This document shows positions 1-64,000 of a stretch of 64,000 nt of DNA, piece by piece (within the stretch, counting starts at the first letter, position 1; each line of letters starts with the position of its first letter). This DNA is from Spirochaetota bacterium (lineage in GTDB: Bacteria; Spirochaetota; Spirochaetia; Treponematales; UBA12059). Both the position numbers and the translations under genes were made by a program. The stretch spans positions 62,001-126,000 of the forward strand of contig JAPLSN010000014.1 in the NCBI GenBank assembly GCA_026398615.1, written 5' to 3'. The notes beneath the pieces are model-generated. The model searched no databases. It saw only the letters and a program-made list of their open reading frames with translations, and was not told the origin of the DNA.

Positions 1-5
1 TGGTT

Positions 6-1373
6 TCACTTCCCGACGCAGAATCCGGAGAAGATGGTTTCGAGGATGCCGTCCCCGAGCCCTTCGCCGAGCAGCTCGCCGAGCGCGTCCAGGGCTTCGC
101 GCAGGTCCAGGGCGACGGCGTCGAGCGGAAGCCCCGAGGACAGGGCTTCCATCGCCTCGCCGAGGGAACATCCCGAGGATTCGATGAGGCGCCGGTGCCG
201 CTCGGAGGCTATCCTGGTGCCATGTCCCCCGGTCTCGCCGAGTATCCCGAAACCGTCGAGGATGGCGTCGCAGAGGGTACCGATGCCCTCGCCCGTGAGG
301 GAAGAGAAAGGCAGCCACCCCGCGGGCGCGTCCTTCGCGTCTGGCAGGTCGACCTTGGTCCATACGCGTATGACGGTCTTGCCGGCGAGAGCCGGTTCGG
401 CGGACGGGTCTTCGCCGGGCGCAAGTCCCGCGGTTCCATCCGCGAGATACAGGACCACGTCGGCTCCCTCGAGGACGAGCCTGGAACGACGGACGCCCTC
501 CGCCTCGACGGGATCGGCCGATTCGCGCAAGCCCGCGGTATCGAAAAGCCGGACCGGCACGCCGCCCAGGTCGACGACGGCTTCGATGTAGTCGCGCGTC
601 GTCCCGTGGACGTCCGACACGATGGAACGCTCCTCCCTGAGAAGCCGGTTGAACAGGCTCGACTTGCCGGCGTTCGTGCGGCCGGCCACGGCCACGACCG
701 CACCTTGATCCACGAGGCGCCCGACGCGCCAACTGGAGGCCAGCCCGTCGAGCCTCCCGCGCAAGGAAGTCAACTTCCCTTCTTCGGCGGAAAGGTCGCC
801 GTCCACCTCGTCTTCTCCGTAGTCCAGCCGCACTTCGACCGCCGCAAGGACTTCCAGCATGGCCGACCGGATCGACGAGATGTCGCGCGACAGGCTGCCA
901 GCCAGCCTGGACAGGGCGTCCGCGCGGGCTTCGGAACTGCGGGCGCGGGCCAGCTCGGCGACGGCTTCCGCCCGTGCGAGGTCCATCTTCCCGTTGGCGA
1001 AAGCCCGGAAGCTGAACTCGCCCGGAAGCGCCTTCCTGGCGCCTGCCGACTCGCAGGCCGACAGTACCGCGTCGACGACGACGGCGCTGCCGTGGCAGAC
1101 GATGTCGGCAGAGTCCTCGCCGGTATAGCTCCTCGGGCTTCGGAACACGGACACGGTGACTTCGTCCGCGGTGGAACCCGATGCGTCCAGGATCCGCCCG
1201 TAGACTACGCTATGGCCCGGCGCGTCCCGTATCGCCAGGGGACGCGAAAAGCGCCCGGCCAGCAAATCGAGGGAACCCGGCCCCGAAAGCCTCACCAGCG
1301 CGAGTGCGCCTGCGCCCGGCGGAGTGGCGCAGGCGACAATGACGTCCCCGGAGGACAGGTATCCGCGTTCCAT
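6..1373 (-). CDS. mnmE: tRNA-modification GTPase MnmE
   Basis: This 455-residue protein has the full MnmE architecture: an N-terminal tetrahydrofolate-binding domain, a helical domain and an inserted G domain. The G domain shows the P-loop GRTNAGKSS, the DTAGL switch and TKVD. It ends in the family C-terminus FCVGK, whose cysteine is needed for activity. With MnmG it installs the cmnm5 group on U34 of certain tRNAs. Length matches the family (about 450). The start is the ATG at 1373, giving the typical MERGYLSSGD opening; reading upstream in frame only adds low-complexity sequence. There is no Shine-Dalgarno site, and a -10-like box ends 6 bases before the ATG, so the message may be leaderless. 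It is divergent from the exported-protein gene at 1584. Confidence 0.97.
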   Translation of the reverse strand: MERGYLSSGDVIVACATPPGAGALALVRLSGPGSLDLLAGRFSRPLAIRDAPGHSVVYGRILDASGSTADEVTVSVFRSPRSYTGEDSADIVCHGSAVVVDAVLSACESAGARKALPGEFSFRAFANGKMDLARAEAVAELARARSSEARADALSRLAGSLSRDISSIRSAMLEVLAAVEVRLDYGEDEVDGDLSAEEGKLTSLRGRLDGLASSWRVGRLVDQGAVVAVAGRTNAGKSSLFNRLLREERSIVSDVHGTTRDYIEAVVDLGGVPVRLFDTAGLRESADPVEAEGVRRSRLVLEGADVVLYLADGTAGLAPGEDPSAEPALAGKTVIRVWTKVDLPDAKDAPAGWLPFSSLTGEGIGTLCDAILDGFGILGETGGHGTRIASERHRRLIESSGCSLGEAMEALSSGLPLDAVALDLREALDALGELLGEGLGDGILETIFSGFCVGK

Positions 1374-1379
1374 GCCGCG

Positions 1380-1409
1380 ACGATACCGCGCGCTGCCGAT
1401 CTGGCGCAA
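1380..1409 (-). promoter_or_regulatory. sigma-70 promoter of mnmE, leaderless type
   Basis: On the minus strand TTGCGC (1404-1409), an 18-bp spacer and TATCGT (1380-1385) lie directly before the mnmE ATG, with only 6 bases between the -10 box and the start codon. Transcription would begin at or next to the A of ATG. Confidence 0.5.
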
Positions 1410-1431
1410 GGGTGTGATCGTCGCGCCGCAC

Positions 1432-1459
1432 TTGACATACCGGGGCGCTGGTTTATGAT
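1432..1459 (+). promoter_or_regulatory. sigma-70 promoter for the exported protein at 1584
   Basis: TTGACA (1432-1437), a 16-bp spacer and TATGAT (1454-1459) form a near-consensus promoter. The predicted start near 1466 gives a leader of about 118 bases that contains a 14-bp tandem repeat and ends in a strong AAGGAGG ribosome site. Confidence 0.8.
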
Positions 1460-1522
1460 AGAGTGGGACGCAGGTTCGGGGCACGATCTGCACCTGATTC
1501 ATGCGTCCGCTGATCGAGATCG

Positions 1523-1550
1523 GCACGCCGGACACGGCACGCCGGACACG
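1523..1550 (+). repeat. 14-bp perfect tandem duplication in a 5' leader
   Basis: GCACGCCGGACACG occurs twice in immediate tandem (1523-1536 and 1537-1550), inside the leader of the exported protein gene. It looks like a recent slippage duplication. Confidence 0.9.
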
Positions 1551-1583
1551 GCGAGGAACCGCTAACGACCCCAAGGAGGAGAC

Positions 1584-2936
1584 ATGAAGCGTATCATCGC
1601 GCTGGCGTGCGCGCTGGTTCTGATCGGAGCCATCGGCGCCGCGGCCCAGCCCAAGGTCAGCGAAAAGCAGGAAGTGGCCATTTTCGCCCTCGGCTACACG
1701 GGATGGAACATCCCCTACGAAGCCCTCGGGACCATCGACATCAAGATCCAGAAGGTTTTCGTCGACCTCGGGCGGTTCACCGTCATCGGCATGACCCAGC
1801 GCTTCGCCTCGCCGGACGTCGGCCAGTTCATCGACACCCTCCGCAAGGCCAAGGAGGCGAGCTTCGTCATCCCCGAAAAATACCAGTTCGGCGAGGCCAT
1901 CCTCACCGAAGCCGAATTCCAGCGCCTCACCGGCGCCTTCGTGATCGCCGTGCCCGTCGTCACCAACTTCGCGACCGGATACAACGGCAAGAGCTTCACC
2001 TGGGAGACTTCGGTCAAGACGGCGGTGAGCTTCATCGATGCGAGTGCCGGTACACTCATCGGCATCGCCGAAATGGACACGAGCGGTTCGGACAAGCAGA
2101 GCCAGAACCAGTCGATCATGAACGCGATCGACGGCATCCCCATGCAGCTCCAGTACGAGATCCGCAAGATCCCGCAGTTCCAGATCAACACCCGCGTCCT
2201 CACCGCCAGCGGCGGCGAGATCAAGCTCCAGCTCGGCGCCAACATGGGCATCCGGAAGGGCGACGAGTATTCCGTCATTTCAGGCGGCATGGTCGAAGGG
2301 TTCAAGGACGAGCGCGAAGTCGGATTGATCGTCATCAAGGACGTCGGCGCCGAGGTTTCCACCGGCCAGGTGCTGTACAGCGGCGTAAAGATGTCCAAGG
2401 ACGTCGCCTTGAGAGAGATCGCCCGCCTGGGCATCGACACGGAACCTTTCTTCCACGCGGTGATCGGGGAGCGCCTCGACGTGCCGCTTGATCCCGACGG
2501 AGAAGGCACCTTGAACAGCCTCGTCGGTTTCCGGGGCATCGCTTCCCGCGGCTTCTACGGCGTCCGCCCGTATGCCGCTTTCGAGGTTCCCCTGAACGGC
2601 ATGCGCAACTACTTCACCGCCTTCATGGTACCGATCAACGTCCTCGTGGGCGCCGAGTACCGCATGAACCTCGGCCGACTCTCGGTGACACCCTACGCCG
2701 GCGTCGGTGCGAGCTACATCTACGTCACCGAACTCGTAACGGGGTATTCCGCGGATACGAGCGATACTTACCTCTTCCACGTGGGCGCCCAGGCCTTCCT
2801 CAACCTTTCCTTCCTCGTCACGCGGGACGTCAGGATCTTCGTGGAGGGCGGAGCCGAAGGCTGGCTCAGCCTCTCCGACCTCTTCACGAACTACGGCGGC
2901 ATCGGCGGCGGCGCCGGCGTCTCCATCAAGTTCTGA
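1584..2936 (+). CDS. exported CsgG/FlgT-like protein with a probable C-terminal barrel
   Basis: A 450-residue protein with a clear signal peptide (basic start, hydrophobic run, cleavage near AAAQP). Residues about 25-220 have the alternating pattern of CsgG/FlgT-like periplasmic domains (a VFVDLGRFTVIG strand, a later AFVIAVPVV strand). A segment around GIRKGDEYSVI resembles the small C-terminal domain of FlgT. From about residue 300 the sequence turns into alternating hydrophobic/aromatic strands ending in a terminal phenylalanine (GAGVSIKF), typical of outer-membrane barrels. The ATG has a strong AAGGAGG site and a near-consensus promoter, and an intrinsic terminator follows. I infer an outer-membrane protein with a periplasmic domain; no precise function can be assigned. 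It may work with the lipoproteins at 4368-7842. Confidence 0.8.
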   Translation: MKRIIALACALVLIGAIGAAAQPKVSEKQEVAIFALGYTGWNIPYEALGTIDIKIQKVFVDLGRFTVIGMTQRFASPDVGQFIDTLRKAKEASFVIPEKYQFGEAILTEAEFQRLTGAFVIAVPVVTNFATGYNGKSFTWETSVKTAVSFIDASAGTLIGIAEMDTSGSDKQSQNQSIMNAIDGIPMQLQYEIRKIPQFQINTRVLTASGGEIKLQLGANMGIRKGDEYSVISGGMVEGFKDEREVGLIVIKDVGAEVSTGQVLYSGVKMSKDVALREIARLGIDTEPFFHAVIGERLDVPLDPDGEGTLNSLVGFRGIASRGFYGVRPYAAFEVPLNGMRNYFTAFMVPINVLVGAEYRMNLGRLSVTPYAGVGASYIYVTELVTGYSADTSDTYLFHVGAQAFLNLSFLVTRDVRIFVEGGAEGWLSLSDLFTNYGGIGGGAGVSIKF

Positions 2937-2958
2937 AATCCCCCCGACGGGGTTCGCC

Positions 2959-2986
2959 GCCCCCGCGTCCGCGCGGGGGCGTTTTT
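2959..2986 (+). terminator. intrinsic terminator
   Basis: A 9-bp perfect GC stem (2959-2967 with 2972-2980, four-base loop) is followed by five Ts at 2982-2986. It sits 15 bases before the next start codon, so the gene at 3001 depends either on read-through or on a promoter overlapping this hairpin. Confidence 0.85.
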
Positions 2987-3000
2987 GACAGGAGACAGAC

Positions 3001-3468
3001 ATGGCAGACATGAAGGACGATGCCGACCTCTCCGGCATGAATGCGGATTCGGCGAAGGAATACGTCTTCGGTTTCATCACCGCGCTCAAGCAGCTCGACA
3101 TCGAGATCGCCCGGGCCGGGGAAGAGGCGGAGACATGGCGCAAGCGGGTTTCGCTGGCCGAAAGCAGGGGGCTCGCGGATCTCAAGACCGCCGCGGAAAA
3201 CAAGGCGGTCGAGGTCGAAACGAGCCTCGCCGACCTGCGGTCCCGGCACGAGGAACTGGCCGCGAAGATCTCGACGATGAAGTCGAAGCTGCCGCTCGTC
3301 AAGTCCCTGGAGCGGAGCGTGGACACCGATCTCCTCCTCGCCCAGCTCGAGATGGCGACGGGCGAGACCATGAATCCCGGCGCGGCGGCCGTGGAAGCCG
3401 AAATGAAGGAAATGGAAGCCGACGCCGCCCTGCAGGGTCTCAAGGGGAAACCTGCCGGCGAGGCCTGA
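3001..3468 (+). CDS. coiled-coil protein of unknown function
   Basis: A 155-residue acidic, Glu/Lys/Ala-rich protein with no signal peptide. It is almost entirely predicted helix, with heptad-like leucine spacing from about residue 20 to 130. It starts at an ATG preceded by AGGAGA. Its stop codon is 2 bases before the GTG of the glycerophosphodiesterase gene, so the two are probably co-translated. I do not recognise the family. Confidence 0.75.
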   Translation: MADMKDDADLSGMNADSAKEYVFGFITALKQLDIEIARAGEEAETWRKRVSLAESRGLADLKTAAENKAVEVETSLADLRSRHEELAAKISTMKSKLPLVKSLERSVDTDLLLAQLEMATGETMNPGAAAVEAEMKEMEADAALQGLKGKPAGEA

Positions 3469-3470
3469 GC

Positions 3471-4241
3471 GTGCGCCCGCGCCCCTTTCCCGACCTTCCC
3501 CGCCCCGTGCTCTTCGCGCACCGGGGAATTTCCTCCGAGGCGCCGGAGAATACCTTCGCCGCCTTCGCGCTTGCCGTCGGATACGGCATCCCCGCCATCG
3601 AGCTGGACATCCACCGCTGCGCCTCGGGGGAGCTCGTCGTCATCCACGATGCCGTCACCGACCGCACCGCGGACGCCGCTCTGGACGTTGTCGGCTCGAA
3701 ATGGGAACGACTCGCGGAGCTGGACGCGGGCTCATGGAAGGGGCCGTCCTTCGCCGGGCAGCGCATCCCGCTCCTGTCCGAGGTGTTCGAGGAATTCGCC
3801 GGCAAGATCCGCTTCGACGTGGAGATCAAGGCGCCGACCTTCGCCGACCGCGGGACCGAACGCGCGTTGGCCGACCTCATCCGTGCGATGCGGCTGGAAT
3901 CGAAGGTGGTGGTGTCCTCGTTCAATCCGTACGCCCTGAAGCGCTTCAAGTCGCTGCTGCCGGGCATCCCTACCGGGATCATCTACGGGGACGGCCCGGT
4001 AATCCCCTGGTACCTCAGGCGTGGACAGGGTCGCTGGCTCGGCGGAACCGACTTTCTCAAGCCCGACCACAGGCTCGTCGGTCCCTGTTCGGGCTTCATC
4101 AGGGAACGTCTCGGCGGCCGCTCGATCATACCCTGGACCGTCGATGACCCCGTCGAAGCTCGCAGGCTCGTCTTTCTCGCCTGCGAGGGCATCATCTCCA
4201 ACACCCCACACACACTCGGCATGGGACGCGCAGGAGGCTGA
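3471..4241 (+). CDS. glycerophosphodiester phosphodiesterase family protein
   Basis: A 256-residue cytoplasmic GDPD-type TIM barrel. The signature residues are all visible: FAHRG and ENT near the N-terminus, ELDIH (metal-binding Glu/Asp) and VVIHD (second catalytic His). VVVSSFNP and PWTVDD mark later barrel strands. The family hydrolyses glycerophosphodiesters to glycerol-3-phosphate and an alcohol. The GTG at 3471 is chosen because it lies 2 bases after the previous stop and just before the HRG motif; its ribosome site is weak, suggesting coupling. No signal peptide is seen, so it resembles cytoplasmic UgpQ more than periplasmic GlpQ. Confidence 0.9.
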   Translation: MRPRPFPDLPRPVLFAHRGISSEAPENTFAAFALAVGYGIPAIELDIHRCASGELVVIHDAVTDRTADAALDVVGSKWERLAELDAGSWKGPSFAGQRIPLLSEVFEEFAGKIRFDVEIKAPTFADRGTERALADLIRAMRLESKVVVSSFNPYALKRFKSLLPGIPTGIIYGDGPVIPWYLRRGQGRWLGGTDFLKPDHRLVGPCSGFIRERLGGRSIIPWTVDDPVEARRLVFLACEGIISNTPHTLGMGRAGG

Positions 4242-4310
4242 CTTGTTTTACCGGAATTCCATCGCCATGCGTGAAAACGATTCCCCGTTGCAGGTCCGCC
4301 CGGCACGCGG

Positions 4311-4341
4311 AAAAGGGGCGCCTCCTTCCGGAAGCGCCCCT
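4311..4341 (-). terminator. intrinsic terminator of the lipoprotein operon
   Basis: An 8-bp GC-rich stem (4314-4321 with 4334-4341) is followed, in the minus direction, by a short T run (4311-4314). It lies 26 bases past the stop of the 4368 gene. Confidence 0.7.
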
Positions 4342-4367
4342 CATGGTCCGCGAGTCGACACACCCGA

Positions 4368-5849
4368 TTACGGGAGATTCGACATCAAGTCCCGCGCGAT
4401 GGTTTCCCGCCCGATGGCCGCAAGCACGTTGCGCCTGGCCGCCGCGTCGTCGTCGCCGATCGCGCTGAAGTTCTTCTCCGCGAAGTAGAGCGGCGTGCCC
4501 GTCTCCAGGTCGAGGACGCGGATCGTGGCCTTGGCGCTGGCCATGAAGGTGGTGCCTTCCCTGGTAACCGCCTCAATCCGCACCACGCCATAGACCAGCC
4601 GCACGGCCTTCCCCGCGAGCGCAGCCTTGGCGGCGGCGAGAACGGCGCGGTCGTCGAGCGAGATCACGAGCTTTTCGTCGAGCGTCGCCATCTGTACCCT
4701 GTATTTTCCCTTGACCAGCGTTTCGATGAGCCCGCCCTGCGCCACGGTACCCGTGACGGCGCCGTCCTTGTCCAGGTCCACTATCGCGATGGCCATGGGT
4801 ACCGTGTTCGCGACGGACCCGACCAGGTATTCGAAAGTGATGATCCTTCCTTTCAGCTCCGTCTCGAGCGCTTCGCGGTACGCTACGTACTTGGGCGGGA
4901 AACGGGCGAGGAGGTCCAGCGACGAATCCAGGTTGACGCGCATGGTCACCTTCATCTTGCCTACCGAGTCCGGAGCCGGCGGCGTGTACTTTACCATACC
5001 TTCGGGATCGCTCACCGCGCGGTCGGTCTTCGTCCCCACCCGGGGTCCCTGCTTCTTCGGGTACTGGACGACGATCTCGACCCCCGGCACGCCCGGACTG
5101 GAATCGGATTCGCCGTAGACGAGCTTGGCGGAAAAAGGAGCGGAAAAGTCCTGGTTGAGCTGGGGAATCGGCGGGTTGGTGGCTTTCACGAAGCGTATCT
5201 TCTGGATGACCCGGCGCGCGTTGTTCACGTTGCGCTCCATCTTTATCTCGGCGTTCTCGATGTCGGAACCCGAGGCGGCCACGGCGGCTTCGATGTAGAA
5301 CCGGATGGCGTCGAACTGGCGCCCCTTCCCCTCGGCGTCCATGCCGGCCCCTTCGGGCTTGGCCACCGCGTCGTTTTTCTCCTTGAACAGGGCTTCGATG
5401 CGCGCCTTTTCCTTGGCCAGCTCCTTGGAGTCATAGGAAGCCAGGATGTATACCATGACCCGTCCGGAAGCCTTGTCCTTCGTTTCCTTGCGCTCCTTGA
5501 CCATGAAGCCGACGAGGCGGTTCGTGGATTGCGTCGTGACCGTGCTCACGATGTCGGTCTGGTAGGAATCGAGGCTTGCCTTGGCGACGGCCGTGGTGTC
5601 CGCGCTCACCTTCACCCCGAGGTAGACCATGATGTTGGAGATGAGTTTCGCGGTCGCGTCGTTGAGGGCTTCCGAGGAATCGCCCTTCGCGCTCGAACCC
5701 GAACCGACGAAGTACGTGTACGTGCCATCGGGGGGCGGGGTTTTGATAATCCAGTCCGGCGCCGCCTGGGCCGACGGCTGGGGAGCCGAGGCGCACGAGA
5801 CGGCAAGGACGAGCGCGAGGAAAACTGGAAGAGGTCGGGCGGATTTCAT
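4368..5849 (-). CDS. LPP20/CsgG-like outer-membrane lipoprotein
   Basis: A 493-residue lipoprotein with a signal peptide and a lipobox ending at the cysteine in LAVSCAS. The stretch beginning PDWIIKTPP, with TYFVGSGSS and a long helix of alternating acidic and alanine residues, resembles the LPP20 fold found in lipoproteins of epsilon-proteobacteria and spirochaetes. A central all-beta region follows. The C-terminal part (VRLVYGVVRIEAVTREGT, then TIRVLDLETG) looks like a second CsgG/LPP20-like unit. The start is the ATG at 5849 with AAGGAG upstream. It is the last of three co-oriented lipoprotein genes. Function unknown; an envelope scaffold or secretion-related role is inference. Confidence 0.8.
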   Translation of the reverse strand: MKSARPLPVFLALVLAVSCASAPQPSAQAAPDWIIKTPPPDGTYTYFVGSGSSAKGDSSEALNDATAKLISNIMVYLGVKVSADTTAVAKASLDSYQTDIVSTVTTQSTNRLVGFMVKERKETKDKASGRVMVYILASYDSKELAKEKARIEALFKEKNDAVAKPEGAGMDAEGKGRQFDAIRFYIEAAVAASGSDIENAEIKMERNVNNARRVIQKIRFVKATNPPIPQLNQDFSAPFSAKLVYGESDSSPGVPGVEIVVQYPKKQGPRVGTKTDRAVSDPEGMVKYTPPAPDSVGKMKVTMRVNLDSSLDLLARFPPKYVAYREALETELKGRIITFEYLVGSVANTVPMAIAIVDLDKDGAVTGTVAQGGLIETLVKGKYRVQMATLDEKLVISLDDRAVLAAAKAALAGKAVRLVYGVVRIEAVTREGTTFMASAKATIRVLDLETGTPLYFAEKNFSAIGDDDAAARRNVLAAIGRETIARDLMSNLP

Positions 5850-5882
5850 GCTTGCTCCTTGCTCTATTGGTCGAAAAGGTCC

Positions 5883-5957
5883 GGACGGCCCTCGCGGGGG
5901 AAAGGGTCGTCCGCGCCCCTTCGAAGCGAAACGGCGTCCCCGTCGCCGGGAACGCCG
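5883..5957 (-). other. intercistronic hairpins between two lipoprotein genes
   Basis: Two GC-rich inverted repeats lie here: 5883-5892 with 5903-5912, and 5932-5940 with 5948-5957 (one bulge). Neither has a good T tract on the minus strand, so they look more like mRNA stabilisers or attenuators than terminators. Confidence 0.45.
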
Positions 5958-5979
5958 CATGGGATTGACGTACGCCGGA

Positions 5980-6657
5980 TCAGAATCCGTCGTAGAATGA
6001 CTGCTGGACCTGGTCCATCGCCCTCTGCTTCTCGGGGGTCTTGGGCTCGGCCGCTGCCTCGGATGCGAGCATGTTGTTCAGCTGCTTCTGGAGAGCGTCC
6101 TTCGGAATGGTCCAGAGCTGGATGACGCGGTACTCCTGCTTGTCGGCCTTTCCTTCCGAGGTGTAGGTCTGGACATGGACCCACCAGGAATCTTCCTGGA
6201 AGAAGCCGGAGAACGTCGCTTCGGAAACGCTCTTCACGACGCGTTCCATATAGCTTTCGATCTTGTCCTTGTCGCCGACCTGGGCGCCCGCGAAGGAATC
6301 CTTCACGCGGGTGCTGATGAGCGCGGCGATGCGGGTCTGCGCGTTGAGGCGGGACGCGGCGAGCTCGGTGCCGGAAAGATCGGCGCCCTGCTCCTCGACG
6401 ATGATGACGAATTTGCCTTGGTAGTCGGGCATCTTCTCGACTTCCTTGTATCCCTTGAGAGCGCTCATGACCCAATTCGGGGCGGCGGCGCCCCACACGG
6501 TTCCCTTGTGCTCGAGGATCTTGGGCGGGTAGGTCTTGACGTCCGGCGAAACAGCGCCTGGCTGCCCGTTGGCGGCGGGGGGTTTCTTGTTGCCGGCGCA
6601 GCCGACGACCGCGAAAACCACGAGAATGGCGATCATGATGGTGAGAATTCTCTTCAC
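5980..6657 (-). CDS. LPP20-like lipoprotein
   Basis: A 225-residue lipoprotein with the lipobox cysteine in FAVVGCAG. It shares with the preceding lipoprotein a PNWVMSAL opening (compare PDWIIKTP), a helical region with AASRLNAQTRIAALIS, and an aromatic-rich strand WWVHVQTYTS, the usual order of LPP20-family proteins. The start codon is GTG (6657-6655), placed 3 bases after TAAGGAGGAA, a very strong ribosome site. Its product probably sits on the periplasmic face of the outer membrane. Function unknown. Confidence 0.8.
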   Translation of the reverse strand: MKRILTIMIAILVVFAVVGCAGNKKPPAANGQPGAVSPDVKTYPPKILEHKGTVWGAAAPNWVMSALKGYKEVEKMPDYQGKFVIIVEEQGADLSGTELAASRLNAQTRIAALISTRVKDSFAGAQVGDKDKIESYMERVVKSVSEATFSGFFQEDSWWVHVQTYTSEGKADKQEYRVIQLWTIPKDALQKQLNNMLASEAAAEPKTPEKQRAMDQVQQSFYDGF

Positions 6658-6681
6658 AGTTTCCTCCTTAGATAAAATGAC

Positions 6682-6734
6682 TCGGGCTACGCCCGAAAGT
6701 AAAATCCCGGCGGCGACCCGGTGGTTACGCCGCC
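6682..6734 (-). terminator. possible attenuating hairpins between lipoprotein genes
   Basis: Reading the minus strand, a 7-bp stem (6709-6715 with 6728-6734) is followed by GGGATTTTA, and a second 6-bp stem (6682-6687 with 6691-6696) is followed by GTCATTTTA. Both are weak terminators at best and could lower expression of the two downstream genes. Confidence 0.4.
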
Positions 6735-6750
6735 AGAAGGATTTCCAAGC

Positions 6751-7842
6751 CTACATCCCCGTATGGAACGTGAACGATTTTCCGCGCTGGTACACGAGAT
6801 AGATGTCGGGGAAGCCCCCGCGCTCCGCCGCGTCGTAGATGGCGTCCTCGACGAAGGTTTTCTGCTGGAACGTGAAGACATACAGCTTCGTCTCGGCCGG
6901 GGAGTAGGAAGACTGCTCGACGAGGCGTACCTTCTTGGCAAGCTGGCGGCGGAAGGTGCTGACGGCACGCGCGTCCGCGGTACTCTGGAGCAGAACCTCG
7001 TAGCGTATGCCGTTCGAAAGCGAATTGCGGATGAGGGCTTTCGCCTGGTCCGTCATCTTCGGCATCACCGTCCACACCGATGACGCCACGGCGTTCTGCG
7101 TGGCGGCGTCCTGGGAAACCTGGCTGAAGGCCTGGGCGCTCTGGAAGGACACGGATCCGAGGAGTTGCGCGGTGGACGGGTCGAAGATCTTGAGCGTTCC
7201 CTTCGCGGTCGAGTAGAATTTACCGGCGTCGACTTTCTCGTCGATGTTGAAGGATATCTCGACGTAGACGTCCGCGTTGAACTTCTGGGCCAGGTACTGG
7301 ATGATGTCGATCGACCCGCCCGTTTCGTTCTGGTAGGCCTTTTCCTGGTCTTTCCTGTTCTTTTCGATCTGGTCGAAGTCGACGACCGTCATCCCCATCT
7401 TCTCGATGAGATAACGGTTGGCCTGCGTGACCGCGGTCTTCGCCACCGATCTGGATACCCCGGCTTCTTCGTCGTAGTACACCATGTACTGCAGTCCGGC
7501 AAGGTAGCGTTCGAGGAACGCCTGCTCATCCGGCGTCATCTGTCCGGGAGCCGGCGGCGGCACGTCGGTGGACGCGGGCGCTGCCGCGGCGGGGGGAGTG
7601 GTAGCGGACGCGGTGGAACCGGACGGAGATGCCGCCGCGGTACCGGAGGATGGGGGCGTGCCGGTGATGAGTTCCTTGGCTCGATCCTTTTCGGGGTTGG
7701 GCTGGGTGCCGGCGGCCGTACCCGGTTGCTCCGCATTGGGACCGGTCGTATTCTTGCCGGCCGGCCGGGAGGCCGGCGCGCTGGCGCAGGAAGCGAGCAG
7801 GAACGCCGCGAGGGCGACAATGGCCGCCGTTTTCTTGATCAT
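6751..7842 (-). CDS. lipoprotein with CsgG/DUF6175-like domain
   Basis: A 363-residue lipoprotein (lipobox cysteine in LLASCAS). Residues 25-100 are a Pro/Ala/Thr/Ser-rich linker. The rest contains KMGMTVVDFDQIEK, a long middle strand pair (DVYVEISFNI, STAKGTLKIFD) and a C-terminal strand-rich region. This order recalls CsgG/FlgT-type proteins and the DUF6175 proteins I associate with treponemes; that assignment is from memory and needs a profile search. It is the first gene of the 7842-to-4368 lipoprotein operon, has TAAGGAG before its ATG, and is preceded by a very good promoter. Confidence 0.8.
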   Translation of the reverse strand: MIKKTAAIVALAAFLLASCASAPASRPAGKNTTGPNAEQPGTAAGTQPNPEKDRAKELITGTPPSSGTAAASPSGSTASATTPPAAAAPASTDVPPPAPGQMTPDEQAFLERYLAGLQYMVYYDEEAGVSRSVAKTAVTQANRYLIEKMGMTVVDFDQIEKNRKDQEKAYQNETGGSIDIIQYLAQKFNADVYVEISFNIDEKVDAGKFYSTAKGTLKIFDPSTAQLLGSVSFQSAQAFSQVSQDAATQNAVASSVWTVMPKMTDQAKALIRNSLSNGIRYEVLLQSTADARAVSTFRRQLAKKVRLVEQSSYSPAETKLYVFTFQQKTFVEDAIYDAAERGGFPDIYLVYQRGKSFTFHTGM

Positions 7843-7868
7843 CGAGCTACTCCTTACAGCAATGATAG

Positions 7869-7897
7869 AGTATAGCGCACGCGAACCGTGCTTTCAA
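7869..7897 (-). promoter_or_regulatory. sigma-70 promoter of the lipoprotein operon
   Basis: TTGAAA (7892-7897), a 17-bp spacer and TATACT (7869-7874) on the minus strand. The same two hexamers with the same spacing occur at 10151-10179 before another lipoprotein gene, suggesting similar expression. Confidence 0.85.
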
Positions 7898-8040
7898 AAA
7901 ACCCGAAAAGCGTCCGTACTTTTCCGGATATGCCGAGATGCCCCGACGCTGCCGCGGGAACGTTCGCAACAGGAATCATAATGCACGCACCGCCGATTGA
8001 AAGGGCGAGACGGGTGAAAATACGTCCTTGATCCGCGCGG

Positions 8041-8056
8041 AAAGATGCGTCATCTT
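8041..8056 (-). terminator. weak hairpin downstream of the 8073 lipoprotein gene
   Basis: AAGATG and CATCTT around a three-base loop form a short stem 17 bases past the stop codon; in the minus direction it is followed by TCC, not a real T tract. The rest of 7898-8072 shows nothing recognisable. Confidence 0.3.
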
Positions 8057-8072
8057 CGATCCGGATGGAAAC

Positions 8073-10070
8073 CTAGCGCCTGCCTGCCCCGATGCCGGAT
8101 TCCTCGAGACCGGGGCGGGATTTCCCGACAACTTCGCGAACGTAGCGAAGCAGGGCCGTTTCGACGACCGAAGCTTGCGTGCCGATGTTCGCAAGGGAAA
8201 CCCGCAGCTCGCCCGTGGCGGGAAAATCCACCATGAACCTGGCGTCTCCGACGGTCAGGGCATCTCGTTCTGATCCCGGTTCGAAGGCGATGGACCAGGA
8301 GCCGGACGGGACCGAGCCGGCGCCGACGGTTTTCCCGCCGAGGATCACCACGAAGGATCCGGAACGCTGGAAGGAGATCGCCAGGGAATCTCCCCCGGGC
8401 GCTTCGAAGGCCACTACGATCGGATCTCCGGAAAGGTCGAACCTGAACGCCTTGTCCGATCGAACGGTTTTCCCCGCGGTGAAACGCTCGCCCGCGGGAA
8501 TGACGAGGCCCGGCAGTTCCCTCCGGACCGCCCATGGGGCGAAAGCAATCGCGGGCTGCGCCGATTCGAAGGCGGACGCGAACACGAGCTCGTCGCGATA
8601 TTCGCGATATGCGGCTTCCTGGAAGGCCGGATACAGGTCGGCCGCGCCTTCCGCGCCGGCGGCATATACGCCCACATCGTCATACAGGGCGGGGAAGCCG
8701 TCGGGTCCGGCGACGGACGCGGTGCCGGAGAACGACCAGGTCTCCACGCTGCGGTCGAATGCCGCCGACTGCGAGGAAACGACGACCCCGTCGTACGAGA
8801 AATCCACCGAGATGCGTCCCTTCCGGGGAAGCAGGGAAACCGCCAGCGTCATGGCCCGGCCCGGCAGGGGTGAAGGACTGGCGAAGACGATGGTCTTTCC
8901 CGGAGCTTCGAACGAAAGGTAGGGGAAGCCGTCCTTCGCGCCCAAGGCGATCCTGCAGCCGTTATCGAACATGTGCGAAACGATGACGCCCGTGGCGCCC
9001 GCTTCGGGGAGGAACCTCACCACATAGCTGAAGGGAGCGAGCCCGCCTCCCGATACCGGCAGGCGGCCGTTCCCGACGGCGATCCCGGCGCCCGAATACT
9101 TCCCCGCGTCGGGTCCCGAACCGGGGCGCGCTCCCAGCCGGTAGCCGAAGCCGCCGGGGTACATGTCCAGGTAGGGTTTCCCGACGAACGCCGTGGAGCC
9201 CCAGCCCTTCCGGGCATCGGCGGCGTCGCCCTCGAGCCGGAACAGGGAAAAGAATCCGTTTCCGGAGCGGAGCAGCGTGTCGCCCGAACCGCGTTCGAGA
9301 ACGAGCAGCTTGACGGTCTTGCGAACGGGGGCGTCGAATTCGAACTCGGCGCCCGCGGCGGGCGGGAAGGGATACAGATCCATGCTGATCGTCACGGCCC
9401 CCGGCATCGTGGATCCCTGCCATACGATTCGGTCGAGCCCGCCGGACACAAGGCCGGCGCCTTCCGGAAGCGGAACACCCCCGGTCGACCACTTCACGTA
9501 GGGGCGCGACGAAGCGGGAGTCTCGAGCCGGGCGAGAAGGAGTCCGGCGTCCCCGGTTCCGAACGACGAGGGATACACGCCGATCTCGGCGTCGAGATTG
9601 CCCGAGGAGAGCTTGAAGACCTGGAGGCTGCCTGACTGGAGGGACGCGCCCTGTTCGTTCCGGAAATCGTATTCGTAGCGGTAATAGCCATCGGCCGGCT
9701 CCGTCGCGACGACGGGGGCCATCCGCCCGGACTTGAAGGAATCGACGGTCTTTTCACCGGGGCCGAGAGCCCTGGAACCGACCGAGGAGGTTTTTACGTA
9801 GCTGGTGGTCGAGATGACCGAGTCCGAGGCGTCGACGACGCGCAGATCGAAGGAAGCGGGATCCTGGGCCCCGTCGAGGATCGCGACCGAAAAGGAAGCC
9901 TGTGAAAGCATGGACAGTACGGCGCCGTCGGCGATGGTTTCTTCCGAACGGGACGCGACGACGGCGTACAGCTCGTTCCGCTCGTCCTCCGTGAAGAAGC
10001 CGGAGGAAGCCTGGCATGCGACCATGAGGGAGAAAACGAGGCATGTCGCTGCGAGCGGCGTCCGTCTCAC
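8073..10070 (-). CDS. large beta-rich lipoprotein of unknown function
   Basis: A 665-residue lipoprotein (lipobox cysteine in SLMVACQ). The mature part is rich in Gly, Ser, Val and aromatic residues in alternating strands. Two stretches (about 300-470 and 530-640) have the beta-sandwich look of LamG/concanavalin-like domains, for example SYVVRFLPEAG, SVDFSYDG and AFRFDLSGDP. No catalytic motif is seen. It starts at a GTG with AAAGGAG upstream, about 74 bases after a near-consensus promoter. Its neighbours are exported proteins. Possibly a surface or carbohydrate-contacting protein (inference). Confidence 0.7.
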   Translation of the reverse strand: MRRTPLAATCLVFSLMVACQASSGFFTEDERNELYAVVASRSEETIADGAVLSMLSQASFSVAILDGAQDPASFDLRVVDASDSVISTTSYVKTSSVGSRALGPGEKTVDSFKSGRMAPVVATEPADGYYRYEYDFRNEQGASLQSGSLQVFKLSSGNLDAEIGVYPSSFGTGDAGLLLARLETPASSRPYVKWSTGGVPLPEGAGLVSGGLDRIVWQGSTMPGAVTISMDLYPFPPAAGAEFEFDAPVRKTVKLLVLERGSGDTLLRSGNGFFSLFRLEGDAADARKGWGSTAFVGKPYLDMYPGGFGYRLGARPGSGPDAGKYSGAGIAVGNGRLPVSGGGLAPFSYVVRFLPEAGATGVIVSHMFDNGCRIALGAKDGFPYLSFEAPGKTIVFASPSPLPGRAMTLAVSLLPRKGRISVDFSYDGVVVSSQSAAFDRSVETWSFSGTASVAGPDGFPALYDDVGVYAAGAEGAADLYPAFQEAAYREYRDELVFASAFESAQPAIAFAPWAVRRELPGLVIPAGERFTAGKTVRSDKAFRFDLSGDPIVVAFEAPGGDSLAISFQRSGSFVVILGGKTVGAGSVPSGSWSIAFEPGSERDALTVGDARFMVDFPATGELRVSLANIGTQASVVETALLRYVREVVGKSRPGLEESGIGAGRR

Positions 10071-10150
10071 GAAAGGCTCCTTTCCGGAAGGTGGCCGCGC
10101 GGAAGCGTTTCTTCGTCGCCGCGCGTCGGATCAACAGGAATCCATGTTAG

Positions 10151-10179
10151 AGTATATTGCTTTGTGCATCATGTTTCAA
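10151..10179 (-). promoter_or_regulatory. sigma-70 promoter of the 8073 lipoprotein gene
   Basis: TTGAAA (10174-10179), a 17-bp spacer and TATACT (10151-10156) on the minus strand, starting 3 bases upstream of the capA-like stop codon, so this gene is transcribed independently of the phosphoesterase. Confidence 0.85.
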
Positions 10180-10182
10180 GAT

Positions 10183-11364
10183 TCAGGGAGTGGAGACTGA
10201 AACCAGGCCGACGCTCCCCTCGACGAGGACCGTCGTGCCGAAGCGCTTCGACCATGAGGCCAGGCCGGCCAGGGTGGCCGCTGCCTCTTCGGGGGTGGCC
10301 ACCCGAGGGACGCAGCTCCCGCGCTGGATCGTCACCGGTTCGATCTCGAGCCGGTCGACGCGGCGTCCCTCCAGGAATATGCGGAACAAGGCGCTCTGGT
10401 AGGTGGAATCCGCTTCCATGTCGAACACGAAATTCCCCATCGAATAGATGATGATGCCGTTTCCGTGGCGTTCGACGCTCTGGAGCACGTGGGGATGATG
10501 ACCGAGGACGACGCTCGCGCCCGAATCTATGGCCGCCCGCCCGAATTCGGTCTGGAAACCCCGGGGGATCCTCTGGTGCTCGTCGCCCCAGTGCACGGAC
10601 ACGAACACGTGGTCCGCCACCGCGGCAGCCTGCCGGACGTCCGCCTTCATGTCGCTGACGATCGCGTGGGCCACGCCGGGACTGGATTCGCCGGCGGCGA
10701 TGACGCTCCACATGGGTTCCGCGTAGGCCAGGAAGGCTATCCGGAGGCCGTTCCGTTCGATGACGGCGGGCTTCCGGGCATCGGCCGCGTTCACGCCGGC
10801 CCCGCAGCGGGCCAGGCCGGCCAGGTCGAAATAATCGAGGGTTTCCCTGAGGGCGTCGGGGCCGTAGTCGTTCATGTGGTTGTTGGCGAGGGATACCACG
10901 TCGAAGCCCGCCCGCTTGAGGGAAAACACCACGCCGGGCGAGGCGCGGAAGGTGACGTTGTCGGGCTTCCCCGGGTAGTGCGTTCCGATGAAGGACGCGG
11001 GGCATTCCAGGTTGACGAAGGCCAGGTCGGCGGCCTCGATCTTCCCGGCGAGGGCCGCGAAAGGCGCCTGGTAGCCGGCCTTTTCGATCGTACGTCCCGG
11101 TCGGCGCGTCAGGAGCGCGTCCCCGCACGCGAGCACGACCGCCTTCCCGTACGCCGGCAGGTTGAAGGCGTCCGGCGGCAGGTCCATGGCTGCGGCCTGG
11201 CCCGGCACCCCGCCTGGATCGTTGGCGCTGCCCGTCACGCCCGCGGCCGTCGACGCCCCGGGGACGCCGCAGGAGAGCGCCGCCAAGGCCGCGAGCGCCA
11301 GACGGAGCGCCGCGGGGATGCCCCCCGGCAGGCGATGGCGCGATCCGTCAATCGTACGTTTCAT
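10183..11364 (-). CDS. CapA-family metallophosphoesterase-like lipoprotein
   Basis: A 393-residue member of the CapA/PgsA (poly-gamma-glutamate synthesis) family of calcineurin-like phosphoesterase folds. Visible motifs are ACGDALL, NLECP, SLANNHMNDYG, VHWGDEHQ and GHHPHVLQ, which carry the metal-binding Asp, Asn and His residues. An N-terminal hydrophobic segment ends at a cysteine (C32, AALSC), so it is probably a lipoprotein. The ATG lies inside the 3' end of nadE (17-bp overlap), indicating coupled translation. No capsule genes are nearby, so involvement in poly-glutamate is not implied. Confidence 0.88.
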   Translation of the reverse strand: MKRTIDGSRHRLPGGIPAALRLALAALAALSCGVPGASTAAGVTGSANDPGGVPGQAAAMDLPPDAFNLPAYGKAVVLACGDALLTRRPGRTIEKAGYQAPFAALAGKIEAADLAFVNLECPASFIGTHYPGKPDNVTFRASPGVVFSLKRAGFDVVSLANNHMNDYGPDALRETLDYFDLAGLARCGAGVNAADARKPAVIERNGLRIAFLAYAEPMWSVIAAGESSPGVAHAIVSDMKADVRQAAAVADHVFVSVHWGDEHQRIPRGFQTEFGRAAIDSGASVVLGHHPHVLQSVERHGNGIIIYSMGNFVFDMEADSTYQSALFRIFLEGRRVDRLEIEPVTIQRGSCVPRVATPEEAAATLAGLASWSKRFGTTVLVEGSVGLVSVSTP

Positions 11365-13000
11365 GGAAAACCCGCGCGATCGGGATGCGCCGCCCCATGC
11401 CGAACGCCCTCGGCGAGACTTTTACCACCGGCGCGGACTGCCTGCGCTTGAACTCGGATTTCGCCACGAGGGTCACGACGCGCCTGACGAGGGCGGGGTC
11501 GAAACCTTCGGCGACGATTTCATCCGGCGTGCGGTTGGACACGATGTAGCGCCCGAGGACCGCGTCGAGAAGCTCGTACGGGGGCAGGGAATCCCGGTCG
11601 ACCTGGCCCGGCCTGAGTTCGGCGCTCGGGTGCTTGTCGAGGATGGTTTCGGGGATGACCCGACCACGCTCGTTGATGCGCCGGCACACGGCATAGACTT
11701 CGGTCTTGAGGAGGTCGCCGATGGGATCGAGCGCCCCGCACATGTCGCCGTAGAGGGTACAGTATCCGACGGCCATTTCGCTCTTGTTCCCCGTGGTCAG
11801 CAGCATGGAGCCGTACTCGTTCGACCATGCCATGAGGATGTTTCCCCGGATGCGGGCCTGGAGGTTCTCGGCGGTCAGCCCGAGCCCTCCGCCGGGGCGG
11901 TCGCCGAAGCGGTCCCTGAACAGCTCGAGGTAGCTGGCGAACGGCCCCTCGATCGGGAGGACTTCCATCCTGACGCCGAGCTTTTGGCAGAGCTCCTTCG
12001 AATGCTCGAGGCTCCCGGGAGATGAAAAGCGCGACGGCATGCCGAGGCAGGTCACGTTCCCCGCCCCGATGGCTTCGACGGCGAGGACGGCGACGAGGGC
12101 GGAATCCACCCCGCCGGATATGCCCAGGTGGGCTTTCGAAAATCCGCACTTGCGCATGTACGACCGGATGCCTTCCACCATGGCGCGTTCGACGTCGCCC
12201 CACCTGTCGATCCCGGGCTCGGGGATCGGCGCGGCCGCGTCGAGATCCACGACGACGAGTTCCTCGTCCCAGCCCGCCATGGCCAGGAGCCTGCCCCCCG
12301 CGTCGACGGCGAAGGATCGACCGTCGAACACCAGGGACTCGTTAGCGCCCACGAGGTTGCAGTAGATGACCGGCACCTCCCCCTGCTCGGCCACCCGCGA
12401 GACGAGCCTGCGCCTCAGGGCGAGCTTGTCGGCGTGGAAGGGCGACGCGGACGGGGCGAGGATCAGCTCGGCGCCCGAGTCGAGGAGGTCGCGGACCGGA
12501 TCGACGGCGTAGCGCATGCCTTGAACGGGAGGTTCTTCCCACCAGATGTCCTCGCAGATCGCGATGCCGACGCGGCGGCCTGCGAGCTCGAAGACGCGCC
12601 GCTCCTTCGCCGGCTCGAAGTAGCGCGCCTCGTCGAACACGTCGTAGGTGGGTAGGAGGGTTTTCCCCTGGACGAAGTCGATGCGGCCGTCGCGGATCAC
12701 GGCGGCCGCGTTGACGAGGGGTCTCCCTGCGCCCGAGCGGTTCCTGTCGACGTAGCCGACGACGACGGCGAGCCCGGGCGGGAGCGCCCGCTGGAGGCTC
12801 CGGAGCGTCCCGATGCAACGGTCGATGAAGGGACCCTGATCAAGGAGGTCATTCGGCGGATAGCCGCACAGCGAAAGTTCGGGAAAGAGCGCCAGGTCGG
12901 CGCCCGCGGCCGCTGCGCGGCCCGCCATCGCAAGTATCTTCTCGCGGTTTCCGCGGAAATCGCCGATGACGGCGTCGAACTGCGCTATGGCGATCTTCAT
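11348..13000 (-). CDS. nadE: NAD+ synthetase, glutamine-type
   Basis: A 550-residue two-domain enzyme. The N-terminal nitrilase-type glutaminase domain (1-270) shows the Glu/Lys/Cys triad at E41 (FPELS), K113 (QGKTLLP) and C149 (AICEDIWW). The C-terminal N-type ATP pyrophosphatase domain has the SGGVDSAL loop and TTGNKSE. It converts deamido-NAD to NAD using ammonia from glutamine. The start is the ATG at 13000, opening MKIAIAQFD as usual in the family; earlier in-frame sequence is low-complexity. A GAGGG ribosome site is present. It overlaps the following CapA-like gene. Confidence 0.96.
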   Translation of the reverse strand: MKIAIAQFDAVIGDFRGNREKILAMAGRAAAAGADLALFPELSLCGYPPNDLLDQGPFIDRCIGTLRSLQRALPPGLAVVVGYVDRNRSGAGRPLVNAAAVIRDGRIDFVQGKTLLPTYDVFDEARYFEPAKERRVFELAGRRVGIAICEDIWWEEPPVQGMRYAVDPVRDLLDSGAELILAPSASPFHADKLALRRRLVSRVAEQGEVPVIYCNLVGANESLVFDGRSFAVDAGGRLLAMAGWDEELVVVDLDAAAPIPEPGIDRWGDVERAMVEGIRSYMRKCGFSKAHLGISGGVDSALVAVLAVEAIGAGNVTCLGMPSRFSSPGSLEHSKELCQKLGVRMEVLPIEGPFASYLELFRDRFGDRPGGGLGLTAENLQARIRGNILMAWSNEYGSMLLTTGNKSEMAVGYCTLYGDMCGALDPIGDLLKTEVYAVCRRINERGRVIPETILDKHPSAELRPGQVDRDSLPPYELLDAVLGRYIVSNRTPDEIVAEGFDPALVRRVVTLVAKSEFKRRQSAPVVKVSPRAFGMGRRIPIARVFHETYD

Positions 13001-13082
13001 GGCTGATTCCCTCGCTCGGGCGCGGACCCGGTCCGTGGACGACGGCGGGGCGTCGGCGCAAACTTGCCAAGTCCGGTCGTCC

Positions 13083-13111
13083 ATAGTACACTGCGGCCGT
13101 GAAAAAGACAA
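13083..13111 (-). promoter_or_regulatory. sigma-70 promoter of nadE
   Basis: TTGTCT (13106-13111), a 17-bp spacer and TACTAT (13083-13088) on the minus strand. The -35 box lies inside the first codons of the divergent gene at 13099, so the two transcription units share DNA. Confidence 0.75.
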
Positions 13112-13752
13112 CGTTGATCGTCTCGTACGACGCGCCCTTCGCGCGCGCGATCGCCTCGGAGCTCGCGCTCGTGGATCGCGTGCCGGCCATGGCCGTCGCC
13201 TCCGCGGCCGATGAACCCGTCGAACCGGACTTGATGTCCTGGAGACCCGCGTCCTACGCGTCGACCCGCAGCGTCATTCTCGAGGCGGCCGGCGTCGACG
13301 GAGGCTTTTCCGAGGCGATCCTCGTCGCCCCCTACCCCGCCGAAGGCTTCGTCCACGGCGCGGCGGACGAGCTCCCCGGTACCATCGCGTCCAGGATGGA
13401 CGAACGGGCCGCCGGCTTCATGGTGATGGCCCGCGAACTCTACGCGAAACTTTCCTCGACCGGAGGCAGGATGCTTCTCGTCCATCCGCCCGCGGAAGCC
13501 TTCGCGGAATGCGGAACGCTCTCGGAAGCCGCGGCGGCGGGGGCTGTGGACGCCTTCTCGTCGGGGCTGGCGCGGCTCTCTGCCAGAACCGACGACGCCG
13601 CGTCGTGCGAAACGCTGGACATCGTCGACGCCTGCCCCCAGCGCGAGCTGTCGGCCCAGTTCGCGGCCAAGTCGCTCGACCGGCCGCTGGAGCGCAAGAC
13701 CCCGCGCACGGTTCGCTTCACGGGCAAGTCCGGCCTGTTCGGGCTGTTCTGA
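13099..13752 (+). CDS. hypothetical cytoplasmic protein
   Basis: A 217-residue alpha/beta-looking protein starting at GTG. It has no signal peptide or membrane segment. The pattern (strand-rich start TLIVSYDAPFARA, then SEAILVAPYP and GGRMLLVHPP) loosely recalls a short-chain dehydrogenase fold, but the glycine-rich loop and the Tyr-Lys pair are absent. It ends with a basic tail (GKSGLFGLF). Divergent from nadE, with 98 bases between starts, and convergent with lgt. I do not recognise the family. Confidence 0.7.
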   Translation: MKKTTLIVSYDAPFARAIASELALVDRVPAMAVASAADEPVEPDLMSWRPASYASTRSVILEAAGVDGGFSEAILVAPYPAEGFVHGAADELPGTIASRMDERAAGFMVMARELYAKLSSTGGRMLLVHPPAEAFAECGTLSEAAAAGAVDAFSSGLARLSARTDDAASCETLDIVDACPQRELSAQFAAKSLDRPLERKTPRTVRFTGKSGLFGLF

Positions 13753-13790
13753 CCCGTTGCATGCGGGGCGCGATCGCCCGGAACCGGGTC
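13751..13790. terminator. shared hairpin between convergent genes
   Basis: An outer 6-bp stem (13751-13756 with 13785-13790) encloses an inner 5-bp stem (13766-13770 with 13775-13779). It spans both stop codons. There is no T tract on either strand. Confidence 0.4.
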
Positions 13791-14802
13791 AGGACTTCCG
13801 CGGCTTTTCCGTTTTCCGGTTCCCGCGCTTCACGCCCGTTCCGGCTTCCCCCGGCGCGGGTTCGGCAAGGCAACCGTATCTTTTCGTGAGCGCGGCAAAA
13901 GCGACGCCGCCCGCGATCATCAGCAGGCAGAGAATCTGCCCCATCGAGAAATTCCAGGGACTCGTCAGGAGATGGATGCTCGCGTCGGGATCCGCGAGCG
14001 GGAGCACATAGCCGAGCTGGGCGTCCGGCTCCCGGAAATACTCGATGAAAAAGCGGACGAAACCGTAGCCCGCGATCCAGGCGCCCGAGGCGAATCCCTT
14101 CCAGGGCATGCGCGGCCTCACGACGAACCACAGCAGCAGCCACAGGATCAGGCCCTCGAACAGGGCTTCGTAGAGCTGCGAAGGATGCCTGGGCAGGTTG
14201 ACCGTCGCCGACTGCGCAACCATGCCGATCTCCTCCATGATCCGCCTGACCCAGGGTTCGGTCGCGCGGAAGGCGTCGGCGCGGGGGAAGACCATCCCGA
14301 ACGGTGAGGCGGTCACCTTGCCCCAGAGTTCGCCGTTCCAGAAATTCCCGAGGCGACCGAAGGTATACCCCAGCGGGACCGATACGGCGGTCATGTCCGC
14401 CCACTGAAGGTAATCGAGCTTGCGTCGCTTCGCGTAGATGATGGTGCCCGCCAGCACTCCGAGAAAGCCGCCGTGGAAGGACAGCCCCGAGTACCCGATG
14501 AACTTCCAGTTCTCGTCGAAGGGAAGGACCGCGAGCCAGGGCATGCGAAGGAAGGTTCCGGAAGGGTCGTAGAAGATCACGTAGAAGATCCGCGCGCCGA
14601 CGAGGAGGCCGAGGATGGCGGCGCCGAAAAAGCCGCTCACGTCGTCGTCGGGAAATCCCAGCTTGCGGGTTTTCGCCTGGTAGCGGAACAGGAAGTATGC
14701 GACGGCGAAGGCCACGACGTACATGAGACCGTACCATCGCATGGGAAGGCCCGGTACGATCTCCGGCCGAAGCCACGACGGGTAATTCAGGAAAGCTGGC
14801 AT
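13789..14802 (-). CDS. lgt: prolipoprotein diacylglyceryl transferase
   Basis: A 337-residue seven-helix membrane enzyme with the Lgt landmarks: YGLMYVVAF in the first helix, the HGGFLG motif, the Lgt signature GRLGNFWNGELWG, and HPSQLYEA with its essential His/Tyr. It moves a diacylglyceryl group from phosphatidylglycerol to the lipobox cysteine of prolipoproteins, so it serves the many lipoproteins encoded nearby. The ATG at 14802 is preceded by GGAGGAG. The C-terminal tail (about 30 residues, Lys/Arg-rich) is longer than usual. Confidence 0.97.
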   Translation of the reverse strand: MPAFLNYPSWLRPEIVPGLPMRWYGLMYVVAFAVAYFLFRYQAKTRKLGFPDDDVSGFFGAAILGLLVGARIFYVIFYDPSGTFLRMPWLAVLPFDENWKFIGYSGLSFHGGFLGVLAGTIIYAKRRKLDYLQWADMTAVSVPLGYTFGRLGNFWNGELWGKVTASPFGMVFPRADAFRATEPWVRRIMEEIGMVAQSATVNLPRHPSQLYEALFEGLILWLLLWFVVRPRMPWKGFASGAWIAGYGFVRFFIEYFREPDAQLGYVLPLADPDASIHLLTSPWNFSMGQILCLLMIAGGVAFAALTKRYGCLAEPAPGEAGTGVKRGNRKTEKPRKS

Positions 14803-14900
14803 TGCGACTCCTCCGAGCGGCTCCCGGCGCGGCCGCCCGAGGGCGGGGCCGGGGTGAAAATCCGCGGGCGGCCGGCAAGCTCGCGCCTGTCGGCTGCCCT

Positions 14901-17846
14901 TCAGGTCAAGGGCTTTTCCTGTATGTGCCCGTTGTGCGGATCGAATATGAACACGACCTTGTGCCTGCTTCCGACGATCTCGAGGGTGCGGCCGTGGCTC
15001 TCGAGGATCACGCCCTGATAGACCGTCCCGCGCACGCGGATCTCGGACGGGAAGTGCTCTTCCAGCTTTTCCCGCATGTTGAAGAGCCTGAAGGTCCGCT
15101 TCTCGATGAGTTTCAGGATCTTCAGCTTGTCGGACCTGACGGCCGCGAGACCCTTCCCGGTCGATTCCAGCTCGGTCATCCTGCGTTCGGTCTGGATCAT
15201 GAGCGTCTTGAGCTTTTCGATCTCCCGCTCCTCGCCCTCGATCTGGTCGACGAGGAGGAAATCCTGTCCGAACGACACGAGCGTCCTGACGCCGTTCTCC
15301 GATCCCAGGGCGTGGACGTCCACCCCCTTTTTCGCGCGTACCGTGCCGCCGATCAACGCGCCACGCTCCCCTGAGAGATTGAGGTGGCCGTTCGTCTTCA
15401 CATCGCAGAGCAGGCAGGCGTTCCTGATCCTGATGTCCTCCACCGCGAGGAGCCGTGCCTGTTCGGCGAACGCCGCGTCGATGGTGTGCCTGGCGCGGAC
15501 CACGCCGCGTTTCCCGCCCTTGATGCCTTCGGCGATCCTCACCGCCCCGTCGGCGGACACGAGGGCGGCTTCGACCGAACCGTCGATCTGGACGTCGCCG
15601 CCCGAGTAGACGCAGTACCCGGAGAGGACGCTCCCACCCACCTTGACCGCCCCCGAGAACCTGACGTTGCCGCTCTTCGGGCCCACATCGCCCTTGATGC
15701 CGTGGAGCAGGATCACGGCGACAGAATTCTTGTCGAACCTGAGTTCGCCCGCTATCGCCGCGAAAAGCCGGGTCCGGCCGTCCGGCAGGGCTTCGGACCT
15801 GATGCTCTCGTTCCAGGAAGGCAGCGGGACGATCGCGGGATCCCGATCGGGTTTGAGAACCCTTCCGAAGACGTCGCGGCCGTCTTCGCCCTTCCCCCCC
15901 GAAGGGACGAGGTCGAGGATGGGCGCGCCGGAGGGCGCGTCGGTGAAGCGGTCCTGGTTCCGGAAGTCGGCGCTGCCGTCGGGCCTGAGGGTCACCGCCG
16001 CCCCGGACGCCGTCTTCATGATCCATTCGATGCGGACTCCGCCTGCCGGGACGGGCTGTTTCCCGGAAGCGACGACCGCTCCGGGAACGGGATTGCCGGC
16101 GTTCGCGGACATGACGGCATTCGCGACGGCCGCCTCGTCGATCCCGTGGACGATGCCGACCGACTTGAGGTCACGGAGCACGCCCTCGACGGTGGCGGGA
16201 TCACCGAACCCGCTGCCGGGCTTGATGGAAACCGAGGCGGACATGGAATCGGGCGAGGCGGACGGTTCGATCACCGCGTCCCGGTGGGGCGCGACCCGGA
16301 GTCGATGGATGCCCCCGGAAAAACCGTAGAACAGGACGCCGTCCGCGCTGCTCTTGACGGATTCAACGACCTGGCCGACGTTCTCGTAGGCCATGATGAC
16401 GGGTTCCTTGCCCTTCTGGGCGGGCACTTCGGTGCCGAACACGTCCCGCCCGTTCCTGCCTGGCACCGGACTCGAGAGCTTGCCGAACTCCTGTGTCGAG
16501 GCGACGAACGCGACCTTGGTCCCGTCCGAAAGCGGCCAGACCTCCAGGCTCGGCAGCAAATCCTTCGCTCCGGGGAAGTCGGCGAGCTTCTTCATGATCT
16601 TCGCGGCGTCCTCCGGCGGGAGAAACGCCGCGGACCACGCAATGGTCCTGTCCTTGCCCGGCTCGGGCGGTACGCCCTCCGACAGGACGTAGTCGACGAG
16701 GTCGAGCTGGTCGCTCGCGAGGAAGGCGTTGATGTCCTTGCGTATCCTGTCCGCGTCGAGCGGCTTGAGCTTGAGCGCGCCCACCGCGGCGCCGATCGCC
16801 TTGATGTCGACCCAGGCGCCGTGCCCGCGCGCCTTGCGCAGGCTCATCGTGGCCCGCATCCGGTTTTCCGCAACCGCGGTCTCGACCGTGCCGGCCATGT
16901 CGGGCGAGAGGCTACGCCCCGAGAGGGCGGTCCCCGTCCTGACCGCCTCGGCGAGGAGGGCGGCGATCTCCGGCTCGGAAAGGACGTGCAGATCCTTTTC
17001 CGCCGACAGTTCGACCGCCTTCGCGTGGATCGCCGGGGCGTCCGGAGGAGGCAGGCGCGGGTTTCCGGGAGAGAAGTCCACGAGCACCGTGCCGCCGTTG
17101 GCGGACAGGCGGACCTCCCACGCGTGGAACGCGAAGGGCACCATGTCGGCCCATTGCCGGCCGATCCGCACGAACCCGGCGACCTGAGCCGTCAACGCGT
17201 TGCCTTCGCGCGCCAGGCCATCCCCGAGCGCGAAGAGCGCTTCGTCGAGGGACTCGGCCGGAATGGCTTTCCCGAAGATCGTCCTCCCGGGCTTGCCGGG
17301 CCTGGGTGCGCCCAGGATGCCCAGGCGTTCGCCCTTCCGCGCATAGCCGACGCGGAGCACGGACGGATCGAGCGCCGACGGCTCGCGGATTTCGCGCTTG
17401 ACGTATTCGACGACTTTTTCCTCTTTTTGCTGGAGGAAGGGAAACGCGGACGGCTTCCTGACGATGCGCTCGACGGCCACCTTCTCGACGCGGATCCGCT
17501 CGAGCCTGGGGGGCGGCGACGACGACAGCGCGGCGATACGGACGGCTTCGGCCTCGGGCGGGACTTCCAGGGCGGACCACTCGGCTTCCTCCGGCCGAGG
17601 GGCTTGCGCGGGAACGCCCCGCGCAAGGACTTCCACGACGCGGCCGGAGCCCGACGCGAAGCTGCGGATGATCCCGTTGAGCCTGGCCGGCGTCACGCCG
17701 GAGAGGCGGTTGTCCAGCAGATAGCGGCCTATCTTTTCGGTGTTCCACTCGGCGCCGGACCGATCCGGCGTGAACACGAGCGACGCGAGGAACCCGCCTT
17801 CGTCGACGAGTATCTCGAGCTTTCCGACGGCAACGGCGCGATCCAT
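14901..17846 (-). CDS. long FapA-family (DUF342) polymer-forming protein
   Basis: A 981-residue cytoplasmic protein. The FapA N-terminal signature occurs three times instead of once: GKPGRTIFG (184-192), GRNGRDVFG (463-471) and EDGRDVFG (654-661). The last is followed by a right-handed beta-helix-like region of short repeats (about 700-860) and a Glu/Lys-rich coiled coil (about 865-930), the normal C-terminal order of DUF342 proteins. Typical family members are 450-700 residues, so the extra length comes from duplicated N-terminal modules. It lies 14 bases after the MinD-like ATPase gene and 98 bases before lgt. The role of the family in spirochaetes is poorly known; a scaffold or membrane-associated polymer is the best guess. 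Confidence 0.88.
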   Translation of the reverse strand: MDRAVAVGKLEILVDEGGFLASLVFTPDRSGAEWNTEKIGRYLLDNRLSGVTPARLNGIIRSFASGSGRVVEVLARGVPAQAPRPEEAEWSALEVPPEAEAVRIAALSSSPPPRLERIRVEKVAVERIVRKPSAFPFLQQKEEKVVEYVKREIREPSALDPSVLRVGYARKGERLGILGAPRPGKPGRTIFGKAIPAESLDEALFALGDGLAREGNALTAQVAGFVRIGRQWADMVPFAFHAWEVRLSANGGTVLVDFSPGNPRLPPPDAPAIHAKAVELSAEKDLHVLSEPEIAALLAEAVRTGTALSGRSLSPDMAGTVETAVAENRMRATMSLRKARGHGAWVDIKAIGAAVGALKLKPLDADRIRKDINAFLASDQLDLVDYVLSEGVPPEPGKDRTIAWSAAFLPPEDAAKIMKKLADFPGAKDLLPSLEVWPLSDGTKVAFVASTQEFGKLSSPVPGRNGRDVFGTEVPAQKGKEPVIMAYENVGQVVESVKSSADGVLFYGFSGGIHRLRVAPHRDAVIEPSASPDSMSASVSIKPGSGFGDPATVEGVLRDLKSVGIVHGIDEAAVANAVMSANAGNPVPGAVVASGKQPVPAGGVRIEWIMKTASGAAVTLRPDGSADFRNQDRFTDAPSGAPILDLVPSGGKGEDGRDVFGRVLKPDRDPAIVPLPSWNESIRSEALPDGRTRLFAAIAGELRFDKNSVAVILLHGIKGDVGPKSGNVRFSGAVKVGGSVLSGYCVYSGGDVQIDGSVEAALVSADGAVRIAEGIKGGKRGVVRARHTIDAAFAEQARLLAVEDIRIRNACLLCDVKTNGHLNLSGERGALIGGTVRAKKGVDVHALGSENGVRTLVSFGQDFLLVDQIEGEEREIEKLKTLMIQTERRMTELESTGKGLAAVRSDKLKILKLIEKRTFRLFNMREKLEEHFPSEIRVRGTVYQGVILESHGRTLEIVGSRHKVVFIFDPHNGHIQEKPLT

Positions 17847-17860
17847 CCACCCGTCCCGCC

Positions 17861-19003
17861 CTAGGCCTTGAACCCTTGCTGGATGGCCTTGGTCACCTTG
17901 AACTTGTAGAGCTGGTTTTCCCTGCGGAGCTGGCCGATCTCGAACTGCTGGGAGCGTACGGTCTCCACGAGGTCGGCCATGGTGAGGACGCCCGACTGGA
18001 GGAGATCCTCCACGTACTCGACGCGGGCTTCGAAGTCGATCTCGGCTTCCATCTCCGCGGCCTGGAAGGTCTCGTCGAGGTAGGCGTCCGTGAGCGGCAT
18101 CTCCTCCTCGTCCTCGTTCGACACGATCTTGTCGGCGATGCGGTAGATCGCCTGCGAGATCGGGGATTGCGGCTTGTAGCGGATGACGGGAATGCGGCTG
18201 CCGAGCGCCACGTCCTGGAAGCTGTCCCGGTAGATCACCCCGAGATGCTCGAGTTCGACGTTGAGGTATTCGCCGGCCGAGCGGCGGATCTTGGCGGCCT
18301 TGTCGGCCGCTTTGGGATCGTCGAGCATGTTGAGCACGAGCTTCGGCCGGAAGGACGACATCCTGGCGGACAGCTTCGCGTGGTTTTCGGGATCGATCTG
18401 GGAAATTTTCTCGAGGATCGCGGGGATGAAGATCTTCTGGAAGCTCGTCCCGTCCTTGCGCAAGGCTTCGAGGAACTGGAACGCCCGGGACTGGCGGCCG
18501 AAGCTGGAATACATGAGCCTGAACACCGTGTTCTTCAGGAAGAGGTAGGCGTTGAGCGTGGCGGTGAGGGACGGCGTCGTCACGATGATCCCGTGCGACG
18601 ACATGAGGAAGAAGTCCAGGATGTTGGCGCTGGTTCCCGCCCCGAGGTCCAGTACAAGATAATCGGCGTCCAGGGCCAGGAGCCGACGGATGAGCGACGC
18701 CTTCTGGCGCTGGTTAATGTTGGCCAACCCGGGGATTTCCGCGTCGCCCGGAATGAAGCGGAGCCCGGGATAATCGGTTGCCATCACGAGGTCGCCGAAA
18801 TCCGATCCACCGACGGAAAGGAAGGTCCCGATCCCCCGCCTGACGAGGGGAATGCCGAGGATGATATGGAGATTGGAAGCCCCGAGGTCGAGATCCGCCA
18901 GGATGACGCGCTTTCCGGCCTGTGCGAGCGCGATGGAGAGATTCGCGGCGACGAGGGACTTCCCGACGCCGCCCTTTCCGCTCGCTATAGGCAGGATGTG
19001 CAT
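17861..19003 (-). CDS. MinD/FlhG-like P-loop ATPase
   Basis: A 380-residue member of the ParA/MinD superfamily with the deviant Walker A SGKGGVGKS, the A' motif LADLDLGASN and the Walker B-like YLVLDLGAG. DLGAGT is typical of FlhG/YlxH-type members. After the ATPase core (about 1-260) there is a charged C-terminal extension with an acidic segment (NEDEEEMP) and a short coiled coil. The start is the ATG at 19003 with AAGGAGGG upstream. It is directly upstream of the FapA-like gene and downstream of a MITE-like repeat. No flagellar genes are adjacent, so a polar-localisation role for the FapA partner is as likely as control of flagellar number. Confidence 0.88.
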   Translation of the reverse strand: MHILPIASGKGGVGKSLVAANLSIALAQAGKRVILADLDLGASNLHIILGIPLVRRGIGTFLSVGGSDFGDLVMATDYPGLRFIPGDAEIPGLANINQRQKASLIRRLLALDADYLVLDLGAGTSANILDFFLMSSHGIIVTTPSLTATLNAYLFLKNTVFRLMYSSFGRQSRAFQFLEALRKDGTSFQKIFIPAILEKISQIDPENHAKLSARMSSFRPKLVLNMLDDPKAADKAAKIRRSAGEYLNVELEHLGVIYRDSFQDVALGSRIPVIRYKPQSPISQAIYRIADKIVSNEDEEEMPLTDAYLDETFQAAEMEAEIDFEARVEYVEDLLQSGVLTMADLVETVRSQQFEIGQLRRENQLYKFKVTKAIQQGFKA

Positions 19004-19017
19004 GTGCTTCCCTCCTT

Positions 19018-19168
19018 GGCAGGGTGTTGAAAAAGGCAATAGAGCCTTTTTCAACACTGCCTTTTTTGATGCAATTGCGTAGAAAACCGCAAGGTTCTTC
19101 GCGAGCAAGTTCACCGAGGAATTGCGGAGCAGGTTGTTGAAAAGCCACAGGTTTTCCAACAACCTGCC
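19018..19168. mobile_element. 151-bp MITE/REP-like element with inverted ends
   Basis: The ends are 17-bp inverted repeats matching at 15 of 17 positions (19018-19034 and 19152-19168, GGCAGG...TTGAAAAA-like). Each end also forms its own hairpin: a perfect 14-bp stem at 19024-19037 with 19044-19057, and an 11-bp stem at 19129-19139 with 19157-19167. The element abuts the ribosome site of the MinD-like gene, so it forms part of that transcript's leader. No transposase is nearby. Confidence 0.65.
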
Positions 19169-19182
19169 AGGGAACGTCGGCG

Positions 19183-19674
19183 TCAGGACTCCGTGGATCG
19201 CCCGCCTTCCGCGGACACATCCGCTCCGGCGGCGGGAGCCGCGCCGTCGGACGGGATGCCTTCGACGGGCGAAGCCGCTCCAACGGGATCGGCGACGAGG
19301 CAGATCGCGGCAAACGCCGCGTCGTACGAAAGGACGGCGAGCAGGACGGCCAGCTGGACGGGCCTGTCCGTGACGGATCCGGAGCCGAGCAGCACCGCGC
19401 GGGCGGAGCCGATGACGAACGGCGCGAACGCGATGGCTCCCGCGATCTTGGCGAAGGCGATCAGGGGCCTGTAGCGGTCGTACGCGGAACGATCCCGCCA
19501 AAGGAAAAAAAAGGCCGGCGCGCAGAACAGCTGGGGGAACGCCATCGCCTGGTAGAGAAGGCTGCCCCCGTCGGAGACGGACGGGGACAGGACGGCGCGG
19601 ACGATGGAGGACAGCGCGGCGAAACGGGCGAATTCGAGGATCGCCCCCGCCAGGTACAGGTTTTTCCGTTTCAT
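19183..19674 (-). CDS. four-helix membrane protein, unknown
   Basis: A 163-residue integral membrane protein with about four hydrophobic helices (start of protein; MAFPQLFCAPAFFFLW; PLIAFAKIAGAIAFAPF; VQLAVLLAVLSYDAAF), then a soluble Ala/Gly/Ser-rich acidic tail. The ATG lies 11 bases after a promoter-like -10 box. It leads the transcription unit that continues through the MinD-like, FapA-like and lgt genes. No family recognised. Confidence 0.75.
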   Translation of the reverse strand: MKRKNLYLAGAILEFARFAALSSIVRAVLSPSVSDGGSLLYQAMAFPQLFCAPAFFFLWRDRSAYDRYRPLIAFAKIAGAIAFAPFVIGSARAVLLGSGSVTDRPVQLAVLLAVLSYDAAFAAICLVADPVGAASPVEGIPSDGAAPAAGADVSAEGGRSTES

Positions 19675-19685
19675 GGCTCGTCACC

Positions 19686-19715
19686 AGTCTAAAGGGTGCG
19701 GCGACCCACCGTCAA
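19686..19715 (-). promoter_or_regulatory. sigma-70 promoter of the membrane protein/MinD/FapA unit
   Basis: TTGACG (19710-19715), an 18-bp spacer and TAGACT (19686-19691) on the minus strand; predicted leader only about 5 bases. Confidence 0.6.
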
Positions 19716-19748
19716 GGACCGGCGCCTTCCGGCGGGCGGGGAGCCCCG

Positions 19749-19777
19749 TTGACCCGGCCGCCGCGGAACGGGATACT
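19749..19777 (+). promoter_or_regulatory. sigma-70 promoter of ctpA, leaderless type
   Basis: TTGACC (19749-19754), a 17-bp spacer and GATACT (19772-19777). The ATG follows after 6 bases, with no Shine-Dalgarno site. Confidence 0.75.
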
Positions 19778-19783
19778 TGCGTC

Positions 19784-21241
19784 ATGACTGGAAACCGCAA
19801 GCTTCCCGGCCGCGACGGAATCGCGTGGATCGCGCTCGCCGCCGTCCTCCTGGTGTTCTCCACCGCCCTCGCCTTCGCGCAGGACGACGGGAACGACAAA
19901 TACTTCAGCACCCTCAGGTCGGTTTTCGATTTCGTGCTGAACAACTACGTGGACGAGGTCGATCCTTCGGTGCTCTACGATGGCGCCATGAAAGGCATGC
20001 TCGATTCGCTCGGCGACCCGTACTCCACCTACATGGACGAGGCCATGACGAGCGATCTCAACGACACGACGACCGGCAATTTCGGCGGACTCGGGCTGTT
20101 CATCCAGAAGGCCAATCCCGATACCATCAAGCCGGGCGAAAGCCCCTACGTCGAGGTGGTCTCCCCCATCGAGGACACGCCGGGCGCCAAGGCCGGGATC
20201 CGCCCGGGCGACTACATCAGCGAGATAGACGGGGAATCGACGGCGCCCCTCACGATGGATGCCGTCCTCAAGAAGCTCCGGGGCGTTCCCGGCACCACGG
20301 TCACGATCACCATCCTTCGGGGCGAGTCCATCACCTTCAAGTCGACCATCACGCGGGCGATGATCGAAGTACCGACGATCAAGCGGGCCATGCTTCCGGA
20401 CGGGACCGCTTACCTCCGCATCATAGAATTCACACCCCAGACGCCCACCCGCATCAGGGAAGCGATCGACTGGTTCAAGACCCAGAACTACAAGGCCATG
20501 GTCATCGACTTGCGCAACAACCCCGGCGGACTCCTGGCCTCGGTCATTTCAATCGCGGACCTTTTCCTCACGGACGGCGTCATCGTTTCGACGAAGTCGA
20601 GGATCGTCTACGAAAACGCGGTGTACAAGGCCAAGCCCGACCTCTCGGTCCCCAGGAACGTCCCCATCGTGATCCTCATCAACAGGGGCTCCGCGAGCGC
20701 CTCCGAAATCCTCGCGGGTGCGCTCAAGGACCAGAAACGCGCCTACCTCGTCGGCGAACGGAGCTACGGCAAGGGTGCGGTCCAGCAGATCATGCCCCTC
20801 GGGGAAGGCGACACAGCGTTCAAGCTCACGATGTCACGGTACTACACGCCGAGCGACGCCAACATCGACAAGAAGGGCATTTTCCCCGACCTGGAAGTCG
20901 CCGAGCCTGCGCTCTCCCCCGAGGGGGAAAAAGCCTTGACCAAGCTCCTGGAGGACAGGCCCATCGAAACCTGGGCCAAGGCCAACCCCGAAGCCAGCGA
21001 CAAGGAACGGGAAGCCTTCGTCCGCGGGCTCATCTCCGGCGGCGTCGCGCTCGACGGGCGGATCCTCAGGAAACTGCTGCGAAACGAGTATGAAAAAGCC
21101 ACGGGAGCGCCTGTCTTCGACCTGGAATACGACCTCCAGCTCCAGGAAGCGATGAAGCTGATCGCCTCGGGCGAGCTTCCCGTCCTCGTGGCCCAGACCA
21201 GGACCGTTCGCGAAACCCAGGAAGCGACGGCCAAAAAGTAG
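19784..21241 (+). CDS. ctpA: carboxyl-terminal processing protease (S41)
   Basis: A 485-residue periplasmic S41 peptidase. A signal peptide or N-terminal anchor (residues 13-32) is followed by a short helical region, a PDZ domain (about 105-190, including PGAKAGIRPGDYISEIDG) and the protease domain. The catalytic Ser is in NRGSASASEI and the Lys in SYGKGAVQQ. CtpA enzymes trim or degrade envelope proteins from the C-terminus. The 3' third beyond the S41 core (about 100 residues, charged helices) is longer than in the shortest members. The start ATG sits at the predicted transcription start. The rsmE gene follows after 4 bases. Confidence 0.96.
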   Translation: MTGNRKLPGRDGIAWIALAAVLLVFSTALAFAQDDGNDKYFSTLRSVFDFVLNNYVDEVDPSVLYDGAMKGMLDSLGDPYSTYMDEAMTSDLNDTTTGNFGGLGLFIQKANPDTIKPGESPYVEVVSPIEDTPGAKAGIRPGDYISEIDGESTAPLTMDAVLKKLRGVPGTTVTITILRGESITFKSTITRAMIEVPTIKRAMLPDGTAYLRIIEFTPQTPTRIREAIDWFKTQNYKAMVIDLRNNPGGLLASVISIADLFLTDGVIVSTKSRIVYENAVYKAKPDLSVPRNVPIVILINRGSASASEILAGALKDQKRAYLVGERSYGKGAVQQIMPLGEGDTAFKLTMSRYYTPSDANIDKKGIFPDLEVAEPALSPEGEKALTKLLEDRPIETWAKANPEASDKEREAFVRGLISGGVALDGRILRKLLRNEYEKATGAPVFDLEYDLQLQEAMKLIASGELPVLVAQTRTVRETQEATAKK

Positions 21242-21245
21242 ACTC

Positions 21246-22073
21246 GTGCGCCAGTTCGTGCTTCCCCGGGACTGGGACGGGAGCCGCTCCTGCGATCTCG
21301 CCGGGGAGCGGGCCCGCTACCTCCGGGACGTGCTCAGGCTCGGCCCCGGGGACCGCTTTCCGGGCATCGACCGTGCGGGAAAACGCTACGATCTCGAAAT
21401 AACGACCGCGACCCGGGATCGTGTCCGGATCGCGGTCAAACCCGCCGCGGGAACGGGCGGGTTCCGCGACGTCCACGCGGGCGCGACCTCGGTGCGCCCC
21501 CTTCCGGAGCCCCGCGAGCTCCCGGATCCCGGGCCGATCGTCCCCCTCACCTTGATACAGTGCCTCCCGCGCGGGACGAAGATGGACATCATCGTACGCC
21601 AGGCCGTCGAGGCTGGCGTGGGCAGGATCATCCCTCTCGTCAGCTCGCGCTCGCTGCATCCCGGCGGGCAGGGCACCCAACGCGGAAACCGATGGGACAG
21701 GATCGCCCGCGAGGCGGTCCAGCAGTGCGGAAGCGCCTTCGTACCGACGGTGGAAGCCGTCTGCGGCTTTGGCGACCTGGTATCGGTCCTCGGCCCGGTT
21801 TCGGGCGATTCGCTGCGGCTCTTCCTCCACGAATCGCCCCTTGCATCCGGTACGATCCACCGGTATTGTACGGTACCGCCCGTTTCCGTCGCCGTCTGCG
21901 TCGGACCCGAGGGCGGATTCTCGTCCGAAGAAACGGGACTCCTCGACTCGTTGGGCTTCCGCCCGGTCTGGCTGGGACCGAACGTGCTCAGGACCGAAAC
22001 GGCGTCGATCTTCGCGATCGGCGCCCTTCGCATGATCTTGCTGGAGCGTTCATCATGGATTCCGAGCGAATAA
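21246..22073 (+). CDS. rsmE: 16S rRNA m3U1498 methyltransferase RsmE
   Basis: A 275-residue SPOUT-class methyltransferase with an N-terminal PUA-like domain (DLAGERARYLRDVLRLGPGD) and the knotted C-terminal domain, whose SAM-binding loops are CVGPEGGFSSEE and LGPNVLRTETA. It methylates U1498 of 16S rRNA. The GTG start lies 4 bases after the ctpA stop, implying coupling, and its 3' end overlaps the next gene by 19 bp. The middle insertion (about residues 80-100, proline-rich) is slightly longer than usual. Confidence 0.95.
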   Translation: MRQFVLPRDWDGSRSCDLAGERARYLRDVLRLGPGDRFPGIDRAGKRYDLEITTATRDRVRIAVKPAAGTGGFRDVHAGATSVRPLPEPRELPDPGPIVPLTLIQCLPRGTKMDIIVRQAVEAGVGRIIPLVSSRSLHPGGQGTQRGNRWDRIAREAVQQCGSAFVPTVEAVCGFGDLVSVLGPVSGDSLRLFLHESPLASGTIHRYCTVPPVSVAVCVGPEGGFSSEETGLLDSLGFRPVWLGPNVLRTETASIFAIGALRMILLERSSWIPSE

Positions 22074-22801
22074 AACGCGTTTCGATACTCAGGGTTCCCG
22101 TGGACATCCTGGCCGAAGAGGACATCGAGGAAGTCGTCAGGTCGATGTTCTCCGACGGCCGGAACCACCAGATCGTCCTCCTCTCCCTCTGGGACCTCAT
22201 GAAAGCCCGTCGCTCCGCCGACTTCCGCACCATGGTGAACGGGGCGTCGCTGGTGATCCCGATTTCACTTTCCATCGTCAGGGCAGCGCGCTTCCTCCGC
22301 AGGGCCGAACCCGCCCGCTACATGCCCTTCGAGTTCGTCATCAAGCTCCTCAACGTCCTCGACCGCTGGAACAAGACCGTCTACCTGTTCGGGGGAACCC
22401 GGAAAACCCTCACGCGCACGGAAAAGAACATCAGGGACACCTATCCCAATGTCCGCATCGTCGGACGCTACCACGGCTACTATCCGCGTGCCGTGGAACC
22501 GGCCATCGTCGAAGCGGTCAGGAAGGCCACCCCGACCCTCCTGCTCGTGGGGCAGGGAGTTCCGGGCCACGAGCGCTGGATACCCCGGTCCATGAAATCC
22601 TTCAACGCGGGCATCTACCTGTGGTGCTCCAACCTCTTCGATGTCTTCGCGGAACGCGTCGCAAAGCCATCCAAAGCGCTCTTCGACCGGGGCCTCGAGT
22701 GGATACCCTTTGTCCTCAGGCATCCGTGGAAACTGTTCCGCGCGTTCACCTTCATGCGCTTCAAACTCCTGCTCCTGTGGTACCGCATCCGAAAACTCTG
22801 A
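22055..22801 (+). CDS. divergent WecG/TagA/CpsF-family glycosyltransferase
   Basis: A 248-residue protein aligning by eye with GT26 enzymes, which add ManNAc(A) or a similar sugar to an undecaprenyl-linked acceptor. It keeps the second half of the family well: LFGGTRKTL, LLVGQGVPGHERWI, then FDRGLEWIPFVLRHPWKLFR. The first half normally has a PDG motif with a catalytic aspartate (TagA D65); here the position reads IPISLS (about 68-73), so that residue is missing. The ATG overlaps the end of rsmE, with GGAG nearby. It may be an altered-specificity or non-catalytic member. Confidence 0.82.
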   Translation: MDSERIKRVSILRVPVDILAEEDIEEVVRSMFSDGRNHQIVLLSLWDLMKARRSADFRTMVNGASLVIPISLSIVRAARFLRRAEPARYMPFEFVIKLLNVLDRWNKTVYLFGGTRKTLTRTEKNIRDTYPNVRIVGRYHGYYPRAVEPAIVEAVRKATPTLLLVGQGVPGHERWIPRSMKSFNAGIYLWCSNLFDVFAERVAKPSKALFDRGLEWIPFVLRHPWKLFRAFTFMRFKLLLLWYRIRKL

Positions 22802-22931
22802 CGGGACGCAAGCGGAAACCATTCCACGGCGACGTTCCCGCGCTTCATGGATTTATAGTGGTTTCTCGACCCTGAACCGGTTTTAACTCCGTTATTTTCT
22901 CCACGATATGACGTTTTATGTAAGAATGTTG

Positions 22932-22959
22932 TTTCTGTTCATGAAATCGACGGTATAGT
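22932..22959 (+). promoter_or_regulatory. promoter of the sigma-54 activator gene, leaderless type
   Basis: A strong -10 TATAGT (22954-22959) has a weak -35 TTTCTG (22932-22937) 16 bp upstream. The ATG follows after 6 bases and no ribosome site is present. The surrounding 22802-22965 is AT-rich and otherwise unremarkable. Confidence 0.5.
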
Positions 22960-22965
22960 GCCTAT

Positions 22966-24156
22966 ATGCGTTCATTGTTGATAATCGAAAGCGATCCCCT
23001 GGAACTGAGGACGATTTCAGCCCTGATGGCCGAGGAGTACGAAATTTCCGGCGCGGGCGACACCCGTACCGCGGTGGGCTTGATGCGCCCCCGACGCTTC
23101 GATCTTGTCCTGCTGAACCTGGATCCCCGGGACGTGGACGCGGGATTCGCCGTCCTCTCTGCGGCGGCTACCCTCGACCCGGCCCCCGCGGTGGTCTGCG
23201 TCTCCGCCTGCGGGGATCCGGGGCTCATCGTCAGGGCCGGCCGCCACGGAGCCGCCGATTTTATCGTCAAACCCCACACCTTGCCCTTCCTCAAGAAAAA
23301 ACTCAGGGACGCGGCTCCGGTCGCACCATCCCGCACGGCCCGCGGCCGTGGATCGAAAGATGAACCTTCGGCCCTCATCGGGGACAGTGCCGCGATGCGC
23401 GAAACGCGGCGTCTGGTAGCCTTGTTCGGCCAGTACGACTTTCCGGTCCTCATCCTGGGGGAAAGCGGGACCGGCAAGGAGCTGGCCGCAAGGGAAATAC
23501 ACGCGCGGTCGAGCCGCGGCGCGAGTCACCTGGTGACGCTCAACTGCGGCGCCATACCGTCTCACCTGGCGGAAAGCGAACTCTTCGGAACCGAACGCGG
23601 CGCTTTCACGGGAGCCCTGTCGCGCGCGGGCGCATGGGAACGGGCGGACGGGGGCACGCTGTTCCTGGACGAGGTCGGCGACCTTGCGGAAGAAGTGCAA
23701 TCCAAGCTGCTCCGGGCGCTCGAGAACGGCGACATGACCAGGCTCGGCGGCTGCGTCCCGATGCGGAGCGACGTCCGCATCCTCGCGGCGACGAATGCGG
23801 ACATCGGTCCCGGCAGCCCTGCGTCCTTCCGCCCCGACCTGCTCTACCGGATGAACACCCTCACGATAACCCTGGCGCCCCTCCGCGAACGCCTGGAGGA
23901 CATACCGGCTATCGTGGAATTTTTCGCGATGGAATATTGCGGTGGAAAGGAAGTGGACGAAACGGGGCTGCGTGCGCTCCAGTCATACGCGTGGCCGGGA
24001 AACGTCCGCCAGCTCCGTAACACGCTCTGCCGGGCCGCCGTGAACGCCCACGACGACCCGGTGATCAGCGAGCGTCATATCCGCTTCGACCACCGGGAGG
24101 GCCGCGCCGAACGGCACTGGATGCCGGCCTCGCCGGCGTTCAGTCCACGACCTTGA
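22966..24156 (+). CDS. sigma-54 activator with pseudo-receiver and no DNA-binding domain
   Basis: A 396-residue NtrC-type protein. The N-terminal receiver-like domain (1-110) lacks the phosphoryl-accepting aspartate: the strand reads LVLLNLD, putting Asn51 in its place. The acidic pair region ESD (8-10) and a lysine (FIVKPH) remain. The AAA+ domain is intact, with Walker A GESGTGKE, the sigma-54-contacting GAFTGA loop, Walker B TLFLDEVGDL and the RVRE-like APLRERLEDIP. After the AAA+ lid (WPGNVRQLRNTL) it ends within about 35 residues, with no Fis-type helix-turn-helix. It probably activates sigma-54 without binding an enhancer and is not controlled by phosphorylation at the usual site. Its 3' end overlaps the convergent gene by 17 bp. 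Confidence 0.92.
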   Translation: MRSLLIIESDPLELRTISALMAEEYEISGAGDTRTAVGLMRPRRFDLVLLNLDPRDVDAGFAVLSAAATLDPAPAVVCVSACGDPGLIVRAGRHGAADFIVKPHTLPFLKKKLRDAAPVAPSRTARGRGSKDEPSALIGDSAAMRETRRLVALFGQYDFPVLILGESGTGKELAAREIHARSSRGASHLVTLNCGAIPSHLAESELFGTERGAFTGALSRAGAWERADGGTLFLDEVGDLAEEVQSKLLRALENGDMTRLGGCVPMRSDVRILAATNADIGPGSPASFRPDLLYRMNTLTITLAPLRERLEDIPAIVEFFAMEYCGGKEVDETGLRALQSYAWPGNVRQLRNTLCRAAVNAHDDPVISERHIRFDHREGRAERHWMPASPAFSPRP

Positions 24157-24595
24157 CCTTGAAACCTTTGAGCCAGGCGACGGCAGTTCCGTCCGGGCCG
24201 GGGCCTATCTTCGAGAAGCGCCCGACGGCGAGTATTCGGGATCCGGGTTTGGCCAGCCCGGACTTCCGGTCGAAGTACGAGGAAAAATCCTCGCCCGAGT
24301 ATTCGAGAAAGAGCCGGTAGGTCCTTACCTCCGCGGTGCCGATCCACTCTCCCGTGATCAACTCCACGGAGTACGACGAAACGCCGCCCGGGTTCTTAAA
24401 CACGGAGCCCACCGTCCCGACGAGGAGGACGAAACGGTCGGCTTTCGGCGCCGTCCCGGTTTCCACGGCCAGGGAGAATTCCTTGATCGTGGTGTCGAAA
24501 TCCACGAGGGCATCGAACGACACCGAAGCCGACTGGGCCGGCGCCGCGCCCGCGAGCGCGACAAGGCATGCAACCGTAAGGAAGGCGCGTTTCAT
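24140..24595 (-). CDS. small exported protein, OB-fold-like
   Basis: A 151-residue protein with a signal peptide cleaved near APAQS. The mature part is a run of beta strands (RFVLLVGTVGSVFKNP, YSVELITGEWIG, YRLFLEYSG, SRILAVGRFSKI) that looks like a single OB-type barrel. The ATG at 24595 is preceded by AGGAGGA with 8-base spacing; an upstream in-frame ATG lacks a site. Function unknown; the strand pattern resembles nucleic-acid or oligosaccharide binding OB folds only in general shape. Confidence 0.75.
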   Translation of the reverse strand: MKRAFLTVACLVALAGAAPAQSASVSFDALVDFDTTIKEFSLAVETGTAPKADRFVLLVGTVGSVFKNPGGVSSYSVELITGEWIGTAEVRTYRLFLEYSGEDFSSYFDRKSGLAKPGSRILAVGRFSKIGPGPDGTAVAWLKGFKVKVVD

Positions 24596-24650
24596 GGGCG
24601 GATCCTCCTGCAAGCATCTACTCTACTTCCGTCCCGGGGCGGGGTCAAGC

Positions 24651-25379
24651 TCAGGCGGGCCTGGAGGGAACGGCCCGGGCGAGAGCCCTGAAGGCCAGGG
24701 CTTCCAGCCGCTCGAGTTCCGGGCGGCTGGTGGCAGCGCGCGCGATGATCGACCGGAGGAGGACTTCCGCTTCGGGCCGGCCCGCGATCTTGAAGCAGCC
24801 GACCGACGCCATCCTCCCCGTGATCCTGCTGACGGCCGCGTCGATCTCCGACCGGGGCGCGAGCGTCGTCGAACCGGGCCGGGCTGCCCCTGGCGCCGTC
24901 CTCGCCAGCTCCCAGCAGGCCAGTTGCACGGCATGCGACAGGTTGAGCGACGGGAAATCATCCGATGTCGGTATATGCACCGCCACATCGCAGGCTTCCA
25001 GCTCGTCGCGGGAGAGGCCGCTCCGCTCGTTCCCGAAGACCAGGGCGATATTCCCCGGCGGCCGCGCCCATGCGTCGGTCGCGAAACGGTCCACGGGCGA
25101 CGAATCGTCCTTCCGCCTTCGCCCGCGGCGCCGGGTGAAACCCGCGACCAGGTCCGCGTCCCCGAGCGCGGCCGCAAGCGTATCGAAGCGCGCCGACCGC
25201 TCGTACAGGTCGAAGGCATGCACGGACAGCATGCGCACCCTTTCCTCGTCGATGGGGCCGCACGCGGCCAGGGACAGTCGGCTGAACCCCATGGTCTTCA
25301 TGGCGCGGCACACGGAGCCGATGTTGCCGCTCTCCCCGGCACCGCAGAGCACGACCGTGAAACGGTTGAAATCGGACAT
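24651..25379 (-). CDS. trmJ: TrmJ/SpoU-family RNA 2'-O-methyltransferase
   Basis: A 242-residue SPOUT methyltransferase. The SpoU motifs are clear: motif 1 SGNIGSVCRAMKTMG, motif 2 ALVFGNERSGLS and motif 3 IPTSDDFPSLNLSHAVQ. Together with the C-terminal helical extension this points to TrmJ/LasT-type enzymes, which methylate the ribose at position 32 of tRNAs. The substrate is inferred, not certain. The ATG has no ribosome site; an extended -10 promoter ends 7 bases before it. Confidence 0.9.
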   Translation of the reverse strand: MSDFNRFTVVLCGAGESGNIGSVCRAMKTMGFSRLSLAACGPIDEERVRMLSVHAFDLYERSARFDTLAAALGDADLVAGFTRRRGRRRKDDSSPVDRFATDAWARPPGNIALVFGNERSGLSRDELEACDVAVHIPTSDDFPSLNLSHAVQLACWELARTAPGAARPGSTTLAPRSEIDAAVSRITGRMASVGCFKIAGRPEAEVLLRSIIARAATSRPELERLEALAFRALARAVPSRPA

Positions 25380-25386
25380 GGACGCG

Positions 25387-25392
25387 ATGATA
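25387..25392 (-). promoter_or_regulatory. extended -10 promoter of trmJ-like gene, leaderless type
   Basis: On the minus strand TGGTATCAT gives an extended -10 (TATCAT at 25387-25392), with 7 bases to the ATG. No good -35 is seen. Confidence 0.5.
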
Positions 25393-25430
25393 CCAGAAAA
25401 CGCAATTTCACGGATCAGGCAAGAAACTCC

Positions 25431-25459
25431 TTTACACGGAGATGTCCCCGGATTAGTCT
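25431..25459 (+). promoter_or_regulatory. sigma-70 promoter of the SDR gene, leaderless type
   Basis: TTTACA (25431-25436), a 17-bp spacer and TAGTCT (25454-25459), with 7 bases to the ATG. Confidence 0.6.
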
Positions 25460-25466
25460 ACAAATC

Positions 25467-26207
25467 ATGGACGACGCACATCGCCTCGCCGGCAGGCGGG
25501 CATTCGTGCTCGGGGGCACGGGCGGCATCGGATTCCGGGTAGCTTCGGCCCTTGCGGGATTCGGTGCTTCCCTCGACCTGCACGGAGGAAGCGCAGAAGG
25601 CCTGGAACGGGCCCTCGCGTCGCTGCAAGCCGCGGGAGCCGAGGCTTCGGGAACCGCAGGCCGGATCGCGTCGATGGCGGACGCCTCCTTCGCCTGGGAA
25701 CGGGCGGGACGGGCCGACATCCTCGTGTGCGCCTTCGGTCCTTTCCTGCAGAAACCGCTCCATGAAACCATGCCCGAAGAATGGAAGCTCGTCGCGGATC
25801 TGGACTTGGCCCTGCCGGGCGCCCTTGTCTCCACCGCCATCGCCGGCATGAGAACCCGCGGGTTCGGCCGTATCGCGCTCTTCGGCGGTACGCGCACGGA
25901 CGGCATCCGGGGCTTCCGCACCAACGCGGCGTATGCCGCGGTAAAAACCGGACTCTCCTCCCTCGCCAAGTCGGTGGCTGCCGTATACGCGGCGGAAGGG
26001 ATCGCCGCGCTTACCATCTGTCCCGGGTTCGTCGACACGGAATATCTCGATGAAGGATTGAGAGCCGACTTGGCGTCGCGCTCCCCCAGAGGCAGGCTTG
26101 TACCGGCGCAGGGCATTGCCGAACTCGTGGCCCGGCTCCTGGCGGACGGGGATGCGCTCTGGAACGGCTCGGTTCTGAACGCGGACGACGGCCTGATATC
26201 ATGGTAA
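25467..26207 (+). CDS. short-chain dehydrogenase/reductase
   Basis: A 246-residue classical SDR. The Rossmann nucleotide-binding loop GGTGGIG is at residues 16-22, and the catalytic pair is in AAYAAVKTG. The usual catalytic serine about 13 residues before the tyrosine is not evident: the strand reads IALFGGTRTDGIRG, with Thr/Gly instead. NAD(P)-dependent oxidoreductase; substrate unknown. The ATG follows a -10 box after 7 bases with no ribosome site. The closing ICPGFVDTEYL is typical of the family. Confidence 0.88.
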   Translation: MDDAHRLAGRRAFVLGGTGGIGFRVASALAGFGASLDLHGGSAEGLERALASLQAAGAEASGTAGRIASMADASFAWERAGRADILVCAFGPFLQKPLHETMPEEWKLVADLDLALPGALVSTAIAGMRTRGFGRIALFGGTRTDGIRGFRTNAAYAAVKTGLSSLAKSVAAVYAAEGIAALTICPGFVDTEYLDEGLRADLASRSPRGRLVPAQGIAELVARLLADGDALWNGSVLNADDGLISW

Positions 26208-26336
26208 GCCTGCGGCCGGACTGGAATCGGCGTTTAGTCGGTCCGTTGTACTGGAAAAGGCGCTGGAATTTGCCGATAGTACGAGCAGGATTCCGTTTCG
26301 ACCATACCCGTAGCCGTCGATCGCGCGGCGATTGAC

Positions 26337-26365
26337 TTGACATGGTGCATGTTGTGTACTAGGGT
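26337..26365 (+). promoter_or_regulatory. sigma-70 promoter of the STAS-PspA operon
   Basis: A perfect -35 TTGACA (26337-26342), a 17-bp spacer and TAGGGT (26360-26365). The leader is about 40 bases and ends in GAGGAG before the ATG. The rest of 26208-26336 shows nothing recognisable. Confidence 0.65.
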
Positions 26366-26411
26366 TTAAAAACTTGCGGGAGCGTCCCAAGCGTGGAGTA
26401 CGAGGAGTACT

Positions 26412-26984
26412 ATGAACAATAATGATATCGTTCCGGGTTTTGACGACGAAAAGGACGATAGCCTTAAGATTCGGCTCCAGCGGCTGGATCAGGATGAAAG
26501 CGGGCGCAAGAAGGTCGATAATTGCCTGGCTCTTTACCTGACCGGCTATATCGATACCTACAATTCCAATTTCTTCCAGAAACGCATCGGGAAAGCCATC
26601 GAATCCGGATTCATGCGCCTCATTTTCAACTGCTCCGGCCTCAATTACGTTTCCTCGACGGGCATCGGTTCCTTTACTGCCTTCCTCAAGTCGGTCAAAC
26701 CCCGCGGAGGGGACATCGTCCTCCTGGAAATCCAGCCTAAAGTATACGAAGTTTTCCAGTTGCTCGGATTTTCCCAGTTTTTCAATATCAAGGACAACCT
26801 CGACGACGCGGTCAACTTCTTCCAGCAGGGCGACCAGACGGCATCGCAGTCTATCTTCCCGAAGATTTTCTCCTGCCCGATCTGCAACAAGAAGCTCAAA
26901 GCCGCGAAACCGGGTCGGTTCAGATGCTCGGAATGCAAGACAATCCTCGCCATCGACGCATCGGGACAGGTCTTCCTCGGATAA
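26412..26984 (+). CDS. STAS-domain anti-sigma antagonist fused to a zinc ribbon
   Basis: A 190-residue protein. Residues about 35-140 form a STAS domain with the SSTGIGSF motif, whose serine is the phosphorylation site in SpoIIAA/RsbV-type antagonists. Residues about 155-182 form a four-cysteine zinc ribbon (CPIC and CSEC). STAS proteins bind anti-sigma factor kinases in partner-switching cascades; no kinase or sigma factor gene is adjacent. The ATG has a GAGGAG site. First gene of an operon with YbjN-like, PspA and winged-helix genes. The ribbon is unusual in general antagonists and may anchor the protein to a partner or to RNA. Confidence 0.9.
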   Translation: MNNNDIVPGFDDEKDDSLKIRLQRLDQDESGRKKVDNCLALYLTGYIDTYNSNFFQKRIGKAIESGFMRLIFNCSGLNYVSSTGIGSFTAFLKSVKPRGGDIVLLEIQPKVYEVFQLLGFSQFFNIKDNLDDAVNFFQQGDQTASQSIFPKIFSCPICNKKLKAAKPGRFRCSECKTILAIDASGQVFLG

Positions 26985-27036
26985 TCGTTCCGTCGGAACG
27001 TATCCACTTTCGCCTGACGAGGAAAACGGAGGGAGC

Positions 27037-27420
27037 ATGAACGGGCTTAACAAGATCGAGCAGTACCTGATCGAACTGAAGATCGAGTACCAGGAAATCG
27101 CGACCGGGACGTTTCTCATCAACGATCGCAGTCGTGGACTCGTGCAGGTCGTCGCGGCATACGACGATCCCATCGTCATCGTGCGAGCCAAGGCCATGGA
27201 AGTGCCCAAGGAAAGGAAACTCGAACTTTTCGAAACGCTCTTGAGGTTGAACGCCGACGACCTGACGCACGGGGCGTACGCGATCGAGAAAAATGAAGTA
27301 ATTCTCGTCGATACCCTCGAGTACGCGACAATGGACCGCACCGAGTTCGAAGCCAGTCTCGATTCCCTCGGCTTTGCCCTCGGAAAACACTATACTACCT
27401 TGGGCGCATACCGCTCCTGA
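27037..27420 (+). CDS. YbjN/CesT-like small chaperone-fold protein
   Basis: A 127-residue protein with an amphipathic N-terminal helix (LNKIEQYLIELKIEYQEI), a beta-meander (TFLINDRS, VQVVAAYDDPIVIVRAKAM) and a C-terminal helix pair. This matches the fold of YbjN and type III secretion chaperones (CesT/Tir). No secretion genes are near. It is 52 bases after the STAS gene and 19 bases before pspA. The co-operonic position suggests a role in the same envelope-stress response. Confidence 0.75.
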   Translation: MNGLNKIEQYLIELKIEYQEIATGTFLINDRSRGLVQVVAAYDDPIVIVRAKAMEVPKERKLELFETLLRLNADDLTHGAYAIEKNEVILVDTLEYATMDRTEFEASLDSLGFALGKHYTTLGAYRS

Positions 27421-27439
27421 AAGATCGAGGAGGCATCGA

Positions 27440-28153
27440 ATGGGACTTTTCGACAGGATCAAGACCCTGCTTTCTTCCAACATAAACGATCTCATCTCGA
27501 AGGCTGAGAACCCCGAGAAGATGCTCAACCAGCTGATCCTCGATATGAACACCCAGATGGTCGAGTCCAAGAAAGCCGTGGCCATGTCCATCGCCGACGA
27601 AAAAAAGATCGAGCGCGAACTGCTCACCCAGAAACAGCAGTCCGAGGATTGGGAGAAAAAAGCCGTGATCGCGGTGAAAGCCAACCGTGACGACCTGGCC
27701 AAGGAAGCGCTCGTCCGCAAGCAGGAATTCGACAATTACTACGGCCAGCTCAAACCCCAGTGGGACGCCCAGAAGGCCTCGGTCGAAAAGCTGAAGGATG
27801 CCCTCCGCCAGCTCCAGAACAAGATCGACGAAGCCTCCCGCAAGAAGAACATCCTGGTCGCCCGCGCCAAGCGCGCCGAAGCCCAGGAACAGATTTCCAA
27901 GACCCTCACGAACATGTCCGGCAATACAAGCGCATTCGACACCTTCGACCGCATGGCCAAGAAAGTGGACGAACTCGAAGCCCGCGCCGAGGCCTCGGTC
28001 GAACTCGAGGACCTCAGCGCCAATACGAGCCTCGAGAAGGAATTCCAGAAACTGGAATCTTCCGGAGCGGGAGCTGACAGCCTCCTCGAGGAGCTCAAGT
28101 CCAAGATGCTGACCCAGGACGCGGGGACGCCGCCCGGCGAACCCAATCCGTGA
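27440..28153 (+). CDS. pspA: phage-shock protein A (PspA/IM30 family)
   Basis: A 237-residue, almost wholly helical coiled-coil protein with the PspA opening MGLFDRIKTLLSSNINDLISKAENPEKML (amphipathic membrane-binding helix, then the ENPEKM signature). Family members polymerise into rods on the inner membrane and limit proton leakage under stress. Length fits the family (220-240). The ATG at 27440 has a GAGGAGG site. Its stop overlaps the GTG of the next gene (GTGA), so the two are coupled. Confidence 0.95.
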   Translation: MGLFDRIKTLLSSNINDLISKAENPEKMLNQLILDMNTQMVESKKAVAMSIADEKKIERELLTQKQQSEDWEKKAVIAVKANRDDLAKEALVRKQEFDNYYGQLKPQWDAQKASVEKLKDALRQLQNKIDEASRKKNILVARAKRAEAQEQISKTLTNMSGNTSAFDTFDRMAKKVDELEARAEASVELEDLSANTSLEKEFQKLESSGAGADSLLEELKSKMLTQDAGTPPGEPNP

Positions 28154-28770
28154 CGATCGAGATCGTCGGGACGCGAATCAACGATCCAGACGGGAAGGAG
28201 CCTTCGGGTTCCTTCCCTTTTTTTTATGCCCGCACTGAAAACCCGAGCTGGAACGCCGACGTCGATCTGTTCGTCATCCCGGTCGGGATGATCGCGGAAC
28301 TTGACTCCGTTCCAGGCTTGGACGCCCCGGTATTCGCGTACGGGAAAGCCGAGAGTCTCGAGTACGCGTTCGCATCGGGGTGCATGGATTACCTCCGCGA
28401 GCCCTGGACCAGGGAGGAGCTGGAATCCCGGGCCCGAGCCCGCTTCTTGATCGCGTTACGCGGCGTTTCCGGCAGGGTCCAGGCGACGCCCGATGGACTC
28501 TCGGGTCCGGGCGGAAAGGTTCCGCTGACGACGGGCGAGTGGAAAACACTCCGCCTGCTCCTCGCCAACAGGACCAATTCGGTGCCCAGGGATGCCATTG
28601 CGCGCTTGCTTGGAGCGGCGACCGAGACTGGTAGTCGGGCTGTCGAGATGACTATTTCGAGGCTGCGACGCAAGTTACGCACGGCCGCCGGCTCCCCTTC
28701 CTGGCGCGCCATTCGCTGCGGCCGGAAACGAGGATACCGGCTTGTGGAACAAGTTGTGGATAACTTTTGA
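28150..28770 (+). CDS. OmpR-type winged-helix regulator with degenerate receiver
   Basis: A 206-residue protein. The C-terminal part (about 110-205) is an OmpR/PhoB-type winged helix, with LTTGEWKTLRLLLANRTNSVPRDAIARLL, VEMTISRLRRKLR and the wing GYRLVE. The N-terminal 100 residues are the size of a receiver but have no clear phospho-accepting aspartate in the expected strand (DLFVIPVGMI). It starts at a GTG overlapping the pspA stop, so PspA and this regulator are made together. It probably controls this operon or other envelope genes (inference). DnaA-box-like sequence lies at its 3' end. Confidence 0.85.
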   Translation: MTIEIVGTRINDPDGKEPSGSFPFFYARTENPSWNADVDLFVIPVGMIAELDSVPGLDAPVFAYGKAESLEYAFASGCMDYLREPWTREELESRARARFLIALRGVSGRVQATPDGLSGPGGKVPLTTGEWKTLRLLLANRTNSVPRDAIARLLGAATETGSRAVEMTISRLRRKLRTAAGSPSWRAIRCGRKRGYRLVEQVVDNF

Positions 28771-29029
28771 TCATGAAACTTTTCTTCTATTTCACGAACA
28801 ACAATACTGCTCAAGAGACAGTTATTCGGAAGCCAATGCTTGACGCCCTTGTAGTAGTGTCTAGTAATTACTTACATTGAATAAAATTATTCATCGACAC
28901 TACCGATGCTGCATCGTAACCCCCGTCGTTCCGCAAGCGTGCAGTTCCAACTTCGGAGGCAGTTTAGTAAAATACTTCCTCCATTGCTTGTGGATAAACT
29001 GTTGATGAGTACCAAAAACCTGTGGATTC
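28755..29029 (+). other. AT-rich intergenic region with DnaA-box-like 9-mers
   Basis: This covers the 327-base gap 28771-29097 and the end of the preceding gene. Two exact TGTGGATAA sequences (28755-28763, 28989-28997) and one partial TGTGGATTC (29021-29029) point the same way. Between them is a markedly AT-rich stretch (about 28862-28895) inside an inverted repeat (GTAGTGTC 28854-28861 with GACACTAC 28896-28903) that itself contains a 7-bp stem (28878-28884 with 28887-28893). This resembles an origin or a DnaA-controlled site, but no dnaA or dnaN gene is adjacent. Confidence 0.5.
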
Positions 29030-29061
29030 CCATGTCCCCGTGACAGGTTCGGGACCGTTTC

Positions 29062-29090
29062 TTGCAAACGAAGCAGTCGCATGCTAGATT
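29062..29090 (+). promoter_or_regulatory. sigma-70 promoter of the 29098 membrane operon, leaderless type
   Basis: TTGCAA (29062-29067), a 17-bp spacer and TAGATT (29085-29090), with 7 bases to the ATG. Confidence 0.7.
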
Positions 29091-29097
29091 GGAGCCG

Positions 29098-29997
29098 ATG
29101 AAAGCGGCACTGTACGTCATTGGCCGTTTCTGGCTCGATTTTATCCTCTGGTTGCTGGCCTTGACGGTCGCCTCCTTCATATTCAATGCCATCCGGTCCG
29201 ATGTTTCCATCCTGACCCTTCCGGCGTCCGCCGCATCGGTCGCGTTGTACGCATTCGCCGCCACCCTGTTGTTTTCCTTCCCCCGGGCTACCCGCCTCCT
29301 TTCCAACCGTCCCCTCGGGTATCTCATCCTGTTCCTGGCCTCTTCCGTCGTCATGTCGGGATTCGCGTTCCTCCTGCCTTTCCTGCCCCCCACGGTCACT
29401 TCTCCCGTCAATGTTCGCCAGCTGCCGACGGACGCCGTCGTTCCGCTCATCGACGGGGACATCTTCATCGGCTCCGCGAGGGACGGCACCGCGAAAAACG
29501 TGATCCTGTTCCGACCCGGCGCTGCGCCGTCCGCGATCTCCCGCCATGCATCCGTCCCCCTGAGCGCGGATGGACGTTCGGTCATCATCGACGGCGTATC
29601 CTATACGCCCTACCTGCCACCTCCGGATCCGCAACCCCCGGTCCTGCATGCCCTTGATTACGAGGGAACCCGCGCGAGGCTCCTGGAGCTGGCCGGCTCA
29701 GGTCTTGCGGAGCGCCTGGCTTTCGCGCTCGCCGTCACCCTCGCCTTCGTCTTCCTCTGGCCGCTTTCGCGCACCGGAGCCTGGCCCATCGTTTCGTTCT
29801 GCGCTTCCTTCGCGGCCGCCGCCGGTGTCTTCGCCCTGCTCGCGCTCCTGTCATCCGATTCGCCGGGGGCCCTGCTCGCCTATGCCGACCTGAAGCTTGC
29901 GCCGTCCTGGATACTGCTCGGAGGCTGCGGGGCCTTCTCGTTCATCCTCGCGCTCTTCGACCTGATCTTCCTCAGGTCGCCCAAGGGCGGGCGTTGA
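29098..29997 (+). CDS. multi-pass membrane protein, unknown
   Basis: A 299-residue protein with three N-terminal helices (about 10-32, 45-62, 75-97), an extracytoplasmic beta-rich domain (about 100-200, with VPLIDGDIFIGSARDG) and three C-terminal helices. The layout of helices flanking a periplasmic domain is reminiscent of half of an Lpt permease, but the sequence is not clearly of that family. It is directly followed by the TPR membrane protein; its TGA overlaps a possible TTG start of that gene. Confidence 0.8.
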   Translation: MKAALYVIGRFWLDFILWLLALTVASFIFNAIRSDVSILTLPASAASVALYAFAATLLFSFPRATRLLSNRPLGYLILFLASSVVMSGFAFLLPFLPPTVTSPVNVRQLPTDAVVPLIDGDIFIGSARDGTAKNVILFRPGAAPSAISRHASVPLSADGRSVIIDGVSYTPYLPPPDPQPPVLHALDYEGTRARLLELAGSGLAERLAFALAVTLAFVFLWPLSRTGAWPIVSFCASFAAAAGVFALLALLSSDSPGALLAYADLKLAPSWILLGGCGAFSFILALFDLIFLRSPKGGR

Positions 29998-29999
29998 CC

Positions 30000-31688
30000 A
30001 TGGCGGCCAAGCGCCTCCCCCTGGTACCGATCATCGTCGGCTTCGTGCTCCTCGGGTACGGAGCCGCCCTCCTCTTCGCGGTCTACGAAGGCACTCCCGC
30101 CAGGATCATCCCCCGGTTCCTCCTCTCGTGGCGGATGCTCAGGGCCGCGATCATGCTCTCGTCGCTGATAATCCCCGTCCTCTTCGCCGCGGCCGCGGCA
30201 TCGGCTTCGTTTACCGTGCATGAAGGAGGGAAGTCCTTCGACGCGGTGCGACCCATCCTGGCTCCTGCGCTGATGCTCTGCGTCCTTTTCTCCTCGTACC
30301 GGCTGATCGCGGTGCCTCCCCTCGTCCGCGCCCTGAGAACGGCCGAAACGACGAGCCGTCATTTCAAGGAAGCCTTCCGGAACGCGGAAGACGCATTCCA
30401 TAACAGGGATTACCCGGGCGCGCAGGAAGCCCTCGCCATCTGCCGAAGGATAGATTCGAACGACCGCGCGTTCTCGGACCTGAACGACCAGGTCGAAGCC
30501 GAAATCATCAAGCGCTCGGCGTCGGCCAACGATGCCCGGATGCCCGATGCGCCGCCGGCCGCATCAGGCATCGTTCCGGCCGAGAACGCCGAAGGATGGT
30601 ATGCCCGTGCCCGCGAAGCTGAGGCCAAGGGAGATTTTCACACGGCCCTCTTTTTCATCGACCGGGCCCTGACCATGTCGCCCGAAGAACCCGCGTACCG
30701 CGCCGAACGCAAGAAGATCCTGGACGCGGTCGCCGCCCTGAAACCGCCTCCCGAGGATACCGTGAACGGCGCCATCTACGCCCGGAAGATCCGTGGATAC
30801 CAGGCCTTGCGCGCGGGAGATCCCAGGACCGCGTACGCCATCTACCTGGAACTCTCGAAGACGGTGCCGAACGATCCGGATGTCGTCCACTACCTCAAGG
30901 AAAGCCTCGCGGAGCTGTCGAAATCGGTCGTATTCCTCGACAACGCCATCAGGGCGCTGGGAGCGTCGCCTTCGGGGAGATTCCTCGTCGTGCGGCGGGA
31001 ATCGGGCGTCGAATACGTGCTGGCCGCGAAACGCGCCGTCGACAGCTGGGACGCGGTGTATTTCGAGGACATGGAACTGGCGGTATTCGAAAACGGGCAG
31101 GCGACGACGAGGGTGTCGTCCCGGTACGCCCGCCTGCACGGGGCGACGGCCCTGCTCAGGACCGTGGATCGCGACGCCCCCGACACCGTGTTTGAACCCC
31201 GGTGGACGGCCGGCAAGCCCGAGCTGTCCTTCGCCGCGGAGATGCCGATCGACCATGAAACCGCCGCGCGGATCCTGTCCCTGCGGAACGGGATGGATGC
31301 CGTGTCATTTTCGACCCTCTGGTCCGGGCTCGACGACGTCAGGCGCTACGGCGTCGATCCGTTGCCGTACCGGAAGGAAATGGCCAACCGCGCGGTATTC
31401 CCGTTCGCGGCGCTGATGTCCGTGCTCCTCGGCGTGGCGTTCGGGGCGCGATTCCGGCGACGGGAAGCCCCGAACGCGCTGGTAACCGCTTTCGGGATGG
31501 CAGTCATGACCGCTTCCGCCGCATTCGTATTTGCCGGGATATCCTGGCTCGGCGGCGGCGTCGTGGAAAACCTCTACGACCTGCTTCCCGCCGCCGGAGC
31601 CTTCTCCGTGTGGATCGGAGCCTCCGCCGTCGCGGTGGCCGGTTCGCTCCTGGCTGCCGGCCGCGCCCTCTCGCATGTCCGCCCCTGA
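30000..31688 (+). CDS. TPR membrane protein with LptF/LptG-like tail
   Basis: A 562-residue protein. Three N-terminal helices (to about residue 105) are followed by soluble helical repeats of TPR type (about 118-300, for example ARAAEAKGDF-like units and ALTMSPEEPAYRAERKKIL). Residues about 315-440 are a beta-rich domain (SGRFLVVRRESGVEYVLAAK, WDAVYFEDMELAVFENGQ) and the last 130 residues hold three helices beginning NRAVFPFAALMSVLLGVAFGARFRR. That last part closely recalls the C-terminus of LptF/LptG, the LPS-export permeases. A TTG at 29994 could also be the start, overlapping the previous stop. The next gene overlaps by 14 bp. Confidence 0.8.
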   Translation: MAAKRLPLVPIIVGFVLLGYGAALLFAVYEGTPARIIPRFLLSWRMLRAAIMLSSLIIPVLFAAAAASASFTVHEGGKSFDAVRPILAPALMLCVLFSSYRLIAVPPLVRALRTAETTSRHFKEAFRNAEDAFHNRDYPGAQEALAICRRIDSNDRAFSDLNDQVEAEIIKRSASANDARMPDAPPAASGIVPAENAEGWYARAREAEAKGDFHTALFFIDRALTMSPEEPAYRAERKKILDAVAALKPPPEDTVNGAIYARKIRGYQALRAGDPRTAYAIYLELSKTVPNDPDVVHYLKESLAELSKSVVFLDNAIRALGASPSGRFLVVRRESGVEYVLAAKRAVDSWDAVYFEDMELAVFENGQATTRVSSRYARLHGATALLRTVDRDAPDTVFEPRWTAGKPELSFAAEMPIDHETAARILSLRNGMDAVSFSTLWSGLDDVRRYGVDPLPYRKEMANRAVFPFAALMSVLLGVAFGARFRRREAPNALVTAFGMAVMTASAAFVFAGISWLGGGVVENLYDLLPAAGAFSVWIGASAVAVAGSLLAAGRALSHVRP

Positions 31689-32544
31689 GCCCCGTCCCCA
31701 TGGGGAACGATTCCCCGACCGAACAGGCCCCCTCGTGCCGAAAACGCGTCGTGAACGCTTCACATCGTTCGCGCGCGACGTTGCGGTCGACCACGCGGCG
31801 ACGCTGGCCCTGGCAATCCTCGGGTTCGCTGCAGGCATCTTCGGGATAGCGACGGGAGCCATGATGGGCGCGATGATCGACGCGGTCCGCGGGAATCGCT
31901 CCGTCCGGAAAGCGCTCCTGGCCCTGCTTGGGGATCCCGGCGCGCCCGCGCCCCGTAACGAGCCCGTGCGCGGAATAGCCCGCGGAGCGCTGCTGTCGGC
32001 TTCCTGGATGGCGAAGCGGGGCGTGACACCGGACGAAGCGCTTCCGGAACTGGAAACCGCGATCGGACTTGCGGACGCATGCGGGAAGGCGTTCCTTTCA
32101 TACCTGTCGATTCTCGCGCGGGAGGGGTCGGTTCCCGGCGATCCCGCCTCATTCGCTTCAGCCTTCGCCGCCGACGCGTCGCCCCGGGCGCGGCATTTCC
32201 TGGCCAGCGCCGTGTACGCGGTCATACGCACGGGCGGATCGACCCTCGACCTGCGTTCCGAAGCCGAAGCCGGGGCCCTGCTCCGCGCGAGCGGCGTCGG
32301 GGACGACGAGGTCATCGAAGCGCGGGCCGCGTCCTTCCCGGGCTACGACGACCCGTGGATCGTCCTCGACCTTCCCCGCGGCGCTTCGGTCCCGCTCGTC
32401 CGAAGCGCCTTCAGGGCTGCGTCCAAGCGCTTCCACCCTGACGGGCCCGCGCCCGACCCGGCCCGCTTCATCGCCGCGAAAAAGGCCATGGACGCCATCG
32501 TCGGGTCGAAAGCGCCGCATGAGCCCGGGCAGGGACGCGGCTGA
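31675..32544 (+). CDS. DjlA-like membrane-anchored J-domain protein
   Basis: A 289-residue protein with an N-terminal Gly-rich hydrophobic helix (ILGFAAGIFGIATGAMMGAM), a helical middle (about 95-215) in the position of the TerB domain of DjlA, and a C-terminal J domain (about 228-280) containing the HPD motif (KRFHPDGP). J proteins stimulate the ATPase of DnaK-type chaperones; DjlA types work at the inner membrane. The ATG overlaps the end of the TPR membrane protein by 14 bp. The linkage suggests DnaK recruitment to this membrane complex (inference). Confidence 0.82.
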   Translation: MSAPEPRPHGERFPDRTGPLVPKTRRERFTSFARDVAVDHAATLALAILGFAAGIFGIATGAMMGAMIDAVRGNRSVRKALLALLGDPGAPAPRNEPVRGIARGALLSASWMAKRGVTPDEALPELETAIGLADACGKAFLSYLSILAREGSVPGDPASFASAFAADASPRARHFLASAVYAVIRTGGSTLDLRSEAEAGALLRASGVGDDEVIEARAASFPGYDDPWIVLDLPRGASVPLVRSAFRAASKRFHPDGPAPDPARFIAAKKAMDAIVGSKAPHEPGQGRG

Positions 32545-32562
32545 CCTGGCCCGCGGGGGTTT

Positions 32563-33207
32563 TCACATCCCGGTGGGGAAAAGGCTGCCCTGGGGATCCC
32601 TGAGCCGGTCTTCTATCGTCGAAACGATCGCGCACAGGTCCTTGGAGTCCGCGACGAAATCGAGGCGGTCCCCCGGCACGACGAGGACGGGCGACAGCTC
32701 GAAGCACTCGATCCATGATTCGTAGAGCCGGTTGAGCCCGTCGAGATAATCCTCGGGGATGCCGGACTCGAAACCGCGGCCCCGCATCGCGATCCTGAGG
32801 CGCAGCGTCGGAACGGAGGCGCGCAGGTAGACCACGAGATCCGGCGCCGGGAGCAGGCCGCTGAAGGTCCGGTAGAGCTCGCGGTATGTCGCCCAATCCC
32901 TGTCGCTCATGTTTCCCTGTTCGTGGAGGTTGCGGGCGAACACCTCCGCGTCCTCATAGATGGACCGGTCCTGCACGACGGAATGGGGATCGTCCGCCAG
33001 GGCCCGGTGCGATTTCACGCGATGCGTCAGGAAGAATACCTGGGACTGGAAAGCCCAGCGCTTCATGTCCCGGTAGAAGTCCTCGAGGTACGGGTTCTCC
33101 GCGACGGGTTCGAAAAACGGGTGGTAGCCCAGACGCTCCGAGAGAAGCTTGACGAGGGTCGATTTCCCCGCGCCGATGTTCCCCGCGAGGACGAGGTACT
33201 TCTTCAT
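32563..33207 (-). CDS. deoxynucleoside kinase (dCK/dGK family)
   Basis: A 214-residue kinase with the P-loop GNIGAGKST, the substrate-recognition DRSIYEDAEVF (DRS motif) and the lid arginines in RIAMRGRGFESGI. It phosphorylates deoxynucleosides for salvage; which base is preferred cannot be told from sequence alone. Length is normal (about 210-220). Convergent with the J-domain gene (18-base gap) and 16 bases after the glucosidase gene. Confidence 0.93.
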   Translation of the reverse strand: MKKYLVLAGNIGAGKSTLVKLLSERLGYHPFFEPVAENPYLEDFYRDMKRWAFQSQVFFLTHRVKSHRALADDPHSVVQDRSIYEDAEVFARNLHEQGNMSDRDWATYRELYRTFSGLLPAPDLVVYLRASVPTLRLRIAMRGRGFESGIPEDYLDGLNRLYESWIECFELSPVLVVPGDRLDFVADSKDLCAIVSTIEDRLRDPQGSLFPTGM

Positions 33208-33223
33208 GGGTGTTCCACGCCTT

Positions 33224-34864
33224 TCACGGCGTTTTTCCGGTGGAGACGGAGGCGTTGACGCCTCCGTCGGGAATCCGTTCGGCGATCACGGCTTCACAGG
33301 GAATCAGGGACTGGATCCCCGCCTGGAGGCGCGAGCCCTCCGCCCGGGAGTTCCCCGCCAGCACGATTGCTCCCGTTTCCAGGCGGACGCGGAGGACGCG
33401 CGATGAAAAGTTGAGGATGACGAGGACCGTGCGCCCGCCTTGAGCTTTCCGCTCGTACGCGAGCGCATCGCGATGCAAGTCCAGGAAATCGATGCTCCCT
33501 TCCCCGAGCGCCGAATTCGAGCGGCGCAGGGCGATGAGGCGGCGGTACCAGGAGAGGAGCGACGAGGCGTCCGACTTCTGGGTTTCGACATTGCGCGCCC
33601 GCCGGTCGGGATTCACGGGAAGCCAGGGTTCGCCCCCCGAAAATCCCGCGTTGGGCGATCCGTCCCATTGCATCGGGGTGCGCTCGGGGTCGCGGCCGAG
33701 GAAACCGAGCGGCCAGGTGTTGATCCCCAGCGGGTCCCTCAGGGAACGACGGGGCACGCGTACGCATTGCATGCCGATCTCCTCGCCGTAATACAGGAAG
33801 GGCGTGCCGCGCAGGGTCAGGAGCATGGCCGCCGCGACGCGATTCCGCCCTTCCGTGATCGATGGGTCGCGCGAACGGTAGCGCCAGGCGTGGCGGGGCC
33901 GGTCGTGGTTGCTCAGGGTGAAATTCGGCCAGGCGCCGGGCGGCAGGCCGGCGTACCAGCGCTCCGCCGACGACCTGAACGCCCGGGCGCTCCAGCCCTG
34001 GCGGAGAAAGTCGAAGTTGAAGGCCATGTGGAGCTCATCGCCGGATTGGCCGTGGCAGGACGCGGCGAGGGCGGGATCCTGCCCGTGGGTTTCGCCGATG
34101 AGCACGCGTTCGCCGGCCGTGTCGGCTACCGTCCGCATCTCGCGGAATATCTCATGCACCTCCGGCCGGTTCCTGTCGTAGATGTGGCGCTGGAAAAAAT
34201 CGGGGATCGCCTTGAACGCGAACGGGTTGGAGCGCAGGTCGGAATCCTTGATGTACGCAGTGGCGACATCGAGCCTGAACCCGTCGACGCCCAGGTCGTA
34301 CCACCAGCGCATGATCTCGAAGAATGCTTTCCGGACCTCGGGGTTGCGCCAGTCGAATTCGGGCTGGTGCCGCGTGAAGGTGCCCAGGTAACGCTCGCCG
34401 GTGGCCGGGTTGGGATGCCAGGCGCTCCCCAGTTCGAAGAGGGCTTTCCAGTTGTTGGGCGGCTTCCCGGCATCGGGCGTCCACAGGTACCAGCCGTGTT
34501 TCGGGTTTCCCTTCGAAGCCCTGGCTTCGACGAACCAGGGATGTTCGTCGGAACTATGGTTGGCCACGAGGTCCAGGACGATCCGGATGCCCTTCGCCTT
34601 CGCCGCCGCGACGAGGGTCCTGAAATCCCCGAGGGTCCCGAAAAGCGGATCCACGCCCCGGTAGTCCGCGACGTCGTACCCGAAGTCCTTCATGGGGCTC
34701 GTAAAGAAGGGGGAAATCCACAGCGCGCCGACGCCGAGCCAGGCCAGGTACTCCAGCCGTGACGTGAGCCCGGCGAGGTCCCCAACCCCGTCCCCGTCGG
34801 AATCCAAGAAGCTCCTCGGGTAGACCTGGTAGAACACCGCGTCTTCCCACCACTTTCCCGGCAT
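33224..34864 (-). CDS. GH13 alpha-glucosidase (oligo-1,6-glucosidase type)
   Basis: A 546-residue cytoplasmic GH13 enzyme. The conserved regions are DLVANHSSDEHPWF, GFRLDVA (nucleophile Asp), LIGETHG (acid/base Glu) and LSNHDRPR (transition-state Asp). It opens WWEDAVFYQVYPRSFLDSDGDGVGDL, typical of the oligo-1,6-glucosidase/alpha-glucosidase subfamilies, and has the C-terminal beta domain. It releases glucose from short alpha-linked oligosaccharides. The ATG has TAGGAGG upstream; only 10 bases separate it from trpS. Confidence 0.95.
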   Translation of the reverse strand: MPGKWWEDAVFYQVYPRSFLDSDGDGVGDLAGLTSRLEYLAWLGVGALWISPFFTSPMKDFGYDVADYRGVDPLFGTLGDFRTLVAAAKAKGIRIVLDLVANHSSDEHPWFVEARASKGNPKHGWYLWTPDAGKPPNNWKALFELGSAWHPNPATGERYLGTFTRHQPEFDWRNPEVRKAFFEIMRWWYDLGVDGFRLDVATAYIKDSDLRSNPFAFKAIPDFFQRHIYDRNRPEVHEIFREMRTVADTAGERVLIGETHGQDPALAASCHGQSGDELHMAFNFDFLRQGWSARAFRSSAERWYAGLPPGAWPNFTLSNHDRPRHAWRYRSRDPSITEGRNRVAAAMLLTLRGTPFLYYGEEIGMQCVRVPRRSLRDPLGINTWPLGFLGRDPERTPMQWDGSPNAGFSGGEPWLPVNPDRRARNVETQKSDASSLLSWYRRLIALRRSNSALGEGSIDFLDLHRDALAYERKAQGGRTVLVILNFSSRVLRVRLETGAIVLAGNSRAEGSRLQAGIQSLIPCEAVIAERIPDGGVNASVSTGKTP

Positions 34865-34874
34865 CGCGGACCTC

Positions 34875-35939
34875 CTATTGGTTGACCGCCTTGTCCCGCT
34901 TCTTCTTTACGTCCTCCGCTTTCCGCGCGATGCGATTCCAGACCGCCGAAAGACCCATCGCCTTGAGCGCGAGGTTGAGCGTGGCGCGGGCTTCCTCGCG
35001 CATGCGCATCGTGCCGTCGTAGACGATTTCGTCGGCGAGTCCGCTCACGGACTCGTACTTCGCGCGACGCTCGCGGATCGGGTCGAGGAAGGCGTTGAGC
35101 GCCGTCACCAGCTTCTCCTTCACCTCGACGTCGCCCACCTTGCCGACGCGGTAGCGGACTTTCAGATCCTCCACCTGCGCGGCGTCCGGGTTGAAGACGT
35201 CGTGGTAGACGAAGACGGGATTGCCTTCAACGGTTCCCGGCACATCGGCGCTCACGCGCTTGGGGTCCGTGAACATGGACATGACGCGCTTGCGCACGGT
35301 CTTCCCGTCGTCCGAGAGGTAGATGGCGTTGTCGAGGCTCTTGGACATCTTGGTGCCGCCGTCGGTGCCGACGAGGCTGCCCACGTCGCTGACCAGGACT
35401 TCGGGCACGGGGAAAGTCTCGCCGTAGAGGAAGTTGAAACGCCGCGCGATCTCCCGCGTGAGCTCGACGTGGGCGACATTGTCCTTGCCCACCGGGACGA
35501 GGTGGGCGCGCGGCATGAGGATGTCGGCGGTCTGGAGTATCGGGTAGCCGAGGAGGCCGAAGGGCATCTCCTCGATCCCGGCTCCCTGGGCCATCTCCTT
35601 GAGGCTGGGGATGCGGGAGAGCCGGGGTACGGTGACGAGGTTGCCGAAGAGGAGGGCCAGCTCGGCCACCTCGGGTACGGCGGACTGGAGGTAGATGACG
35701 CTCTTCGCCGGATCGATGCCGCAGGCCAGGTAGTCGAGGACGGCCGAGCGGACGTTGTCCGGAAGTGCTTCGATGTTTTCCTTTTCCGGCTTGGTCGTCA
35801 GGGTGTGGAGGTCGGCGATGATGAAAAAACAATCGTACTCGTCCTGGAGCCGGACGCGGTTCCTGACCGAACCGACGTAATGGCCGAGATGCAGCTTCCC
35901 GGTGGGCCGGTCGCCCGTCAATATGCGTTTGCGTTCCAT
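34875..35939 (-). CDS. trpS: tryptophanyl-tRNA synthetase
   Basis: A 354-residue class Ic synthetase with the HIGH-type motif GKLHLGHYVG and the KMSKS loop GTKMSKSLDN, plus LQTADILMPRAHLVPVGKDN around the tryptophan site. The C-terminus carries a Lys-rich extension (AEDVKKKRDK). It charges tRNA-Trp. A sigma-70 promoter lies 70-100 bases upstream. The glucosidase and deoxynucleoside kinase genes appear to be in the same transcript. Confidence 0.97.
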   Translation of the reverse strand: MERKRILTGDRPTGKLHLGHYVGSVRNRVRLQDEYDCFFIIADLHTLTTKPEKENIEALPDNVRSAVLDYLACGIDPAKSVIYLQSAVPEVAELALLFGNLVTVPRLSRIPSLKEMAQGAGIEEMPFGLLGYPILQTADILMPRAHLVPVGKDNVAHVELTREIARRFNFLYGETFPVPEVLVSDVGSLVGTDGGTKMSKSLDNAIYLSDDGKTVRKRVMSMFTDPKRVSADVPGTVEGNPVFVYHDVFNPDAAQVEDLKVRYRVGKVGDVEVKEKLVTALNAFLDPIRERRAKYESVSGLADEIVYDGTMRMREEARATLNLALKAMGLSAVWNRIARKAEDVKKKRDKAVNQ

Positions 35940-36008
35940 GGTGGTCTCCGTGGTGATGCGTCGGACAGCCGCGATCAGTCGATTTTCAGATTCAGCGTCT
36001 CGTCAGCG

Positions 36009-36038
36009 ATTCTAGCGAAAAGTACGCACCCCGCGCAA
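36009..36038 (-). promoter_or_regulatory. sigma-70 promoter of trpS
   Basis: TTGCGC (36033-36038), an 18-bp spacer and TAGAAT (36009-36014) on the minus strand; leader about 65 bases. Confidence 0.7.
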
Positions 36039-36052
36039 TCGGGGATTCCGTT

Positions 36053-39000
36053 TCACTTCCCCCAGTACTGGAACGCCGCCCAGTAGAACGGGCTCGCGTA
36101 GTCCCCGCGCGCCCAGGGCACCAGCGCGTTCCAGGGCGCAGTCTTCCAGCCGCCGCCCCGTACCAGTTCCTGCGTTTCGCGCAACGCGTCGGCCGGGGCG
36201 ACACCCTTGGCCAGCTTGGCGTGGAACAGGGTCATGAACAGCCGCGTGCCCTCGTCGTCCACCGGCCACAGGCTGGCCACGACGCCGTTGGCGCCCGCCG
36301 TCATCCACGACTGCACGAGCCCGACGACGCCCTCCGTCGCCGTCAGCTTGCCCTCCGCCGTCTCGCAGGCCGACAGCACGACGAGGTCGGCCTTCAGCTT
36401 CAAGCCCACGATCTCCGCCGCCAGGAGCGACCCGTCCGCCCCCGTCGTACCCTCGACCAAACGCGCATAGGCCGCCCGCTCCGCCTGCGGCACGGCTTCC
36501 GCCTGCGTGAGCACGATGCGGCTCGTCTCCGGGAAGTCCGCCACCGATTCCCCGTGGCAGGCGAAGTGCAGGATGCGCGCGTCGGACAGGCGCACGGTGC
36601 CGGACTTCACCGCCATCCCCGCGTCGAGCTTCTTCACCGCGGCCTCGCTGGCCATGATGCCGGAGAAGGTCGCCGCCTCCGCGTCCTTGGCGGCCGGGTA
36701 GTGCAGCTTCACGACGTCCCTGGCTTCCCGTTCCGCCCCCGGCAGGTCGTTCCAGCCCTTTTCCCGGTAGCCCCGGCTGGCGATGACGGCCAGCGCCTCG
36801 ATCCGTCGCTCGGGATCGATGAAAGCTTCGCCTTCACGATCGTTCGAGGCGTCGTAGTACGCGCCGCCGAAGGCGAGCAGGGGCAGACGCTTCAGGGACG
36901 CGTAATCGCGGGCGGGCGAACGCAGGCGGTACAGCACCGCCAGCGAAGGCGCATAGCCCAGCTTGAACGCTTCGCCGTAGAGCCTGGTCCCCCACGGCAG
37001 GTTTTCCCAGGGTACGAGGGCGAGGATCCCGTCGGGGACGATGACGATGCGCTCCGTCCCCGCCGGGACGCTCGACCCAGGCGGCGTGAGGAAGGGGGCG
37101 AGCCGCGACCAGATCGCCTCCGGCTTTTCCTTGAACGGCTCGCCGCGGCTCCTGGCGACGAGCGCCGACCGGTACGACGCGACCAGGGCGGCCGTGCCGC
37201 CGGGCGCCTCGTCCAGCTTCGAGTATCGCACCGCGCCGTTTCGCGTCACCGTGAACAGCCCGGACCCAGATTCATCGACCAGGTAGACGAGCGCGGTCTC
37301 CCCGGGCGCCAGGGCCTTCGCGGCATCCGCCAGCGCGGGAATCTCAGGCAGGCGCAGTTCACCGTAGCGGGGGTACTTCGCGGCCAGGCTTTCCTCGTAG
37401 CCGTCGAGTTCGCGTTCGGCTTTCGTGACGGCTTCACGGAGCACGGGCAGTCGCGAGACGGCGTTCTGTCCGCCCGCCTGCGCTGCCGCCGCAAGGTCGC
37501 CCCGCGCCCGCGCGAGTGCATCGTTTTTCGCCATCCACACGGTGCGCTCCGCATCGGAAACTCCGGAAGTCTCGAGCGCGGCCTTGCCGGACAAGCCTTC
37601 GAGGAAGCCGCGGCCACGGTAACGTTCCCATTGAGCAAGGGCGGACTCAGGATCGAAGGCGGCAAGGGAGAGCATCGCGCCTTTCAGGCTGGCGCCCGCG
37701 CTTTCGGCGAACTGCAGTTTTTCGCTGGCGGTACCGGTCTTCGAGCGGACTTCCAGCGCGTAGTCGACGGCATGCGCAAGGGAGATCGCGGCGGCTGCGC
37801 GGTCTGACCGGGAAATGTCGTTACGGCAGCGGTCTGTCCAGTTATAGAGCAGCGATTGCGTTGAGCAAATGGTTTCATACAGACCGATGGATTGAGCATA
37901 AAAGTCGTCGGCTTCCTGGAATTTCCCCAGGGCCTTCGCGATGTACCCCAAACGCATGATGCAGTTCGCCTCTCCCTGGATGTCGCCAATCTTCCGGTAC
38001 AACGGAAGGGCTTCTTCGTAGCGAACTCTTGCGCCGTTGTGGTCGCTCCGGCGCAAGGCGATTTCCCCGAGCCTCATGATGCAGTTCGCCTCGCCCTGGA
38101 CGGAACCTATCTTCCTGAACAGCGGCAGGGCTTCCTCGTAGCGGACTCCGGCGCCCTCGTGATCACTGCGCTCAAGGGCGATGTCCCCGAGGCTGAAGAT
38201 ACAGTGCGCCTCGCCCTGAATGGAGCCCAGTTTCCTGAACAGCAGCAAGGCTTCCTCGTAGCATGCTCTGGCGCTGTCGAAATTGCTGCGCCGCATGGCG
38301 ATTGCCCCGAGACTGAAGATACAGTTCGCCTCGCCCTGGACGGAGCCCACCTTCCGGAATAGCAGCAGGGCTTCCTCATAGCGGGCTCTGGCATTATCGT
38401 GATCCCCGCGGGCCAGGGCGATGTCCCCGAGAGAGAAGATACAGTCCGCCTCGCCCTGGACGGAGCCCACCTTCCGGTACAGCAGCAGGGCTTCCTCATA
38501 GCGGGCTCTGGCACCGTCGTGATCGCTGCGGGCAAAGGCGATATACCCGAGATAGAAAATGCAGCTTGCCTCGCCCTGTAGGTCTCCCATGTTCCTGAAA
38601 AGCTGCAGCGCTTCCTCGAATCGTGCTCTGGCGCCGTCGTGATCGCTGCGCTCAAGCGCGATGTTCCCAAGACTGAAGATGCAGTTTGCCTCGCCCAGGA
38701 CTGCTCCCACCTTCCGGTAGAGCGCCAGGGCTTCTTCGAATCGGGCTCTGGCGCCGTCATGATCGCTGCGTGCAAGCGCGATATCCCCGAGGCTCTTTGT
38801 GCAGTTCGCCTCTCCCTGAACACTTCCCACCTTTCGATAGAGTGTCATGGCTTCCTCGAATCGGGCCCTGGCGCCGTCGTGATCGCTCCGCGCAAGAGCG
38901 ATGTCCCCAAGACCCATGATGCAGTTCGCCTCGCCCAGGACATTTTTTATCGATCTGTAGATTGCCAGGGCATCGGAAAACGCTATCGCGGCGCGATCAT

Positions 39001-39631
39001 TGTCGCTTCGATTATAAAAAAGGATTCTGCCTTTTATCAAACCGGCCCAGGCGAGCTCGTCACGGTTCCCCAGCCATTCAGCGATTTCCATGATCCGTGA
39101 AACGAGGATGAGACCGGTCTCCTGCTCGCCTTGGCCAGCGATCTGTTCCGCGGACGACAGGACGTCATCCATCCATGCTTCCGTGCAATCACCGCGGAAG
39201 ACAAGGCTCAGCCTTTTTCGCAGTGTTTCGTCGGACTCCTGATAGAAGAGGACAATCAACTGCGATGCATGATCTTTCGCTGCTCGATCCATCGCCTGGA
39301 ATACGAAACCGAACTTGTCTTCCTTCTTGTCAATTTTCAGCGTTAGCTTTTTCGCCACCCGTACAAGATCGAATTCGTACGATCCCCGGGAGCTTATCGA
39401 TGAAAGATATTCGCTCTCTGAAAAAAACTCCTTCCCGTTCACTTTCTCGATCACGTCATACTTCTGGAATCCCGCCCTCTCCGCGAGCGACCCCGGCACC
39501 ACCTCCGTGACCAGGATGCCGATGGGGGGTTTCGCCGAACCGGCAGCTTGCGCCTCGACATTGGAAAAACCCAAACTCAGCCCGACAAGGGCGACGGCAA
39601 TTGCATTCAGGAAGCCTGAACGTTTTCCCAT
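36053..39631 (-). CDS. exported PDZ-TPR-CHAT protein
   Basis: A 1192-residue protein. Residues 1-27 are a signal peptide (AVALVGLSLGFSNVEAQ). A PDZ domain follows (about 36-100, with ILVTEVVPGSLAERAGFQ). Residues 233-552 are eight nearly identical 40-residue TPR units starting GEANCI, with a degenerate ninth. Residues about 590-790 are helical. The C-terminal CHAT domain (about 810-1190) keeps the caspase-like dyad: His in HFACHG (H1026) and Cys in LSACET (C1089), so it may be an active protease. CHAT proteases are usually cytoplasmic; export here is unusual. The ATG has GGAGGA upstream. No obvious substrate gene is adjacent. Confidence 0.93.
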   Translation of the reverse strand: MGKRSGFLNAIAVALVGLSLGFSNVEAQAAGSAKPPIGILVTEVVPGSLAERAGFQKYDVIEKVNGKEFFSESEYLSSISSRGSYEFDLVRVAKKLTLKIDKKEDKFGFVFQAMDRAAKDHASQLIVLFYQESDETLRKRLSLVFRGDCTEAWMDDVLSSAEQIAGQGEQETGLILVSRIMEIAEWLGNRDELAWAGLIKGRILFYNRSDNDRAAIAFSDALAIYRSIKNVLGEANCIMGLGDIALARSDHDGARARFEEAMTLYRKVGSVQGEANCTKSLGDIALARSDHDGARARFEEALALYRKVGAVLGEANCIFSLGNIALERSDHDGARARFEEALQLFRNMGDLQGEASCIFYLGYIAFARSDHDGARARYEEALLLYRKVGSVQGEADCIFSLGDIALARGDHDNARARYEEALLLFRKVGSVQGEANCIFSLGAIAMRRSNFDSARACYEEALLLFRKLGSIQGEAHCIFSLGDIALERSDHEGAGVRYEEALPLFRKIGSVQGEANCIMRLGEIALRRSDHNGARVRYEEALPLYRKIGDIQGEANCIMRLGYIAKALGKFQEADDFYAQSIGLYETICSTQSLLYNWTDRCRNDISRSDRAAAAISLAHAVDYALEVRSKTGTASEKLQFAESAGASLKGAMLSLAAFDPESALAQWERYRGRGFLEGLSGKAALETSGVSDAERTVWMAKNDALARARGDLAAAAQAGGQNAVSRLPVLREAVTKAERELDGYEESLAAKYPRYGELRLPEIPALADAAKALAPGETALVYLVDESGSGLFTVTRNGAVRYSKLDEAPGGTAALVASYRSALVARSRGEPFKEKPEAIWSRLAPFLTPPGSSVPAGTERIVIVPDGILALVPWENLPWGTRLYGEAFKLGYAPSLAVLYRLRSPARDYASLKRLPLLAFGGAYYDASNDREGEAFIDPERRIEALAVIASRGYREKGWNDLPGAEREARDVVKLHYPAAKDAEAATFSGIMASEAAVKKLDAGMAVKSGTVRLSDARILHFACHGESVADFPETSRIVLTQAEAVPQAERAAYARLVEGTTGADGSLLAAEIVGLKLKADLVVLSACETAEGKLTATEGVVGLVQSWMTAGANGVVASLWPVDDEGTRLFMTLFHAKLAKGVAPADALRETQELVRGGGWKTAPWNALVPWARGDYASPFYWAAFQYWGK
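37976..38935 (-). repeat. eight 120-bp tandem repeats encoding TPR units
   Basis: Eight consecutive 120-bp units, highly similar at DNA level, encode the 40-residue TPRs of the CHAT protein. The low divergence suggests recent expansion or ongoing homogenisation; copy number may vary between strains. Confidence 0.9.
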
Positions 39632-39668
39632 GTTTTTCCTCCGACACCCAAAGCATAGCGCATGACGG

Positions 39669-39704
39669 AAAAAGCCGCCGACGGGTCTCTCACCCGCCGG
39701 CGGC
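39669..39704 (-). terminator. intrinsic terminator of the liv operon
   Basis: A long stem (7 bp at 39674-39680 with 39698-39704, plus an inner 5-bp stem 39682-39686 with 39692-39696) followed in the minus direction by five Ts (39669-39673). Confidence 0.88.
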
Positions 39705-39756
39705 CTTCAACTCTGCATTCCTCCGGCGCCCGCCCACCGGCGCGCGCCGCCTTCGC

Positions 39757-40467
39757 TCAGATCCCCAGGTAGGCCTTCCGCACCATCTCGTTCTGTTTCA
39801 GGTTGGCGGCGGTGTCGGTGAGGACGATGCTGCCGGTCTGCAGAACGTAGCCACGATGCGCGATCGAGAGCGCCATGAGGGCGTTCTGCTCGACGAGGAG
39901 GATCGTCGTGCCGCGCGCGTTGAGTTCCTTGATGACGTCGAAGATCTGGTCCACGAGCACCGGCGCGAGCCCCATCGACGGCTCGTCCATGAGGAGTATC
40001 TTCGGGTCGGACATGAGGCCGCGCGCTGTGGCGAGCATCTGCTGTTCGCCGCCTGAAAGGGTTCCTCCTTTCTGCTCGGCACGCTCCCGCAGGCGCGGGA
40101 ACAGGCCGAACGCGAACTCGATGCGCTTCCTGATCTCGTTGCGGTCGCGGACGAGATAGGCGCCCATCTCGAGGTTTTCGAGCACCGTGAGGCGCGGGAA
40201 GATGCCCCGGCCCTCGGGTACGAGGTCGATGCCTTCCCGGTGCACGACGTGGGCGGGCAGAGCGGAGATTTCCTTGCCGTTGAGGAGGACCCGGCCCTTC
40301 TTGCAATGCAGAAGGCCGGAAATGGATCGAAGGGTGGTGGTCTTGCCGGCGCCGTTCGCGCCGATGAGGGTGACGATCTCACCCTTTTCGACCTTGAGCG
40401 ACACGCCCTTGAGCGCATGGATGGCGCCGTAATAGGCGTGGACTTCGTCGAGTTCGAGCAGGCTCAT
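39757..40467 (-). CDS. livF: branched-chain amino-acid ABC transporter ATPase LivF
   Basis: A 236-residue ABC ATPase of the LivF type: Walker A GANGAGKTT, signature LSGGEQQML, Walker B ILLMDEPSMGLAP and the switch LLVEQN. It pairs with LivG to power uptake of leucine, isoleucine, valine or related amino acids or amides. Last gene of the liv operon, 10 bases after livG, and followed by a strong terminator. Confidence 0.95.
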   Translation of the reverse strand: MSLLELDEVHAYYGAIHALKGVSLKVEKGEIVTLIGANGAGKTTTLRSISGLLHCKKGRVLLNGKEISALPAHVVHREGIDLVPEGRGIFPRLTVLENLEMGAYLVRDRNEIRKRIEFAFGLFPRLRERAEQKGGTLSGGEQQMLATARGLMSDPKILLMDEPSMGLAPVLVDQIFDVIKELNARGTTILLVEQNALMALSIAHRGYVLQTGSIVLTDTAANLKQNEMVRKAYLGI

Positions 40468-40477
40468 CGCTCCCCCT

Positions 40478-41272
40478 TCACGCCGTCAACCCGGACGCGG
40501 CGCCGCGACCGAGGTACGCTTCTATGACTCGCGGGTTCGCCGCGATCTCCGCAGGCAAGCCTTCCGCGATCTTCTCGCCGTAGTCCATGACCGTGATCCG
40601 CTCGGACACCTTCATGACGACGCGCATGTCGTGCTCGATGAGGAGGATCGCGATCCCGAGGTCGTCGCGCAGGCGGCGGAACAGGAGCATCGCGTCCTCG
40701 CTCTCGTGGGGATTCATGCCGGCGGTCGGCTCGTCGAGGAGCAGGAGTTCAGGTTCTGCCGCGAGCGCCCGGGCGATCTCGACGCGGCGCTGGGCGCCGT
40801 ACGGCAGGCTGGCCGCGAGCTCGTTCCCCAAGCCGTGGACGCCCACGTATTCCATGAGCTCCTCGGCCCGACTTTCAGCCTTCTGCTCTTCGTCCTTGAA
40901 ACGCTTGAGGCGAAGCAGGATCTCGAGGGGCGTCTGCCTGAGCCGGGTGTGCCCTCCGACCATGATGTTCTCGACCACGGTCATGCTGCCGAACAGCCTG
41001 ATGTTCTGGAAGGTCCTGGCGATGCGCTGATTGGTGATGAGCTCGGGCGGCATGCGGTCGATGCGCTTGCCGTGAAAGGCGATGCTGCCCTCGTCGGCGC
41101 GGTAGATGCCGGAAATGGTGTTGAAAAAGGTGGTTTTCCCCGCGCCGTTGGGTCCGATGATGCTGAAGATCCTGCCGCGCTCGATGTTGAAGTCCATCTT
41201 GTTCACGGCCGTGAGGCCCCCGAAGCGCTTGACCACTCCCCGGGCTTCGAGGAAGGAACCGGTTTCAGCCAT
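40478..41272 (-). CDS. livG: branched-chain amino-acid ABC transporter ATPase LivG
   Basis: A 264-residue ABC ATPase of the LivG type, with Walker A GPNGAGKTT, the long LivG insertion (GGHTRLRQTPLEILLRLKRF) and LLLDEPTAGMNPHES. The signature motif reads ASLPYGAQRR, the usual LivG variant. The start is the ATG at 41272, after AGGAGAAG; it overlaps the 3' end of livM by 8 bp. Confidence 0.95.
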   Translation of the reverse strand: MAETGSFLEARGVVKRFGGLTAVNKMDFNIERGRIFSIIGPNGAGKTTFFNTISGIYRADEGSIAFHGKRIDRMPPELITNQRIARTFQNIRLFGSMTVVENIMVGGHTRLRQTPLEILLRLKRFKDEEQKAESRAEELMEYVGVHGLGNELAASLPYGAQRRVEIARALAAEPELLLLDEPTAGMNPHESEDAMLLFRRLRDDLGIAILLIEHDMRVVMKVSERITVMDYGEKIAEGLPAEIAANPRVIEAYLGRGAASGLTA

Positions 41273-42758
41273 TGTTCTTCTCCTTGTCCGGCGCGGCCTC
41301 ATCCTTCGGTGCTTCGCCCGAGCCCTTCGGTGCTTCGCCCGGAACCTTCGGAGAATCGTTGGCCGTCCCCGGCGGGATTTCGGATCCTTTCTCCGGAATG
41401 TAGTTGCACGATTCCGCTTCGGATCCCTTGAGCTCCCTCGTCCGCCGTGCCGCGGGGATGAGACCGGCGGGACGGTAGATCATCATCAGCACCAGGATGA
41501 TGCCGAACAGGAGGCGCTGGTATTTCGCCGGGTCGAGCTGGGTGGAGAGGTCCTTCCAGTGGAAGTTGATCAGCGGAATGACCGCCTCGCTCTGCCTGAG
41601 CTGGGAGAGGAAGAGCGAGAAGCTCTGCAGCACCTGGAGGTTCAGGATGATGACCACGGCAGCGCCGATGATGACCCCGGGGATGGAGCCGATGCCGCCG
41701 AGGATGACCATGGTGAGCACGCCGATGGACTGCATGAAGTTGAACGAGTCCGGGCTCACGAAGGTCCGGCTTGCCGCGAAGAGGACGCCCATGGCCCCGG
41801 CGAACGAGGCGCCGACGGCGAAAGCCGCGAGCTTCATCTTGTTCGCCGGTATGCCCATGGCGGTCGCCGCCAGCTCGTCCTCCCTGATCGCGGTCCACGC
41901 CCTCCCGATCCTGGAGTCGTCCAGGCGGTACGTGATCACGATTGCCGCGATCACGACAACCAGGGCAATAAGGTAGAAGAGGATGTTGTAGAACTGGTTT
42001 ATGTTGACCTTGTTGCCGACCAACGGCCCGACGATCGCGTTGAACACGTCGACGACCTCCTTGGGCAGGCTCGGCCTCTGGATGGGCGTTATTCCCTGGG
42101 GACCGTTCGTGAGGTTGAGGGGCTTGTCGAGATTGTTCGCGAGCTGCCGAACCACCTCGCCGAAACCGAGCGTCACGATGGCGAGGTAGTCGCCGCGGAC
42201 GCGCAAGACCGGAAGCCCGAGCAGGAGCCCCATAATCGCAGCCACGATGATACCGAGGAAGATGAACAGATAGAACCAGTCCGGCGCGAGCAGGAAGGGC
42301 GTCCCCTGCGGCGCGGTCCCGGGGATCTCGTGCAGGAGGAAGGCCTGCTGGGAGCCGAAGAATCCCCAGAGGTAGGCGCCGACGGCGTAGAAGGCCACGT
42401 AACCGAGGTTCAGGATGCCCGAGAACCCGACGACGATGTTGAGCCCGAGCGCGAGGGCGGAGAAAACCGCTATCTGGAAGATGACTTCCAGGTAGAAGAT
42501 GTTCCGGGCTCCCAGGATCGGCACCAGGATGATCGCGATGAACACCGCGAGGGAGAGCTTCACGATCTTGTGCATCTTGAGGAAATAGACCATGGAAACG
42601 GCCGCGACGAAAACCAGGAATGCCGGTATGGAACGCGGGCTCAGGTAGACGAAGAGGGTCCCGAGGAAAAGCAGGGAACCTGAGACGATATAGGGATAAC
42701 GGCCCGTGTTGAGCCGTTTCGCGAGTCCGTCCAGCGATTCACGCAGGGATGCTTTCAT
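41265..42758 (-). CDS. livM: branched-chain amino-acid ABC permease LivM
   Basis: A 497-residue permease with about ten membrane helices and the LivM hallmarks GLNIVVGFSGILNLGYVAFYAVGAY and RVRGDYLAIVTLGFGE. After the last helix there is a 60-residue charged, Pro/Lys/Glu-rich tail. That tail is partly encoded by a 21-bp direct repeat around 41303-41341 (GEAPKGSGEAPKDE), which is unusual for LivM. Confidence 0.94.
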   Translation of the reverse strand: MKASLRESLDGLAKRLNTGRYPYIVSGSLLFLGTLFVYLSPRSIPAFLVFVAAVSMVYFLKMHKIVKLSLAVFIAIILVPILGARNIFYLEVIFQIAVFSALALGLNIVVGFSGILNLGYVAFYAVGAYLWGFFGSQQAFLLHEIPGTAPQGTPFLLAPDWFYLFIFLGIIVAAIMGLLLGLPVLRVRGDYLAIVTLGFGEVVRQLANNLDKPLNLTNGPQGITPIQRPSLPKEVVDVFNAIVGPLVGNKVNINQFYNILFYLIALVVVIAAIVITYRLDDSRIGRAWTAIREDELAATAMGIPANKMKLAAFAVGASFAGAMGVLFAASRTFVSPDSFNFMQSIGVLTMVILGGIGSIPGVIIGAAVVIILNLQVLQSFSLFLSQLRQSEAVIPLINFHWKDLSTQLDPAKYQRLLFGIILVLMMIYRPAGLIPAARRTRELKGSEAESCNYIPEKGSEIPPGTANDSPKVPGEAPKGSGEAPKDEAAPDKEKNNG

Positions 42759-42767
42759 CGCTTGCTC

Positions 42768-43943
42768 CTATGCCTTCTGCGAAACCTGCTCGCCGAGCAG
42801 GCCCGAGGGCCGGAAGATCAGCACGAGGATCAGGATGGCGAAAGCCAGGATGTCCTTGTACTCCGCGCCCATGGCGCCCATCGTGAACGTGGTCAGATAA
42901 GCGCCGGCGAAACTTTCCAGCATGCCCAGCACGATGCCTCCGAGCAGGGCCCCGGTCAGGTTGCCGATTCCGCCGAGGACGGCGGCGGTGAAGGCCTTCA
43001 AGCCGGGAAAGAACCCGATGAAGGGATCGATGCGCGTGAATTTTAGGGCATAAAGGACGCCCGCCGCGCCGCCGAGCGCGCCGCCGAGCAGGAAGGTGAA
43101 CGAGATGACCCCGTTCACGTAGACGCCCATGAGGCCGGCGGTGTTCCGGTCCTGCGCGACCGCGCGGATGGCCTTGCCGATGCGCGTCGCGTTGACGATG
43201 TAGTTGAGGCCGACGAGCATGGCCACGGCCGCGCCGATGACGACGATGGATTTCACCTGGATGTCGACGTCGATCGGTTCCTGTCCCACCTTGAACGTGA
43301 AGAGCGGGACGCGATCGTCGAAATTCCCGAAGGTCGGGAAAATCCGGTGGAACTGCCCGGTCGTGAGGCTCTCGACCAGGCGGATGAGATCCTGGAGGAT
43401 GAAAGAGACGCCGATGGCTGAAATGAGGGGTACGAGTCGCGGAGCGGAGCGCAGGGGCCGGTAGGCGGTGCGCTCGACGATGACCGCGGCGGTGCCGGAC
43501 GCCATCATGCCGGCGAGGACCGACATGAGCAGCAGGATGTACGAGGTGAAGATACTCGCTTTCGCGAGGATGCCGAGCTTGTCCATGAAGATGAGGAACT
43601 CGACGCCGGCGAAGGCGCCGATGGCGAAAATCTCGCTGTGGGCGAAGTTGATGAATTCGAGCACGCCGTAGACCATCGTGTAGCCGAGCGCGATGGCCGC
43701 GTAGACGAAGCCGAGCGTCACGCCGTCGATGAGCACTTGCGGCAGGATGGAGATGGTATAGGAAAGGATTCCGACGCCCTGGTTCTCCAGGAGCAGCTTG
43801 TCGGCCCCCGATCCGCGGAAGAGCGCCGCGAGCAGTATCATGACGGCGGAGAAGACGGCGCCGGCGCCCACGACGAAGATCGTCATCCTGACGAGGGGTC
43901 GTACGATCTCCCGCACGGCTACCGGTACCTGAACCGTTCGCAT
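42768..43943 (-). CDS. livH: branched-chain amino-acid ABC permease LivH
   Basis: A 391-residue permease. The LivH core GLVYAAIALGYTMVYG-like segment and NFAHSEIFAIGAFAG are clear, as is AVAQDRNTAGLMGV (cytoplasmic EAA-like loop). It is longer than typical LivH (about 300) because of an N-terminal extension with one extra helix and a soluble insertion (about 190-220). The ATG has GGAGG upstream. Confidence 0.94.
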   Translation of the reverse strand: MRTVQVPVAVREIVRPLVRMTIFVVGAGAVFSAVMILLAALFRGSGADKLLLENQGVGILSYTISILPQVLIDGVTLGFVYAAIALGYTMVYGVLEFINFAHSEIFAIGAFAGVEFLIFMDKLGILAKASIFTSYILLLMSVLAGMMASGTAAVIVERTAYRPLRSAPRLVPLISAIGVSFILQDLIRLVESLTTGQFHRIFPTFGNFDDRVPLFTFKVGQEPIDVDIQVKSIVVIGAAVAMLVGLNYIVNATRIGKAIRAVAQDRNTAGLMGVYVNGVISFTFLLGGALGGAAGVLYALKFTRIDPFIGFFPGLKAFTAAVLGGIGNLTGALLGGIVLGMLESFAGAYLTTFTMGAMGAEYKDILAFAILILVLIFRPSGLLGEQVSQKA

Positions 43944-43959
43944 AGAGCCTCCCGTGAGT

Positions 43960-43984
43960 CCCCCCGCCCGTCATGGGCGGGGGG
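43960..43984 (-). other. intercistronic hairpin between substrate-binding and permease genes
   Basis: A perfect 10-bp G/C stem (43960-43969 with 43975-43984, five-base loop) lacking a T tract. In many transport operons such a structure protects the upstream binding-protein message and lowers permease expression. Confidence 0.75.
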
Positions 43985-44006
43985 AATGAGTCGGTTTGCG
44001 TTCTGA

Positions 44007-45194
44007 TTATTTCGGGGGTTCGATCTCCAGCACCTTGTCGATCTTGTTCATCGACCATTTCAGTGGATCAATGGACGTGACCTGGATGATGAAGTACTTG
44101 GCCTTGACGAGGTCGCCCTTCCCGTTGAAGGTGATGACGCCGGTAATGCCCTTGTACGCCTTGATCGCGCGGACAGCAAGGGTTACCGCTTCCCTGGTGG
44201 GCATCTTGTTGCCGGCCGCCTTGGCCGCGGTTTCGATCGCCAACAGGGCGAGAGCGGCGCTGTCATACGACTGGGCAGCGAAGGGCTGGGGCTCGGAGCC
44301 GAACTTGGCCTTGAAATCGGCGATGAATTTGGCGGTGCCCGGGTATGCGCTCGCGGGTCCGGAAACCGTCGAGAAGTAGGTTCCCTTGCCGTCCAGAAGC
44401 GCCTGGCCGCCGATCTTGGAGGCGTCGCTCGAGTCGAAGCCGTCGTCGGAAAGGAACATGCCCTTGTAACCCTTCTGCCGCGCCTGCTTGAACATGACGG
44501 CAGCCTGGTCGTACATGCCGCCGAAATAGATGACCTCGGGCTTGGAAGCCAGGATGGGGGTGAGGATGGAGTCGAAGTTGGCCTTCTCCTCGGTTCCCGC
44601 GAATCCCTTGACCTGGATGCCGATATTCTTGGACTCGCGCTGGAAGTACTCCGCGATGCCCTGGCCGTACGCCGTCTTGTCGTGGATGACGTACGCGCTC
44701 TTTATGCCCTTGGTCTTGGCGAACTGCGCGCCCACGGCGCCCTGGACGTCGTCGCGGCCGCAGATGCGGCTGACTTCGACGTAGTTGCGCTCGGTGACCT
44801 TGGGGTTCGTGTTGGCCGGGGAAACGTTCGCGAGGCCGGCGGCGTGGTATTCCTCCGAGGAGGGGATCTGGACGCCGGAATTGTAGTGGCCGACGATGGC
44901 GAGAACCGAAGGATCCGCGACGATGTTCTTCGCGTTGGCGACGCCGGTGTCGGGGTTGCCCTGGTCATCGAAGGGGGCGAGCTCCACTTTGAAGCCCATC
45001 TTCGTGAGGGGACCGGATAGCTGTTCGATGGCGAGCTGGGCGCCGTTCTTGATGTCGGTTCCCACCGCCGACATGCCGCCGGAGAGCGGACTCTGGGTCG
45101 CGATCTTGATGACATTGGTCTGGGCACCGACGACCGTCACGGCGAGGATGAGCATCGCCACTATCAACATGTTACCGAGAAACCTTTTTCCCAT
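44007..45194 (-). CDS. livJ: branched-chain amino-acid ABC substrate-binding protein
   Basis: A 395-residue periplasmic binding protein (type I fold) with a signal peptide ending near VVGAQ. Typical landmarks are KIATQSPLSGGMSAVG, the ligand-binding region VGHYNSGVQIPSSEEYHAAGLANVSP and FLSDDGFDSSD. The start is the ATG at 45194, 7 bases after GGAGGG; an ATG five codons upstream overlaps that ribosome site and is rejected. First gene of the liv operon, with a leader of about 200 bases. Confidence 0.95.
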   Translation of the reverse strand: MGKRFLGNMLIVAMLILAVTVVGAQTNVIKIATQSPLSGGMSAVGTDIKNGAQLAIEQLSGPLTKMGFKVELAPFDDQGNPDTGVANAKNIVADPSVLAIVGHYNSGVQIPSSEEYHAAGLANVSPANTNPKVTERNYVEVSRICGRDDVQGAVGAQFAKTKGIKSAYVIHDKTAYGQGIAEYFQRESKNIGIQVKGFAGTEEKANFDSILTPILASKPEVIYFGGMYDQAAVMFKQARQKGYKGMFLSDDGFDSSDASKIGGQALLDGKGTYFSTVSGPASAYPGTAKFIADFKAKFGSEPQPFAAQSYDSAALALLAIETAAKAAGNKMPTREAVTLAVRAIKAYKGITGVITFNGKGDLVKAKYFIIQVTSIDPLKWSMNKIDKVLEIEPPK

Positions 45195-45402
45195 ACGCTT
45201 TCCCTCCAATGCGTTTCATGTAGAATGACCGGCGACGCGCTATTGCGGCGTCGGGATGGCAAGCAGGATGGCCTCTCCTGACCCGGCCGCCTCCTTTCGG
45301 TCCCCTTTGGACCAGCAAAATCTTCCGCCGGACTTCATGCGGAAGCGAATTACAGAAATGGAGATGCACATCGAAAGTGCCAAATTGATTCTCAATCTAG
45401 AT

Positions 45403-45431
45403 ACGTTAGTCCGGCTTTCACTCCTCGTCAA
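45403..45431 (-). promoter_or_regulatory. sigma-70 promoter of the liv operon
   Basis: TTGACG (45426-45431), a 17-bp spacer and TAACGT (45403-45408) on the minus strand; predicted transcription start about 45396, giving a leader of about 200 bases. Confidence 0.65.
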
Positions 45432-45497
45432 GCGGGATATTTCCGAAAAACAGCGGGCGGCATACCGGCCCACCCGGGGTTTTTCACCCGTCGACAG

Positions 45498-45526
45498 TTG
45501 CGGAGTTCCGTGCGATCATCCATAAC
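45498..45526 (+). promoter_or_regulatory. sigma-70 promoter of the chemoreceptor gene
   Basis: TTGCGG (45498-45503), a 17-bp spacer and CATAAC (45521-45526); leader about 85 bases, ending in GAGGAG. Confidence 0.55.
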
Positions 45527-45616
45527 ATGTGGAAGAGTGCTTGAGTATCGTGGACGAACGCCGCCCTTCCGGCGGCTGCATGCCGTACGGTATTCCGAAC
45601 GACCGAGGAGATGACC

Positions 45617-47824
45617 ATGAAGCGTCTTGGCACGCGGCTTGCCCTCCTGATCCTGCCCGTCATGCTTGCAGGCACCGCAGGCTTGGTCGGCATCATCACC
45701 GCCAACGAGAGCGTCAGGCTCGTCCGCTACCTCACGCGCGAAGCGAAATCCTATGCCGACGGCTATTCCATAGCCGCGGGACAGCGTCTCGCGACGGCCA
45801 TGGACGTGGCCGACACCCTGGCCGTCGTCCTCGCCCGGTCGGGAAGCCGGATTCCGGAACGCGGGAAGGCGGGTGAGTACCTCAGGGATGCACTGGAAGG
45901 CTTCCCAGAATTTGCCGCCGTCTGGTCGGTGTGGGAACCCGACGCCTTCGACGCAGCCGACGCGTCGAACAAGGATGCGGAAGGAAGCGGTACCGACGGT
46001 CGCTTCACGCCCTTGTGGCATGCCGCGCGGGGCCTCATCGAGCTGTCCGGCCCCTGGGAGCTGGATCCGGGCGGGGCCGAAGCGTATGGCATCGCGAAAA
46101 ACCTGAGCGAACCCGTGCTTGTCGAACCGCGCCCCATAACGTACGCGGCGGAACTCGGGGCGACGCCAGACATCGTGAGCCTGGTCGTTCCGATCCTCCA
46201 GGACGGCCTGTTTTTGGGTGCGGTCGGCGTGGACACGCCGCTTTCCAAGCTCGCTTCATACGTGACGGCCCAGAAACCGGCGGGTTCGGGCTACGCCTTC
46301 CTCCTCGGCAACAGCGGCCGGATGCTCATCCACCCGAATTCCGCATTCGCGGGAAAACCCTTCTCGGAGATCGCCGGCGCCGTCGACAAGTCCTTCGGCG
46401 TCTCCGCGGCGGTCGGGCGCGGCGCCGCGCTCGACTTCAAGGCCCCTTCGCTCGTCTCGAACCGGTCCGCGATGTTCGTGATCGCCAGGATGACGGTCGG
46501 GAAGTGCCGCCGCCCCTGGTCCCTGGGCGTGGAGATCCCGCTGGACGACCTCTTCGCCGAGATCGCGAAAGCCCAGTTCCTCTTCATCGCCCTCGGCGCC
46601 GCGGTCGTCCTCATGACGGCGGTCACCGTCTTCCTGTTCGCGAGGGCGGCCGTCCGCCCGGTGTCCCTGACCGCCGACGCTATACGCGACATCGCCGAAG
46701 GCGAAGGCGACCTCACGCGCAGCCTCGACGTGCACCGCGCGGACGAAGTCGGGGCACTGGCCGAAAGCTTCAACCGGTTCACAGAATCGCTGCGGGTTTC
46801 CATCCTGCGGGTGCAGGACTCCACCGCCACGCTCGCGGGGACGGGCAGCGACCTGTCCGCCGACATGGACCGCACGGCGGTAGCCGTGGAGAACATCCTC
46901 GGCAGCATACGCCGCACCAAGGAGGGAGCCGTCGGACAGGCGGCTGGCGCGACCGAGTCGGCGTCGGCCATCGGCGCCGTCGCCGCGAACATCGAGAGCC
47001 TGGAATCCCTCGTGGAAGAACAATCCGCCGCGGCGACCGAATCTTCCGCGGCGATCGAGCAGGCCATAGCGGCCGTCCGGTCCATGGTGAAGACGATGGA
47101 GACGCTTTCCGGACGCTATGCCGCCCTCATCGCGGCAGGCGAGGAAGGCCGAACGCGGCAGGATGCGGTGAACGAACGCATCGTCGCCGTCGCGTCCCAG
47201 TCCGAGCGCCTCATGGAAGCCAACCAGATCCTGTCGGCCATCGCCGACCAGACCAACATCCTGGCGATGAACGCCGCCATCGAGGCGGCCCATGCCGGCG
47301 AGATGGGCAAGGGCTTCGCCGTCGTCGCGGACGAGATCAGGCGCCTCGCCGAGAATTCCACCGAGCGGACCCGGGCGGTCAGCCAGGACCTCGAATCGAT
47401 CCGCGAAAGCATCGACGCGATCGTCCTGGCGGGAAAGGAGGCCGGCGAATCCTTCGACACGATTTCCTCCCTCATCGCCGACGTCGAAGAACTGGTGACG
47501 GGCGCTCGCGGCGCCCTCCTCGAACAGGACCAGGGGTCCACGCGGATACTCGAAGCCCTCGGGCAGATGACGGGCATCGCCGCCAGGGTCAGGGACGCCG
47601 CGGCCGAGATGCGATCGGGTGCCGTCGCCTCGCTCGACGAGATGGAACGCCTCGCCGAGGCGTCGCGGAGAATACTCGCTGAAATGGAAGACACGGCGAC
47701 GCAGGCGGCCGGCATCGAACAGGCCGTGGAGCGGGTGCGTACCCTCGTGGCGAAAACGATGGAGGCCATCGGCGCCGTCCGCGAGGAGACCGACCGCTTC
47801 AAGTGCGGGGACCATCGCGCGTGA
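45617..47824 (+). CDS. methyl-accepting chemotaxis protein
   Basis: A 735-residue chemoreceptor: N-terminal helix (about 6-28), a large periplasmic double-cache-like ligand domain (about 35-300), a second membrane helix (FLFIALGAAVVLMTAVTVFLFA), a HAMP domain (about 330-385) and a cytoplasmic signalling domain. The hairpin tip reads DQTNILAMNAAIEAAHAGEMGKGFAVVADEIRRLAENS in the conserved position. The start is the second ATG (45617), 6 bases after GAGGAG. It overlaps the alanine racemase gene by 4 bases. No chemotaxis kinase genes are adjacent. Confidence 0.95.
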   Translation: MKRLGTRLALLILPVMLAGTAGLVGIITANESVRLVRYLTREAKSYADGYSIAAGQRLATAMDVADTLAVVLARSGSRIPERGKAGEYLRDALEGFPEFAAVWSVWEPDAFDAADASNKDAEGSGTDGRFTPLWHAARGLIELSGPWELDPGGAEAYGIAKNLSEPVLVEPRPITYAAELGATPDIVSLVVPILQDGLFLGAVGVDTPLSKLASYVTAQKPAGSGYAFLLGNSGRMLIHPNSAFAGKPFSEIAGAVDKSFGVSAAVGRGAALDFKAPSLVSNRSAMFVIARMTVGKCRRPWSLGVEIPLDDLFAEIAKAQFLFIALGAAVVLMTAVTVFLFARAAVRPVSLTADAIRDIAEGEGDLTRSLDVHRADEVGALAESFNRFTESLRVSILRVQDSTATLAGTGSDLSADMDRTAVAVENILGSIRRTKEGAVGQAAGATESASAIGAVAANIESLESLVEEQSAAATESSAAIEQAIAAVRSMVKTMETLSGRYAALIAAGEEGRTRQDAVNERIVAVASQSERLMEANQILSAIADQTNILAMNAAIEAAHAGEMGKGFAVVADEIRRLAENSTERTRAVSQDLESIRESIDAIVLAGKEAGESFDTISSLIADVEELVTGARGALLEQDQGSTRILEALGQMTGIAARVRDAAAEMRSGAVASLDEMERLAEASRRILAEMEDTATQAAGIEQAVERVRTLVAKTMEAIGAVREETDRFKCGDHRA

Positions 47825-48969
47825 GTGCCGTCTCCTTTTCGAATCCGGCATGCAGGACCCGGGCACAGATCCACCTTGGCAACATCCGGGCCAACATCGA
47901 CAGCATCCGAGCCGCAATCGGCAGGAATCGCCGCATCCTCCTGCCGGTGAAGGCCGATGCCTATGGCCACGGCGCCATAGAAGTTTCGCGCATGGCGGAA
48001 CGGATCGGCGTCGAGTGGCTTGGCGTCGCGACCGTTCCCGAGGGACGGAAACTCCGCGACGCCGGCATCGCCCTTCCCGTACTCAAGATGAGCCCGACGT
48101 TCCCCGGCGAGATGGAAGAGGCCATCCGCGCGGGGCTCACGCTCACCGTCTGCGACCGCGAGAACGCGGCGGCCCTCGAACGCAGCGCCGCCGCCGCGGG
48201 CATCGTCGTCCGGGTCCACCTCAAGGTCGATACCGGGATGGGTCGCATCGGGGTCGCACCGGAGGAAGCGCCGCCCCTTGCCGCGTTCCTGGAACGGTCC
48301 TGCGCGAACCTTCGCCTCGACGGCGTGTTCACGCACCTTCCCGTGAGCGACGACGCCGATCCGACCTGGACGCGCGGCCAGGTCGCGCGTTTCGTCGCCG
48401 TCGTCGAGGAGATTGACGCCGCGATCGGGCGTCGCGTCGGGCTTGTCCACTGCTCGAATTCAGGCGCCGTACTCGGCCACGAGGAAGCATGGATGGACCT
48501 GGTGCGCCCCGGCATCATGGCGTACGGCTGTTACCCGGACGCTGGCACGCCGAGGACGATCAACCTGAAACCCGGATTGAGCTTCCTGACGCGGATATCC
48601 TTCCTGAAGCGCGTCGCGGCCGGTACGAGCGTAAGCTATGGCCGCACATGGACCGCGATGCGGGACACATGGATCGCCACGCTGGCCGTCGGCTACGCGG
48701 ACGGCTTCAACCGGCTCTTCTCGAACCGCGGCCGCGTCCTCGTCGGCGGGCGCTCCTTCCCCGTCGCCGGCCGCGTCTGCATGGACCAGACCATGATCGA
48801 CCTGGGAACGGAGACGGACGCGTCGGTCGGCGACGAGGTCGTGCTCATCGGCAGCTCGGGTGGCGAAAAAATCACCTGCGACGACTGGGCGCGGGAACTC
48901 GGGACCATTCCCTACGAGGTGACCTGCCAGATCAACGCCCGGGTCGAGCGGATGTTCGATCCGTATTGA
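47821..48969 (+). CDS. alr: alanine racemase
   Basis: A 382-residue PLP enzyme. The PLP lysine is in PVKADAYGHG, the PLP-contacting HLKVDTGMGRIG region is intact, and the second catalytic base, a tyrosine, is in VSYGRTW. The C-terminal beta domain shows RVCMDQTMIDLG. It makes D-alanine for peptidoglycan. The likely start is the GTG at 47821, overlapping the chemoreceptor stop (GTGA); an upstream in-frame ATG would lie well inside the chemoreceptor gene. Confidence 0.96.
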   Translation: MSAVSFSNPACRTRAQIHLGNIRANIDSIRAAIGRNRRILLPVKADAYGHGAIEVSRMAERIGVEWLGVATVPEGRKLRDAGIALPVLKMSPTFPGEMEEAIRAGLTLTVCDRENAAALERSAAAAGIVVRVHLKVDTGMGRIGVAPEEAPPLAAFLERSCANLRLDGVFTHLPVSDDADPTWTRGQVARFVAVVEEIDAAIGRRVGLVHCSNSGAVLGHEEAWMDLVRPGIMAYGCYPDAGTPRTINLKPGLSFLTRISFLKRVAAGTSVSYGRTWTAMRDTWIATLAVGYADGFNRLFSNRGRVLVGGRSFPVAGRVCMDQTMIDLGTETDASVGDEVVLIGSSGGEKITCDDWARELGTIPYEVTCQINARVERMFDPY

Positions 48970-49027
48970 ACCATGCCTGAGCGGAGACTCCGGGGCGGCG
49001 GACTACGCTGCGTTCGAGGGATCGTAC

Positions 49028-49043
49028 GCAGGCGCGCGCCTGC
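49028..49043. repeat. 16-bp perfect palindrome
   Basis: GCAGGCGCGCGCCTGC, 59 bases past the alr stop and 28 bases before the next ATG; may be an operator or a weak terminator stem. Confidence 0.5.
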
Positions 49044-49070
49044 ATTCATTAACGTTCAGGAGGAGGATCC

Positions 49071-49631
49071 ATGCTCCGGCACGCCATCGATTTCCTGAAA
49101 AAGCGGGCTCGGCTTCCGCTGCTCATCCCCTGCATCCTCGCGTTCGCGGCGCTGGCCGTCCTCATCGGCGGGAAACCCTTCGGACTGGCCGCGCTCAGGG
49201 GAAAAACCGGCGGCATCGGCATCCTCGACATGGAATTGCTCTACACGCCCACGCAAGGGTATACGCAGCTCGAAGCCCTCGGGCCCGGGGGAAGGGCATT
49301 CTACAGGAATTCGATACAGCTCCTGGACTTGTTCTATCCAGTGGCGTACGGCCTGACGCTCAGCCTGGCCATCGCCGAGCTGCTCAGGGAAGACGGCAGG
49401 TGGATGGCCGATGCCGCGATCCTGGTACCCCTGGCCACGTGGGCTTTCGACTGGATGGAAAACATCGCCATCTTCACCGCGCTCACGGCATGGCCGGCAC
49501 GCATCGACGCGCTGCTCGCGCTGTCGAGCGCGGCCGGAATGCTCAAGTGGGCAGGGTTGACGATGTCCCTGGCGGCCCTCGCCGCAGCTTGCGTCGTCCG
49601 GGTCCTGGCACTGGTGAAAAAGGCGGCTTGA
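49071..49631 (+). CDS. four-helix membrane protein, unknown
   Basis: A 186-residue integral membrane protein with four predicted helices (about 15-35, 88-104, 115-140, 150-175) and an extracytoplasmic loop (about 40-85) rich in Gly and Tyr. The segment AFDWMENIAIFTAL is distinctive. The ATG is preceded by AGGAGGAGG. Family not recognised. Confidence 0.78.
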   Translation: MLRHAIDFLKKRARLPLLIPCILAFAALAVLIGGKPFGLAALRGKTGGIGILDMELLYTPTQGYTQLEALGPGGRAFYRNSIQLLDLFYPVAYGLTLSLAIAELLREDGRWMADAAILVPLATWAFDWMENIAIFTALTAWPARIDALLALSSAAGMLKWAGLTMSLAALAAACVVRVLALVKKAA

Positions 49632-49650
49632 ACGGGGCCAGCCCGGCGGA

Positions 49651-51003
49651 TCACTCCAGGAAAGCGCCGACCTCGCCGAGGGAATCGGCCTTCGTACCGA
49701 AGAACTGGCCGAGCGGGGAATCGCCCGCGGCGTACTTGAAGAGGTACAGGGCGCGCCTGACGTAGGAGAGGGCCGAAGCCATCGAGTCTGCCTCGGCCGT
49801 GAATGACGAGAAAAAGGCGTCCGTAGCCCTCCCGTCCTTGAGGCTGCCCTTGCCGATCCCGCGCGCGTGCCAGCCCGCGAGCTCGACGAGGCGGAAATAC
49901 GGACGCTCGACGGCGGCGAGCGCCTTGAGGCACTCGAAGAGCACCCCGCCCACCTGCTTCTTCTCGGTGGTCCAGTCGGTCAGCCGGGGTTCGTAACCCG
50001 AAGCTTTCTTTCCCTCCCAGGTCCGCAGCACGGCGTCGAAAGCCCTCAGTCTGGCCAGTGAGGCGTTCAACGCGGGTTTACCCTCCGCGTAGCGCTCGGC
50101 GTAGCCTGAGATCACGAACAGGGCGCGCTTTTCAAAGGCGGAGGTGTTGTCGCCGACCCACCCGGTCCGATAGCCGCCGAGGCTCTCGACGGCTATCGCG
50201 ACGGCCGTCACGCCTGAGTCGAGCTTTTCGACCGCCGTGCCCGGCTGCGCATACGCCTTCGCCCCGTCGGACGAGACGCATTCCACTTTGCCCTCGGCGC
50301 ACGACACGAGCATGGAACCGTCGGGGAGGGTGTTCACGATGAAGACCGTGCCCCGGACGCCGAGGGCGGCGCCGTCGGCGTTCACCTTGAAGGAACCGCC
50401 GGAAAGCTTGTCCACCTTGAGCGCGACCGAACCGGCGAGCAGTTGCAGGACCGTTTCGCGGCTGCCGGAATCCAGGGCGGCCGTTTCGTAATAGAACGCC
50501 GTGTTCTCGGAAAGCTTGATCGCCGCACCGCCCGCGAAACCGGCGGCCAGGTCGATTTCCGCCTTGCCGCCCGGACCCGTGGCGATCACGTCGAGGTTTT
50601 CCACGACTGAACCGATATCGCCCGAGAAAATCGTGCCGCCCCGGTGGATCTTTACGGTGCCCTCGGCGTACACGATCTCGCCGATCTTCCGGGGAGTCCT
50701 GGCGGGAGCTGCCCCGGCGGGCGACGCGGGGGCGGCAGATCCGGCAGGCGTTTCGACGGCGGAACCGGGAACCGCCGTGGCCGTTGCGGGTGCCGTCGTG
50801 GCGGGAGCGCTGGCGCCCTCTGTCGAAGTTCCGACGGCTGGCTGGACACCGGTCGTTGGTGCGTCGGTCGGGGCGCCCGTACCGGGGCCGGGAGATACGG
50901 CCGGGGCGGCCGCCGTGCCGGTCGCGGATCTTCCCCCGCAGGACGAGAGGAGGATCAACGCGATGGCGATGATCGCCATGGGCGCGAAGGTTCCGAATTT
51001 CAT
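49651..51003 (-). CDS. FecR-domain lipoprotein
   Basis: A 450-residue lipoprotein (lipobox cysteine in LILLSSC). A long Pro/Ala/Thr-rich linker (about 25-105) leads to a FecR-type domain (about 110-260): GEIVYAEGTVKIHRGG, AAIKLSENTAFYY, and LGVRGTVFIV, the hallmark VRGT strand. The C-terminal 190 residues are helical. FecR domains occur in sigma-regulators and in many surface lipoproteins; no sigma factor gene is adjacent, so a structural role is more likely. The ATG at 51003 follows a promoter by about 60 bases. Confidence 0.85.
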   Translation of the reverse strand: MKFGTFAPMAIIAIALILLSSCGGRSATGTAAAPAVSPGPGTGAPTDAPTTGVQPAVGTSTEGASAPATTAPATATAVPGSAVETPAGSAAPASPAGAAPARTPRKIGEIVYAEGTVKIHRGGTIFSGDIGSVVENLDVIATGPGGKAEIDLAAGFAGGAAIKLSENTAFYYETAALDSGSRETVLQLLAGSVALKVDKLSGGSFKVNADGAALGVRGTVFIVNTLPDGSMLVSCAEGKVECVSSDGAKAYAQPGTAVEKLDSGVTAVAIAVESLGGYRTGWVGDNTSAFEKRALFVISGYAERYAEGKPALNASLARLRAFDAVLRTWEGKKASGYEPRLTDWTTEKKQVGGVLFECLKALAAVERPYFRLVELAGWHARGIGKGSLKDGRATDAFFSSFTAEADSMASALSYVRRALYLFKYAAGDSPLGQFFGTKADSLGEVGAFLE

Positions 51004-51072
51004 GGAAAGCCCCCGAGTGAACGCTTTGTGCGGGGCAAACCGCCGGGAAACAGGCAGCCTGGCCACTTCAAG

Positions 51073-51101
51073 ACCATACCACATTCACGATCCGGCTCCA
51101 A
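51073..51101 (-). promoter_or_regulatory. sigma-70 promoter of the FecR-domain lipoprotein
   Basis: TTGGAG (51096-51101), a 17-bp spacer and TATGGT (51073-51078) on the minus strand. Confidence 0.6.
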
Positions 51102-51108
51102 TGACGAT

Positions 51109-51145
51109 AGCTCTGTCCCTCAGCTCTGTCCCCGGCTCTGTCCCC
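51109..51145 (+). repeat. three copies of GCTCTGTCCC
   Basis: AGCTCTGTCCC-type 11-mers at 51109-51119 and 51122-51132 and a GGCTCTGTCCC variant at 51134-51144. The same motif occurs twice beside the REP-associated transposase gene (59436-59446, 59478-59488). Confidence 0.75.
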
Positions 51146-51161
51146 GGGAATGGATTCTCGG

Positions 51162-51190
51162 TTGTCCACTTTCCGGTAAGGCGTTACAAT
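51162..51190 (+). promoter_or_regulatory. sigma-70 promoter of the M24 peptidase gene
   Basis: TTGTCC (51162-51167), a 17-bp spacer and TACAAT (51185-51190); leader about 26 bases with GGAGGAA before the ATG. Confidence 0.8.
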
Positions 51191-51222
51191 AGGCGCTCGA
51201 CCGACGCACATCCGGAGGAATC

Positions 51223-52341
51223 ATGGACAGTTACGCATCGCGCCGGGCCCGACTCGCCTCGTGGCTCAAGGACAAGGGCATTTCCGCGGCATTGCTCGAG
51301 GATACCGAAGGCCGGCGCGATCCGTCGGTTCGCTACCTGTCCGGGCAACCGGGTGACGCGCTCCTCGTCGTGTTCGACGACGGAAGGAGCGTACTGGTGC
51401 CCTGGGACGCGAACATGGCCGCCGCTTACGCCCATGTCGACCAGACCATCCCCTACGCCGATTTCGCCCGATCCCCCGTGAAAGCTTTCGCCGGCGTGCT
51501 CGAACGCTGCGGAATCAAGCCCGGCGCCGCGGTCGAATTGCCCGACGTGACACCCTATCCGTCCTATATACGCTACGTGGAAGCTCTCGAAGCGTACGAC
51601 CCGGTCTGCCGAGAGGACGGCGTCGGCGAATTCATCCTGGGGATGCGGGCCGTCAAGGACAACGCGGAAATCGGCATCTACCGCAGGGCCGCGGCTCTTA
51701 CCGACGCCCTCATGGACGAGATCGAGCACGCGGTCGTCAAGGGCTCGGTGGCCACCGAGCTCGACATTGCGTTGTTCATCGAGCGTGAACTCCGCGCCCG
51801 CGGCGGCGAGCGCTCCGGCTTCGACACCATCGCCGCGGGACCCGCCCGCAGCTTCGGCATCCACGCCTTCCCCTCGTACACGTCTGGCGCCTTCGGGACC
51901 GAGGGCATGTCCATCCTGGATTTCGGCATCGTCGTGGACGGCTACACGACCGACGTCACCATGAGCTTCGTCCGCGGGTCCACGGCGGGCAAGCGCTCCC
52001 GCATGATCGAGCTCGTGAAGCGGGTGTACGACGAAACCGTCGCGCTCTGCGCACCCGGGCGGCCGACGATGGAAATAGCGAGACGGGCAGACGACATCTT
52101 CGCCGAAGCCGGCTTCACGATGCCCCACGCCCTCGGCCACGGCATCGGCATGGAAGCCCACGAAGCACCCGCGGTTCGCAATCGGGAAGACAACGCGTGG
52201 AAGCTCGCCCCCGGGCACATCGTCACGATCGAACCCGGGCTCTACGACCCTGAGGCCGGCGGAATACGACTCGAAAACGACATCCTCGTGACGGAAAAAG
52301 GCGGCGAAACGATCACGCATTCGCGGATCGTCATGCTCTGA
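51223..52341 (+). CDS. M24 family Xaa-Pro dipeptidase/aminopeptidase
   Basis: A 372-residue protein with a creatinase-like N-terminal domain and an M24 pita-bread domain. Metal ligands are visible: Asp in ILDFGIVVDGY, Asp in TTDVTM, His in ALGHGIG, Glu in TIEPGLY and Glu in IRLENDIL. The family removes N-terminal residues before proline, or hydrolyses Xaa-Pro dipeptides. Strong promoter and ribosome site. Convergent with ada. Confidence 0.94.
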   Translation: MDSYASRRARLASWLKDKGISAALLEDTEGRRDPSVRYLSGQPGDALLVVFDDGRSVLVPWDANMAAAYAHVDQTIPYADFARSPVKAFAGVLERCGIKPGAAVELPDVTPYPSYIRYVEALEAYDPVCREDGVGEFILGMRAVKDNAEIGIYRRAAALTDALMDEIEHAVVKGSVATELDIALFIERELRARGGERSGFDTIAAGPARSFGIHAFPSYTSGAFGTEGMSILDFGIVVDGYTTDVTMSFVRGSTAGKRSRMIELVKRVYDETVALCAPGRPTMEIARRADDIFAEAGFTMPHALGHGIGMEAHEAPAVRNREDNAWKLAPGHIVTIEPGLYDPEAGGIRLENDILVTEKGGETITHSRIVML

Positions 52342-52357
52342 CCCCGGCGCTCCCCGT

Positions 52358-53407
52358 TCAGCGGAACAGCCTTTCTCCTCCTTCGAGTTCGAGGAGGGCA
52401 CGCTTGCGCGGCAGTCCTCCGCCGTACCCGGTCAGGGAACCGTCGGCGCCGATGACGCGGTGGCAGGGCACGACGATGGAAACCCGATTCTGACCGTTTG
52501 CCCCGGCCACGGCCCTGACGGCCCCGGGCCTGCCGATGGCGGCGGCCTGGTCCCGGTAACTCCGCGTCTGTCCGTAGGGAATTCCCAGCAGAACCGTCCA
52601 GACCGCCTTCTGGAACTCCGATCCCGGCAGGTCGAGGGGCAGGTCGAATCCGCGTCGTTCGCCGCGGAAATATTCGAGCAGCTGCGTTTCCGTCAAACCG
52701 TGGAGTATCGTTTTCCCGGGGGCCGACGGCACGCGTAGCAGACGCTCGAGATCCTGGATCTCCCGTTCGAGCCCCCTGCGGTCGGCGAATTCGAGGAGAC
52801 AGAGCTTGCCCCCGACATCTCCCGCGACCATGGCGCCGAGCGGTGTGGCGATTCTCGAAATCCAGATGGAACCGCTCCTGGACGCATCAGACGGGCTCCT
52901 GCCGGTCGCCGCGCGCGCAGCGTCGCCGAAACCGCTCAGAGAGTCGTATCCCGCCCCGAACGCGGCATCGGTCACCGTCGACCCGCACCCGATCGCGTCG
53001 AATGCCGTCGCGAGCCTCGCCGAGCGCGCGAATCCCTGGTATGTCATCCCGTACCTCCGTTTGAACCAGCGGCGCACCGCGGCGGGATCCAGCCCTGCCG
53101 CGCGAAGATCCCCGTCCCGGAGCCGTTCCCCGTTCCCGCGCACCAGGGGACGGTACGCTTCGGGGATGTCCCCGGGGCCTTCGAGCGGGGCGCAGATCTT
53201 GCAGGGCCGGAAGCCTGAATCCACGGCTTCCTTCGATGTGTGGAAATACCGGACGTTTTCGCGGCGGGGTTTTCGCGCCGTGCAGACCGGTCGGCAAAAA
53301 ATTCCCGTCGTGACGATGCCGAAATATACCGTTCCATCATAGCGCGAATCGCGGCCGAGCAGGGCTTCGTACCATTCGTCCTCTTCGCGGTCCTTCACGT
53401 CGTCCAT
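52358..53407 (-). CDS. ada: Ada-type methylated-DNA repair protein and regulator
   Basis: A 349-residue protein with the full Ada layout: N-terminal zinc domain (FCRPVC and PCKICAP, four cysteines, one accepting methyl from phosphotriesters), an AraC-type helix-turn-helix region (about 100-170), and the C-terminal O6-methylguanine methyltransferase with the active-site PCHRV and the GYGGGLPRK tail. After methylation it activates alkylation-repair genes. It lies directly downstream of tag, the classical partner. The ATG has GGAGGA nearby. Confidence 0.95.
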   Translation of the reverse strand: MDDVKDREEDEWYEALLGRDSRYDGTVYFGIVTTGIFCRPVCTARKPRRENVRYFHTSKEAVDSGFRPCKICAPLEGPGDIPEAYRPLVRGNGERLRDGDLRAAGLDPAAVRRWFKRRYGMTYQGFARSARLATAFDAIGCGSTVTDAAFGAGYDSLSGFGDAARAATGRSPSDASRSGSIWISRIATPLGAMVAGDVGGKLCLLEFADRRGLEREIQDLERLLRVPSAPGKTILHGLTETQLLEYFRGERRGFDLPLDLPGSEFQKAVWTVLLGIPYGQTRSYRDQAAAIGRPGAVRAVAGANGQNRVSIVVPCHRVIGADGSLTGYGGGLPRKRALLELEGGERLFR

Positions 53408-53486
53408 GCACGTATCCTCCGGCTACAAGGTACACACGCGCGGCGACGACGCGCAACCGGAAACCGGACGACTATTTCCCTGTCTG

Positions 53487-54047
53487 TCAGACGAGACGGG
53501 GGTACCGAGGGCAGGAAACGAGGTGGTCGTTGACGATACCGATGGCCTGGAAATGCGCGTAGATGGTCACGCTCCCGACGAAGGCGAAACCGCGTTTCTT
53601 CATGTCGGCAGCGGCGCGGTCCGACAGCTCCGTCCTGGCGGGGATTTCGGCCATGGTCGTCCGGCGGTTCACGACGGGTTTACCGCCCGTGAACGACCAC
53701 ACGTATGAATCGAAGGAACCAAACTCCTTCCGGACGAACCCGAAGGCTATCGCGTTCTTCACCGCGCCCTCGATCTTGCGCCGGTTATGGACGATCCCCG
53801 GTTCGGACATGAGGACATCGACGCGCGCCTGATCGTAGCGGGCCACCTTCTTCCAGTCGAAACCGTCGAACGCTCGGCGGTAATCCTCCCGTCGCGAGAG
53901 GATGAGGCGCCATGACAGCCCCGCCTGCATGGTTTCCAAGAGGAGGAATTCGAAATGCCTGCGTTCGTCGTGGACGGGGGTTCCCCATTCCTCGTCGTGG
54001 TAGCGCTCGTAGAGCGGATCTCCGTCGGCCCATGGGCAACGTTCCAT
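53487..54047 (-). CDS. tag: DNA-3-methyladenine glycosylase I
   Basis: A 186-residue Tag glycosylase with the N-terminal signature MERCPW, YHDEEWGTP, and the C-terminal NDHLVSCPR that completes the zinc site (C4, H17, H175, C179). It removes 3-methyladenine. Eighteen bases after the SpoIIE-phosphatase gene and 79 before ada, on the same strand. Confidence 0.96.
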   Translation of the reverse strand: MERCPWADGDPLYERYHDEEWGTPVHDERRHFEFLLLETMQAGLSWRLILSRREDYRRAFDGFDWKKVARYDQARVDVLMSEPGIVHNRRKIEGAVKNAIAFGFVRKEFGSFDSYVWSFTGGKPVVNRRTTMAEIPARTELSDRAAADMKKRGFAFVGSVTIYAHFQAIGIVNDHLVSCPRYPRLV

Positions 54048-54065
54048 CGAAGGATTCGTTCCGTT

Positions 54066-55715
54066 CTAGCCGGAGGCCAGTGCCGCGCCGAAGGAGAATT
54101 CGAGGACGGAGACGTCGTCGTCGAACCTGGTCTTGCCGCAATGCTTCTTCACGGCAGAGGCGAGCTGGTCGAGCGTGGATGTGCCGCGCCTGATCGTGGC
54201 ATCCAGCCCCGAGAGGATGCCGAGGAAATCCTCCCACGACAGGACCGGGCCTTGCGCCGTCTTGACCTCGTAAATGCCGTCCGAAAATATGTACAGGTTG
54301 GAGCCTGGCTCGACAATCAGCGATTCCGCGTGGAATACCGCCTCCGGGTCGACGCCGACCACCATGCCGCCCGTCGACAGCTCCGTGCGCGACCCGTCCG
54401 GGCCGATCAGCACCGCGGGCGGGCTGCCGGCGCTGGCATACATGAGCTTCCGGCTCGAAAGATCATAGCAGCCGTACCACGCCGCGAAATAGAGGTTGTT
54501 CTGCTCCTCCATCCTGAAGGCCGCGTTGAGTCCGGCGAGCACGGACGAGGGATCCTCGAAATCAGCGCCATGGAGGGACTGGGATTTCAGGATGTTCATG
54601 AGCGTCACCGAGACGAGCGCCGCCTCGATGCCGTGCCCGCTGACGTCGATGAGGTAGAAGAGGATCCTGCCGTCGGACGCCTCGTGGTACCCGAATATGT
54701 CGCCGCCGAGACTGAGTGAGGGCACGAAGATCCAGTCAGGCCTCACGTATCCCATGGGCGCCTTCCTCGGCAAAAGCGAGCGCACGTAGTCAGCAGCTTC
54801 CCGCAGTTCCGACGCGAGGGCTTTCTGGGAATCCATCATGGCCCTGAGCGAACGCTCGTCACGCATCCGCAGCGCTTTTTTCTCGAGGCATGACTCGATG
54901 CGTGCCCTGAGGATGATCGGATCGAACTCGCGCGGCATGTAATCCTCGGCCCCGAGACGGATGCAGCGCGCTATCCCGGCGTTGTCCATGAGGGACGAGA
55001 TGACGATCACGAAGACGCTCCCGAGCCGCTCGTCGCCGTTGATGCGCTCGAGGAGCTGGAATCCGTTCATCTTCGGCATCATGACGTCGAGGATGACGAT
55101 ATCGAACGGCGCGAGTTTCATGATCGCCAACGCGTCCTCGCCGTTCTCGGCGATGCACACCACGTGCCCCATCCGCTCGATCCGCCGCCTGAGGATGTCC
55201 CGATTGACGGCATCGTCGTCGACGATCAGGACGCGCCCGATGTATTCGGACTTTCGCTCGACCGCCTCGTCCCTGGAATATGGGTATTCGGAAACCTGCT
55301 CGACGGGGGCTGACGTGGCGTCGGTACCGGGACGTTCCTCGACCAGGCCGAGTATCGCGTTGGCGGCTTCGAGCATGTGGGTGATGTCCGAAAGGGCCGA
55401 TTCGGATCGGCGCTCCGCGGCCGCATGCTTGGCTGCCTGCAGCGCGGAGACGATTTCGTAGAGCAGGCTGAAGATGGTTACCCTGTCGGCTTCCTCGATC
55501 TCGGCGGTCGAGACGAATTCCTCGCCTTCGACCTTCCCGAAGTACCGGAAGAGCGGGGTGTTGATCTGCATTACCGCGGAGTGTACCTGCTCGCAGAGTC
55601 CTGACAGCAGCGAATCGTCGTGCTGGTCCTGGGCGAGGAGATCGGAATATCCGGAAAGGTGGTTCAGGAAAGTTCCGATGTCGTGTCGCAGGCGGACGAG
55701 GGTATCATGGCCCAT
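54066..55715 (-). CDS. response regulator with SpoIIE-type phosphatase
   Basis: A 549-residue protein. The first 120 residues are helical and begin RLRHDIGTFLNHLSGYSDLL, resembling a histidine-kinase dimerisation helix (H11). A receiver domain follows (about 162-275; phospho-Asp D210 in VILDVMMP, acidic pocket DDD at 166-168), then a coiled linker and a PP2C/SpoIIE phosphatase domain (about 320-545; LIDVSGHGIEAAL and DDDVSVLEF carry metal-binding Asp). Such proteins dephosphorylate STAS antagonists in partner switching, so the STAS protein at 26412 is a candidate target. The start is 9 bases after the stop of the 44-residue gene, without an obvious ribosome site. Confidence 0.92.
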   Translation of the reverse strand: MGHDTLVRLRHDIGTFLNHLSGYSDLLAQDQHDDSLLSGLCEQVHSAVMQINTPLFRYFGKVEGEEFVSTAEIEEADRVTIFSLLYEIVSALQAAKHAAAERRSESALSDITHMLEAANAILGLVEERPGTDATSAPVEQVSEYPYSRDEAVERKSEYIGRVLIVDDDAVNRDILRRRIERMGHVVCIAENGEDALAIMKLAPFDIVILDVMMPKMNGFQLLERINGDERLGSVFVIVISSLMDNAGIARCIRLGAEDYMPREFDPIILRARIESCLEKKALRMRDERSLRAMMDSQKALASELREAADYVRSLLPRKAPMGYVRPDWIFVPSLSLGGDIFGYHEASDGRILFYLIDVSGHGIEAALVSVTLMNILKSQSLHGADFEDPSSVLAGLNAAFRMEEQNNLYFAAWYGCYDLSSRKLMYASAGSPPAVLIGPDGSRTELSTGGMVVGVDPEAVFHAESLIVEPGSNLYIFSDGIYEVKTAQGPVLSWEDFLGILSGLDATIRRGTSTLDQLASAVKKHCGKTRFDDDVSVLEFSFGAALASG

Positions 55716-55724
55716 GGGACGTAC

Positions 55725-55859
55725 TCAGGACTTTTCCGCGTGCTCTTCGGCGTACTTCCGGAATTCCTCTTCGGACATCTTGTCGGAGTATATCGGGTAC
55801 AGCGCCTCAACGAGTTCCTCTATGGTGGGAAATTTCGCGCCGTCGAGCTTGTATGCCAT
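55725..55859 (-). CDS. 44-residue acidic protein upstream of the SpoIIE-type phosphatase
   Basis: A short gene with an ATG 7 bases after GAGG, a normal codon pattern and a stop 9 bases before the phosphatase start. The protein opens MAYKLDGAKFPTIEELVEAL and is predicted to form two helices, with a Lys/Glu-rich end (KMSEEEFRKYAEEHAEKS). The spacing implies that its translation drives that of the phosphatase. It could be a small regulator of the phosphatase; family unknown. Confidence 0.75.
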   Translation of the reverse strand: MAYKLDGAKFPTIEELVEALYPIYSDKMSEEEFRKYAEEHAEKS

Positions 55860-55875
55860 GATTTATCCTCGCGCG

Positions 55876-55942
55876 GCCGGAATTATCTCTCCGGCTTTCC
55901 ATCGGACGGCGGGATCGCCAGGAAAGGCGAAGCCTGCCGTCT
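55876..55942 (-). promoter_or_regulatory. structured leader of the 44-residue gene
   Basis: The predicted 84-base leader (from about 55943) is mostly two stems: GACGGC with GCCGTC (55937-55942 with 55905-55910), holding an inner 4-bp stem, and GCCGGA with TCCGGC (55890-55895 with 55876-55881). It may be a regulatory RNA; no known riboswitch class is recognised. Confidence 0.4.
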
Positions 55943-55949
55943 ATGGACA

Positions 55950-55978
55950 GTATACTCGACATTTCACCAAAAATAAAG
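55950..55978 (-). promoter_or_regulatory. promoter of the 44-residue gene/SpoIIE/tag/ada unit
   Basis: A strong -10 TATACT (55950-55955) has a modest -35 TTTATT (55973-55978) with 17-bp spacing on the minus strand. Confidence 0.6.
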
Positions 55979-56021
55979 CGCAGTTTGCCCTGCTTCCGGG
56001 GTCCTTTCCGGCCGGTCGAGA

Positions 56022-56050
56022 TTGCGAAATTCGGCTGGAATAGGTATACT
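56022..56050 (+). promoter_or_regulatory. sigma-70 promoter of the polyferredoxin-AOR operon
   Basis: TTGCGA (56022-56027), a 17-bp spacer and TATACT (56045-56050); predicted start about 56057. Confidence 0.85.
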
Positions 56051-56144
56051 ACGATCCCTGTTTCCGGTCGCCCCGAACGTGGCTCCCCGCGCGAACGGCG
56101 ATGCCATCCGGCGTTTCCCTGACAAAAGGAGGATGAGTACCGCC

Positions 56145-56549
56145 GTGATCAAATACCTGAAGACCATCGACGACAAGTGCGTCGGGTGCATGACCTGCAC
56201 AGCGGTCTGCTCGAAGCTCTACTTCAAGCAGGAAAACCCCGCGCGATCCGCCATCCAGGTCAACGACCTCGGCAAGGGCGCCTTCCACCTCGTCGCATGC
56301 GACCAGGAATGCCGGCTCTGCGTGCAGGAATGCCCGGTGCAGGCCGTCACCGTCACCAAGGGCGGCTTCGTCCGCGTGGACAAGAATGCATGCGTCGGTT
56401 GCCTGGCCTGCGTGGCCGTGTGCCCGATCGGCGCCATGCGCTACTACCCCGGCGAAAAGGCCCCCTTCAAGTGCGTCGCCTGCGGCGCCTGCGCGAAGGA
56501 ATGCCCCAAGCAGGCCCTCGAGATCACGCAGAAGGAGGAGCGCGCATGA
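56145..56549 (+). CDS. polyferredoxin with four [4Fe-4S] sites
   Basis: A 134-residue iron-sulfur protein whose sixteen cysteines fall into four clusters: CVGCMTCTAVC, CDQECRLCVQEC, CVGCLACVAVC and CVACGACAKEC. It resembles AorA, the electron-transfer subunit of bacterial tungsten aldehyde oxidoreductases. The start is uncertain: a GTG at 56145 lies 12 bases after AGGAGG, while an in-frame ATG at 56133 touches the ribosome site and is too close. Its stop overlaps the AOR start (ATGA), so the two are coupled. Confidence 0.9.
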   Translation: MIKYLKTIDDKCVGCMTCTAVCSKLYFKQENPARSAIQVNDLGKGAFHLVACDQECRLCVQECPVQAVTVTKGGFVRVDKNACVGCLACVAVCPIGAMRYYPGEKAPFKCVACGACAKECPKQALEITQKEERA

Positions 56550-58711
56550 GCGTCACCAGGAACGACTTCAAGGTCCTCTCGGAGCGCCGGTACGAAAGGA
56601 AAGCCCTCCACCGCGGCTATTCCGACCGCACTCTCCATGTCGACCTCGGCACCCGCACCGTCGAGGAACGCCCTGTCTCCGCGGACACGAAAAAACGCTT
56701 CGTCGGCGGCAAGGGCTACGGCCTCCGCCTCCTGTGGGATTCCGTGAAGCCCACGACCAGGTGGAACGACCCGGAGAACGCCATCGTCATCGCCATGGGC
56801 CCCATCTGCGGCAACGTCAATTACCCCGGCTCGGGCAAGAGTCTCGTCGTGTCGATCTCTCCGCAGACCGGCGTTCCCATTGACTCCAACGTGGGCGGCT
56901 ACTTCGGCCCCTACCTGAAATTCTCCGGCTTCGACGCTCTCGAACTCCGGGGCAAGTCCGACCGCGAGGTCATCCTTTTCATCGACGGCAACGAGAGTCT
57001 CGTCCAGGTGCTGGAAGCCCCCGCTTCCGGCCTCGAGAAGGACACACACCTCCTCGCCGAGCAGCTCACGCACGCCTTCGCGGCGAACCCCGACGAACTG
57101 CAGCAGGTGTCCGTCGTTTCCTCCGGCGCCGCCGCCGAGCACACCTGGATCGGGCTACTCAACTTCTCGCTCTACGACAGGCGGCGCAAGGGCATCCGCG
57201 TGAAGCAGGCCGGCCGCGGCGGCATCGGCACCGTGTTCCGCGACAAGCGGGTCAAGGCCCTCGTCGTCCGTTACAAGGGCATCGAGCAGGACAACAACGC
57301 GGCCGCGGACCCCGCTGCCGTCCAGCGGATCGGCCTCAAGCTCCATCGCGAGATCATCGTCAACGACGACAAGCAGTGCAAGATGCGCAAGCAGGGCACC
57401 GCCCACCTCATGGAAGTCATGAACGACTACGACCTCCTGCCGGTGAAAAACCACAAGTACGGCCAGGACCCGAGCGGCCCCGAGCTCGCCAGCTGGGTCT
57501 GGGAAAAGCTCTTCAGCCAGAACCTGCCCGACGGCTGCTGGTTCGGCTGCACCATGGCCTGCGCCCACGCGGTCGACCAGTTCCTGCTCGAAACCGGCCC
57601 GTACAAGGGCCAGAAGGTCTGCGTAGACGGCCCCGAGTACGAGACGGCCGCCGGCTGCGGCTCCAACCTCGCCGTCTGGGATCCGCACGGCATCCTCGAG
57701 ATAAACTTCTACTGCGACACCTACGGCATCGACACGATCAGCTTCGGAACCATCGCCGGCTTCCTCATGGAATGCTGGGAACTCGGGATCCTGAACAAGG
57801 AACGGACCGGCGGCATCGAGATGGAATGGGGCGACTGGAAGGCAGCCTGCGAGCTCATGCATGCGATGGCCCGCGGCGACGCGTTCGGCGTCCTGACCGG
57901 CAAGGGTGTCAAGTTCCTCGCTTCCCACTTCGCGAAGGAATTCGGCGCCGATCCCCAGCTCATGAAGGACATCGCGCTCCACGGCAAAGGCCTCGAGCAG
58001 AGCCAGTACGTCGCCAAGGAATCCCTTGCCCAGCAGGGTGGCTACTACCTGACGAACAAGGGCCCCCAGCACGACGAAGCCTGGCTCATCTTCATGGACA
58101 TGGTGAACAACCGCATCCCCACCTTCGAAAAGAAGGCGGAAGCCCTCCACTACTTCCCGATGTTCCGCACCTGGTTCGGCCTCCAGGGCCTGTGCAAGCT
58201 GCCCTGGAACGACGTCGAACCCTCGGACAACGCCAAGCACGCGGAGCCGAACAAGGTACCCGAGCACGTGGCCAATTACATCGCGCTCTACACCGCCATC
58301 ACCGGCGAGAGCCTCGACTGGGACGGCCTCATCCGGCAGAGCGAGCGGGTCTACAACTTCCAGCGTGCCTTCAACGTCCGCATGGGCAAGGGCAAGCGCG
58401 AAGATGACAAGCCGCCCTACCGCGCCATGGGTCCGATCACGGCGGCCGAATACGAATCCCGCGCAGAGCGCTACGACAAGGCTCTCAGGGAAAAGGCGGG
58501 CATCGATCCCGCGGGGAAGGCCGTCGACGAAAAGGTGAAGCTCCTCCGGAAGTTCCGAACCGAGCAGTACGAGTCCCTCATCGACGCCGTCTTCAAGCGC
58601 CGCGGCTGGACAAACGACGGCTGCCCGACGCCGGAGCATCTCGCCGACATCGGAATGGACTTGCCCGAGGTGATCGAGGTCGTGAAAGCCAGGATCTCGG
58701 GGAAGGCGTAG
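56546..58711 (+). CDS. aor: tungsten-containing aldehyde:ferredoxin oxidoreductase
   Basis: A 721-residue AOR-family enzyme. The N-terminal domain is typical (FVGGKGYGLRLLW, NVNYPGSGKS, GFDALELRGKS), and cysteines for the [4Fe-4S] cluster are in CWFGCTMAC (C331, C335, C339), with a fourth likely in GLCKLPWND. The active site holds a tungsten-bispterin cofactor and oxidises aldehydes (or reduces carboxylates) with ferredoxin. It is longer than the archaeal type (about 605) and close to bacterial AorB/BamB-like enzymes. Its position beside tungstate uptake and molybdopterin genes fits. A hairpin terminator follows. Confidence 0.94.
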   Translation: MSVTRNDFKVLSERRYERKALHRGYSDRTLHVDLGTRTVEERPVSADTKKRFVGGKGYGLRLLWDSVKPTTRWNDPENAIVIAMGPICGNVNYPGSGKSLVVSISPQTGVPIDSNVGGYFGPYLKFSGFDALELRGKSDREVILFIDGNESLVQVLEAPASGLEKDTHLLAEQLTHAFAANPDELQQVSVVSSGAAAEHTWIGLLNFSLYDRRRKGIRVKQAGRGGIGTVFRDKRVKALVVRYKGIEQDNNAAADPAAVQRIGLKLHREIIVNDDKQCKMRKQGTAHLMEVMNDYDLLPVKNHKYGQDPSGPELASWVWEKLFSQNLPDGCWFGCTMACAHAVDQFLLETGPYKGQKVCVDGPEYETAAGCGSNLAVWDPHGILEINFYCDTYGIDTISFGTIAGFLMECWELGILNKERTGGIEMEWGDWKAACELMHAMARGDAFGVLTGKGVKFLASHFAKEFGADPQLMKDIALHGKGLEQSQYVAKESLAQQGGYYLTNKGPQHDEAWLIFMDMVNNRIPTFEKKAEALHYFPMFRTWFGLQGLCKLPWNDVEPSDNAKHAEPNKVPEHVANYIALYTAITGESLDWDGLIRQSERVYNFQRAFNVRMGKGKREDDKPPYRAMGPITAAEYESRAERYDKALREKAGIDPAGKAVDEKVKLLRKFRTEQYESLIDAVFKRRGWTNDGCPTPEHLADIGMDLPEVIEVVKARISGKA

Positions 58712-58742
58712 ACGAATCGGGAGCAGATGCACAATGTGTCCA

Positions 58743-58790
58743 GGGACGGTCCTTTACCGGCCAATCCGGCGGGGACCGTCCCCTTTTTCC
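58743..58790 (+). terminator. REP-like palindrome acting as terminator of the AOR operon
   Basis: GGGACGGTCC (58743-58752) pairs with GGACCGTCCC (58773-58782), with a nested 4-bp stem in the loop, and is followed by a T run to about 58788. The motif has the look of REP elements that accompany RAYT transposases. Confidence 0.8.
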
Positions 58791-58844
58791 AGGTATGGCA
58801 CGGACGCGACGAGGTCGGGCGGGCATTCTCATGCAGGCGATTCG

Positions 58845-59369
58845 TCATCGTTCTCCGAGAAGCAGTTGCCCGTGTTCCGGGAAAACCATCCGAACGAATG
58901 CAGCTGCTCCATCGATGACATCCCGCAAGCCAGTCCGGTCATGCCACAGGCCGCCATGGCGCCAATCCCGCGGATTCCCGACCTGGTTCGCTTTCACCGG
59001 GTTCTCGTCAATGTAAGCGTAAATCTCCAGGAATTCCAGAAGACATGCAACTATCCGGGAAAAAAACCTGCAACCCCAGACGTGGCCAGTCAGTTTCTTC
59101 ATCCGGTTGTAAGCCATGGCAAACACGCTCAGGATCCATTGCATGATCGAGGAAAGACTTTCACCTTTTGCAGGTCGGAGCATTAGGTGGAAATGATTTC
59201 CCATGATGCAGAAATTCTCGACCCGGAAGTTGTACTTGGCCTTGGCTCGCTTGACGACATCAAGGAACAGGTCTTTCATGAGTACGGTATCCAGGATCAT
59301 CTCCTTGCGATTGGCCCGCGCCGTCACGTGGTAGAGGGCTCCGTCCTCGAGGATTCTTCGCTTTCTCAT
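58845..59369 (-). CDS. REP-associated tyrosine transposase (RAYT, Y1_Tnp)
   Basis: A 174-residue HUH-type transposase with the paired histidines in GNHFHLMLRP and the tyrosine region AYIDENPVKAN, both hallmark RAYT motifs. RAYTs are usually single-copy domesticated enzymes that act on REP palindromes. Base composition is noticeably more AT-rich than its neighbours. The start is the ATG at 59369; upstream in-frame codons run into repeat DNA. No ribosome site is obvious. It separates the AOR operon from the tungstate operon. Confidence 0.92.
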   Translation of the reverse strand: MRKRRILEDGALYHVTARANRKEMILDTVLMKDLFLDVVKRAKAKYNFRVENFCIMGNHFHLMLRPAKGESLSSIMQWILSVFAMAYNRMKKLTGHVWGCRFFSRIVACLLEFLEIYAYIDENPVKANQVGNPRDWRHGGLWHDRTGLRDVIDGAAAFVRMVFPEHGQLLLGER

Positions 59370-59664
59370 GTAAAAAGAAACACGTCGATTTCCTTTCTTG
59401 CTTGTGTCCAGCTCCGCCCCCCCCCTGTAAGTTCGAGCTCTGTCCCTCATGGCCCGGTCCCTCATGGCCCGTCTTCAAGCTCTGTCCCCATTGTCCCCTT
59501 GAGCTCCGATCGATAGCGGGCGATCATCGCCTTGGTCAATTCCCGTCGTGCACTCATCGTCATCTCCATCTGCGCACCCCCGCATGTAGGTACGCTCGAC
59601 TAGATTTCGGTTTTGAGGCAACGGCCTTTCTTCGGCTAGGTTATTTATGAGGCAATTCGCGCGC
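59370..59664. repeat. repeat-rich gap upstream of the RAYT gene
   Basis: Contains a 15-bp tandem duplication (59442-59456 and 59457-59471, GTCCCTCATGGCCCG) and two AGCTCTGTCCC motifs (59436-59446, 59478-59488). From 59520 to 59664 I see no gene or clear signal. Confidence 0.7.
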
Positions 59665-59692
59665 TTGACAGTTTCCCCCCGCTCCCTATACG
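59665..59692 (+). promoter_or_regulatory. sigma-70 promoter of the tungstate operon
   Basis: A perfect -35 TTGACA (59665-59670), a 16-bp spacer and TATACG (59687-59692), directly before the riboswitch-like leader. Confidence 0.75.
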
Positions 59693-59699
59693 ATTATGG

Positions 59700-59820
59700 C
59701 ACTCCGAACCGTTTCGTCCTGGGGGCAGCCCTGCCTATGGCGATCGGTCGAGATCGATACCCCGTCGGGGATTGTCGATCGTGGGTCGCGCCGGAAACGG
59801 CTCGGCCTCCCGCATTTGGA
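59700..59820 (+). promoter_or_regulatory. Moco/Tuco riboswitch (MOCO RNA motif-like)
   Basis: The leader starts ACTCCGAACCGTTTC and ends GGAAACGGCTCGGCCTCCCGCA, matching the conserved outer arms I recall for the molybdenum-cofactor RNA motif. The arms pair: CCGA (59704-59707) with TCGG (59802-59805), and CCGTTTC (59709-59715) with GAAACGG (59794-59800), one mismatch between them. An internal hairpin is centred near 59765. The ribosome site AAAGGAG follows within 20 bases, so control is probably on translation. The downstream tungstate transporter and moeA/moaA genes point to a tungsten-cofactor (Tuco) sensor. The class assignment is from memory and needs a covariance-model search. Confidence 0.8.
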
Positions 59821-59832
59821 AAGGAGACCCCC

Positions 59833-60636
59833 ATGAAACGCATCTTCATCGCCACGGCGCTCGCCGCGGCACTCGTTCTCGGGCTAGCCGCACAATCGCC
59901 CGCGAATCCCCGCCTCCGCATCGCCACGACCACGAGCACCGAGCAGTCGGGCCTACTCGCCGCGATCCTCCCCGCCTTCGAGAAGGCGACTGGCTACCGT
60001 ACCGAGGTCGTCGCCGTCGGCACAGGCGCCTCGCTCAAGATCGGCGAAAAGGGCGACTGCGACGTCGTCATCGTCCACGCGCGCGCCCTCGAGGACGCCT
60101 TCATGGCGGCCGGCTTCGGTGCCGATCGCCGGGACCTCATGTACAACGACTTCATCGTGCTCGGGCCGGCCGCCGATCCCGCCGGTGTCGCGAAGACGAA
60201 GAGCGCGCTCGAAGCCTTCTCCGCGATCGCGAAGGCGCAGGCGGGGTTCGTGTCGCGCGGCGACAACTCTGGTACGCACACGAAGGAGAAGGACATCTGG
60301 AAGGCCGTCGTCATCGCCCCCGCCGGAGTCTGGTACAAGGAAGCTGGACAGGGCATGTCCCAGGTGATCCTCATGGCCGAGCAGATGGGAGCCTATACCC
60401 TCGCCGACCGCGGCACCTGGTTGGCGATGAAAGACAAGTCCTCGCTGAAGATCCTCTCGCAGGGTGACAAGCTTTACTTCAATCCGTACGGCGTCATCAC
60501 GGTGAATCCCGCCAAGTGGCCCCAGGCGAACTACGCGGGCGCGAAAGCCCTCATGGAATGGCTCACCGGCCCGACCGGCCGCGCCCTTATCGAAGGCTAC
60601 AAGATCGGCGGGGAGCAGTGCTTCTACCTCTACTGA
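59833..60636 (+). CDS. tupA: tungstate-binding periplasmic protein TupA
   Basis: A 267-residue binding protein with a signal peptide (cleavage near AAQSPAN). It has the TupA landmarks RIATTTSTEQSGLL, GTGASLKIGEKGDCDVVIVHA and SRGDNSGTHTKEKDIW, which distinguish it from molybdate (ModA) and phosphate binders. It captures tungstate for the TupBC transporter. The ATG at 59833 has a strong AAAGGAG site; longer in-frame readings cross the riboswitch and are rejected. Confidence 0.95.
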   Translation: MKRIFIATALAAALVLGLAAQSPANPRLRIATTTSTEQSGLLAAILPAFEKATGYRTEVVAVGTGASLKIGEKGDCDVVIVHARALEDAFMAAGFGADRRDLMYNDFIVLGPAADPAGVAKTKSALEAFSAIAKAQAGFVSRGDNSGTHTKEKDIWKAVVIAPAGVWYKEAGQGMSQVILMAEQMGAYTLADRGTWLAMKDKSSLKILSQGDKLYFNPYGVITVNPAKWPQANYAGAKALMEWLTGPTGRALIEGYKIGGEQCFYLY

Positions 60637-60658
60637 GCGCTGCCGGGGAAGGGTGAGA

Positions 60659-61330
60659 ATGCGCGAAGCTTTCGGGCTCCTCCTCTCGGGCGACCGCGAA
60701 ACCTGGCACATCGTCTGGCTTTCGGTGCGCTTCTCCCTGTTCTCCACGCTCTTCTCCGCGGCGCCGGGCATCGCGCTCGGCGCCGCCCTGGCCTCCCGCC
60801 CCTTTCGCGGGCGGCGTTTCCTTGCAGCGGCGCTCAATGCGCTCACGGCCCTTCCCACGGTGGTCGTGGGCCTCTTCGCCTACTCGCTGGTCACGCGTTC
60901 GGGTCCTCTCGGATTCACTGGTTTCCTTTTCGCGCCCGGCGGTGTCATCCTCGGCCAGTCCCTGCTCGCCCTGCCCGTCGTCGCCGCCCTGACCTACACG
61001 GGCCTCGCCCGCCTCGATCCCCGCTTCCGTGAAACGCTCGTCACCCTCGGAGCCGGCCGCGGCCGACGCTTCCTCGCCACCCTGCGCGAAGCGCGTCCCG
61101 TCCTCATCGCGGCGATCGTCGCCGCTTTCGGCCGCGTCACTGGCGAGGTCGGCGTGTCCATGATGCTCGGCGGCAACATCCGCTGGTCGACGCGGACCAT
61201 GACAACCGCGATCGCCCTCGACGCCGCCAAGGGAGATTTCGAGCGGGCCCTCTCGCTCGGCCTCGTCCTCCTCGTCCTGGCCCTCGGCGTGAACGTCGCC
61301 CTGCACGCCATCGCGCCCGATGAACGCTGA
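60659..61330 (+). CDS. tupB: tungstate ABC permease TupB
   Basis: A 223-residue permease with five or six helices and the cytoplasmic EAA-type loop (ETLVTLGAGRGRRFLATLREARP), typical of the TupB/WtpB group. ALNALTALPTVVVGLFAYSL and GRVTGEVGVSMMLGGNIR are conserved. The ATG at 60659 is 22 bases after tupA; a GTG two codons upstream is also possible. Overlaps tupC by 11 bp. Confidence 0.95.
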   Translation: MREAFGLLLSGDRETWHIVWLSVRFSLFSTLFSAAPGIALGAALASRPFRGRRFLAAALNALTALPTVVVGLFAYSLVTRSGPLGFTGFLFAPGGVILGQSLLALPVVAALTYTGLARLDPRFRETLVTLGAGRGRRFLATLREARPVLIAAIVAAFGRVTGEVGVSMMLGGNIRWSTRTMTTAIALDAAKGDFERALSLGLVLLVLALGVNVALHAIAPDER

Positions 61331-62018
61331 TCCCCGCGCAAACGCGCCGACGCCCGCCCCGACCCTCTATGCTTGCCACGGTCTGGTTCTCGGATACGGA
61401 GGTCTGCCCGTCCTGCGCGTCGATGGCTTCGCGCTCCGCGAGGGTGAGCGGCTCGCGATCGTCGGACCGAACGGGTCGGGCAAGACAACCTTCCTCAAGT
61501 CCCTGAACGGGCTCGTTTCGCCCCTCTCCGGCGAGCTCCTCTTTCGCGGAGAGGGCGTGGGATCCTCGCGCGCGCTCCGACTCGGAAGCGCCTACCTGCA
61601 CCAGTCGCCCTACCTTTTCGCGGGGACAGTATCGTACAACGCGTCATTCGCCCTCCTCGCGCGTGGCGTCCCCCGGGCGGAACGCGACGAAGCGGCGGAA
61701 CGGGCCCTCGCGCGGCTCGGCCTTTCGGGCTTCGGTCGACGCCCGAGTCGCAGGCTTTCCGGCGGAGAGGCCCAACGCGTTGCTCTCGCCCGCGTCATCG
61801 CGTCGGGAGCCCGGGTGCTCCTCCTCGATGAGCCTACCGCGAGCGCGGACGCCCCTTCCGCGGAGATCATCGCCCGCGTCCTCATCGAGGAAGCGGAATC
61901 CGGGATAACCATCGTCTTCAGCACCCACGATCGGAAGCTCGAAAGATCGATAGCGACGAGAACCCTGTCCCTGGCGGACGGGATCGCCTGCCCGGGCCCC
62001 CTCGAGGAGCATCCATGA
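61320..62018 (+). CDS. tupC: tungstate ABC ATPase TupC
   Basis: A 232-residue ABC ATPase with Walker A GPNGSGKTT, signature LSGGEAQR, Walker B VLLLDEPTAS and the switch His in STHD. It has no regulatory TOBE domain, consistent with the short TupC type. Its stop overlaps the moeA start (ATGA). Confidence 0.95.
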   Translation: MNADPRANAPTPAPTLYACHGLVLGYGGLPVLRVDGFALREGERLAIVGPNGSGKTTFLKSLNGLVSPLSGELLFRGEGVGSSRALRLGSAYLHQSPYLFAGTVSYNASFALLARGVPRAERDEAAERALARLGLSGFGRRPSRRLSGGEAQRVALARVIASGARVLLLDEPTASADAPSAEIIARVLIEEAESGITIVFSTHDRKLERSIATRTLSLADGIACPGPLEEHP

Positions 62019-63229
62019 CGGACACGCCCATCCATCCCGACGAGGCGGTCCGCCTTGTCCTCGAAGCGGTTCCCCGCGCCATGACCGAGGAGGTCCCGCT
62101 CGCCGATGCCCTCGGCCGCGCCCTTCCGGAACCGCTGCCCGCCCTCGTCGACCAGCCGCCCTTCGACAAGTCGGCGATGGACGGCTTCGCCCACGGTCCC
62201 GCGGCGACGTCCGCCGAAGCCGGTCCCTGGCGCGTCGTCGAACTGCTCGCGGCGGGCTCCGCGCCGACCCGTACCCTCGGCCCCCGGGAATGTTCGCGCA
62301 TCATGACCGGCGCGCCCCTCCCGCCGGGTGCTTCGGGCGTGCAACGCGTCGAATGGACGCGCACGGACAGCGACGGCACGGCGCTCGTCCTCTTCGAACG
62401 ATCAGAGACTGCATCGAATGTCATCCTGCGCGGCGAGAACCAGCGCGCGGGCGACACGCTTCTGGGGCCCCGCCTCCTGGAACCCCAGGACATCGGCATC
62501 CTCGCATCGTCCGGCTACGCGCGCGTTCGCGTCGCACGCCGTCCCATCGTCGGCGTGGTCTCGACGGGCGACGAAATCGTCGAACCGGGCAAGCCCCTCG
62601 GTCCGGCTTCTATCTACGATTCCAACGGCCCCCAGCTCGCCGCCCAGGCCCGCATGGCCGGCTGCGAAGTCCGTTCATACGGCATCCACCGCGACGACGA
62701 AACCGCGCTCCGGGACGTCCTCGGGAGGGCGCACGACGAGTGCGACGTCATTCTCGTTTCCGGCGGCGTCTCGATGGGCGACTTCGACCACGTGCCGAAA
62801 GCCCTCGCGGCCGTCGGATTCGCCTGCGTCTTCCACGGCCTCGCGATGCGGCCGGGCAAGCCCACTTTCTTCGGCCGTTCGGGAAAAAAGACCGCCTTCG
62901 GCCTGCCCGGGAACCCCGTTTCCACGTTCGTGAACTTCGAAGTCCTCGTGCGGGTTCATCTTTTCGCGCGCATGGGACTTTCGTATTTCCCGCGAACCGT
63001 CCGCGCCCGGCTCGCCGAGCCCCTCGCGCGGAAGGGTTTCGACCGAGTCGAATTCCTGCCCGCACGCCTCGAGACGGCAAAGGAGGGGATGCTCGTTCGT
63101 CCCCTGCGCTACCACGGATCCTCGATGCTCGCGATCCTCGCGGAGGCCGACTGCATCCTGCGCATGGAACCCGGCGCGGAACGCGTCGGGCAAGGGGAGG
63201 TCGTCGATGCTCGACTCCTGCGGTCGTGA
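62015..63229 (+). CDS. moeA: molybdopterin molybdenumtransferase MoeA
   Basis: A 404-residue MoeA. PPFDKSAMDGFA (the Asp-Ser-Ala-Met-Asp signature), IMTGAPLPPGA, VSTGDEIVEPG and SGGVSMGDFDH are all present, and the C-terminal beta domain is intact. It inserts the metal into adenylylated molybdopterin; in this cluster the metal is likely tungsten. It overlaps tupC by 4 and moaA by 23 bases. Confidence 0.96.
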   Translation: MTDTPIHPDEAVRLVLEAVPRAMTEEVPLADALGRALPEPLPALVDQPPFDKSAMDGFAHGPAATSAEAGPWRVVELLAAGSAPTRTLGPRECSRIMTGAPLPPGASGVQRVEWTRTDSDGTALVLFERSETASNVILRGENQRAGDTLLGPRLLEPQDIGILASSGYARVRVARRPIVGVVSTGDEIVEPGKPLGPASIYDSNGPQLAAQARMAGCEVRSYGIHRDDETALRDVLGRAHDECDVILVSGGVSMGDFDHVPKALAAVGFACVFHGLAMRPGKPTFFGRSGKKTAFGLPGNPVSTFVNFEVLVRVHLFARMGLSYFPRTVRARLAEPLARKGFDRVEFLPARLETAKEGMLVRPLRYHGSSMLAILAEADCILRMEPGAERVGQGEVVDARLLRS

Positions 63230-64000
63230 GATCCGCTACCTCCGCATCTCCGTCACCGACCGCTGCAATCTCCGCTGCGTCTACTGCATGCCCGTGGAAG
63301 GAGTTACCCTCCTCCGCCACGATGAGATCCTCAGTTTCGAGAAAATCGCCCTCGTCGCCCGCGCGGCGGCCGGGCTAGGCTTTCGCAAGTTCCGCCTCAC
63401 GGGGGGCGAACCCCTCGCGCGGAAAGGCCTTCCCGCTCTCGTCTCGATGCTCGCCGCCGTCCCCGGCGTCGAAACCCTCGCGATGACGACGAACGGCACC
63501 CTCCTGGAGCCGGTCGCTGCCGAACTCGCGGCGCGAGGTCTGAATTCGGTCAACGTGTCCCTCGACACCCTCGATCCCGCGCGCTACCGTGAGCTCACGC
63601 GGGGCGGGGAACTCGCCGACGCCCTCGCGGGCATCGTGTCTTCCCGCGAGGCAGGCCTCCCCGTCAAGCTCAACGTCGTCGCGCTCGAGGACTCCACCGA
63701 GAAGGAGTTTGTGGAGCTCCGGACGTACGCCGCCTCGGTCGGCGCGTCCATGCAGTTCATCGCGCGCTACCGCCTCGACGAGGAAAAGCGCGACGGCGGG
63801 GAATGGGACCGGCCCCCGCGCTGCGGCGACTGCGACCGGATCCGCCTTCTCGCGAACGGCATGCTTCGCCCCTGCCTCCACGGATCGTTCGGCGAAAAGG
63901 TCGACTTCGGCGACATCGAGGGGAGCATCCGCCGTGCCGTTGCCCGGAAGCCCGTACACGGGCACGCTTGCGCCGACCTCGAGATCGGACAGATAGGAGG
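63207..64000 (+). CDS. moaA: GTP 3',8-cyclase MoaA, shortened, runs off the window
   Basis: A radical-SAM enzyme, the first in pterin-cofactor synthesis. The N-terminal cluster motif is in DRCNLRCVYCMP, followed by RLTGGEPLAR. The second, C-terminal cluster is in RCGDCDRIRLLANGMLRPC. The segment normally between the barrel end and the second cluster (about 60 residues) is mostly missing: SMQFIARYRL goes almost directly to PPRCGDC. The reading frame is open to 64000 and ends IGQIGG, where the family normally stops, so probably only the stop codon lies beyond the edge. The ATG has AAGGGGAGG upstream. Confidence 0.92.
   Translation, partial: MLDSCGREIRYLRISVTDRCNLRCVYCMPVEGVTLLRHDEILSFEKIALVARAAAGLGFRKFRLTGGEPLARKGLPALVSMLAAVPGVETLAMTTNGTLLEPVAAELAARGLNSVNVSLDTLDPARYRELTRGGELADALAGIVSSREAGLPVKLNVVALEDSTEKEFVELRTYAASVGASMQFIARYRLDEEKRDGGEWDRPPRCGDCDRIRLLANGMLRPCLHGSFGEKVDFGDIEGSIRRAVARKPVHGHACADLEIGQIG

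Follow-up and report, generated by a model that had tools for sequence, protein, structure and literature searches.

A second DnaA-box element on the oriC plan in Treponematales: a candidate origin mimic with a possible datA-like role

In this study, we analysed a window of 64,000 nucleotides (contig C26, positions 62001-126000) from a spirochaete draft genome of 3,380,143 bp in 43 contigs, and found at 28755-29029 of this window a DnaA-box element that repeats the layout of oriC at a second locus. With moderate confidence, and from sequence comparison, we propose that this element is an origin mimic, that is, a second DnaA-assembly element built on the oriC plan of the order, which would not be the chromosomal origin and would restrain re-initiation in the manner of E. 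coli datA. It probably holds or inactivates DnaA and thereby helps to time replication.

Exact DnaA boxes occur only twice in the 64 kb window, starting at 28755 and at 28989, 234 bp apart and co-oriented, and both copies read TGTGGATAA on the plus strand, equal to TTATCCACA on the minus strand. The left exact box (TTATCCACA, 28755-28763, minus strand), which was aligned in relatives, overlaps the final codons of the winged-helix gene upstream, and a weak box with two mismatches (TGTGGAACA on the plus strand; 28743-28751, minus strand), read by eye, also belongs to the left array. The right exact box (28989-28997, minus strand), located by exact motif scan, is followed 11 nt further on by a weak box with two mismatches (TGTTGATGA, 29000-29008, minus strand) and then by a partial box read from the sequence (TGTGGATTC, 29021-29029, minus strand, two mismatches), and all exact, weak and partial boxes of the element share one orientation. 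The first-pass annotation had described two exact co-oriented boxes and one partial box with an AT-rich core, and both observations are borne out: the element has 44% GC in a window of 64.5% GC, and the core at 28851-28900 falls to 28% GC by composition. Its nested inverted repeats hold in part, as there is a 20-nt repeat with 75% complementarity (28854-28873/28884-28903), whereas the other repeat is just 10 nt long with arms 394 nt apart. A central 25-bp palindrome-like site, TAATTACTTACATTGAATAAAATTA (28865-28889), found with a matrix built without the window, falls inside the 20-nt repeat. Its centre, 28877, is 122 nt from the start of the left box and 112 nt from that of the right box, and it is an imperfect palindrome in which 6 of 10 arm positions pair. 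The region had been called origin-like, and a DnaA-box cluster with an AT-rich region that repeats the oriC layout deserves that name.

The gene directly upstream of the element encodes a winged-helix (Trans_reg_C; wHTH) protein (28150-28770, plus strand), preceded by genes for a PspA/IM30-family protein of uncertain start (27374-28153, plus strand) and for a STAS-domain/zinc-ribbon protein (26412-26984, plus strand), which is the most conserved marker of the locus. We infer from its sequence that the N-terminal part of the wHTH protein resembles a degenerate receiver of the orphan response regulator type; orphan response regulators of this type act at origins in other bacteria. Directly downstream lie genes for a predicted membrane protein with no family match (29098-29997, plus strand) and for a membrane protein with TPR and LptF/LptG domains (29994-31688, plus strand). 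A possible promoter, TTGCAA-17-TAGATT (29062-29090, plus strand), was noticed right before the downstream ATG, and a similar arrangement was read by eye at loci of relatives; if this promoter is real, its transcript would be leaderless. From a promoter consensus scan of the element none is reported, TTGCAA-17-TAGATT being a by-eye reading. Other kinds of element were considered for the site: a tRNA scan gave none, no match to the consensus of dif or parS was noticed, and a riboswitch or other RNA element was rejected, as the Rfam gathering scan of the window matched only a molybdenum riboswitch elsewhere. This match, to the Moco (molybdenum/tungsten cofactor) riboswitch, lies at 59690-59842 and scores 60.6 bits, above the gathering score.

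The genome contains seven exact DnaA boxes, two in the element, two upstream of dnaA (C9:166968 and 167193) and three singles (C2:162501, C14:22133 and C26:54024), the first of which sits inside a long reading frame named by eye as CheA-like. The spaced box pair occurs twice in the genome, in the element and just upstream of dnaA, with no occurrence of the reversed-pattern control, in agreement with the earlier remark that two exact copies so close together are unlikely by chance. The ATG of dnaA is at C9:167225, and about 440 bp of AT-rich DNA separates the gene from the preceding one, named gyrB-like by eye from its sequence.

The GC skew of relatives distinguishes the two pairs. In the single-contig relative G031 (3,239,340 bp), 19 of the 20 10-kb bins that lead up to the contig end have negative skew and 38 of the first 40 bins after the contig start have positive skew, and its box pair at 3239129/3239331 lies just before dnaA, where the skew turns; its second element, at 260.2-260.4 kb, is within positive skew and shows no turn. 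On contig C18 (223 kb) of G007, once the first 20 kb are set aside, the cumulative skew is lowest next to the dnaA pair (72.7 kb), and it runs past the second pair (189.6 kb) without turning. The 200 kb around the element of G054 are noisy and mostly negative in skew, without a clear turn at the element. In the window genome the skew is weak; its cumulative curve is lowest near C9:170-175 kb, within a few kb of dnaA, and does not turn at the element (C26:90.8 kb). Since the skew of relatives reverses at the dnaA pair and passes the second element without a turn, the element is most probably not an oriC displaced from dnaA; by position and skew, the dnaA-side element is oriC and the window element is something else. 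The displaced oriC, one of two readings in the first-pass annotation, has the paired exact boxes with an AT-rich core on its side, but with an equal pair in the gyrB-dnaA region and the skew turn there in relatives we regard it as most improbable. GC skew, proposed there as one means of locating the origin, gives a turn at the dnaA pair in G031 and G007 and a fainter signal near dnaA in the window genome, and the better cluster beside dnaA, which it had taken as counter-evidence, exists as a box pair that equals that of the element without being better.

The element was followed in relatives through the STAS gene, whose protein is 64-74% identical in four distant members. Among the best 80 STAS-marked loci of 523 relatives (spirochaete genomes and MAGs, many labelled Treponema), a strict pair, defined as forward boxes with at most one mismatch in total, spaced 195-255 and within 4.5 kb downstream of STAS, is present in 52, compared with 0/80 for the reversed motif and 1/80 for the opposite strand. 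First-order Markov resampling, from which three loci with less than 900 bp downstream were left out, gave 0/77 in each of ten runs against 51/77 observed. The strict pair is absent from the other 28 loci, three of which have less than 400 bp downstream. Of 21 loci scanned behind the wHTH gene, 20 have forward boxes separated by about 210-248 bp, the miss being the short locus G019. The pair pattern occurs in 51 of 116 genomes of the order (reversed-pattern control, 3/116) and class-wide in 87 of 199 (control, 2/199). On the oriC side, a hand count found, upstream of dnaA in 18 of 29 loci, a pair in which neither box has more than one mismatch, several of the misses being loci that end at contig ends, and at least 13 genomes by hand count contain both elements (G000, G007, G008, G009, G011, G013, G014, G015, G017, G025, G028, G031 and G034). 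The gene directly upstream varies between wHTH, PspA, STAS and a sugar-kinase-like gene, and the element is kept after PspA or STAS in lineages lacking YbjN, PspA or wHTH. Judged by these comparisons, the element is old and orthologous across Treponematales. Four single-contig genomes (G024, G027, G032 and G118) have STAS and no element by the pair or composite searches; G032 is presumably a reduced genome of the T. pallidum type, going by gene order. The retention of STAS without the element in these genomes indicates that the element is dispensable in some lineages.

In relatives, the distance between the element and dnaA is about 118 kb (G007 and G013), 260 kb (G031), 348 kb (G054), 403 kb (Breznakiella) and 0.2-0.9 Mb in others. 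The second element was also seen in a cultivable relative, Breznakiella homolactica RmG30. We considered whether the element always points the same way relative to oriC and rejected this, as the orientation is consistent in G031, G007, G013 and G054 but contradicted by the f3 genomes. Outside the order, a box pair, often with a central site, is widespread in class Spirochaetia (L311-L340, as oriC, second element or both). One record, L275, is titled Treponema denticola and has 62% GC, which we take not to fit that species, and it may be mislabelled.

Gibbs sampling of the interiors of 50 second elements returned a motif resembling TAATTCCTTA-N5-TAAGGAATTA, with 13.1 bits of information compared with 8.4 bits in shuffled sequence. 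A symmetric matrix was trained on 45 of 49 second elements, the window left out, and its score of 23.5 at the window site is the best on contig C26. The central site beats 95% of shuffles in 45 of 50 second elements, of which 49 are the training pool and the window is outside it. Distances from the centre to the boxes cluster near 100, 111, 122 and 134 nt, and a periodicity is seen in the box-to-box spacings of 49 non-redundant elements (R 0.675 at 11.7 bp, reached by 0 of 5000 random sets), although part of this 11-bp ladder arises because boxes recur in tandem every 11 bp. Passive titration, in which the boxes soak up DnaA without a defined complex as in the DnaA-box clusters of B. subtilis, would agree with paired exact boxes and with a locus about 0.1-0.9 Mb from dnaA in the relatives placed, but for a simple sink a conserved central site and fixed phasing would be superfluous, so we consider it improbable.

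The same matrix was applied to 19 held-out oriC elements, and in 12 of them its peak falls at a distance of 109-115 nt from either box. For 1000 column-permuted matrices the corresponding count averaged 2.57 and was at most 10, none reaching 12, and the best score averages 16.9, compared with at most 9.5 under permutation. A matrix-free count of self-complementarity in oriC likewise peaks 112 nt before the right box (4.42; mean 2.84, sd 0.45), and the site in the oriC of G031 is 101/101 nt from its boxes. The finding of the central site at the same place of oriC by a matrix from second elements indicates that oriC and the second element share one plan, which, as read from these positions, is DnaA boxes, about ten turns, a central site, about ten turns and again DnaA boxes. 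Across C9 and C26 of the window genome (352 kb), the two best matrix matches are oriC and the window element, and the top two on C18 of G007 are its two elements, the second of which was in the training set. In G031, however, several background matches outscore the second element (13.6), so the matrix alone is not specific in AT-rich genomes. A composite search for the site with both arrays succeeded in 50 of 77 regions downstream of STAS, with none for the reversed pattern, none upstream and 6 on the opposite strand, and 19 of 30 class-level pair loci pass at a matrix score of 12, against a permuted maximum of 5. The gyrB-dnaA oriC of the group (C9:166968-167225, corresponding to L001 830-1087) was also seen to have co-oriented arrays about 223 bp apart with a palindrome-like site at their centre, and a motif similar to CTACTACATG...TTTAGTAG. 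An extra dyad, GTATA-N-TATAC or TGTCTATNNATGTAGACA, was noticed by eye about 40-50 bp after the left boxes in f1 and f5 second elements (L150, L153 and L160 are examples). The wHTH protein was considered as the binder of the central site and is unlikely, because the site is kept in f3 loci and a wHTH match was found in 0 of 6 f3 genomes.

Beyond the boxes and the central site, oriC and the second element have little sequence in common. TACTACA or TTTAGTA, picked after the Gibbs motif search, is present in 10 of 19 oriC and in 2 of 49 second elements, and our guess is that it belongs to unwinding. This scarcity in second elements bears on the reading of the element as an additional replication origin, conditional or rarely used, in favour of which stand its box arrays, its AT-rich core and its central site, all as in oriC; together with the missing skew turn at the element in G031 and G007, and the lack of a clear one in 200 kb of G054, it makes such an origin quite improbable.

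The strongest rival is promoter control, given that the membrane gene usually persists downstream and that promoter regions are bound by DnaA in the spirochaete Borrelia (PMC9879097). The arrays would regulate the downstream membrane and LptF-like genes, perhaps also wHTH, and couple envelope work to replication, with the dnaA copy as the same module used for autoregulation. A membrane-type gene stays downstream of the element in families f1, f3, f4 and f5 despite changes of the gene upstream, and both the element and the dnaA module are upstream of a co-oriented gene. On the other hand, about 110 bp separate the right array from the possible start downstream of it at the element, against about 30 bp from the dnaA ATG, so the array-to-gene geometry differs while that within the element is constant, and in at least three loci (G085, G094 and G114) the downstream gene is not the membrane gene. 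The DnaA-controlled promoter of the first-pass annotation fits the promoter-side position of the element, but alone it does not explain the repeated oriC layout, and as the main explanation we find it rather unlikely. The origin mimic and promoter control could both be true.

Considering the origin mimic further, the placement of two arrays about ten turns either side of a symmetric site suggests a bending dimer that joins the arrays. A dimeric DNA-bending protein would bind the central site and fold the two DnaA arrays together, and the first candidate would be a member of the HU/IHF family. Hbb, an HU-like protein of Borrelia, would be a guess at the binder of the central site. At oriC, the folded DnaA complex would open the DNA; at the second element, DnaA would load without firing. 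As the element gives no sign of being an origin, its likeliest use would be to hold or inactivate DnaA after initiation: once the element has been replicated, DnaA would be titrated or its ATP hydrolysis stimulated, and re-initiation would be restrained as by E. coli datA.

Extra-origin DnaA clusters are already known. To our knowledge, a DnaA-inactivating locus that controls replication has been worked out in detail only in E. coli, and datA is not known to copy the layout of the E. coli oriC. The locus datA is described as non-origin intergenic DnaA boxes around a correctly spaced IHF site, away from oriC, which with IHF inactivates DnaA after initiation by ATP hydrolysis (DDAH) (PMC4585315; PMC5295017; PMC10950094). 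The element is likewise a set of multiple DnaA boxes outside oriC around a spaced central site. IHF sits on the central site of datA, and that of the element is a palindrome with a putative binder; the element has the oriC layout and belongs to another phylum, and a hydrolysis role would be assigned to it by analogy only. The neighbours of datA are glyV-X-Y and yjeV, whereas those of the element are STAS, PspA, wHTH and membrane protein genes, so the locus is not homologous. Similarly, the available part of PMC5295017 reports six oriC-proximal DnaA-box clusters (DBCs) in B. subtilis that sense free DnaA, and describes no three-part layout for them. The element resembles these in having boxes clustered outside the origin and origin-proximal, with distances taken from relatives only, and differs in being a single element. 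The element matches the gyrB-dnaA oriC in its two co-oriented arrays and in the distances at which its central site lies from them, but it has no skew turn and other neighbours, and it mostly lacks the oriC-enriched motif. E. coli DARS1 and DARS2, which reactivate DnaA, are like the element non-coding DnaA-box loci away from oriC with a protein site, which is putative here. Their boxes are arranged differently from those of the element (PMC4585315). The element may have a DARS-like role, the direction of the effect being unreadable from sequence.

Among the titles and abstract openings listed in searches of an open-licence library, none names a second origin-like DnaA element in spirochaetes, nor a second locus of fixed position at which the oriC plan is conserved together with the central site of oriC. 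In its fullest form, which we advance more tentatively, our proposal is that spirochaetes keep a permanent non-firing copy of oriC, the same bent DnaA complex minus the unwinding part, which would consume or inactivate the initiator at each replication; this would be a datA-like timer that arose independently from the oriC plan, with one protein on both palindromes. If this is true, non-origin DnaA complexes have evolved more than once, the oriC plan of a large spirochaete group is defined, and a new protein that binds oriC and is shared with the second element comes directly within reach.

What the first reader, a model, noticed from the sequence alone, without database searches (positions are those of the whole stretch)
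59700..59832. Probable tungsten-cofactor riboswitch controlling tupABC-moeA-moaA
The conserved outer arms and the CTCGGCCTCCCGC end match the Moco RNA motif as I recall it, and the regulated genes are for tungstate, next to a tungsten enzyme. Tuco-sensing members are proposed but poorly tested, so this is a clean test case.
Basis: partly seen in the sequence, partly recalled or inferred. Interest (0 to 1): 0.65.

Follow-up and report, generated by a model that had tools for sequence, protein, structure and literature searches.

The report
Metal-cofactor riboswitch on tungstate uptake operon
A genuine molybdenum/tungsten-cofactor riboswitch sits in front of a tungstate-import and cofactor-making operon in an uncultured spirochaete, and it carries the stem that was thought to mark molybdenum sensors only, which makes it a useful test of how these RNAs tell the two metals apart.

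Summary
Window 59690-59842 (+) is a full-length RF01055 (Moco RNA) match: 60.6 bits against a cut-off of 36, E 4.5e-12, and the only one in a 99%-complete genome. The host is an uncultured Spirochaetota bacterium. The RNA's last helix strand contains the Shine-Dalgarno sequence of tupA, and the operon is tupABC-moeA-moaA-moaC-MOSC-mogA, so ligand-induced translational repression is the likely mechanism. The 'tungsten type' claim is only partly supported. The published criterion (Regulski 2008) is absence of stem P3, yet this RNA has a 7+4 bp P3. Among 147 related RNAs parsed here, 12 of 41 tup-linked ones carry P3, and P3 changes at least five times on the TupA tree. One P3-bearing relative genome (G347) has an AOR, no ModA over the cut-off, no xanthine-dehydrogenase-family and no DMSO-reductase-family enzyme. 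So P3 does not reliably mark molybdenum sensing in this lineage. The ligand (Tuco, Moco or both) is undecided; I favour Tuco, or both metals without discrimination, at about 0.6. It is a new member of a known kind, with a context that challenges the only published metal-specificity rule.

The parts
59665..59694 (+). predicted sigma-70-type promoter (TTGACA, 18 nt, TACGAT); transcription start inferred at about 59700-59702
   Evidence: 10 of 12 consensus positions, 1 site found against 0.2 expected in shuffles; the start site is inference
59690..59842 (+). RF01055 Moco RNA covariance-model match, full length
   Evidence: 60.6 bits, E 4.5e-12
59702..59705 (+). P1 5' strand CUCC (pairs with 59823-59826)
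   Evidence: alignment; P1 covaries over 110 distinct RNAs (pair 5: 79% paired against 43% shuffled), but in the window pairs 5 and 6 are A.A and C.C mismatches
59708..59748 (+). P2 with tetraloop-receptor region (CCUGG.../UAUGG, 5' side deviates from CCUAAG)
   Evidence: alignment; sequence
59752..59780 (+). P3 hairpin, GAUCGAU/GUCGAUC plus inner CCCC/GGGG: the stem said to mark molybdenum-type members
   Evidence: sequence
59783..59808 (+). P4 hairpin with GAAA tetraloop (59794-59797)
   Evidence: sequence
59809..59819 (+). P5 (CC/GG) and its loop
   Evidence: alignment
59820..59826 (+). Shine-Dalgarno AAAGGAG; GGAG is the 3' strand of P1, start codon 6 nt further
   Evidence: same arrangement in other tup, P5CDH and SBP members
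59833..60636 (+). tupA, tungstate-binding protein; residues matching TTTS, H59, R118, T124 and D170 of D. alaskensis TupA are conserved
   Evidence: PMC5517513. The NCBIfam TupA score of 214.7 is below its curated cut-off of 400
60659..61330 (+). tupB, permease
61320..62018 (+). tupC, ATPase
62015..63229 (+). moeA
63207..64000 (+). moaA (runs off the window; 265 aa in the contig); followed in the contig by moaC, MOSC-like ORF, mogA
58845..59465 (-). REP-associated tyrosine transposase between AOR and tup (not part of the system)
56118..58711 (+). 4Fe-4S protein and AOR-family (tungsten) oxidoreductase, upstream neighbour without its own Moco RNA

Best explanation
A Moco/Tuco-family riboswitch of the P3-bearing architecture that represses translation of tupABC-moeA-moaA(-moaC-MOSC-mogA) when finished pterin cofactor accumulates. 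Ligand binding stabilises the P2-P5 core and the short P1 helix, and P1 contains the tupA Shine-Dalgarno GGAG, so ribosomes cannot start. Without cofactor P1 opens and metal import and pterin synthesis are switched on. I think the physiological ligand is the tungsten cofactor, or either cofactor without strict discrimination; P3 would then be a structural option in this lineage, not the metal selector. Shown: family membership, P3, SD inside P1, operon content, P3 variability at tup operons. Inferred: ligand, promoter start, direction of regulation (by analogy with E. coli moaA).
For: Full-length RF01055 hit. SD in the P1 3' strand with ATG 6 nt on, the same layout in most family tup operons and in the P5CDH and SBP members. 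P1 covariation over 110 distinct RNAs. The E. coli moaA member has its RBS in P1 and represses in the presence of Moco (PMC2408646). TupA binding-site residues conserved. No ModA in the genome, and all 23 family genomes have AOR genes. P3+ RNAs stand before tup in 12 of 41 tup-linked cases, with 6 changes of P3 state on the TupA tree, at least 5 forced by well-supported branches. G347: P3+ tup RNA, 0 PF00384, 0 PF02738, no ModA over cut-off; its weak hit is a 2-aminoethylphosphonate-type binding protein; an AOR is present.
Against: By the published rule P3 means Moco. In genomes G013, G016 and G018 the P3+ RNA is on the ydhV operon, whose E. coli homologue is described as probably a Mo enzyme, while tup, P5CDH or class-I AOR have P3- RNAs, which fits the rule. 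The window genome has six xanthine-dehydrogenase-family genes, so it probably uses molybdenum too. In the window P1 is only 4 bp by the model, and a competing fold is predicted.
Confidence: 0.6

Rival explanations
1. It is a strictly molybdenum-cofactor-sensing riboswitch, as P3 predicts. Tup is the cell's only oxyanion importer and also brings in molybdate, so Moco feedback on tup-moe-moa makes sense.
For: P3 present. No ModA, yet six xanthine-dehydrogenase-family genes. A studied TupA binds molybdate with nanomolar affinity as well as tungstate with picomolar affinity (PMC5517513). P3 segregates with ydhV and against class-I AOR in several family genomes.
Against: G347 has P3 on tup but neither of the two large Mo-enzyme families tested. 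TupA is about 1000-fold tungstate-selective where measured. Class V AORs (ydhV type) from a Tup-containing organism preferred W (PMC13328260), so the ydhV segregation may not mean Mo.
Confidence: 0.3
2. It is an ON switch or a dual-state switch: the 5' strand of P2 can pair with the tupA start region (CCCCCAUGAAACG) when no ligand is bound, and ligand binding frees the start codon.
For: For transcripts starting at 59698-59702 the minimum-energy fold is this competing helix, 2-4 kcal/mol better than the constrained aptamer.
Against: The pairing is not conserved: mean duplex energy -9.5 native against -8.9 for swapped partners over 31 RNAs. The SD would still lie in P1. Energies ignore tertiary contacts and ligand.
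Confidence: 0.07
3. Degenerate or non-functional Moco RNA relic.
For: Two mismatches next to the P1 core and an altered tetraloop receptor (CCUGG for CCUAA).
Against: Full-length match with intact P2-P5, GAAA loop and SD at the right distance. Other functional-looking members share CCUG variants.
Confidence: 0.03

Closest known systems
Moco RNA / molybdenum cofactor riboswitch, Rfam RF01055 (E. coli moaA leader; Regulski et al. 2008, PMC2408646)
   Same: All helices P1-P5 including P3, GAAA tetraloop, RBS in P1, cofactor-synthesis genes downstream
   Different: Here the first genes are tupABC (tungstate), P3 is longer (7+4 bp), tetraloop receptor is CCUGG instead of CCUAA, P1 core 4 bp
Proposed Tuco (WCo) riboswitches, the P3-lacking subgroup of RF01055
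   Same: Gene context: tungstate transporter, AOR genes in the genome
   Different: P3 present, the defining absence is not met
P3-bearing tup-linked Moco RNAs found here (G001-G003, G010, G265, G276, G283, G328, G347 in Spirochaetota; G416 Bacillota; G442 Chloroflexota)
   Same: Same architecture and same regulated genes
   Different: P3 sequences and lengths differ widely

Membership tests
RF01055 Moco RNA motif | Covariance-model score over the curated cut-off | tested here: met
   60.6 bits against 36
RF01055 Moco RNA motif | P4 GNRA tetraloop and P2 receptor | tested here: met
   GAAA at 59794-59797; receptor 3' part UAUGG intact, 5' part CCUGG deviates
RF01055 Moco RNA motif | Upstream of Moco/Tuco genes with RBS in P1 or a terminator | tested here: met
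   tup-moe-moa operon, SD in the P1 3' strand, no terminator-like site
RF01055 Moco RNA motif | Gene control that depends on cofactor synthesis | not testable with these tools
   needs a reporter assay
Tuco-type (P3-lacking) subgroup | No P3 stem | tested here: not met
   7+4 bp P3 at 59752-59780
Tuco-type (P3-lacking) subgroup | Linked to W-transport or W-enzyme genes | tested here: met
   tupABC downstream, AOR in the genome
Moco-type (P3-bearing) subgroup | P3 stem present | tested here: met
Moco-type (P3-bearing) subgroup | Linked only to MPT/Moco synthesis or Mo-enzyme genes | tested here: not met
   first regulated genes are tungstate transporter genes
Moco- or Tuco-type | Ligand identity | not testable with these tools
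   no binding or reporter data

The most novel reading that the evidence does not exclude
P3-bearing Moco RNAs in Spirochaetota (and some other tup-bearing bacteria) are tungsten-cofactor riboswitches, so the 2008 rule that P3 marks molybdenum and its absence marks tungsten is not a general specificity code, and the real discriminator lies elsewhere in the RNA or the RNA does not discriminate.
Probability: 0.5. Interest if true: 0.62.

Novelty: new member of a known kind. Interest (0 to 1): 0.42.

Why it matters
The only published handle on Mo/W specificity in this riboswitch class is presence or absence of P3, and recent reviews list tungsten-cofactor riboswitches citing that 2008 paper. Orthologous tup operons that differ in P3, including one genome with no detected member of the two main Mo-enzyme families, give natural pairs with which the rule can be tested directly. 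If P3 does not set the metal, the catalogue of tungsten-sensing riboswitches has to be redrawn.

Tried and rejected
P2-strand/start-codon alternative helix as a conserved expression platform: strong in the window (-19.0 kcal/mol), but no better than swapped partners across 31 RNAs. AOR adjacency as evidence for tungsten: weak, because a transposase lies between and in most family genomes AOR and tup hits are on other contigs or far apart. ModA absence as an explanation of P3 state: ModA is missing in P3+ and P3- family genomes alike, so it does not separate them; outside the family it is mixed. Xanthine-dehydrogenase content as a separator inside the family: present in all 23. Core-nucleotide inspection of P3+ against P3- RNAs (5' end, P2 start, 3' end) showed no obvious discriminating base; this was by eye, not a statistical test. 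The automatic P3 parser misread six RNAs, which I corrected by hand.

Full report
1. The observation. A scan of the whole window against Rfam gives a single hit above gathering, RF01055 at 59690-59842 (+), 60.6 bits, E 4.5e-12, all 135 model positions. No second copy exists in the 3.38 Mb, 99%-complete assembly. Chance is excluded.

2. The host. The window genome is therefore an uncultured Spirochaetota bacterium of the same family.

3. The anatomy. P1 CUCC (59702-59705) pairs with GGAG (59823-59826), which is the tupA Shine-Dalgarno; the ATG is at 59833. P2 with a tetraloop receptor spans 59708-59748, P3 59752-59780 (7 bp plus 4 bp), P4 with GAAA 59783-59808, P5 59809-59819. A sigma-70-like promoter (TTGACA-18-TACGAT, 59665-59694) puts the inferred start at the edge of P1. 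There is no terminator-like site. P1 covaries across 110 distinct relatives, most clearly at its fifth pair (79% paired against 43% in shuffles); in the window pairs 5 and 6 are mismatches, so P1 is short, as expected of a helix that needs ligand.

4. The genes. TupA (closest solved structure 3lr1, annotated as a tungstate-binding protein), TupB, ATPase, MoeA, MoaA, then in the contig moaC, a MOSC-like ORF and mogA. TupA keeps the TTTS, His, Arg118, Thr124 and Asp170 positions of the D. alaskensis protein, which binds tungstate at 6 pM and molybdate at 6 nM. The upstream AOR and its 4Fe-4S partner are separated by a transposase.

5. The rule being tested. Regulski et al. 2008 reported that P3-lacking Moco RNAs go with tungsten genes and that P3-bearing ones are exclusively associated with molybdenum; deleting P3 from the E. 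coli RNA abolished control without switching the metal. I found no later test of the rule in the held papers.

6. Comparative test. RF01055 hits were collected from 23 family genomes, 393 Spirochaetota genomes and 50 tupA-bearing genomes, most from other groups. I parsed 147 of these RNAs for P3 and for downstream genes (six P3 calls corrected by hand). tup-linked: 12 P3+, 29 P3-. Class-I AOR: 0 P3+, 12 P3-. ydhY/ydhV operons (class V AOR): 10 P3+, 3 P3-. Formate dehydrogenase: 0 and 13. L-glutamate semialdehyde dehydrogenase: 0 and 9. moa/moe: 2 and 15. mod: 0 and 3. The last set was chosen for having TupA, so these counts are not an unbiased census. Rfam alignments confirm P3 in the seven non-family P3+ tup RNAs, G347 included. 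On a tree of 37 TupA proteins P3 changes 6 times, at least 5 forced by well-supported branches. Long branches make some placements unsure, but repeated change is robust.

7. What the comparison says about the metal. Inside some family genomes the pattern fits the old rule: P3 on ydhV, no P3 on tup or AOR. But E. coli YdhV is thought to be a Mo enzyme in a bacterium without Tup, whereas a class V enzyme from a Tup-containing bacterium preferred W (PMC13328260), and nearly all these spirochaetes have Tup and no ModA. The best counterexample is G347 (98% complete): a P3+ RNA on tup, an AOR fragment (L336), no PF02738 and no PF00384 protein, and its weak ModA hit is a phosphonate-type binding protein. 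PF00174 enzymes were not searched there. The window genome itself has no ModA, two PF00384 hits (one is a probable selenocysteine formate dehydrogenase with an in-frame TGA), six PF02738 proteins and two AOR-family hits, so it probably uses both metals and cannot decide the question.

8. Verdict. Member of RF01055: yes. Member of the proposed P3-lacking Tuco subgroup: no, its defining feature fails. Works like a cofactor-sensing OFF switch on metal uptake: very likely. Tungsten, or either metal, as ligand: about 0.6 overall; strictly molybdenum: about 0.3. The interest is in the failing specificity rule, not in the element itself.

Noticed in passing
L043:5011-6651, L046:5186-6814, L048:4808-6445 and five more family genomes: P3-lacking Moco RNAs directly before an NAD-type L-glutamate gamma-semialdehyde dehydrogenase (TIGR01236, 712-728 bits in the two tested), with the SD in P1: a possible switch to a tungsten-free aldehyde dehydrogenase when AOR cofactor is scarce.
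   Followed up: partly
L038, L044, L049, L031, L034, L035, L041: Moco RNAs with P3 before ydhY-ydhV-ydhW (class V AOR), where the start codon lies about 35-65 nt after P1 and has its own SD, in several cases inside a potential hairpin: a different expression platform.
   Followed up: partly
L011:1619-3097, L037:12-1547, G017, G019, G363, G384, G387: P3-lacking Moco RNAs before a solute-binding protein (PF01547, MalE-like) with an unidentified extra N-terminal domain.
   Followed up: no
L219 (G183), G218, G239, G227, G092, G072: Moco RNAs before what look like NiFe-hydrogenase genes, and elsewhere before TonB-receptor or FecCD-type (MolBCA-like) transporter genes; one of the latter (G251, L231) has P3. 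Assigned by eye from the translations.
   Followed up: no
L053:5940-7214 (G000 contig C22): Formate dehydrogenase with an in-frame TGA at CARL-TGA-HSS, a likely selenocysteine, in a cluster with NuoE/NuoF-like sequence.
   Followed up: no
window 58845-59465: REP-associated tyrosine transposase inserted between the AOR gene and the tup operon.
   Followed up: no
family tup RNAs G012, G014, G022 (L006, L008, L020): P3-lacking tup RNAs that instead carry an extra insert of tens of bases in the P5 loop.
   Followed up: no
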